25,753 nt of DNA from a virus, in the IMG/VR virus record IMGVR_UViG_3300009285_007604, positions 1 to 25,753 of that record, one strand, 5' to 3'. The notes beneath the pieces were generated by a model. That model ran no database searches. It was not told where the DNA came from and saw nothing but the letters and a program-made list of their open reading frames with translations. Shown here in pieces: positions 1-25,753 of this stretch (the stretch's first letter is position 1; every line of letters begins with the position of its first letter). A program made the translations under genes and the position numbers.

Positions 1-1
1 T

Positions 2-277
2 CTACTTCTTTGCGTCTTCTCTTTCCTCTTTGCCTTTCTTTTCCCGTGGGAGTTTAACTACGCCGCTCGCGGAAAACCGCGCCACGCGAGGTTGGCCCAA
101 CGCCGACAAATCAAACTGCTCTACTTGCAAGCTTTCTCCACTTAACACGCCATGCTCTAGCGCCTCGCAAAGTCCCACCATCTTCCGCACAAGCGGTCTT
201 TTGCGCATCCCGCATGTTTTCAACCAAGTGTGGTGGTTCCTCTTTTTCGCCAGCTTCCTGCTTAACCGCTTCTTCAT
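2..277 (-). CDS. Small basic protein at the left edge
   Basis: A complete 91-residue frame with AGGAG 8 nt before its ATG; its TAG stop sits at 2-4. Both ends are Lys-rich (KKRLSRKLAKKR at the start, REKKGKEEREDAKK at the end) and the centre is hydrophobic and mixed. A nucleic-acid-binding role is possible, but there is no recognisable domain. Confidence 0.62.
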   Translation of the reverse strand: MKKRLSRKLAKKRNHHTWLKTCGMRKRPLVRKMVGLCEALEHGVLSGESLQVEQFDLSALGQPRVARFSASGVVKLPREKKGKEEREDAKK

Positions 278-301
278 GTTCTTTCTCCTGACCTTAATTG
301 G

Positions 302-580
302 TTACGTCGTTTCACTTTTGTATTTTTTCTCCCAGTAGCGCCGCGCCGCCGCGAGACACTTTTTGTGACGCACAACCCAGACGTTGCCGTGTGCGTCCAC
401 GGTATCGATCAGGCAGCCAAACATAGCACACCGACGATTAGCGCCGCCAAGCGGCGTCCGCAGGTGGCTACACACCCAGGGAGGCTTCTTGCTGTCTCGA
501 TTGCACGTCAACTCTTGCACCGCGTCGTCCAACACGCACACTTCTTGCTTACCGCGCTTTTCAAGAGTGATTCTGCGCAT
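302..580 (-). CDS. Cys- and Arg-rich protein of unknown function
   Basis: A 92-residue protein, AGGAG about 8 nt before the ATG. It holds six cysteines spread through the chain, without a clear CxxC pair, and a TVDAHGNVWVVRHKK segment that looks like a beta hairpin. The end is basic. A small DNA- or RNA-binding role is possible; no family is recognised. Confidence 0.6.
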   Translation of the reverse strand: MRRITLEKRGKQEVCVLDDAVQELTCNRDSKKPPWVCSHLRTPLGGANRRCAMFGCLIDTVDAHGNVWVVRHKKCLAAARRYWEKKYKSETT

Positions 581-590
581 TTGTTTTCTC

Positions 591-887
591 CTAACTCTTG
601 GCTAAGTTCTGCAAACGACATTGCCGCAATCCCGCCACTGTCCAAACTGCCACACCTGGCGTCGGCGCTTCGCCAATTAGCCTATAGCTACCATCATCTC
701 TGACGTGGTTCATCAACCGCAGCCCTTCCATGAGAGAAAGACCAAGCGCTCTAGCGTGTCGTCGCGCTGCCTTGACCGCCTGCGCTCGCGTCACGTAAAC
801 ACGCTGCACGCTCATCAATTCAACAACGTACACGGTAGCGCGGTACACGGTAGCACGACGCTTGCCGTGTTTTCCTCTTCCGCTCAT
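591..887 (-). CDS. Small basic protein
   Basis: A 98-residue protein with GAGGAG upstream of the ATG. The first 20 residues are Arg/Lys-rich and contain a small direct repeat (RATVYRATVY). The middle has a basic helix (RAQAVKAARRHARALGLS). It could bind nucleic acid. No family is recognised. Confidence 0.6.
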   Translation of the reverse strand: MSGRGKHGKRRATVYRATVYVVELMSVQRVYVTRAQAVKAARRHARALGLSLMEGLRLMNHVRDDGSYRLIGEAPTPGVAVWTVAGLRQCRLQNLAKS

Positions 888-890
888 GTT

Positions 891-1154
891 TCAGGTCTCC
901 TCTTCGGATGAGTCTTCGTTGTCGGGATAACCGCCGAGCAGCATGAAGGGGTTAGTCGGCAAAGCTTTGAGCGTAACGTGAAGTTCAAGATGCGCCGCTG
1001 GAATTAACGGCGCGGCGTCCGCTTTCGCCTGAGTAACGTGCAAACTGCCATGCAAACTCTCCACGTCGAAGATGTCTTTCGTTTCCCCATCAACCACAAT
1101 CAAGATTTGAATTTCCCGTTCGCGCGCCTCTTCGATCTTCACTCGTTTTTTCAT
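891..1154 (-). CDS. Unknown 87-residue protein
   Basis: The ATG has AAAGGA 8 nt upstream. The protein is basic at the start (MKKRVKIEEARERE), then has several strand-like segments (QILIVVDG, LHVTL) and an acidic tail (NEDSSEEET). No known motif is seen. It ends 3 bp before the next gene. Confidence 0.62.
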   Translation of the reverse strand: MKKRVKIEEAREREIQILIVVDGETKDIFDVESLHGSLHVTQAKADAAPLIPAAHLELHVTLKALPTNPFMLLGGYPDNEDSSEEET

Positions 1155-1205
1155 TACCGTGTTCCTTTCACTAACGCTTCGGTTTTTCCGACTCGCGCGC
1201 GCCGA

Positions 1206-1673
1206 CTACAAAACGCGGTCGGCTTTCGACAGACGTTTACGCACTCGCATTAGCAACTTGCCAAGATTGTTTTCGCCACAGCCAGTGCGCAAATCCACTC
1301 CCCAGAACTCGTCGCCGTGGACGTTGCCTTCAATAATCTCGCGCGGCTTCGTCGCCAAGAGACTTGCGCACAATTTCGGCTTGCTGAATTTCTGCCACAG
1401 CAAGTCAGCCATGATCCTCACGTTGACCTTTCGCCAATCCTGCCGCTGCAAACCCAATTTAGCGTATTCACGCGCCAAGTATCTTGCCGCGCGCGGCGTC
1501 TTAGCGCAGCGAATTGCGCGCCGGCAGTCAGCATCTTCAAACTTCGCCGCCTGGTAGGCATGTTCGACCGTCGGGTAGAAGTCTCGTCCGACCAGTTTAA
1601 CCGTCACTGGCCAGAAGTTGCTCAACCAGGCAAACTCGCCACGAAAACGATTGATCGACGCTTGTTCACTCAT
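1206..1673 (-). CDS. NADAR-family ADP-ribose glycosidase (YbiA/DUF1768-like)
   Basis: A 155-residue protein with all main features of the NADAR family: FRGEFAWLSNFWP (10-22), YPTVEHAYQAAKF (33-45, with the conserved Glu), the IIEGN turn (113-117), FWGVDLRTG (123-131) and GENNLGKLLMRVR (133-145). NADAR proteins cleave N-glycosidic bonds in riboflavin intermediates and remove ADP-ribose from guanine in DNA. In a phage it may undo host ADP-ribosylation of DNA (DarT-type defence) or act on NAD-derived molecules. The ATG at 1673 follows AGGGGA; an upstream ATG lies inside the previous gene. Confidence 0.9.
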   Translation of the reverse strand: MSEQASINRFRGEFAWLSNFWPVTVKLVGRDFYPTVEHAYQAAKFEDADCRRAIRCAKTPRAARYLAREYAKLGLQRQDWRKVNVRIMADLLWQKFSKPKLCASLLATKPREIIEGNVHGDEFWGVDLRTGCGENNLGKLLMRVRKRLSKADRVL

Positions 1674-2016
1674 CGCTATTCCCCTTTTGCTTAAATTCGA
1701 GATGTTTTTGCAGGTCTTGCGCACGCCGCGTTTCAAACTCTCGCTCGCGCTCCAACAACTGCTCGACTGTCAAGCCAGCCAAGCGCGCCAACTTCTCTTG
1801 CTTTTCCCGTGGTAACTCTTTCAAAGCAATTCCTCCCCCGGAACAAAAGCGCCGCCACAACTCGCACCACTTTTTGCTGTCGTGTTCTTGCAGCTTCACT
1901 GCTTCGCACGCCAGTTGGAAAGCGCGAATCTTTCTTGTTCCGTCAGCACGAACCATCCAACAACTCTCGCTATCGTTATCTGCCAACAACACGTCCACAA
2001 AGCCACACAATTGCAT
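1666..2016 (-). CDS. Unknown 116-residue protein
   Basis: The ATG has AAGGAA about 10 nt upstream. The N-terminal third seems strand-rich (FVDVLLADND). The C-terminal half is a long charged helix (LPREKQEKLARLAGLTVEQ and beyond) that may form a coiled coil. The stop overlaps the NADAR gene start by 8 bp. No family is recognised. Confidence 0.62.
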   Translation of the reverse strand: MQLCGFVDVLLADNDSESCWMVRADGTRKIRAFQLACEAVKLQEHDSKKWCELWRRFCSGGGIALKELPREKQEKLARLAGLTVEQLLEREREFETRRAQDLQKHLEFKQKGNSDE

Positions 2017-2043
2017 TTTGCGCAGTTCCTTCCGAGTAGAAAA

Positions 2044-2182
2044 ATGATCCGACTGTCTCGTAGCAGCGTTACGTAGCCAAAGAGTTCGGTAATGCCTTTA
2101 CCGCAAAGAAGCAAACAGCGTGGCGGAAGACACCACTCGGCGTGCGCCACTCACGTTCGAGCAGTTGCAGCAGTCGGATCAT
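2044..2182 (-). repeat. 12-bp inverted repeat with nested hairpins
   Basis: ATGATCCGACTG (2044-2055) is perfectly complementary to 2171-2182, enclosing 115 nt. Inside, read on the minus strand, lie GTGGCG/CGCCAC and CGGTAA/TTACCG hairpins and a weaker CGTA/TACG pair. The distal arm is followed by TTTTT. It could be a structured RNA leader or terminator; chance cannot be excluded. Confidence 0.45.
2069..2182 (-). CDS. Possible 37-residue peptide
   Basis: A short frame begins MIRLLQLLEREWRTPSG and ends with TAA in the largest non-coding gap of the left half. Its ATG lies inside one arm of a 12-bp inverted repeat. It has no Shine-Dalgarno site, so it may be only a by-product of a structured RNA element. 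Confidence 0.25.
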   Translation of the reverse strand: MIRLLQLLEREWRTPSGVFRHAVCFFAVKALPNSLAT

Positions 2183-2188
2183 CTTGGG

Positions 2189-2437
2189 TCAACACCTCGG
2201 ATGTTCATCCTCGTAAACGCGCCGCCACTCGGCAACCGCGCCTACCGCAAAGTCACTAAGCAAAAACCTGGCGTGCAGTTGCTTGAACAACTGCACACAC
2301 ACGTCTTCATAATGCTCTTGACTCACGTCCCGCGCTTGTTCGAGCACCGTCATCAACATTTCCCCTCTGGTTCGCGCCATAACCGCCAACGCATCGCTTG
2401 TTGTCGGCGCAACCAACTCCAACTTATTCTCTGGCAT
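2189..2437 (-). CDS. Unknown 82-residue helical protein
   Basis: The ATG at 2437 follows AAAGGAGG with 5 nt spacing and is chosen over an ATG eight codons upstream. The protein is mostly helical with a mixed charge (ALAVMARTRGEMLMTVLEQ). No motif is recognised. It ends just before a 172-bp region with an inverted repeat. Confidence 0.62.
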   Translation of the reverse strand: MPENKLELVAPTTSDALAVMARTRGEMLMTVLEQARDVSQEHYEDVCVQLFKQLHARFLLSDFAVGAVAEWRRVYEDEHPRC

Positions 2438-2711
2438 CTCTTCCTCCTTTACCGTAGACATCGCGTAACCACTGCTGCTGCTTGCGCTGGTCCCGCTTCT
2501 CCCACACCCAACACGTAAGCAACACGACTGGCCATGCTAACAAGATGACAAGAAAACTGCTCCACTTACGCCACGGCCAACCGCGCAACTCTGGATCAAC
2601 CAGCGCCGGACACGCGATACGCCAACCAACCGCGACGTAGGAAACCAGCGCCAACACGACCCAGAACAAGACAGTCCAGAACCACGATAGTTCACCATTA
2701 ACGTAAAACAT
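2424..2711 (-). CDS. Small two-helix membrane protein, Trp-rich
   Basis: A 95-residue protein with AGGAG 9 nt before the ATG. Two hydrophobic segments (about 9-31 and 51-68) are very rich in Trp, Val and Leu, with a short Pro-containing loop between, and a basic C-terminal tail (EKRDQRKQQQW). This is a small membrane protein; superinfection exclusion or holin functions are possible but unsupported. It overlaps the neighbours by 14 bp on both sides. Confidence 0.65.
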   Translation of the reverse strand: MFYVNGELSWFWTVLFWVVLALVSYVAVGWRIACPALVDPELRGWPWRKWSSFLVILLAWPVVLLTCWVWEKRDQRKQQQWLRDVYGKGGRDARE

Positions 2712-2973
2712 GCTCGCGTGCTCCTAAAAAGACGCGCAAACTACGCCGCGCTAACCTTTTACGTTGCCAGCCAACCGGCGACGGCCTGACTGACCACCGC
2801 GCGCCGCGAAAGCTGATTTCAAGGTAGTATGCGTCATAGATGCGCGTCATGGCCTGCTCTAGCAAACGCCACTGTTGCCAGTAACGCTGCTCAGTGATCC
2901 TCCCCTTCCGGTTGAGCTGGTGAAGCTCCTGTATCCGTTGATGCAGTTTTTGCAACCGCTCCACCGCTCCCAT
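2698..2973 (-). CDS. Small helical basic protein
   Basis: The ATG at 2973 follows AAAGGAG by 7 nt, so it is preferred over the longer frame. The 91-residue product has a heptad-like N-terminal helix (AVERLQKLHQRIQELHQL), suggesting a coiled coil, followed by a basic end with many Arg. It lies partly inside the preceding gene (83 bp overlap) in another frame. Function is unknown. Confidence 0.62.
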   Translation of the reverse strand: MGAVERLQKLHQRIQELHQLNRKGRITEQRYWQQWRLLEQAMTRIYDAYYLEISFRGARWSVRPSPVGWQRKRLARRSLRVFLGAREHVLR

Positions 2974-3226
2974 CAGTCTGCTCCTTTCGCAACTCCGCGT
3001 AGCAGCGCTCGCACGTATCGTAATCGCCGTCCTCACCGACGCTGTGCATCATCTGTGCGCTATCTACAAAATCATTGCAGCTCCCACAGCACTCTACGTC
3101 CAACAAATCTCTCGCCCACCAAAACCAAAGCGTCGGCACTGACGGAGGCGGTACTCCTATTGCAGCACATTCGGCTTTCGCCGCCGCGATTACCTCTTCG
3201 TGCGTCTTGAAGCGCAACTCGCTCAT
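2891..3226 (-). CDS. Cys-rich protein, possible zinc finger
   Basis: A 111-residue protein coupled to the methylase gene (ATGA) with GAGGG upstream. Residues 46-75 hold CCGSC and CERC separated by about 22 residues, a likely treble-clef or zinc-ribbon site. The last 30 residues are low-complexity (Thr, Gly, Ala, Pro). It overlaps the next gene by 83 bp, unusually long for this window. No family name can be given. Confidence 0.68.
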   Translation of the reverse strand: MSELRFKTHEEVIAAAKAECAAIGVPPPSVPTLWFWWARDLLDVECCGSCNDFVDSAQMMHSVGEDGDYDTCERCYAELRKEQTDGSGGAVAKTASTDTGASPAQPEGEDH

Positions 3227-3888
3227 ATCGCCCTCTTCAAAACGAGCTTCTTCTTGCCGCTGGCTTGCTCCGCAGCGTACTTTTCACGGTTTGCTTTCGC
3301 AGCGATTCGCCGATGCTCGTTCTCCGCCTTTTGCTCGTGCTTCGTCGGCAAGCCGTAGCCGAACACGAACTTCGGTCCACCAACCGGCAACGCTGTGCTG
3401 CGGTAGACCACGAGCACCGACGGAAACGGCGCGGCGGCGTCGCGGCCAGAGAACTTTAGTCTACCCTTACAGAAACGAATCTCGTGCGCCAACACCGCAA
3501 CGCTGTGCCACCACGCGGTATCCGTGCGCGCCGGTAGCAACAGCGCGACAGTACACTCGCGCGTAGCAACACCACTCGACCCAGCCAGGTACGGCAAAGC
3601 GCTTGCCGCAGCAGCGCGTGTCTCCGCGTATGCCTTGTACAGCCACTTGCCAACTCCACGCCCGTAAGGTGGATTAACGAACACGACCTCATTCTGCCAC
3701 GGCTGTTTCAGGCCATTATCCTCTCTCGTGAAAAATCGAAACACCTTGGCGTTTTTCGGCGTTGCGGCGGCGTCCAACGTAAACAGAAACTCACGCTTGA
3801 GTAGATCGAAGAACTCTTGGGGAGTCCCAATCTCGGACTTGCCTACCGGCTTCGTTGAGAACATCACTCTCCGCGTCTGCTTATCCAT
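3223..3888 (-). CDS. Phage-type DNA N6-adenine methyltransferase
   Basis: A 221-residue enzyme of the phage Dam family (PF05869 type). It has FFDLLKREFLFTLDAAA (26-42), NAKVFRFFTRED (46-57), the catalytic NPPYG (72-76), then LLPARTDTAWWH (about 117-128) and GRLKF (142-146). The family methylates adenine, usually to block host restriction or mark phage DNA. It needs no cognate endonuclease, and none is present. Translation is coupled to the basic protein upstream (AAGGTG site inside that gene) and to the next gene by an ATGA overlap. Confidence 0.92.
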   Translation of the reverse strand: MDKQTRRVMFSTKPVGKSEIGTPQEFFDLLKREFLFTLDAAATPKNAKVFRFFTREDNGLKQPWQNEVVFVNPPYGRGVGKWLYKAYAETRAAAASALPYLAGSSGVATRECTVALLLPARTDTAWWHSVAVLAHEIRFCKGRLKFSGRDAAAPFPSVLVVYRSTALPVGGPKFVFGYGLPTKHEQKAENEHRRIAAKANREKYAAEQASGKKKLVLKRAI

Positions 3889-4598
3889 CAGTTCACCTTT
3901 TTCTTCGCCTGCTTAACCGGCGTAATCTTCTTTTTCGGCGCGATCTTTTTCTTCGCCTGCTTGACCGGCGCGGCCTTGGCTTTGGCCTTAACCACCGACT
4001 GCTTTTTCTTTTCCTGGCGCGGCTTGTCCTTCGCATCGTAGGGGATAAGGTTGCCGTTCTTGTCCAACCGCGCCGGCTTGCCAAGCGGCGCGTACTTCAG
4101 CGTGGTCTTGTCTTTAGCCTTAACCACCGACTGCTTCTCCGCCTGTGCAACAATCGGCTCCGCCGCCTTGACCGCCTGCAATTCGACCGGCGTCGGCTTG
4201 AACGTCGCTCTTGTCGGGCCGGATTTGAGCACCAACGGTAGTCTCTTCGTCGGCTCAATTGTTTTTGCCGTCTTCGGTTTTGCTTTCAACGTGGCAATTG
4301 GCGCAGCGCTGGCCAATGCCGGCTTCGTCTTGCGCTGCGAAAGCAACTTCACCGCCGTAACACTCAGACCAACGAAACGCAGCTCCATCGTTTCACGCTC
4401 CCACGCCTTCGGCGAAGTACGCCGCAGATTGAAGTGAAAAGCCGTTTCGCCGCCAGCTCCGGGGATTTTGCTGACGCTGTAGACGTAGCCTTCGCAAATG
4501 CGGCCTTTCGGCGTCTCAATTTTGATGTAGTCGCCTTTGACGACCTTCTCCAACTTCGCGGCTTCGGCCTTGTCCGGCACTCGAAATCTGTTTGCCAT
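3888..4598 (-). CDS. Histone H1-like basic protein with folded N-terminus
   Basis: The ATG at 4598 has AAGGAG 10 nt upstream. The frame upstream crosses the UDG gene and is rejected. Residues 1-85 look like a small beta domain (KGDYIKIETPKGRI, EGYVYSVSKIPG), perhaps SH3/KOW-like. Residues 90-236 are low-complexity, rich in Lys, Ala and Pro, with internal repeats: KQSVVKAK appears twice and PVKQAKKK twice. This is the composition of bacterial histone-like tails, so the protein probably coats or condenses DNA, or tethers a DNA-binding enzyme. The stop shares bases with the Dam start (TGATG), so it is co-translated with a DNA methylase. Confidence 0.68.
   Translation of the reverse strand: MANRFRVPDKAEAAKLEKVVKGDYIKIETPKGRICEGYVYSVSKIPGAGGETAFHFNLRRTSPKAWERETMELRFVGLSVTAVKLLSQRKTKPALASAAPIATLKAKPKTAKTIEPTKRLPLVLKSGPTRATFKPTPVELQAVKAAEPIVAQAEKQSVVKAKDKTTLKYAPLGKPARLDKNGNLIPYDAKDKPRQEKKKQSVVKAKAKAAPVKQAKKKIAPKKKITPVKQAKKKVN
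3901..4145 (-). repeat. Imperfect direct repeats coding Lys-rich motifs
   Basis: CTTCGCCTGCTTAACCGGCG near 3904 recurs near 3954 with one change, and TTAACCACCGACTGCTT recurs near 3989 and 4121. They encode the paired PVKQAKKK and KQSVVKAK motifs of the basic protein. The repeats indicate growth of the tail by duplication. Confidence 0.7.
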
Positions 4599-4647
4599 GT
4601 TCTCTGCTCCTTCGTTTGATTGTTCCGACTTCCGACTAACGATTACG

Positions 4648-4676
4648 AGATTAGCGACCATTACGCGATTTGTCAA
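4648..4676 (-). promoter_or_regulatory. Possible sigma-70-type promoter ahead of the basic protein gene
   Basis: On the minus strand a perfect TTGACA (4676-4671) is followed after 17 bp by TAATCT (4653-4648), right at the end of the UDG gene and about 50 bp before the next start. The -10 element matches the consensus only partly, so activity is uncertain. Confidence 0.35.
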
Positions 4677-5217
4677 GCATCTTTTTCGCTGCTTGCAAGT
4701 CGCGTAAAAACAACTTGGTCTCGTTGCGCTTGGCGCGCAACAGGTAGGCTGGGTGATACGTGACCAGCGTAGGGATCGGCGCGCGTTCAATCCACTCGCC
4801 ACGCAAAAGTCTGACCGACGGCTTAGCGTAATTCGGCGTAACCAAGCGCGCCGCCGTTGCACCGAGTATTACGACTACCGCTGGCTTGCGCAACCGTAAC
4901 TCCAGGTGCAGGTACGGCAGGCAAGCGCGTAAACAGTCAACTACGTCTTCTGGTAGTTTGTTGTTCTTTGGGCGACATTTGAGCGCATTGGCGATGTAAA
5001 CCTCGTCGCGCGTCAGACCAACTGCGGCGAACGCTTCGTCAAGTTTCTTTCCCGCGCGTCCAACAAACGGCTCGCCAAGTCGGTCTTCATCCGCACCGGG
5101 AGCTTCGCCAACGAAAAACAAGCCACCGCCTCGACCTTTTCCCCACAAACAGACTGTCCGTGCATCGCGCTGTAAATGGCAGCGCGTACAGCGGTCATTC
5201 CGCAGAAACAATTTCAT
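4651..5217 (-). CDS. udg: Uracil-DNA glycosylase, family 4/5 (iron-sulphur type)
   Basis: A 188-residue glycosylase that removes uracil from DNA. GEAPGADED (37-45) and GEPFVGRAGK (48-57) form the uracil-pocket motif 1, and TYHPAYLLR (153-161) is motif 2. Cysteines 10 and 13 near the N-terminus, together with 81 and 95 or 99, match the four ligands of the [4Fe-4S] cluster. Its presence implies that phage DNA carries thymine rather than uracil and is repaired after cytosine deamination. No strong ribosome site is seen; the 23-bp overlap with the previous gene suggests coupling. A possible promoter lies at its end. Confidence 0.93.
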   Translation of the reverse strand: MKLFLRNDRCTRCHLQRDARTVCLWGKGRGGGLFFVGEAPGADEDRLGEPFVGRAGKKLDEAFAAVGLTRDEVYIANALKCRPKNNKLPEDVVDCLRACLPYLHLELRLRKPAVVVILGATAARLVTPNYAKPSVRLLRGEWIERAPIPTLVTYHPAYLLRAKRNETKLFLRDLQAAKKMLDKSRNGR

Positions 5218-5434
5218 AGAGGCTCACGAAGAGTACGAGCGGCCAGCACAGCGCCAAGCCGGCGATTGCCGCCGCCAGTTCCAGAGAAGGTGGTTCATCG
5301 GGCATTACGTGCAACGCTTGTACGTAAATGTACGACGCCATAAGTAGAGCGCCAATTGCGTATACGGAGAGTGCGAGTTGCATAAAAAGATGCGGCGGGA
5401 AACGAGCTGAGGTGCAATTCTGCTCGAATCCCAC
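5195..5434 (-). CDS. Small two-helix membrane protein
   Basis: If the GTG at 5434 is used the protein has 79 residues, with an AAAGG element about 13 nt upstream; the ATG at 5383 (62 residues) is the alternative, but it lacks any site. Two hydrophobic segments, about residues 19-40 and 53-74, should cross the membrane with a short loop between (LHVMPDEPPSLE). A small inner-membrane protein near packaging and repair genes is not diagnostic; a holin or spanin cannot be claimed. It overlaps the UDG gene by 23 bp. Confidence 0.58.
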   Translation of the reverse strand: MGFEQNCTSARFPPHLFMQLALSVYAIGALLMASYIYVQALHVMPDEPPSLELAAAIAGLALCWPLVLFVSLYEIVSAE

Positions 5435-5458
5435 CGCGTTGCCGGCCTTTCCCGCCTG

Positions 5459-5713
5459 CTAATGGCGGTCGTATTGCTGCGCCAGGCAGCCGGTGTAGAA
5501 CTTGAGATACGTCGGGTCCGCGTTGAGCGCTGCCGCGCACGCCACGGCCTCGGCGTTCGTAGTGAAGAACGCCAACTTGACCGGCGCGCCGCCAAGATTG
5601 CTCGACGGGGGATTACCGCGCCAAACCACCGGCTTGAACAGATCCACGATTTCATCCGTCGCGCCGTCCACGGTTGTTCCGTACACGGCGAACATCGTTG
5701 CGGGTGCTACCAT
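5459..5713 (-). CDS. Unknown 84-residue protein
   Basis: The ATG at 5713 has AAGGAG 8 nt upstream; an earlier ATG at 5752 overlaps the preceding gene and has no site, so it is not chosen. The protein begins with a likely beta strand (TMFAVYGTTVDG) and later has an Ala-rich helix (AEAVACAAALNADP). The pattern of a short strand-helix protein resembles small phage proteins of unknown role. No family is recognised. Confidence 0.65.
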   Translation of the reverse strand: MVAPATMFAVYGTTVDGATDEIVDLFKPVVWRGNPPSSNLGGAPVKLAFFTTNAEAVACAAALNADPTYLKFYTGCLAQQYDRH

Positions 5714-5745
5714 TTGTTTGTCTCCTTCTGTTCGAGTTAACTTGT

Positions 5746-6795
5746 TCACCATCGCATTGCAATTTTCTTTATAGCCTCCTCCTGCTTCTCTGTCAAGATG
5801 CGCCGACTGGCCTGTTCCTCGACACTCGCCAAAAACTCGACTTCCCACGCCGTCAAATCCGGCATCTTGCGCAACAGTGGAATAAGCGCCTGATACGTTA
5901 TCGGGCAAGCTGTTCCCGTTAGCGTACCTTTTACCGCAAAGCGCGTCGTCACAGCAGTCAGCACGTCCAACGACAGCGCTTGCGTGAATTGGCGACCACG
6001 CTGACGCATAACTCCTGCCTCAACCGGCGGCGGTAGCGGTTCTTCAATCATCTCCGGCGGTTTCCAACTAACGGGGAACAGCGGCTTCTTCTTTTGCCGT
6101 TTCTGCACGTCTTCTTCTAGCCGCATCGCTAAGTTCTCCTTTACGACGCTATCAAGATCACTCATGCCAGTATTCTCCAATTGGTTGTCATCAAAAATCC
6201 GTTTGCGTAACCAATTCCCGCTCACCTCTAACACCGCAGTGGCTACTCCGACGGGCGTTTGCAAACCGCCAAGTTGCGCCAAGCCAGTCAGCGGTACGCC
6301 AATCTGCGGCGACTTCGCGTTACCGTGAAAAGACAAGTTGTTCGCAACTTGTGGACTTGGAGCCTCAATTTCTAACGGGTGGTCTATGCTAAGCCACTGC
6401 TCGAAAAGACGGGAAACGCGGTCGTTCGACGCTTTTATCGCCGCCGCTTCTTTAAGCTGCAACGCTATCTGATGCTCCGCGAGCACCGTGGGCTGTTCCT
6501 TGTCCAGCCATTCCCGAAACTCCTTTAGCAAAGCTTCGTCATGCACGCTTTTTAATACGTGCAACTCCAAACGATAACGCCGATACAGCGCCACGGATTC
6601 GTTGACAGCCTGCAACAATTTGTTTTGGTAACTCGACCACTCTTTGACGTAAACGTAATCCGCCAAACGACGTAAATTCGTCGCGTAAAGCGGCTCGCGC
6701 TCAGTAAGCCAATTAAGAAACTTCAACAGCAAGTCCGTTGTCACGCCGAGACCGACCTTCTCCAGCGCCTCGCGTATTGCAAGATCCAAGGTCAT
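5746..6795 (-). CDS. Unknown 349-residue protein following terL
   Basis: The ATG at 6795 lies 8 nt after a GGGGTGA segment. The N-terminal half (to about 165) is predicted to be mostly helix. The middle (165-260) is rich in Gly, Leu and Pro and holds a putative hydrophobic stretch. The end (about 325-347) has AWEVEFLASVEEQ followed by LTEKQEEAIKKI, a short pattern also seen at the ends of some phage and plasmid DNA-processing proteins. It is too short for a usual portal protein and lacks nuclease motifs. Location after terL would allow a packaging or head role, but I cannot assign one. Confidence 0.7.
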   Translation of the reverse strand: MTLDLAIREALEKVGLGVTTDLLLKFLNWLTEREPLYATNLRRLADYVYVKEWSSYQNKLLQAVNESVALYRRYRLELHVLKSVHDEALLKEFREWLDKEQPTVLAEHQIALQLKEAAAIKASNDRVSRLFEQWLSIDHPLEIEAPSPQVANNLSFHGNAKSPQIGVPLTGLAQLGGLQTPVGVATAVLEVSGNWLRKRIFDDNQLENTGMSDLDSVVKENLAMRLEEDVQKRQKKKPLFPVSWKPPEMIEEPLPPPVEAGVMRQRGRQFTQALSLDVLTAVTTRFAVKGTLTGTACPITYQALIPLLRKMPDLTAWEVEFLASVEEQASRRILTEKQEEAIKKIAMRW

Positions 6796-6803
6796 GTTTG
6801 TTG

Positions 6804-8513
6804 TCACCCCACGAAATCGAAATTGAAGCGGCCGGTGCTGGCCGTTTTCTCCAGACCGAGTAAACTGTAGGCAGTGCAATGCGCTAAGTGATCCGGTCCG
6901 GTAGCATCGATCGTTTCGTAAATCTCACCGTCTTCTTCCTGCCGTAGCGGCGCAAGCGCCAGGAAATGCTTGCGCCACAAATCAACGTACTTGTCACTTC
7001 CGGGGAAAGGACAGCCAAGTTCACGCTCTTTAATCGTGCGGCAGGTGCCTTTCAACGTCATCGTGCGGTCAACGAGCACCTTGTTTTGCGTCTCACTCCA
7101 CACTGGATTGAACGTGCGGCTGGCCTTGCTCGAAGGGTTGTAGTTGCAGGCGTAAAACTTGTCCGCGCCAAAGCGCCGCAACAAGTAAGCGTTGCGGTCT
7201 TTACCATAACCAGCGTCCGCCACGATGATATCTGGCTCGAACGGCAAAAGATACATCTCGATGTCTTTGACTGACTCCAGCTCGCGCACGCGGTCCTCAC
7301 ACACGAACACGCCGAGCAGGTAATCGAAGTTGTTGTGCGCGCTCTTGCCGATCACCACGACCCAATTCAAGTGTCCCCAATCTATGCCAGCGGAGATGGA
7401 AAGCCAGTCGCCGCGCGAACGGCCACGCTGCAAACTGTAATTCGTGGATATGCGCTCGAAGTCCAAGTCCGTCAAGAGTTGGGATTCGCCGATACTGACC
7501 TTCCCCAGACAGTAGTTCTCCCACAACTGCTGAAATTTGTAGTTAACCTTTTTCTGCATCAGCTCAGTGGCCGAAATCCAAGTGCAAATTGTCTGCGGCA
7601 TAAGATAGCCACGAACTGCTTTGCGCATCGGGTATTTGCACACCCACTGGCCAACTAAGCGATCCAACTTACCAAGGCACCTTGGCTTACGACAACGGTA
7701 CTCAAACGTAGCCGGTTCGTACTCCGTCGCACCAGCAGGGTAATCCTTCTCCTGATGCACGTTCTCAGGAAACTCGACTGGTTGCCACGCACCGCACTTA
7801 GAACACTTGACGAACCACTCATGCTGATCCGACACCTGATACGTGGCGTTCACGCCACGACCGGGCAGAGACGGCGTACTCACCTCACGTAATAACTGCC
7901 ACGGCGACGACTCCAGAGACTCGCGGAAAGCCACGTCAATGCCTTCCTTCATGCGGTCCTTCTCGTCCAACACCACGCCGTCCGCGTCGATACCTTCACC
8001 AAGGTTTGACTCCCACGCGCTTCGTAATAAGAGAAACGAATCGCCAACGCGCTTGGTGTAAACCTGATTGGGCGTGCCAAACACGCGCCGCATCCGCACA
8101 GTCTCAGCCATCGTTTCCGTAATGCGCGTCGTCGAAAAGTCTACAAGCTGCTTATCTCGTGGAAAGGTGTATATTATTTTAGTTTTAGGGTGCGAGTGGA
8201 GAAAAGCGAGCACTTCGGTAATCGAAGTCTCACTCACGCCGACTTGTCGCCCTTTCTGGTAAACCTTGTGTACGCTCATATCACGCAATGGCTGAAGCAA
8301 ATAAGGGCGATGCCTGGATAACTCTTGCTTAGTTGGATGCGCCGTCATGTATCGGCGGTAATCAAAGGTCATTGGAAAACCTTTGATTCGCCGATGATAC
8401 ATCGCCCAGATACCAGGATCGACACGCGAAAGCTGCTCAAACACCGTGCGAATCGAGGCGTCAGGCAGCCGCTTAAATGGATTATCGTTTACGCGGTCGG
8501 CGTGCGACTTCAA
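6804..8513 (-). CDS. terL: Terminase large subunit, GpA-like
   Basis: The DNA-packaging motor and headful or cos nuclease. With a TTG start at 8513 it has 569 residues. Walker A is KGRQVGVSE (about 87-95), Walker B is VVLDE (180-184), and STPS follows. A zinc-ribbon insertion (CSKC and CRKPRC, about 237-279) is typical of the lambda GpA family. The nuclease domain keeps its acidic residues in GIDWG (D378), VADAGYG (D433) and GPDHLAH (D541). The start is uncertain: the frame opens to 8678 inside terS, and no ATG or good ribosome site exists near the terS stop at 8482. Confidence 0.93.
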   Translation of the reverse strand: MKSHADRVNDNPFKRLPDASIRTVFEQLSRVDPGIWAMYHRRIKGFPMTFDYRRYMTAHPTKQELSRHRPYLLQPLRDMSVHKVYQKGRQVGVSETSITEVLAFLHSHPKTKIIYTFPRDKQLVDFSTTRITETMAETVRMRRVFGTPNQVYTKRVGDSFLLLRSAWESNLGEGIDADGVVLDEKDRMKEGIDVAFRESLESSPWQLLREVSTPSLPGRGVNATYQVSDQHEWFVKCSKCGAWQPVEFPENVHQEKDYPAGATEYEPATFEYRCRKPRCLGKLDRLVGQWVCKYPMRKAVRGYLMPQTICTWISATELMQKKVNYKFQQLWENYCLGKVSIGESQLLTDLDFERISTNYSLQRGRSRGDWLSISAGIDWGHLNWVVVIGKSAHNNFDYLLGVFVCEDRVRELESVKDIEMYLLPFEPDIIVADAGYGKDRNAYLLRRFGADKFYACNYNPSSKASRTFNPVWSETQNKVLVDRTMTLKGTCRTIKERELGCPFPGSDKYVDLWRKHFLALAPLRQEEDGEIYETIDATGPDHLAHCTAYSLLGLEKTASTGRFNFDFVG

Positions 8514-9234
8514 GCGCAGTAGCTTCAATGTCTTCGGCCTCGACAGACTGAAGAATGTCCGTCTCGACAATTGCGCGTTCGGCCAGCTCCGCCAGTGCTT
8601 CGGGGATAGTCTTGCCGCGCAACTGATCTGGTTTGAGAATGAGATTGTTCTGCACGTACTGTAAGAAACTCGCTTCACTTGTCGGCGTGCGAATCTCGCC
8701 GTCTACGTGGTGCTGATGTTCGACGCGCTCCGTTGCCTCGCCAGCGTCCAGACGCTCCTCTGCACGGAAAGCGCGGAACTCCCGCATATACCCTAGAGCG
8801 GTCATGTGATCGTTTCCCACCATCGCCTTCGCCGCCAAACCAGCCACGGCGTCAGTAAACGCCTCGGTCTGTTTCTCGCGGCGTAAACGTAACAGCCGCA
8901 ACCGACGATTACGCTCCGTCAAGTAGCGATCGTGAAATTCCGGGTCATCCATCCACGACTTGATCGTGTGCCGATGCACGCCAACTGACTCAGCGAGATG
9001 CGAAAAATTCAAATCTGAACTTTCCGCGCTGACCACCAAACCGAGTAACGCAAGCTTCTGGGGCAAAAAACTGGACGGCGACCAGAAGCCGTTGAGCGCT
9101 ACTTTACGCGGTAGAATTTTCGCCAGATCCACGCTCGATTTTGCCTCCGCAGATCCACTGGTAATTTGTATAACGCGCGGAACACGAAAAGGCTTGATTC
9201 TCAACAGTTTTTTCTTGATTACAGCATTTGCCAT
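8482..9234 (-). CDS. terS: Terminase small subunit candidate
   Basis: A protein of 250 residues if it starts at the ATG at 9234 (GGCGGTG upstream); a GTG three codons earlier is possible. Residues about 76-101 form a helix-turn-helix (LNFSHLAESVGVHRHTIKSW) of the kind used by small terminase subunits to bind the packaging site, followed by a long basic helix (about 105-125, RNRRLRLLRLRREKQ). The C-terminal part is acidic and would contact the large subunit. The position directly before the large terminase gene supports the call strongly. No ATPase motif is present, as expected. Confidence 0.72.
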   Translation of the reverse strand: MANAVIKKKLLRIKPFRVPRVIQITSGSAEAKSSVDLAKILPRKVALNGFWSPSSFLPQKLALLGLVVSAESSDLNFSHLAESVGVHRHTIKSWMDDPEFHDRYLTERNRRLRLLRLRREKQTEAFTDAVAGLAAKAMVGNDHMTALGYMREFRAFRAEERLDAGEATERVEHQHHVDGEIRTPTSEASFLQYVQNNLILKPDQLRGKTIPEALAELAERAIVETDILQSVEAEDIEATALEVARRPRKR

Positions 9235-9249
9235 TTTCGACACCGCCAG

Positions 9250-9579
9250 TTAAAAATCGAAGTCGCGTTTTTTGGCGTAATGCTTACCGAACACAGGAAC
9301 ACCCTTCTTAGCCAGTTCTTCCAACCGATGCCTGCGCTCATCTTTAGCGCCTTGCGTCTGTTCGTGGTCCAGCGACCGCTTAACGATCTGCTTCTTGACG
9401 CGCTGACTTTCCTCTTTACGATTGCCGCCGCGCACCACGAAAGAACACGCGCAAAGCACCTTGTTTGCGCGCCGGCCGCAATACGGGCATTTTACGACAT
9501 TGGGGTTCTTCTTGGCGCTCTTGACCAGCATCTCCGCACGCCGGCCGCACGTCTCGCACTTGAACTCCCTTAACGGCAT
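9250..9579 (-). CDS. FmdB-type zinc ribbon protein
   Basis: A 109-residue protein with GGAGG 7 nt before its ATG. The start MPLREFKCETCG and the second pair CPYC (31-34) form a four-cysteine zinc ribbon of the FmdB type, with CxxC at 8-11. The second half is very basic and Glu-rich, probably a helix (segment RKEESQRVKKQIVKRS). Such proteins occur in many phages, often close to terminase genes, and their exact function is unknown. The gene begins inside the end of the resolvase frame, in a different frame. Confidence 0.75.
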   Translation of the reverse strand: MPLREFKCETCGRRAEMLVKSAKKNPNVVKCPYCGRRANKVLCACSFVVRGGNRKEESQRVKKQIVKRSLDHEQTQGAKDERRHRLEELAKKGVPVFGKHYAKKRDFDF

Positions 9580-10033
9580 TGTGTTTCCTCCGCAAGATTT
9601 CCTCAAACCTCGCCCACGTAACGACGTAATGATGCGTCGTTGCCAGAAAAATACCGGACATCGCTAATTGTGGCGCAAATCTCGACCGCTCCAACACAAC
9701 CAGCGCAAAAGGCGAACGCGGTCGGAACAGCACGAGCAGTGGATCTTTACTGTTGGCTCTGGCTTTAGCCGCTACGACATCCCACCACTTCCAAAGCTCA
9801 CCCTTTCCCGTAAAGAGTTGCTCGACAGTCCACGTCTGGCGGTGCTTGATTTCTACGAAATACGGGATTGACTTATCCGACACAATGTCAGCGCCAGTGC
9901 CAAACTCGTCGCGCTGTCCACCAGTCTTACCCCAACCGCCAGAACAAGGCGTGCGCCGCACCTCGCACTGAAACACGTCAGCGAACAACTCCGCTACGCG
10001 ACGCTCGGCGCGCTTCCAAGGTTTATCAGCCAT
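9416..10033 (-). CDS. PDDEXK-type nuclease, Holliday junction resolvase-like
   Basis: A 205-residue open frame whose first ~150 residues look like a phage resolvase-type nuclease. The pattern is KRAERRVAELF (7-17, with the early Glu), RRTPCSGGWG (26-35), an acidic residue in GADIVSD (D49), and EIK (61-63), which together make the PD-(D/E)xK active site. Such enzymes cut branched DNA before packaging, which fits its location next to the terminase genes. From residue 152 on, the frame overlaps the next gene by 164 bp and turns Arg/Pro-rich, so the tail may be an unused read-through. No Shine-Dalgarno site is seen; start coupling to the upstream gene is likely. Confidence 0.68.
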   Translation of the reverse strand: MADKPWKRAERRVAELFADVFQCEVRRTPCSGGWGKTGGQRDEFGTGADIVSDKSIPYFVEIKHRQTWTVEQLFTGKGELWKWWDVVAAKARANSKDPLLVLFRPRSPFALVVLERSRFAPQLAMSGIFLATTHHYVVTWARFEEILRRKHNAVKGVQVRDVRPACGDAGQERQEEPQCRKMPVLRPARKQGALRVFFRGARRQS

Positions 10034-10283
10034 TGGAAACGCACCGGCAGTCCGGCCGGATGTCCTGCAAAACCACTTGCTTTGGCCGCACAGCGCTAAT
10101 TGCCGTGTGCGGCGCTTGGATCACGACATCGTTGTTCTTGACTATGATGCCGTTGCTCGTTACGCCAGCTAACTGCCCAGAAAACTTGATGATTTCCTCA
10201 ACCATCTGGCCGTCCAGGTACTTCGCCAGCCGCAAGTCGACCTCGATCAACCGCCCGATGTACTGCCGCAAATCAGTTCCCAT
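10026..10283 (-). CDS. LSm/Hfq-like small protein candidate
   Basis: An 85-residue protein with AGGAGGT upstream of the ATG. Its layout suggests an Sm-like fold: an N-terminal helix (LRQYIGRL), then strand-like segments ending in NGIIVKNNDVVIQ and HTAISAVRP. The last piece resembles the Sm2 motif of Hfq (KHAISTVVP), and FSGQLAGV resembles the Sm1 strand. The charge pattern is otherwise different from Hfq, so it may be another small beta-barrel protein. If Sm-like, it would bind RNA or act as a ring-shaped adaptor. A possible promoter lies just upstream. It overlaps the nuclease gene by 8 bp. Confidence 0.5.
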   Translation of the reverse strand: MGTDLRQYIGRLIEVDLRLAKYLDGQMVEEIIKFSGQLAGVTSNGIIVKNNDVVIQAPHTAISAVRPKQVVLQDIRPDCRCVSNG

Positions 10284-10303
10284 GTTCGTTACCTCCTACT
10301 TCT

Positions 10304-10332
10304 CGTATCGCACAATCGCGGTTGTTAGTCAA
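10304..10332 (-). promoter_or_regulatory. Possible sigma-70-type promoter
   Basis: On the minus strand TTGACT (10332-10327) is followed after exactly 17 bp by GATACG (10309-10304), in one of the few real gaps of the window and just before a gene with a perfect AGGAGGT site. The -35 element is good (5 of 6), the -10 element is poor (3 of 6), so this is a candidate only. Confidence 0.3.
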
Positions 10333-10550
10333 GAGCGCAATTTCAATTCACCATACTGAGCATGACCAGCAACGATCGCATAGGCGATGCGTTGCGTCTC
10401 GCTCGCAAGCATACTCCACTGACCAGCTTCTCGCGTTCCGGGCACACGCCACGCTTTCCTACATCGACCGCCCTCCCTCGCCACGCCACACTGCCGCTCA
10501 AACTTCGCTAAACCACTCAGTCGCCGAGCACGACGAAACACCTTGGTCAT
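10329..10550 (-). CDS. Small basic protein
   Basis: The ATG at 10550 has AAAGGAG about 8 nt upstream, giving a 73-residue protein; the open frame upstream overlaps sbcC and has no site. It is very Arg-rich in the first 45 residues, then turns into an amphipathic helix (MLASETQRIAYAIVAG). It could bind nucleic acid. No family is recognised. Confidence 0.58.
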   Translation of the reverse strand: MTKVFRRARRLSGLAKFERQCGVAREGGRCRKAWRVPGTREAGQWSMLASETQRIAYAIVAGHAQYGELKLRS

Positions 10551-10563
10551 CTCTTCCACTCCT

Positions 10564-12327
10564 TTACAAGATTCGGCTGACACCATGTTTCTTGACTACC
10601 GTAATCACACGTTCAAATCGCCCTTCCATGCCTTCCTCAACCGTCGTGATGAAGACCGACTCCGCCGCCAACGTCTGCAACTCGTTATCGAACAAGTCCA
10701 TCAACAAATCGATCAAATCAGGCCCACAATTCAGAAACGGCTCGTCGTACATGCGCGTATTGCACGGTCCAACAAATGAGCGCGCCACGTCCTGCATCGC
10801 ACGACGCACGATCATGTCTACGCGGCGTCCCTCGGCCGAGCTTTGCAACTCGTACAACTGCCCGCCATGCTTACTGGTCATCTCAAACCGCAACCGAGGA
10901 TCGTCGCCAGACGTGGAGAACCAGCGCACGGTCAACGCGCCGACTGACAGCAAATCCGCGTAGTAGCTACTCGCGGTGTTCAACAACGGAATCAGTTGCG
11001 CGATTAGCTGTTCCTTGATCCGCTTACCGTAAGCAGTCACCCAAAAGCCGTAGCGCACAACCTTGCTCCGCAGAACTCTCTCACGCAACAACCAAGACAA
11101 GCGCTGCTGGTTCACCTGCCGCAACTCCGTTAATCGATTCTCGCAAAGCACGCGCGCTTCCGTCGTGCCGTCGTAAACCACCGCCTCTTCGGCGTGTTGG
11201 GCGGCAGACTCGACAATAGCTCGCCGCTGGTGCAACTCACGCTGCTGCTCAGTCAAATCCTGCAACTGCTCCGCAGCATTAGCGTAATCAATCTGATACG
11301 CCACTTTTTTGCGCCGTAAATCGTCGCGTAGCACGCGCAACCGTGTCAGTGCGCCAACTCGCTCTTGCCGGCGTGCAGTCAACACCGCGCCAGTCATGGT
11401 TGACCCGCACTTGTCACACACGCTACCGCCACGTAAGCCAGACAGGTCACGTAGCGCTTGCTTGGCGTGTTCTAGTTCCGTCGCGTTGTGCGCCAGCGCT
11501 AAATCACAGTCTCGCCAAACGCTCTCGGTCGTGTCCTTGCGCACCTCAGCCTGCTGTAGACTCTCATTCAACTCACACTCTTGCTTGCGCAGCGCACGCA
11601 ATTCCAGTCGCGCGCCAAGTAGTCTGTTTCTCCGGGTAGACTCAGCCTTACGCCAACGCTCCTGCTCTTGCTGCAAATGTGCTTTAGCTCGCGTCGCCTC
11701 TGTTTGCAAAACTTGCTGATGCCGTACCGACAACGCCAACTCCACGCCAGCTTCCGACAGTTTTTGCTCTTGCTCTACTTTTCCACTCCGCGCCAACTTA
11801 GCCGCGCGATCCAACGTCTTGCCGTGAACCAGCACGTCAAATACATCCTTGCGCTGCCCATCAGTGAACGAGAGCAAGCTGCGTCCACCGGCTGAAAAGT
11901 AAAACGCTTGCGTGAACAAATCAAAGCTCATACCAAGCTGCTGTTCGAGCACGCGCTGTGTTTCCGTGTTAGTTCCCCTGGTCAAATCCGCACCGTCGAC
12001 CTTAACGACCAAGCGATCTCGCATCTTTGCGTGACGCATGTACCGCTCGATTGTCATATTCGCGCCGTTAGTCAACTCCAGATCGAGAATGACCTCGCAA
12101 CCGCCTCTTAACCGCTCATTGACGACACGACGCGGTGTGACGCCAACCGCCTGCGTTCCTCCTATTGCCCAAACCACGCTCTGCAACAGGTTGGTCTTGC
12201 CGGCAGCGTTGGTTCCTAACTCATCTTCGTTTTGACCAACGACCAACACTTTGCCCTGCTTCGCTAGTGCTAACGCAAACGAACCAAGCGAACGAAAGGC
12301 TCGGCCACGCACCGCGAGAAGTCGCAT
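10564..12327 (-). CDS. sbcC: SbcC/Rad50-like ATPase (T4 gp46 type)
   Basis: A 587-residue ABC-type ATPase, close in size to T4 gp46. Walker A is GTNAAGKTN (38-46), preceded by VVGQNEDEL, a loop often seen in phage gp46 proteins. A coiled coil runs about 175-300 and 315-415, broken by the zinc hook CDKC (304-307). The ABC signature is QSSAEGRR (495-502) instead of the usual LSGGE, and Walker B is MYDEP (526-530). It should pair with the SbcD-like subunit as the end-processing nuclease complex. The ATG follows AAGGAG. The signature differs from the bacterial consensus but keeps the key Ser and Glu positions. Confidence 0.9.
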   Translation of the reverse strand: MRLLAVRGRAFRSLGSFALALAKQGKVLVVGQNEDELGTNAAGKTNLLQSVVWAIGGTQAVGVTPRRVVNERLRGGCEVILDLELTNGANMTIERYMRHAKMRDRLVVKVDGADLTRGTNTETQRVLEQQLGMSFDLFTQAFYFSAGGRSLLSFTDGQRKDVFDVLVHGKTLDRAAKLARSGKVEQEQKLSEAGVELALSVRHQQVLQTEATRAKAHLQQEQERWRKAESTRRNRLLGARLELRALRKQECELNESLQQAEVRKDTTESVWRDCDLALAHNATELEHAKQALRDLSGLRGGSVCDKCGSTMTGAVLTARRQERVGALTRLRVLRDDLRRKKVAYQIDYANAAEQLQDLTEQQRELHQRRAIVESAAQHAEEAVVYDGTTEARVLCENRLTELRQVNQQRLSWLLRERVLRSKVVRYGFWVTAYGKRIKEQLIAQLIPLLNTASSYYADLLSVGALTVRWFSTSGDDPRLRFEMTSKHGGQLYELQSSAEGRRVDMIVRRAMQDVARSFVGPCNTRMYDEPFLNCGPDLIDLLMDLFDNELQTLAAESVFITTVEEGMEGRFERVITVVKKHGVSRIL

Positions 12328-12596
12328 TATCCGCGCTCCTTCAAAATTTCGGCTTTAATTTCAGGCCACGACAGTTGACTCGGAAAAAACTGAGAAGCAT
12401 ATTCCCAATTTTGATCCAGCCACAACACGGCGTCCCTCCAATAGGCAGCGGAGTCACCCCGACGGTACACGGTAAACGGCAATTTTCGACGCCCCTTCCG
12501 CAACTCTGCGTTCGCTACACTGTGCGCAAGCTCGGCGTTTCCGGCCGCGTGTAGCACGTCAAGCACGAGATTTTTAGTGCAGCTTTTTTTCGTCAT
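12327..12596 (-). CDS. Unknown 89-residue protein upstream of sbcC
   Basis: An ATG two bases after the previous stop starts an 89-residue protein with only a weak AAGG-type site. It is mixed in charge, basic in the first half, with several Trp and Tyr residues in the second half (WRDAVLWLDQNWEYASQFF). The end holds the AAGGAG ribosome site for sbcC, and its stop overlaps that start (TAATG). No domain is recognised. The insertion of two small genes between sbcD and sbcC is stable-looking, with perfect couplings on both sides. Confidence 0.62.
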   Translation of the reverse strand: MTKKSCTKNLVLDVLHAAGNAELAHSVANAELRKGRRKLPFTVYRRGDSAAYWRDAVLWLDQNWEYASQFFPSQLSWPEIKAEILKERG

Positions 12597-12598
12597 GG

Positions 12599-12790
12599 CT
12601 AGTACCCCAACCTTGGGAAAACATCATTGCCAGTCTCGTCCACCAGCACGACTCCACCGCAACGCCGCACGATCCGGTTTACTTCCGCCATTTCGACAGC
12701 CGAAAGCTCACTCCAACCGTTCATAAAATTAAGACACGCCCAAGACCAAGCCACCTCTTTAACTTTTTCTTGACGGCAGCATTTTCGCAT
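12599..12790 (-). CDS. Small protein between sbcD and sbcC
   Basis: A 63-residue protein starting at the ATG at 12790, which shares a base with the sbcD stop (TAATG) and follows GGAGGAA. It begins with MRKCCRQEK and contains two Trp in a helix (SWACLNFMNGW), then a short strand-rich end. Four cysteines are scattered without a clear metal pattern. No family is recognised. Confidence 0.6.
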   Translation of the reverse strand: MRKCCRQEKVKEVAWSWACLNFMNGWSELSAVEMAEVNRIVRRCGGVVLVDETGNDVFPRLGY

Positions 12791-13830
12791 TAAACTTCCT
12801 CCAATTCTTTTGCTTGTTGCAGCAGCTCTTGACCCAAGCGTTGCGTCGGTTCGTCGCAACCTTTAGCGTATTGCTCGACAACTTCCGGCAAGTCTACCAC
12901 TGACGCCAACTCACCAGTTTTTCTCTCCCGCACGTCCGTTTCCAACGGGTACGGCTTAAAATCTACCGCGACGGCTCCCTCGACTTTCAGACGCTCCGCG
13001 ATTTCATCCCGACTCTCTCCGGGGCGCAGCAAGTACGAAACGTAATTTCCCTTGACCGTTGCTGGCGCGGCGCGGCGAGCCACGACAAACGACGGCGCGT
13101 GAATCTTGAACCGCTGGAACTCCCAACTCTTTGTGGCGAACTCGACAAAACCAGGTGCGCAATCCCCGAACTGCTGCGGCAATAGGCACCCAACGTAACC
13201 AATGAACTGCTCACCTTGCGAGAGTCGCTGTCGTGTGTGGTAGTGACCGGCGAACACCACTCCGCAGGCACGCAAATCCGCCAACGCCAACTCTTCTCTT
13301 GGGCTGTAACCATGCGGCGTGTGGCTCCCGATGATACCTTGGTGAATCACGGTCAGACCGCCACGCGGTAACTTACGGTCTTCCTTCAACCACGCGCGCA
13401 GTTGCTCGATGTGCCCGACATCGTGAAAAGGAATTATCCGCAAAATAGTGTCGTCTGCCAGCACAAAGCGCGTCGGTTCACTAAAGACAAGCACATTCGG
13501 CAAATGTCGTAACGTGTAGAGCGAATGAACCTTGCCGTCTTTCGTCGCCTGATCGTGATTGCCCACGTCCAGCAACCACTCACCTTTCCACGGCGTCGGC
13601 TCGGCCAGTACGTCAGACACCGCGTTGAACACGTCCACGTCGATCACGCCACGCTTCTCGAATAAATCGCCAATGATGATGATGTAAGCCGCTTCCACAG
13701 CGGCGGCGTGTTTGCGCAACTGACGCAAGGCGTCCAGCGTTACTGCTAAACGACTATTCTGCCCGCCAGTTACCGTGGCAAACTGCCGCCACTTCGCCGC
13801 GTGAACATCAGCCGCTAGTAGGATCTTCAT
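12790..13830 (-). CDS. sbcD: SbcD/Mre11-like nuclease subunit (T4 gp47 type)
   Basis: A 346-residue metallophosphoesterase. The metal-binding motifs are all present in order: DVH (8-10), GDLFEKRG (54-61), GNHD (90-93), H163 and GHYHT (195-199). With the SbcC-like ATPase it forms the Mre11-Rad50 nuclease that processes double-strand ends and, in phage T4, drives recombination-dependent replication and host DNA breakdown. The C-terminal part (about 260-346) is helical and would be the capping and Rad50-binding region. The ATG follows GAGGCG about 7 nt upstream. The stop TAA overlaps the following ATG by one base. Confidence 0.93.
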   Translation of the reverse strand: MKILLAADVHAAKWRQFATVTGGQNSRLAVTLDALRQLRKHAAAVEAAYIIIIGDLFEKRGVIDVDVFNAVSDVLAEPTPWKGEWLLDVGNHDQATKDGKVHSLYTLRHLPNVLVFSEPTRFVLADDTILRIIPFHDVGHIEQLRAWLKEDRKLPRGGLTVIHQGIIGSHTPHGYSPREELALADLRACGVVFAGHYHTRQRLSQGEQFIGYVGCLLPQQFGDCAPGFVEFATKSWEFQRFKIHAPSFVVARRAAPATVKGNYVSYLLRPGESRDEIAERLKVEGAVAVDFKPYPLETDVRERKTGELASVVDLPEVVEQYAKGCDEPTQRLGQELLQQAKELEEV

Positions 13831-13999
13831 AATGCAACGCCTCTGGTAAATCTACGCCCGCCAGTTTAGAAAGCACACGTTCCACCAGCAGTTGCGAAAA
13901 ACGGCGTAACGGTATGCGGTTCTGGTCCAGAATACCGGCCTCGCGCACCGCAATCTGAATCTGCTCCTCGAACTCTTCGTCACTCAGTTGAATCTTCAC
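13808..13999 (-). CDS. Small acidic helical protein between recA and sbcD
   Basis: A 63-residue protein starting at GTG (13999) with AAGGAG 7 nt upstream. It overlaps recA by 20 bp and sbcD by 23 bp. The N-terminal half is acidic (LSDEEFEEQ) and the middle is a Leu-rich helix. It resembles small recombination accessory proteins by position only, and no motif is recognised. Confidence 0.65.
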   Translation of the reverse strand: MKIQLSDEEFEEQIQIAVREAGILDQNRIPLRRFSQLLVERVLSKLAGVDLPEALHYEDPTSG

Positions 14000-14918
14000 T
14001 TTCCGTCTCCTTCCACGCCTTTACAGGAATGAACCCGCGGCCAAAGATGACGTTGAACGTAGCCTTCCAAAACGGCCGCGTAATTTTATTCTTGACCGCC
14101 TCCACGTCCACCACTGAGCCAACCAAGATCGCCTTTTGCTTCACACCGCCAAGTCGCGCCAACTTCAAACGGATTGAAGCGTGAAATTTCAGTGCATTTC
14201 CGCCCGTGGTCGTAGTTTTGCTGCCAAAACCGAAACCAATCTTCGTCCGCGTTTGATTGAGCCAAACAATTGTAGTCTGGCTCTTGCCACAAATCGTTGC
14301 CAACTTGCGACACGCGCGACTCATCAAAGCCGCCTGTACTGCGGGCTGTCTGTTATCCATGTCGCCGTCCAACTCGGACTGCGGCACGAGCGCCGCGACG
14401 GAATCCACGACGATCAGATCGACGTTTCCCGATTGCGCCAGCATCACCACTACGTCCAACGCCTGCTCGGCGCTGTCGGGTTGCGAAACGAGCAACTCGC
14501 CAACACGCACGCCAATTCGCTGCGCATAACCAATGTCCAGCGCGTGCTCGGCGTCAACAAAAGCCGCCGCGCCGCCGGCTTTTTGTGTCGCCGCGATAAA
14601 ATGCAATGCCAACGTCGTTTTACCAACCGCCTCTGGACCAAAGATTTCGAGCATCCTTCCTCTGGGATACCCTCTACCCGATCCAACGATCGGCCGATAC
14701 GACGACGAAGACACCGCGCCACTCAACAAATCGTCTAACGACTGTATGCCTGTAGGATTACAGGCAACCTCGTAGGCATCTACGTCGTTTAGCGTAATCA
14801 ACGTGTTTGCGCCAAAACTCTTGTTTACTTGTTTGCGCAAAGCAACCAGCGCTTTATTTTGCGGCGCGCGCGACGGCTCACGGCGCGGCAGCACGATCTT
14901 AATCGGTTTACGCTGCAT
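13980..14918 (-). CDS. recA: RecA recombinase
   Basis: A 312-residue RecA of the bacterial type rather than T4 UvsX. The ATG at 14918 follows GGAGGTG; an upstream ATG in frame would run through the terminator hairpin and is rejected. Key parts are Walker A GPEAVGKTT (94-102), AFVDAEHALD (119-128), Walker B LIVVDS (168-173), the VPQSELDGDM segment (loop 1 region), and TTTTGGNALKFHAS (loop 2 and after). It is slightly shorter than E. coli RecA, and the region before Walker A has a Ser-rich extension (about residues 68-82). It drives strand invasion for repair and recombination-dependent replication. It overlaps the next small gene by 20 bp. Confidence 0.96.
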   Translation of the reverse strand: MQRKPIKIVLPRREPSRAPQNKALVALRKQVNKSFGANTLITLNDVDAYEVACNPTGIQSLDDLLSGAVSSSSYRPIVGSGRGYPRGRMLEIFGPEAVGKTTLALHFIAATQKAGGAAAFVDAEHALDIGYAQRIGVRVGELLVSQPDSAEQALDVVVMLAQSGNVDLIVVDSVAALVPQSELDGDMDNRQPAVQAALMSRACRKLATICGKSQTTIVWLNQTRTKIGFGFGSKTTTTGGNALKFHASIRLKLARLGGVKQKAILVGSVVDVEAVKNKITRPFWKATFNVIFGRGFIPVKAWKETESEDSTE

Positions 14919-14931
14919 AACACCTCCAAAA

Positions 14932-14962
14932 AGTTCTCCCCGCCCGTGAGACGGGGAGAACT
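14932..14962 (-). terminator. Intrinsic terminator between the gp32-like gene and recA
   Basis: Perfect 11-bp inverted repeat (14932-14942 and 14952-14962) with a 9-nt loop, starting 5 bp after the gp32-like stop. On the minus strand the stem ends in AACTTTTT, as expected of a Rho-independent terminator. The recA ribosome site (GGAGGTG) begins only a few bases after the T run, so it may act as a partial terminator that lowers recA output relative to the DNA-binding protein. Confidence 0.85.
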
Positions 14963-14967
14963 GGTCG

Positions 14968-15852
14968 TTACTCTTCAACCGTAGCGAGAATCTTGTCGCG
15001 GATGTCCTCGTCGGTCATTCCCCGGTTCACCTGGATGTCGAGACTCTGGTTCGAGATGTACTGTTTGAGCTGCGTGCGGTCCATCCCGTTCAGCGACTCC
15101 CGCAAATCACCGGCCTCTTCTTCCTCAGCTTCCGGCGCAGCAGCCTCTTCGTCGCCTTCCTCGTACTCCACACCCTCAACGATGGCTTGTAACTCCGCGT
15201 ATGACAGCGGCACGGCCTCGCCGTCGAGACTCTTCGCCAAGCTCAGCCAGCCCCGGTCCTGAATCGGCGTCGCTGGCCCAACCTTGGAGCTGGAGTAATC
15301 GTGCTGCTTGCCCTTGATGATGTGATTGACCGTGACGTTTGCGCCAACGTCAGGATCGGAGAAGTCACCACCTTCCTCTTCGTCGGTAAAGTGATCGATC
15401 AAGATGCGCGCGACGGTCGCCGGAATCTGCGCAAGCTTCACACCGCTGTCCGGCTCAACCAAGTTGACAGCGTTCGCCACGTAAGTCGGGCCAGGCATCA
15501 ATTCCCGATACGTCTTGTTGTCGCCGCGCCGGTTGGCCTCTTCCGCCGCCTCGCAAATCGGGCAACGCTTGTCCTTGTGCTTTCCCTCCGTATGCTTCGG
15601 GCACACGCAGTACTTGTCGTTCCCCGGTCCAACGCGAAAGTGTTTGTAAACCTCTCGCAACGGAATGTCCGATCCCGGACAAGGCAAGATGCGGATCTTG
15701 GTCTTCCCCGGCTCAAACTTCAAGTACTGCGTCATCCGCGATTGCAGACTCTTCAACGTCTTGCGTGCTGCCGCCAACGCGACCGGATTCGGTCGCGCTT
15801 GACCAACGCCGGTCAACTGTTTCTTGGGCTTCGGTCTCAGTGTCAACCCCAT
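14968..15852 (-). CDS. gp32-like single-stranded DNA-binding protein
   Basis: A 294-residue protein of the T4 gp32 type. Residues 42-58 (QYLKFEPGKTKIRILPC) are the usual entry strand of the OB fold. A zinc-binding subdomain follows with C82-x-C84 and C97-P-I-C100, including nearby His residues. The core runs to about residue 228. Residues 230-250 are a strongly acidic linker, as in gp32, where the acidic tail recruits other replication proteins. Unusually, the chain then continues with a folded-looking module (256-290, NRGMTDEDIRDKI) that is also in the methyltransferase-fused protein. It protects single strands and organises replication and recombination. A terminator hairpin follows the stop. 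Confidence 0.85.
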   Translation of the reverse strand: MGLTLRPKPKKQLTGVGQARPNPVALAAARKTLKSLQSRMTQYLKFEPGKTKIRILPCPGSDIPLREVYKHFRVGPGNDKYCVCPKHTEGKHKDKRCPICEAAEEANRRGDNKTYRELMPGPTYVANAVNLVEPDSGVKLAQIPATVARILIDHFTDEEEGGDFSDPDVGANVTVNHIIKGKQHDYSSSKVGPATPIQDRGWLSLAKSLDGEAVPLSYAELQAIVEGVEYEEGDEEAAAPEAEEEEAGDLRESLNGMDRTQLKQYISNQSLDIQVNRGMTDEDIRDKILATVEE

Positions 15853-16244
15853 CTGTTGCTCCTTCCTGTTAGTTCTCGTTCACTCTCTTCGTTGATCTTC
15901 CTGTTGCGACCAATACTTTGCAGCAAATCTTTACGATGCCGAAAAGCGTCTACTACGGCGTCTAACACGTCTACTCGTGCCTCCGTGTCGTCAACTCTTC
16001 TTTGCGCCGTAAGCACCTGCGCATCGCGCTTCACGGCCGCGTCCACCACGTACTTCTTACCAGCGGCAATCCGTGTCATAGCGCTCGCCTTAGCCGCCTC
16101 CAACACCGTTTTTCTCCGGCGCAGTGTCCTCCTTTCCCCAGCAAGTAAGCTGGCGTAGTAAGCGTACATCCCAGGATGTTCAGCCATCTCTTTTTCGAGA
16201 TTGTTTACGTCAATTGCCAAGTCAACCGAGGCGTTCACCTCCAC
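15843..16244 (-). CDS. UvsY-like recombination mediator candidate
   Basis: A protein of about 133 residues if the GTG at 16244 is the start (GGGGGG lies 6 nt upstream); a GTG two codons later is also possible. It is almost entirely helical: an acidic N-terminus, a YAYYASLLAGERRTLRRRK segment (about 29-47), then long Lys/Arg/Ala helices. This layout and size match UvsY of T4, which loads recombinase on single strands covered by gp32. The match is structural impression, not clear identity. The neighbours support it strongly: the gp32-like gene follows with a 10-bp overlap and recA comes next. The end of the gene holds the AAGGAG site for the gp32-like start. Confidence 0.55.
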   Translation of the reverse strand: MEVNASVDLAIDVNNLEKEMAEHPGMYAYYASLLAGERRTLRRRKTVLEAAKASAMTRIAAGKKYVVDAAVKRDAQVLTAQRRVDDTEARVDVLDAVVDAFRHRKDLLQSIGRNRKINEESERELTGRSNRWG

Positions 16245-16278
16245 GATTGACCCCCCAGTAAATGACGTAATCAAAAAT

Positions 16279-16455
16279 TTAGGTATTAGCTTCAACCCAC
16301 ACCTCCAATACGCCATTACAGAAAACAACAACCTCAGCGCACAAGTGATGCGCCGCACGTTGGCGTAAACCAAACTGGTACGCCTCGTGAGTTGACTTGA
16401 CGTTTACGATAAACGACAAATCCCCGGTTTTATCACGCAGACAGATGTGAAACAT
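16279..16455 (-). CDS. Small 58-residue protein
   Basis: Directly after the preceding stop (TGA then ATG, no gap) a short frame codes 58 residues beginning MFHICLRDKTGDLSFIVNV. It fills an otherwise empty 210-bp interval in a genome with almost no gaps, and its composition (alternating strand-like VVVF and VWV segments) looks like a folded small protein. No Shine-Dalgarno site of its own is visible, so it would depend on coupling to the upstream gene. No function can be given. Confidence 0.5.
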   Translation of the reverse strand: MFHICLRDKTGDLSFIVNVKSTHEAYQFGLRQRAAHHLCAEVVVFCNGVLEVWVEANT

Positions 16456-16791
16456 TCAGTGACTCATGCCGTACAACCAGGTGCGACCACGCCCCGGCTG
16501 CCAGGCACCGTCGGGGAAATCACGCACCGCCACGCAACCACCTTTCCCGAACTCGTCTACCCACACCATCTCCAACTCTATTTCAGAGTCGTGCCGCGTC
16601 CGCAAAATTAGCGCGACAGACGGGAATAGCGTCGCCAACGCTGAAAAATGCTGCTCCAACAGCAAACCGACCATCTCTACGACGAACTCTCCGGGTATGG
16701 CTGCAATAACGCGCCTGTAAACTTTCGCCGCGTCTACCGGTAACTGAAAACCGCCATGCTCCTTTTGAAACGCCATAACAATGCAGTCCAT
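16456..16791 (-). CDS. Unknown 111-residue protein
   Basis: The chosen ATG (16791) follows GAGGAAAATAGT, while the frame upstream runs inside the preceding gene and lacks a site. The protein shows a central helical segment (about residues 24-52) and then alternating strands with acidic residues. The end carries GAWQPGRGRTWLYG. I recognise no family and see no membrane segment. It is flanked by 1-bp spacing upstream and an immediate TGA-ATG junction downstream, so it is part of the same operon. Confidence 0.62.
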   Translation of the reverse strand: MDCIVMAFQKEHGGFQLPVDAAKVYRRVIAAIPGEFVVEMVGLLLEQHFSALATLFPSVALILRTRHDSEIELEMVWVDEFGKGGCVAVRDFPDGAWQPGRGRTWLYGMSH

Positions 16792-16792
16792 A

Positions 16793-17134
16793 CTATTTTC
16801 CTCCACGTTTACGCCGCAAATTGTTGAAGTACAAGTACGTCGGTTCGTAAGTAGCAACTAGACCGGAAATGTCGCCGCGCGCTGCTCTCGTGGGCTTGCT
16901 TAACCACTCAAAGATCGCGCGTAAAGCACGATCCGCCGCAGCAGACCATAACTTCGCCTGCGAAGACCGAACCCCACTCATGCGATTACTCCTCAACAAC
17001 CACTCGTATTGCCGTTGCACTTCAGTCTGAATCATGTGCTGCAAATCAGAGTGCACGACCGACTTAAAGCGTTTTAGCACTTCAACTTCCAACTCTTCCA
17101 GTGTCTCTGGCGTCTTGAAAAACTCTTTGCTCAT
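16793..17134 (-). CDS. Small helical protein of unknown function
   Basis: A 113-residue protein whose ATG overlaps the polymerase stop (ATGA), with GGAGG just upstream. A TTG five codons earlier is less likely. It is mostly predicted helix and has a basic end (RRKRGGK). No known motif is seen. Its coupling to polA and its position ahead of the recombination genes suggest a replication accessory factor, but that is only context. One spare base separates its stop from the next ATG. Confidence 0.65.
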   Translation of the reverse strand: MSKEFFKTPETLEELEVEVLKRFKSVVHSDLQHMIQTEVQRQYEWLLRSNRMSGVRSSQAKLWSAAADRALRAIFEWLSKPTRAARGDISGLVATYEPTYLYFNNLRRKRGGK

Positions 17135-18972
17135 TTTCCCTCCGCCCAATTTCGGGCAAGTTTAGCGTCCACTGGCGTCTTTACCAATAAACCATTCGCC
17201 AGTTCTGGCCGCAGTTTTCCGTAACTCTTAACAGCGTTTGCCATCGTAAACTCGATGTCACGCCGCGCCTCTTCCGCGCCTTTCTGCGGCACGGGCACCA
17301 ACAGCTCATCGTGAACCTGGAGCCAAAGCGCGTAGCCTTTACGCGCCAAGTCCAGCATTGCCATTTTGATAATCTCTGACGCGCTACCTTGGATCGGCGT
17401 ATTGATCGCCTGATTCTCAGCGTGATTCCGCTCTTTGAAATCTTGGCTCACGATCTGGTGTACGTAGCGTATCCGCCCGGTAAGGGTGGACACATAACGG
17501 TCTTGCCGCGCCTCTTCGATTGTTCGCTGCTTCCACGCGCGCACGCCAGGATACGTGTTAAAAAACCTTTCAATAAACTGTTTCGCCTGTTCCTCGGTAG
17601 TCTTGATCCGACCAGCAAGCGTCTTTGGCCCCATGCCATAACTAATCCCGAAGTTAATTGCTTTGGCGTATTTACGCTGCTGCGGATACTTGTCTTTGAC
17701 CGCCGCCTCGGCGCACTTCAAACCGTACGCTGCCTTTGCCGTAATCGCGTGCAAATCGCGTCCAGTGCGAAACGCCGTGAGCATCGTTCTGTCTCGACTA
17801 AAATGCGCCAACAACCGCAACTCAATCTGGTTGTAATCTGCAACGCACAGCAAGTGTCCGGGCGGGGCAATCCACGCCTGCCGCACCGTCCACGGATCAT
17901 CAGCGTTCTGCAACGGAATGTTTTGCAAGTTAGGGTTGCGGCTACTCAGCCGACCAGTCGCCGTACCACCCCCCTCGCCGCCTTCACCAAGCGAAGTCAT
18001 CCGCAGCTCAGTATGCAGGTGGTCGTTCTCGTCTAACTTTTCCAGCATCCCCAGAACAAACGTCGAACGCAACTTGGCAAGTTTCCGATAACGCAACAGC
18101 AAGTCCACGTCGTCCAGACCGGAATCGCGTATTTGCTGTAAAATTTTCGCCGTTAAGCTCGGCTTGCCACTCTTTGTACGAAGAAGAACCGGCAGCCCGT
18201 AACCGCCGTCTCGCTGACTGCCAAAAAACAAGTCAGCCAACTGCGTGTCGCTATTCAAATTCAAGTCTGGCAAACCGCAATGCTGTCTAAATACATAGCG
18301 TAACCGCAAAATATCGCGGTACAACAAGCTATTGAGCTTTGTCAGAAACGCGCGATCCACAAGACAGCCGACACGCTGCATCTTCGCCAACAAACGGTCG
18401 AACGGTACGTCCACTTGCTCGTATACGTTAAAGTACCCCATGTCTTCAAGATGTAGCTTTAACACGTCGTCCAACCGAAACGTGTCTTCGGCATCCGCCG
18501 CCGAGTAGCGAATCAGCACATCGCGCACGGTCGGATCGCCGTCGAACAACGCGCTGGCGCTATACTCGCCGCCAAAAAGTTCTGTCATCGTTTGCCGTTT
18601 GACGTGCAACCAGCGCTGTGCGCATTGCTTCAAACCATGCTGCCGCTGATCAGGGTCAGCGATGTAGTCGGCCAACAACGTGTCTCGGTAATTACCAGCT
18701 AGGTCGACAAACGGCGCTAAAATCTCCAGGTCGTAACGCGAGTTGTGCATCACGACCTTAACCGACTTCGGCGGCTTGGGAACTATCCCCGGAGTGCAAA
18801 CGTAATTCGTATGACCGTCGCAAACAGACGTAAGCACGAGCTTTCCGTACAGCCCGTCAGTTTCCGTGTCCACCGAAATTTTCGGCACACGCGCAATCGC
18901 CTGCTGCATCACTGTCCAATCCCGGTCGTTCCGCACTACTTTAAGCGGATATTTAAATACGATGGGTTGCAT
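17131..18972 (-). CDS. polA: DNA polymerase, family A, with 3'-5' exonuclease
   Basis: A 613-residue replicative DNA polymerase lacking the 5' nuclease domain of bacterial Pol I. The proofreading domain is complete: DTE (35-37), N77 with D81, and Y156-x3-D160. The polymerase domain has TGRLSSRNPNLQNIP (339-353), motif A DYNQIELR (379-386), motif B RKYAKAINFGISYG (433-446) with the usual Lys437 and Phe441, and motif C HDE (554-556). All catalytic residues are present, so the enzyme should be active in synthesis and proofreading. It should copy the phage genome together with the gp32-like protein encoded downstream. The ATG follows a GAGGAA site. The stop overlaps the next gene as ATGA. Confidence 0.97.
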   Translation of the reverse strand: MQPIVFKYPLKVVRNDRDWTVMQQAIARVPKISVDTETDGLYGKLVLTSVCDGHTNYVCTPGIVPKPPKSVKVVMHNSRYDLEILAPFVDLAGNYRDTLLADYIADPDQRQHGLKQCAQRWLHVKRQTMTELFGGEYSASALFDGDPTVRDVLIRYSAADAEDTFRLDDVLKLHLEDMGYFNVYEQVDVPFDRLLAKMQRVGCLVDRAFLTKLNSLLYRDILRLRYVFRQHCGLPDLNLNSDTQLADLFFGSQRDGGYGLPVLLRTKSGKPSLTAKILQQIRDSGLDDVDLLLRYRKLAKLRSTFVLGMLEKLDENDHLHTELRMTSLGEGGEGGGTATGRLSSRNPNLQNIPLQNADDPWTVRQAWIAPPGHLLCVADYNQIELRLLAHFSRDRTMLTAFRTGRDLHAITAKAAYGLKCAEAAVKDKYPQQRKYAKAINFGISYGMGPKTLAGRIKTTEEQAKQFIERFFNTYPGVRAWKQRTIEEARQDRYVSTLTGRIRYVHQIVSQDFKERNHAENQAINTPIQGSASEIIKMAMLDLARKGYALWLQVHDELLVPVPQKGAEEARRDIEFTMANAVKSYGKLRPELANGLLVKTPVDAKLARNWAEGK

Positions 18973-19352
18973 TTACGCCATTCCTCATCTTCGCCAAGCA
19001 GGCCACGCAAATACGCAAACTCAGCAACGCGGCCTTGCGTCAGTCTGGTTAACAACGGCAACAAACACCGCGCGCAACACGCGGCATCCGGCTGCCGACA
19101 GGCCGAGTAGTGCGACATCTCTTGCAAACCAAGCAACTTCAAACACCTCAACAAACGCTGACGTAACTGTTTCTCGCTACCCCTGGTCGACTTGTTTAGC
19201 GTGCTAAGATGCGCAATCAACTCGCTCTCGCGCATCCTCTTCAACGCTTCGCCAACCGTGCGCGAAGCGAACTTCACGCGCAACCGCTGCTTCTCGTGAA
19301 GTCCGTTTCGCGCCGGGCGGGGCATACTGATTCGCACCTTGCCAATTTTCAT
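18936..19352 (-). CDS. Small basic SAP-like protein of unknown function
   Basis: The 138-residue product starts at an ATG that overlaps the previous stop by 4 bp and has a GGAG 7 nt upstream. The N-terminus is strongly basic. Residues 36-70 (GEALKRMRESELIAHL, then EKQLRQRLLRCLKLL) resemble a SAP-like helical hairpin. Cysteines near residues 85-95 include CCARC, which might bind a metal. The last 37 bp overlap the start of the DNA polymerase gene, so the two are co-expressed. A DNA-binding role is plausible but not shown. Confidence 0.6.
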   Translation of the reverse strand: MKIGKVRISMPRPARNGLHEKQRLRVKFASRTVGEALKRMRESELIAHLSTLNKSTRGSEKQLRQRLLRCLKLLGLQEMSHYSACRQPDAACCARCLLPLLTRLTQGRVAEFAYLRGLLGEDEEWRKCNPSYLNIRLK

Positions 19353-19939
19353 TGCGCTGCTCCGTAAACTTCAATGACGCCATTTTCCAGCAAGACATTT
19401 ACAGCATTACACAGCCACTCGTTATCGAGGTCTTCATAAACCTCAGCCAACTGCGTTTTCAGTTCGCCGAACGTCAGCGGCACCTTGCTTTGCACAAGCG
19501 CTGTCACCTCAAATTCCGTGTTCATCCCCTTCTTCGCCTTTTTCTGGCCAAACGGATTAGCCACGTCACGCACCACAATACGCATGTCGTCGGTGAAGCT
19601 CTCGACTTGAACAACCTTTTCCCCCTTCGGGAGCGAGCCGTTGAACCGCTCTTGGCAAAGCTTCAAATCGAAACATAATTTACACGCGGCATTTTCCGTA
19701 TCGGGGTATTTACCGAAACACGGTGAATCTGAGATGCCGTCCATCGCGGCTTCGATAGAACGCACGTCTTGGTAGTGCGTCGCCACGCGCAACCGCAGTT
19801 CTTCCAGTCCGCCATTGCCGTTCAGACCGAGCACACCGCACTCTGCCGCTAAGTCAGTCAGCGTCATCTTATCCAAGTCCGTCACGCCACTCCGCGGTGC
19901 CGCAGCCACCGCTTTCTTGATCTTCAACTTACCCTTCAT
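19349..19939 (-). CDS. SAP-like and four-cysteine protein of unknown function
   Basis: A 196-residue protein with GGAGG 6 nt before its ATG, overlapping the sigma-like gene by 11 bp. Residues 20-55 look like a SAP/HeH-type helix-extended-loop-helix (LDKMTLTDLAAECGV then GLEELRLRV), a fold that usually binds nucleic acid. Residues 74-95 hold four cysteines in the pattern C-x11-C-x2-C-x5-C, possibly a zinc or iron-sulphur site. The C-terminal third could be a small winged helix (segment FGELKTQLAEVYEDL and beyond). The neighbours are the sigma-like gene and DNA polymerase. I cannot name the family; a transcription or replication accessory role is inferred from the motifs and location only. Confidence 0.65.
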   Translation of the reverse strand: MKGKLKIKKAVAAAPRSGVTDLDKMTLTDLAAECGVLGLNGNGGLEELRLRVATHYQDVRSIEAAMDGISDSPCFGKYPDTENAACKLCFDLKLCQERFNGSLPKGEKVVQVESFTDDMRIVVRDVANPFGQKKAKKGMNTEFEVTALVQSKVPLTFGELKTQLAEVYEDLDNEWLCNAVNVLLENGVIEVYGAAQ

Positions 19940-20417
19940 GGCAATCCTCCAGCACAGTTTTTATCTCGTTAAACGCGCGTTGCACAGAGCGCCGGCTGAC
20001 GCGCAACGAAACACTCAACACAGCACTATCTACGCATGGTGACTTCGATTTACCGTTGCGCACGCTGGCAAAACGCGCCAGATGCACGGCAAGCCGCGCC
20101 GTGCGCATCGACGGTCTGGTTAACTCGCGCAACACCGCTGCCGCTAAGTACGACAACTGCTCACCATACACAGCCAACGACGGATACTCCACGGGTTCTG
20201 CTGCGTCTAGCACGACAAACTTGTTGCGCTGCGCCGTGCGGATTACAATAAACAACCGACGCTTGACCGCACCAACGACGTACTCTGGCTTGTACCCCAA
20301 CGGCGACAACGATGCTTGCCACGCCGCTAACATCGCCTCTTGCAAGCAGTCGTCATACTCGCAGTAGTCAGCACAATAACGATGTGCGCGTCGCGCCAAA
20401 CTCTCGATTACGCCCAC
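19929..20417 (-). CDS. Sigma-70-like transcription factor
   Basis: This is a 162-residue protein starting at a GTG (20417) placed 6 nt after a perfect AGGAGG. The GTG overlaps the cobT stop (TAGTG). Residues 3-65 resemble sigma region 2: the helix with YDDCLQEAMLAAW (21-33) matches the DDLLQEA core-binding pattern, and a basic aromatic helix follows. Residues 132-155 (ending RVSRRSVQRAFNEIKTVL) form a helix-turn-helix like region 4. The size is near that of small ECF sigma factors. It could redirect host RNA polymerase to phage promoters, or act as a sigma-like protein in late transcription as T4 gp55 does. The frame runs 27 codons further upstream, but that part lies in cobT and has no ribosome site. 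Confidence 0.68.
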   Translation of the reverse strand: MGVIESLARRAHRYCADYCEYDDCLQEAMLAAWQASLSPLGYKPEYVVGAVKRRLFIVIRTAQRNKFVVLDAAEPVEYPSLAVYGEQLSYLAAAVLRELTRPSMRTARLAVHLARFASVRNGKSKSPCVDSAVLSVSLRVSRRSVQRAFNEIKTVLEDCHEG

Positions 20418-22105
20418 TACTTGCCTCCTTTCATGTAAATCTTGAACACGTCCGACACCACTTGCGGTAAGTCTTCCGGTTTTTGCAGCACCGTACAAAA
20501 CTCTTTACCGTAAAGCCGCAGCACCGTGTCGCCAAGCAATCCGATACAGATAACCTTTACACCTGCTTTGCGTATCCGCGCCACACTAGCGACAATGTGC
20601 GGGTAAAACGCCGTAGCGTTATCGCCGTCGTCTTTTCCGCTTTGCCGAGCTTCCTTCTTCTGCGTGTGGTACTCGAAGTTTTCTGGAATACCGTCTGAAA
20701 GAACCAACAGCAACTTGTCTTTACCTAGTAAGTAGCGCATCCGCTCAAACGCGCATAGCAGCACCTCTCCATCGTAGGAAAAACCCTTACTACGCAGCAC
20801 GCGATTTCGCACCGCACGCCAGCTATCACCGTACTTCTTTACCCAGTCAATCACGATGTTTGAATTGCGGGAATACACGCCGGACGTAGACGCAGTATCG
20901 AACGTGTGATGTGCAAACACTTCAAAACGCACACCACGCATCGCGGCCAGCAAGTCACCTATTGAGCGTACAGTCTCGTCCACCAGGCTCGTCTTGCCGT
21001 AGTGCATAACTGACCCGCTCATGTCCACCATGACCGACACAACGAGGTTCGTATCGCGTAATCGCTGCACTGGCTCCTTAAACACGCGCCGATCTGTCCT
21101 GGCGCAGTGCAAATTACGCCGATCCAAAATTCCTGACTCTGCCCGCCGGTAATACGGACGCAACGACAAAAACTCTCGCGCCGCTGACAACGGTATAGCT
21201 GGCTGTTCAAACGGCGCCATCGGCAACTCAGACTCAATGATTTGCACACCCGGAGCCACGGTATACCGACTCCCATCACCTGTCACTACCGTCTGATTGA
21301 GCATCTCCGACGCCCCGCTAAACACGTCTTTAAGCGCCTGCCCAAAATTATTTGGCAGACCGCGAGACAGACCGCGAACGCGCTTCCCGGATTTCTCCGT
21401 CTCACCTTCGCCTTCGCCTTCGCCTTCGCCTTCGCCTTCGCCTTCGCCTTCGCCTTCGCCTTCGCCTTCGCCTTCGCCTTCGCTTGATTGCGGCTGCATC
21501 GCCGGATCTATTTTCTTTATCTCTTCGCTAATTACGCGAAACACGTTATCGCTCTCGTCGTACACGTCTTGCAGCGTTACCAGCCCGTTTAACCGCTGCC
21601 GTTGCTCCGGGTTGCAAAGACGCTTAACCAGCGCCGGCCAACCAAGCTGGCCGACTACACGATCCATGCCTACTGCGCACCACACAGCAAATGCACTTAT
21701 CGCGCGCTCCCAAGCGTTCATGGACGCAACGCGCCGACTCTTTCCCCAATTGGCTACCGCCCATTTATCTTTGTACTCCAGGTAAAACTGCGCACCTGGA
21801 TACTGCCGTTTACAGATACGTTCAATACGATAATCCTCTAAGACGTTATCTATTTGCTGGCGCAACTTAGCAGTCGGATCGCAAAACGCGCCAGAGAATC
21901 GGGAAACGACAGGTGTGTGCTGCAAGTGGCAAACTTCGTGCAACGCCACTCCCGCTCCAACATCACCGTCGTAACTGTACTTATCCGGGTCAGGCAGCGT
22001 AACCTTCCTCAGATCCGTGCCAGCGATTTCTCCCCACTCTAGCGGAATCTTCTTGCCATAGGCCAACGCCAAAAACTCCGGCAGCCACGCTTTAAGACTG
22101 GCCAT
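20417..22105 (-). CDS. cobT: CobT-like VWA-domain protein with HExxH motif
   Basis: A 562-residue partner of the ATPase encoded just upstream. Residues 50-100 carry HEVCH (56-60) followed by LEDYRIE (89-95), the pattern of the metallopeptidase-like region found at the N-terminus of VWA proteins of this class. Residues 209-235 are a pure Glu-Gly repeat, matching the position of the acidic linker of bacterial CobT. Residues 350-560 are a von Willebrand A domain with the metal site DMSGS (361-365) and LSDG (469-472). A CobS-CobT pair forms a AAA+/VWA machine. Whether the HExxH site binds zinc or cuts protein cannot be seen. The stop TAG shares a base with the GTG start of the sigma-like gene. 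Confidence 0.85.
   Translation of the reverse strand: MASLKAWLPEFLALAYGKKIPLEWGEIAGTDLRKVTLPDPDKYSYDGDVGAGVALHEVCHLQHTPVVSRFSGAFCDPTAKLRQQIDNVLEDYRIERICKRQYPGAQFYLEYKDKWAVANWGKSRRVASMNAWERAISAFAVWCAVGMDRVVGQLGWPALVKRLCNPEQRQRLNGLVTLQDVYDESDNVFRVISEEIKKIDPAMQPQSSEGEGEGEGEGEGEGEGEGEGEGEGEGETEKSGKRVRGLSRGLPNNFGQALKDVFSGASEMLNQTVVTGDGSRYTVAPGVQIIESELPMAPFEQPAIPLSAAREFLSLRPYYRRAESGILDRRNLHCARTDRRVFKEPVQRLRDTNLVVSVMVDMSGSVMHYGKTSLVDETVRSIGDLLAAMRGVRFEVFAHHTFDTASTSGVYSRNSNIVIDWVKKYGDSWRAVRNRVLRSKGFSYDGEVLLCAFERMRYLLGKDKLLLVLSDGIPENFEYHTQKKEARQSGKDDGDNATAFYPHIVASVARIRKAGVKVICIGLLGDTVLRLYGKEFCTVLQKPEDLPQVVSDVFKIYMKGGK
21405..21482 (-). repeat. Perfect 13-copy hexanucleotide tandem repeat inside cobT
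   Basis: CCTTCG is repeated 13 times without a mismatch on the plus strand (78 bp), coding 13 Glu-Gly pairs in the linker of the CobT-like protein. Perfect identity of the units despite codon degeneracy points to recent expansion by slippage rather than slow selection for the protein alone. Confidence 0.97.
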
Positions 22106-23057
22106 CTTGTTTGCCCTCTTGGTTGCCGAAGACCAGCGTAATAAGCTTCGCTACGGCCTCCCGTGTATCGGTAGGATACTCATTGAGAAACGTCAGGTTC
22201 GCTGCTAACCAGACATCAGAGAACATCGTGTACTTTTCCGCCCAGGCGAGCAGCCTACGCGGACTAAGTGTGGCCTTACTCGCACCGAGCTTAAACGACT
22301 CGCGCACTTTACCGGCCACATCTACAAAAGCTCGCGCTTCCGATCGCGTCAACGTCGAAAACCGCAATGCCAGCATCTTCTCCTCAGCATCCACGGGCAA
22401 AAACTCTTGCTGCAAGAAGTAGGAAAAACGGTCCCGATCCGCCTCAGATTGCGGCAACGTATTCGCATAAACGGCGCCGTCCTCTCCTCTCCCCCACGTA
22501 TTCGTGGTAGCAACCACGCGGAAATCTTCGTGAGCGCTAACCACCTCACCGCCACGCTCCGCCAAGACAAGCTGCGACTTGTCCTCCATCACGGCCTTCA
22601 AGACGTTAACCGCCAATGGATCAAGTGAGTCGTATTCGTCAATCAGCAACAGCGCGCCTTCGCGCATGGCACGCGGCACTACGCCGTCCACCCACACAGT
22701 CTCGTTATTGCGCAGCACGAAACCACCGAGCAACTCCGAGCGCGTAAGCTGCGCGTCACCGTTTAAGCGATAGACGGGAATACGCAATCGCGCGGCGACG
22801 TTCAAAACCAGGCTGGTCTTGCCCGTACCGTGCGTACCTTTGATCCACACGCGATTACGCACACCACGCGACAACGCGATACAAAGCGCAGTAGTGTTAG
22901 AAACGTCAAACACGAAATAGTTGTCGAACGGAGGAATCATTGGATGACAGCTCGTTCGCACCACTACAACCACATCGGGAAACTGCGAACCGAACAGTTC
23001 GCGCAGAGACGCCAGACGTTTCGGATTATCCGGCAACTCCGAAAATCGCCTTCTCAT
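22092..23057 (-). CDS. cobS: CobS/MoxR-like AAA+ ATPase
   Basis: A 321-residue AAA+ ATPase of the CobS/MoxR (AAA_5) type. Walker A is GTHGTGKT at 74-81, Walker B is LLLIDE at 136-141, sensor 1 is the TTNT segment around 184-187, and an Arg-rich EADRDRF (205-211) lies where the arginine finger is expected. In bacteria CobS works with CobT and CobN to insert cobalt into the corrin ring. MoxR relatives act as chaperones with VWA-domain partners. No CobN is present here and phages do not make cobalamin, so a remodelling role with the next gene is more likely. The ATG follows GAGGTG with 5 nt spacing. The gene overlaps its cobT-like partner by 14 bp. Confidence 0.88.
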   Translation of the reverse strand: MRRRFSELPDNPKRLASLRELFGSQFPDVVVVVRTSCHPMIPPFDNYFVFDVSNTTALCIALSRGVRNRVWIKGTHGTGKTSLVLNVAARLRIPVYRLNGDAQLTRSELLGGFVLRNNETVWVDGVVPRAMREGALLLIDEYDSLDPLAVNVLKAVMEDKSQLVLAERGGEVVSAHEDFRVVATTNTWGRGEDGAVYANTLPQSEADRDRFSYFLQQEFLPVDAEEKMLALRFSTLTRSEARAFVDVAGKVRESFKLGASKATLSPRRLLAWAEKYTMFSDVWLAANLTFLNEYPTDTREAVAKLITLVFGNQEGKQDGQS

Positions 23058-23066
23058 TTTTGCACC

Positions 23067-23318
23067 TCAGTAACAGATTACGACATTGCTCACTTTACGT
23101 TTGCGACGGCGAAACCGCCGTAAATCCGTATCACGCGGAATTTCTCCTCGAAAAAGTTTGGCGTAATTTTCGATGTCGTGACGCAAGAAGCTCTCTTGCC
23201 AGCCAAGCTTTTCCCACTTACCCGTGACAGTAAGATGAGACAGACTGGGAAATTGCGTTGAGATAAACGCTCGCCATTCCGGCGTCAGTGCATCCCAAAA
23301 TGTTTTAGCGTTCATCAT
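23067..23318 (-). CDS. Small protein of unknown function, basic C-terminus
   Basis: This 83-residue protein begins at one of two adjacent ATG codons (23318 or 23315) directly after the terminator hairpin, and no Shine-Dalgarno site is visible. It is rich in aromatic residues (several Trp and Phe) and ends with a very basic stretch (RRFRRRKRK). The stop lies within the ribosome site (GAGGTG) of the following cobS-like gene, which argues for coupled translation with that gene. No known motif is recognised. It could be a small nucleic-acid-binding partner of the ATPase, but only the basic tail supports that. Confidence 0.6.
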   Translation of the reverse strand: MMNAKTFWDALTPEWRAFISTQFPSLSHLTVTGKWEKLGWQESFLRHDIENYAKLFRGEIPRDTDLRRFRRRKRKVSNVVICY

Positions 23319-23324
23319 ACTAAA

Positions 23325-23356
23325 ACAAAGGGGGGAGCGCTAACTCCCCCCTTTGT
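23325..23356 (-). terminator. Intrinsic terminator after the methyltransferase gene
   Basis: Perfect 12-bp inverted repeat (arms 23325-23336 and 23345-23356, AAAGGGGGGA core) with an 8-nt loop, 16 bp past the stop codon. Read on the minus strand the stem is followed by TTTTAGT, so it fits a Rho-independent terminator for leftward transcription. The next gene starts only 6 nt after the hairpin, so some read-through is likely. Confidence 0.8.
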
Positions 23357-23372
23357 CCCTCATTGCAATCGC

Positions 23373-24161
23373 CTACAGCTTGGCAAGCATCGTCCGCAAC
23401 TTGCGGATGAGCGCTTCGGCCAGCGCATCGGCCAACTCGGACACGTCGGCTTCGGCTTCCGGCTCGGCTTCGGACACGGCGGCTTCGGCTTCCGGCTCGG
23501 CTTCGGACACGTCGGCTTCGGCTTCGGCTTCGGCTTCCGGCTCGGCTTCCGGCTCGGCTTCGGCTTCGGCTTCGGCTTCCGGCGAGCCGGCCATGCTCTC
23601 GTTGATCTTGTCGCGGATGTCACCGTCAGTCATCCCCTTGTTGACGATGATGCCCAATTCGTAGTCTTTGATGACCAACTTCAACTGCTCGCGCGTGAGC
23701 TTGTCGATGTCGACGGACCCATCATCCTCGAACGGGATGCCGGTTGTCGCAGCTTTGGGCGCGGCCTTGGCCACAGTCATCACTTTCTTCGCTACGGTCG
23801 GTTTCGCCATCGCTTTCTTCGCCATCTTCTTCGTCTCCTTCGGATGTTTGCCCGGTTGTTTCGCAGAACCAGTGTTGCCGAGCTTCAACGACTGATCCAT
23901 TTTCTTAATGAAGGACTCGGAAAGATCCAAGTCCGGGGGAACTTTGCCGGCATAGCGCACGTACAGATCGTGCGTTTTCTTGTACGCCTGCTCGCCGAAA
24001 TTTTTGGCCTGCTCCTCCAACGTCTTCGACACGGTACGCGCGTGCATCCGATCGGCCAGCCAGCGCTGCCAATACTTATTGAGCCGAACCCAGTACTTGC
24101 TCAACTCTGCCTTGCTCACTTTCTGCACGTTACCGTTCTTCTTGCTGTTCGTCAATCCCAT
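23373..24161 (-). CDS. Probable internal gene: basic, histone-like protein with C-terminal module
   Basis: The ATG at 24161 lies in frame inside the methyltransferase gene and follows a perfect AGGAGGTG (24174-24167) with 5 nt spacing, one of the best ribosome sites in the window. Translation from here gives a 262-residue protein lacking the methylase domain. It has a helical N-terminal part, a Lys/Ala-rich stretch (about residues 110-140), the DIRDKI-type module, and a Glu/Ala acidic tail. The layout suggests two adjacent genes that became joined by loss of a stop, or a deliberate in-frame nested gene. The methylase domain finishes near residue 255 of the long frame, just before this start. 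I infer expression from the ribosome site; the sequence cannot show the relative amounts. Confidence 0.55.
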   Translation of the reverse strand: MGLTNSKKNGNVQKVSKAELSKYWVRLNKYWQRWLADRMHARTVSKTLEEQAKNFGEQAYKKTHDLYVRYAGKVPPDLDLSESFIKKMDQSLKLGNTGSAKQPGKHPKETKKMAKKAMAKPTVAKKVMTVAKAAPKAATTGIPFEDDGSVDIDKLTREQLKLVIKDYELGIIVNKGMTDGDIRDKINESMAGSPEAEAEAEAEPEAEPEAEAEAEADVSEAEPEAEAAVSEAEPEAEADVSELADALAEALIRKLRTMLAKL

Positions 24162-24944
24162 CGCTGCACCTCCTGTTTGTTTACCACATTCGACAGTCAG
24201 CATTATTGCATTGACCGTCGTGCCAGACTCAGCAAACGACTTTTCCGGCAGATCGCTCACTGAGTAACTGTAATTACCCAACAATTCCCAGAACTTGTGC
24301 GTCTTGCTATTCGTGCGAAACTTCGCGCCGGCCGACATAAGCGTCACCAGCACACCACCTGGCGCGAGAAATTTCAATGCGTGCGTAACGTGATCGATGT
24401 CCGCCTGTTTAGCGAACGGCGGATTCATCAAAATCCGGTCGTACCGCAAACTACTTTTGCCAAACTCCGGGTTAGACCGTAAGAAGTCGCACTGCTTGAC
24501 GTTTACGTTAAAGCGATAAAGACTTTGCGCACGACCTTCGTGCAACTCCGCACACGTCACTTGCTCCGGTTGCAGCTTCGTCAACTCGCCAGCAATCGCA
24601 CCATCGCCAGCGCTCGGCTCTAAATACGTTAATCCGGGTTTTATCTTAGCCGCGCGAATCATCCGTTGCACAACCGCCGCCGGTGTGCGAAAAAATCCGT
24701 CTTCTTGCGCCGTCCGCACTTCGCCAGACGCGAAAATGTCTTTGAACGAGTCACGTCCAGCGGCCGAAGAGAAGACGTGCCCTTTGCATTTACGGTCCCA
24801 CTTGCCACCGGCTGCCTCTAACACTTTGTTGACCGCCATGTACAACTTACGGTCAAGTTGTCCGACTGGCAAAAAGTAGACCACGCCAGCGCCACTCCAC
24901 GTCCCGCGCCGCAGTACGGTGAGAACTTCGTCAGAAATTTTCAT
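23373..24944 (-). CDS. SAM-dependent DNA methyltransferase fused to a Lys/Ala-rich and acidic-repeat tail
   Basis: The protein has 523 residues. Residues 25-85 are a small N-terminal module common in phage and plasmid methylases. Residues 87-255 are a class I methyltransferase: LEPSAGDG (108-115) is the SAM-binding motif and NPPF (174-177) is the catalytic motif of N6-adenine methylases. Residues 262-360 are helical and basic. Residues 370-400 are Lys/Ala-rich like histone H1. Residues 416-448 form a module that is also found at the end of the gp32-like protein of this window. Residues 455-503 are an EAEAEP-type acidic repeat. A textbook ribosome site and ATG sit in frame at residue 262, so two products are likely. 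A terminator hairpin follows the stop. Methylase activity is well supported; the target site is not known. Confidence 0.85.
   Translation of the reverse strand: MKISDEVLTVLRRGTWSGAGVVYFLPVGQLDRKLYMAVNKVLEAAGGKWDRKCKGHVFSSAAGRDSFKDIFASGEVRTAQEDGFFRTPAAVVQRMIRAAKIKPGLTYLEPSAGDGAIAGELTKLQPEQVTCAELHEGRAQSLYRFNVNVKQCDFLRSNPEFGKSSLRYDRILMNPPFAKQADIDHVTHALKFLAPGGVLVTLMSAGAKFRTNSKTHKFWELLGNYSYSVSDLPEKSFAESGTTVNAIMLTVECGKQTGGAAMGLTNSKKNGNVQKVSKAELSKYWVRLNKYWQRWLADRMHARTVSKTLEEQAKNFGEQAYKKTHDLYVRYAGKVPPDLDLSESFIKKMDQSLKLGNTGSAKQPGKHPKETKKMAKKAMAKPTVAKKVMTVAKAAPKAATTGIPFEDDGSVDIDKLTREQLKLVIKDYELGIIVNKGMTDGDIRDKINESMAGSPEAEAEAEAEPEAEPEAEAEAEADVSEAEPEAEAAVSEAEPEAEADVSELADALAEALIRKLRTMLAKL
23436..23582 (-). 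repeat. Degenerate hexamer repeat (GAAGCC type) coding a Glu/Ala/Pro tail
   Basis: On the plus strand this is a run of GGCTTC units mixed with GGCTCC and GACACG variants. It encodes residues 455-503 of the long methyltransferase frame, alternating Glu-Ala and Glu-Pro blocks divided by three similar spacers (ADVSEAE, AAVSEAE, ADVSEL). The higher-order unit is about 42 bp. The units are multiples of 3, so length changes would keep the frame. Confidence 0.85.
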
Positions 24945-25246
24945 GTCCAGTTAATCTCCCCGTACTGCCGACGCAATACGCCAATCCGCCGCGTCAATGA
25001 CTGGTGAATCCGCACCTCTCGTTCCGGCTCCGCACGAAGCCGTACCGCGTGTTGGAGCATCAACCGTCGCACTTCCATTTCTGCTTTTACCGCCCGTTGT
25101 TCCGCCTCGTCAGCAATTGAGTCATCCAACACCTCAGCTTGCCGGCGCAACGAATCGCGGGACAACTCAGCCAGCTTTTTCGTCCAGAACCACCGTTCGC
25201 TAGTCGAAGCCAACCGAATATTGATCGGAAAACGGTTATTCGGCAT
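24941..25246 (-). CDS. Small helical protein of unknown function
   Basis: This 101-residue protein starts at the ATG at 25246, which has a strong upstream site (GAGGGGAG about 8 nt away). The frame opens further upstream, but that part lies inside the preceding gene and lacks a ribosome site. The protein is highly charged and rich in Arg, Glu and Leu. From about residue 25 to 90 it looks like long amphipathic helices, possibly a coiled coil. No catalytic or metal-binding motif is visible. It overlaps the methyltransferase gene by 4 bp (ATGA), so the two are translationally coupled. Function is unknown. Confidence 0.65.
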   Translation of the reverse strand: MPNNRFPINIRLASTSERWFWTKKLAELSRDSLRRQAEVLDDSIADEAEQRAVKAEMEVRRLMLQHAVRLRAEPEREVRIHQSLTRRIGVLRRQYGEINWT

Positions 25247-25753
25247 CGTAGTCGCTCCCCTCTCGTTCTCCTCGCACACTGACGTACAACCGCGCGCCAT
25301 GACCGACGCGGCGGTGCACCTCGAACACACCACGAGGCACTCGCACGATTGCCGGACCACGGCATAAGGCAAGCGGCAGAGACCCATCAACTGCTATCCT
25401 CTTTAGTAGACTCAGCAAACACCGATCCGACATTCCAAGCGCAGCCCACGCTCGTCTCGTCAACACTGCGCACGGTAATTTTGCTTTCTGGCACAAGCGT
25501 AAATTTGTGTGGCGTCCGTAGATCCAGTCTTCCATACCGATTGGATCTTTCACGTAACCCTCCAACCAGTGCTTCGCCCACATGTAAGCGCGCGCCAAAC
25601 CAGCGTTACCGCGCTCCAACTTCTTGCGCTCCTTTTCGTTCGTCTCGTAAGTCTTGCGAATGCGGTATTCGTAAAGCCGCATAAAATGTTCCCGCCGTCT
25701 GAGCGCCTCTGCGATACCTTCGGTACTCGTGAAGTAACCCAAGGCACTCTTGC
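25236..25753 (-). CDS. Unknown protein, 5' end cut by window edge
   Basis: The reading frame is still open at the right edge, so the true start probably lies outside. A TTG at 25742 is the first possible internal start but has no convincing ribosome site. The visible part has about 168 residues. The N-terminal half is rich in Arg, Lys and Glu and probably helical (around the segment TYETNEKERKKLERG). The C-terminal half has short hydrophobic stretches suggesting beta strands. I see no signal peptide, membrane segment or known catalytic motif. The stop overlaps the start of the next gene by 11 bp, so it belongs to the same transcription unit. Function is not recognised; that it is coding is supported by the long open frame and tight linkage. 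Confidence 0.6.
   Translation of the reverse strand, partial: KSALGYFTSTEGIAEALRRREHFMRLYEYRIRKTYETNEKERKKLERGNAGLARAYMWAKHWLEGYVKDPIGMEDWIYGRHTNLRLCQKAKLPCAVLTRRAWAALGMSDRCLLSLLKRIAVDGSLPLALCRGPAIVRVPRGVFEVHRRVGHGARLYVSVRGEREGSDYDAE

Follow-up and report, generated by a model that had tools for sequence, protein, structure and literature searches.

The C-terminal tails of single-stranded DNA-binding proteins (SSBs) are the usual hub to which replication and repair proteins are recruited, mostly through short disordered peptides. In phage T4, UvsX, UvsY, gp59 and Dda are all recruited through the C-terminal region of gp32 (PMC11551737, PMC3016280). Dda binds residues ~248-270, which can be separated from the acidic end (residues 273-301); the latter shows weak binding and presumably influences DNA binding (PMC11551737). 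We analyzed here a viral record (IMG/VR IMGVR_UViG_3300009285_007604; hereafter the window) of 25753 bases, taken in full, which is classified as linear and is probably fragmentary, and in which a gp32-type SSB and a DNA methyltransferase share a small predicted domain. As in the A domain of T4 gp32, the element thought to recruit lies in the C-terminal tail of the SSB, together with an acidic stretch, and UvsY-like and RecA/UvsX genes flank the SSB gene. However, while gp32 has a short peptide and then an acidic end, the window SSB has an acidic linker and then a predicted folded helix-extended loop-helix (HeH) domain; moreover, in contrast to T4, a second enzyme of the window phage bears the domain of the SSB tail. 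A first, sequence-only reading of the window had opposed recruitment by the acidic tail of gp32 to a domain added in this phage. The added domain is borne out, but recruitment by the acidic tail proper has to be amended, the Dda-binding part of gp32 being located at residues ~248-270 (PMC11551737).

All the genes at issue (SSB, methyltransferase and neighbours) are on the minus strand. The 294-residue product of 14968-15852 is predicted to be a gp32-like SSB, with ssDNA binding and recruitment of replication or recombination proteins as its presumed functions. Indeed, its core is matched by Pfam gp32 (E=8.4e-7, above cut-off) and by the SSB family PHROG 1192 (E=1.4e-14), and its CPICE motif, a conserved Cys cluster, is common to the SSB of Edwardsiella phage ZHS. 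The core is followed by an acidic linker (residues 229-249, EYEEGDEEAAAPEAEEEEAGD, 15106-15168) and by the HeH module (residues 253-294, 14971-15096). When used as single-protein queries, neither the SSB nor the polymerase had close relatives in IMG/VR, and no relative of the SSB was found in GTDB genomes. Directly upstream of the SSB gene, a UvsY-like protein is encoded at 15843-16373 (PHROG 231, E=2e-5; PHROG 2058, E=2e-15) and, directly downstream, a RecA/UvsX-type recombinase at 13980-14918 (Pfam RecA, E=5e-89), the start of which (ATG at 14918) was inferred from the ribosome-binding site. At several other loci, too, UvsY-like homologs are encoded close to the SSB, and the UvsY-like/SSB/RecA arrangement is partly common to other phages in our set.

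The repeat that had been claimed between the SSB tail and a 523-residue protein encoded at 23373-24944 is real. SSB residues 253-294 align with residues 412-453 of this protein (23586-23711), 19 of about 35 positions being identical in a gap-free stretch; the BLOSUM62 local score is 87, while none of 5000 shuffles exceeded 49. With the SSB tail as query against the whole record, only two places were matched, the second copy being found at E=8e-8. A fortuitous or convergent likeness of two short helical tails might be considered, since the module is short, its surroundings are of low complexity and HeH-class folds are common; this explanation is already contradicted by the above statistics, as well as by the homology of the SSB copy to the tails of other SSBs, and we regard it as extremely improbable. 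Identity between the two copies is concentrated in the loop and the third helix (13 of 16 positions, versus 6 of 26 elsewhere; Fisher p=4e-4), a hot-spot that was picked after the data were seen. At the DNA level, the 17-mer ATCTTGTCGCGGATGTC occurs exactly at 14990-15006 and at 23605-23621, as had been noted, and it is among the very few repeated 17-mers outside low-complexity stretches, 27 of 30 Markov-simulated windows being devoid of any. Yet this recurrence is mostly expected from the shared peptide and codon bias: the identical codon is used at 12 of the 19 identical residues, for 8.8 expected from phage codon usage (p=0.085), so that the DNA match hardly strengthens the case made by the proteins. 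A recent DNA duplication, as could be read from the 17-base identity, was thus rejected, and the duplication of the module is probably not recent.

The surroundings of the two copies are less alike than initially described. The module had been considered C-terminal in both proteins; this is correct for the SSB copy, at the end of the tail, whereas the methyltransferase copy is internal, 70 residues before the stop. The 270-residue extension that contains this second copy comprises, in order, a helical region of no assigned family, a Lys/Ala-rich basic linker (residues ~362-402, 23739-23861), the HeH module, an acidic AE/PE repeat (residues 454-501, 23442-23585) and a short basic, amphipathic helical segment reaching residue 523 (helices assigned by eye). 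Both copies had also been placed beside acidic linkers, but only the SSB copy is preceded by one, the methyltransferase copy being preceded by the basic linker, and the acidic stretches thus adjoin the module on opposite sides, before copy 1 and after copy 2. Regarding the strong terminators supposed to be the only two of the window, a hairpin with a T-run does lie 3' of each gene, between the SSB and RecA genes (14932-14960, -20.3 kcal/mol) and downstream of the methyltransferase gene (23324-23356, -25.7 kcal/mol), both on the minus strand. However, a third hairpin of similar strength (-22.9 kcal/mol) is present near 2264-2305, inside an ORF, and a simple scan showed no excess of terminator-like sites (17, for 16.9 expected). 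These hairpins are gene architecture common to both genes and no part of the module; as markers of the module they were rejected, the methyltransferase copy being internal.

Among annotated phages, only Edwardsiella phage ZHS has a detectable relative of the window SSB. A similar stretch is found in the C-terminal part of the ZHS protein, after a charged linker, and it aligns with the window SSB module without gaps over 36 residues, one of 5000 shuffles being as good. The related SSBs of Vibrio Mardecavirus phages also bear the module. When 2.9 million IMG/VR viral contigs were scanned with the ZHS and Vibrio modules only, without the SSB core, nine loci were retrieved, all of them encoding gp32-like SSBs. 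With an HMM of other SSB tails that contained no window sequence, the window SSB tail outscored each of 5000 shuffles, and the methyltransferase copy was equalled or exceeded by 23 of 5000. In an open search with this profile, the window module was not found, and its distant homology to other SSB tails rests on the shuffle tests and on its position. Similarly, neither the DNA pattern nor the two-copy module alignment had a match elsewhere in IMG/VR, and tblastn with the 42-residue SSB tail gave none in annotated phages.

The modules of ZHS, Vibrio Mardecavirus and the IMG/VR loci L190-L196 are alike in position, length and pattern, and are statistically related to the window SSB module. They are nevertheless far more acidic and have another motif in the loop and third helix, the motif VNxGMTDxDIRDKI of the two window copies not being kept in other SSBs. 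They also have a single convincing carrier per searched record, a profile search of six module-bearing records having returned no convincing second one. Other SSBs have ends of different types: plain acidic tails (SPO1, Microcystis phage), short Asp/Leu ends (SSU5, hairong) or a Cys-rich motif (loci L100 and L055). As the module is absent from these proteins and present in the ZHS, Mardecavirus and IMG/VR tails, sequence comparison indicates that it has long been attached to the tail of gp32-like SSBs, without being present in all of them. We found no description of it on phage SSBs in the literature, only part of which was covered.

Several other stretches were considered in the course of these searches. 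A weak motif-like match at L127 was discarded, as it lies in a different protein type, by eye another OB-fold DNA-binding protein. In L196 (2906-4141), the module of the gp32-like SSB tail is preceded by a stretch of similar pattern (LDDLDEFIDENDFDVEITQKSRFPKVKRQLKKLI), possibly in tandem, for which the profile gave no support. In L013 (1462-2673, Vibrio phage BH21-A1), the SSB tail is unrelated and hydrophobic beyond the module, probably owing to a frameshift in the record relative to its relatives. Within the window, two minus-strand genes encode a 138-residue protein (18936-19352) with a SAP-like pattern by eye (MRESELIAHLSTLNKSTRGSEKQLRQRLLRCL) and no Pfam or PHROG match, and a 196-residue protein (19349-19939) with a Cys-rich motif (CFGKYPDTENAACKLCFDLKLCQERF) laid out like the C-terminal Cys motif of the L100 and L055 SSBs. 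In the latter, the Cys-rich motif is preceded by a stretch that is SAP-like by eye, without statistical support and with a poor structure model. Both proteins were rejected as third and fourth copies of the module, since sequence comparison did not support them and the model of the second had a pLDDT of 41.

The second carrier is, by its motifs, an N6-adenine-type DNA methyltransferase, the methylated base being a prediction. Indeed, its N-terminal domain (residues ~1-252) is matched above cut-off by N6_Mtase and MTS, and its EPSAG and NPPF motifs are invariant in the alignment with its relatives. These relatives are encoded at 80 IMG/VR and 62 GTDB loci, and nearly all of the 144 ORFs that span the C-terminal end of the domain stop there, at about 252 residues. 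Among these 144 viral and bacterial ORFs, none but the window's carries the module. The annotated phage enzymes share the catalytic domain, which is ~38-43% identical to the one of the window protein, and the stand-alone methyltransferases of KLER1-1, R6L, ZS04 and L055 also have the NPPF motif in common with it; they end, however, at ~246-262 residues, without extension and without module. Three other relatives (L236, L229 and L244) have C-terminal extensions that are ParB-like by eye, another DNA-targeting addition. Close to the window methyltransferase gene, a VWA-domain protein with a long Gly-Glu repeat (20417-22105, minus strand) adjoins a MoxR-type AAA+ gene (22092-23057), the two forming a CobS/CobT-like pair.

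The sequence-only reading had proposed to look for other proteins of related phages ending in the same module. Distant phage SSB tails do end in it, but no other methyltransferase with the module was found. Since other SSBs carry the module in their tail while the other methyltransferases examined do not, there is strong support for an ancestral position of the module in the SSB. The METHYLTRANSFERASE copy would then be the derived one, most parsimoniously copied from the SSB module in this lineage. The duplication across both proteins is thus upheld as a homology, the module being an addition not found in the relatives of this methyltransferase. Alternatively to a common partner, the module could work inside its own protein, in tail regulation, stability or self-association, the methyltransferase copy being a passenger of domain shuffling without common partner. 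Its optional occurrence across SSBs and the location of the SSB copy at the very end of the tail would fit this possibility, as would the role proposed for the acidic end of gp32 in regulating its own DNA binding (PMC11551737). Against this, 19 of 35 residues have stayed identical between the two window copies while little synonymous signal is left, as would be expected if the protein sequences were under a common constraint, and a purely internal role is rather unlikely.

The fold of the module brings further information. AlphaFold2 was run on an alignment of the two window copies only, with the methyltransferase copy as second row, and the one usable model is a compact, independent domain (mean pLDDT 88.8) of 49 residues, with a lead-in helix, a helix at 14-23, a 12-residue extended loop (24-35) and a helix at 36-48. 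After realignment of the top-ranked Foldseek structures, the C-terminal domain of T4 endonuclease VII (EndoVII; residues 108-154; 1en7, 1e7l, 2qnf) came out nearest among solved folds; it superimposes at 1.1 A over 47 residues with 6% identity and a Z of 7.7, although values below 8 may reflect a common arrangement. The other leading neighbours are the Rho N-terminus, the LEM domain of emerin (6ghd_H, Z 5.7) and the SAP domain of PIAS1, and matches in a library of predicted viral structures include T4 gp49 and entries named 'HeH/LEM domain', 'LEM-like' and 'Rho termination factor'. The Foldseek E-values are all above 0.1 and individually not significant, as expected for 49 residues, and the weight of these matches lies in the consistency of the class. 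At the sequence level, the isolated modules had no Pfam SAP, HeH or Rho_N match reaching the gathering score, with E up to 10 and within HMMER filter limits. No meaningful match was obtained for the window modules among Pfam, PHROG and PDB sequences either: a weak Flagellin_IN match was taken as chance, and a match to PHROG 3281 (endonuclease VII) was not significant (E=0.44), while agreeing with the fold result. Altogether, modelling strongly supports a ~42-residue HeH domain that would fold separately, and the HeH/LEM/SAP-like fold initially guessed is supported by the structure predicted from both tails aligned.

This resemblance leads to the question of what the module binds. Nucleic acid binding is attributed to SAP domains, to the Rho N-terminus and to the C-terminal domain of EndoVII, a junction-binding nuclease. 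The module might accordingly contact nucleic acid directly, providing a second duplex or junction site on the SSB and a higher DNA affinity on the methyltransferase. Besides the fold, with EndoVII first and Rho and SAP among the next, such a role would suit two carriers that both act on DNA and the Lys/Ala-rich basic stretch that precedes the methyltransferase module. However, while the helix, extended loop and helix, together with the preceding helix, are arranged as in the EndoVII domain, the likeness to EndoVII is by fold only, without significant sequence similarity (6%), and the carriers differ: no zinc/HNH-type nuclease domain of endonuclease VII was found in the SSB or the methyltransferase, only the small-domain fold matching. 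The net charge is also opposite, all the module copies ranging from -1 to -16, i.e., acidic to near neutral, for +3 in the basic EndoVII domain, a contrast likewise picked a posteriori. Typical DNA-binding SAP domains are basic, and in the SSB the module is tethered by an acidic linker. Direct binding is hence possible but somewhat doubtful. In LEM domains, which bind BAF and which the module resembles by fold only, the face formed by the loop and the third helix is the side that holds the partner. We favour protein docking over direct DNA binding because the module is acidic or near neutral and because identity is concentrated in the loop and the third helix, even if the nearest solved fold, being basic and from a junction-binding nuclease, counts against docking.

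It is thus most likely, at about even confidence, that the module is a protein-docking domain of the SSB tail, and that the methyltransferase took it over as a means of reaching the partner or nucleoprotein complex of the SSB. Located on the tail beyond the acidic linker, it would be displayed along the coated ssDNA and would recruit or hold one or more recombination or replication proteins, the first candidates being the RecA and UvsY-like proteins encoded on either side of the SSB gene. Since the loop and third-helix motif is not kept in other SSBs, this partner would have to be lineage-specific. The methyltransferase module would bind the same partner or nucleoprotein complex as the SSB module, so that the enzyme would be brought to where phage DNA is replicated or recombined. 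The parts of this explanation that we infer are docking, the sharing of a partner and the coupling of methylation to replication. A link between this type of methyltransferase and replication is supported by the L055 locus, where a relative is encoded inside a replication operon with clamp, polymerase, clamp loader, UvsY-like, SSB and RecA genes. This compact phage operon (L055, 1-8441) also contains a helicase-like gene and a uracil-DNA glycosylase fused to a polymerase-type protein (functions assigned by eye), and its gp32-like SSB has a Cys tail.

The shared module suggests that both proteins may be brought to the same place on replicating DNA. A tentative extension is that the window enzyme is a fork-coupled methyltransferase, steered by the recruitment domain of the SSB, new phage DNA being methylated at the replication or recombination complex. 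If the methyltransferase is so recruited, newly copied phage DNA could be shielded from restriction immediately. A folded and optional SSB-tail module that is common with a modifying enzyme offers a direct, small and testable way into the question of how enzymes are assembled on phage DNA.
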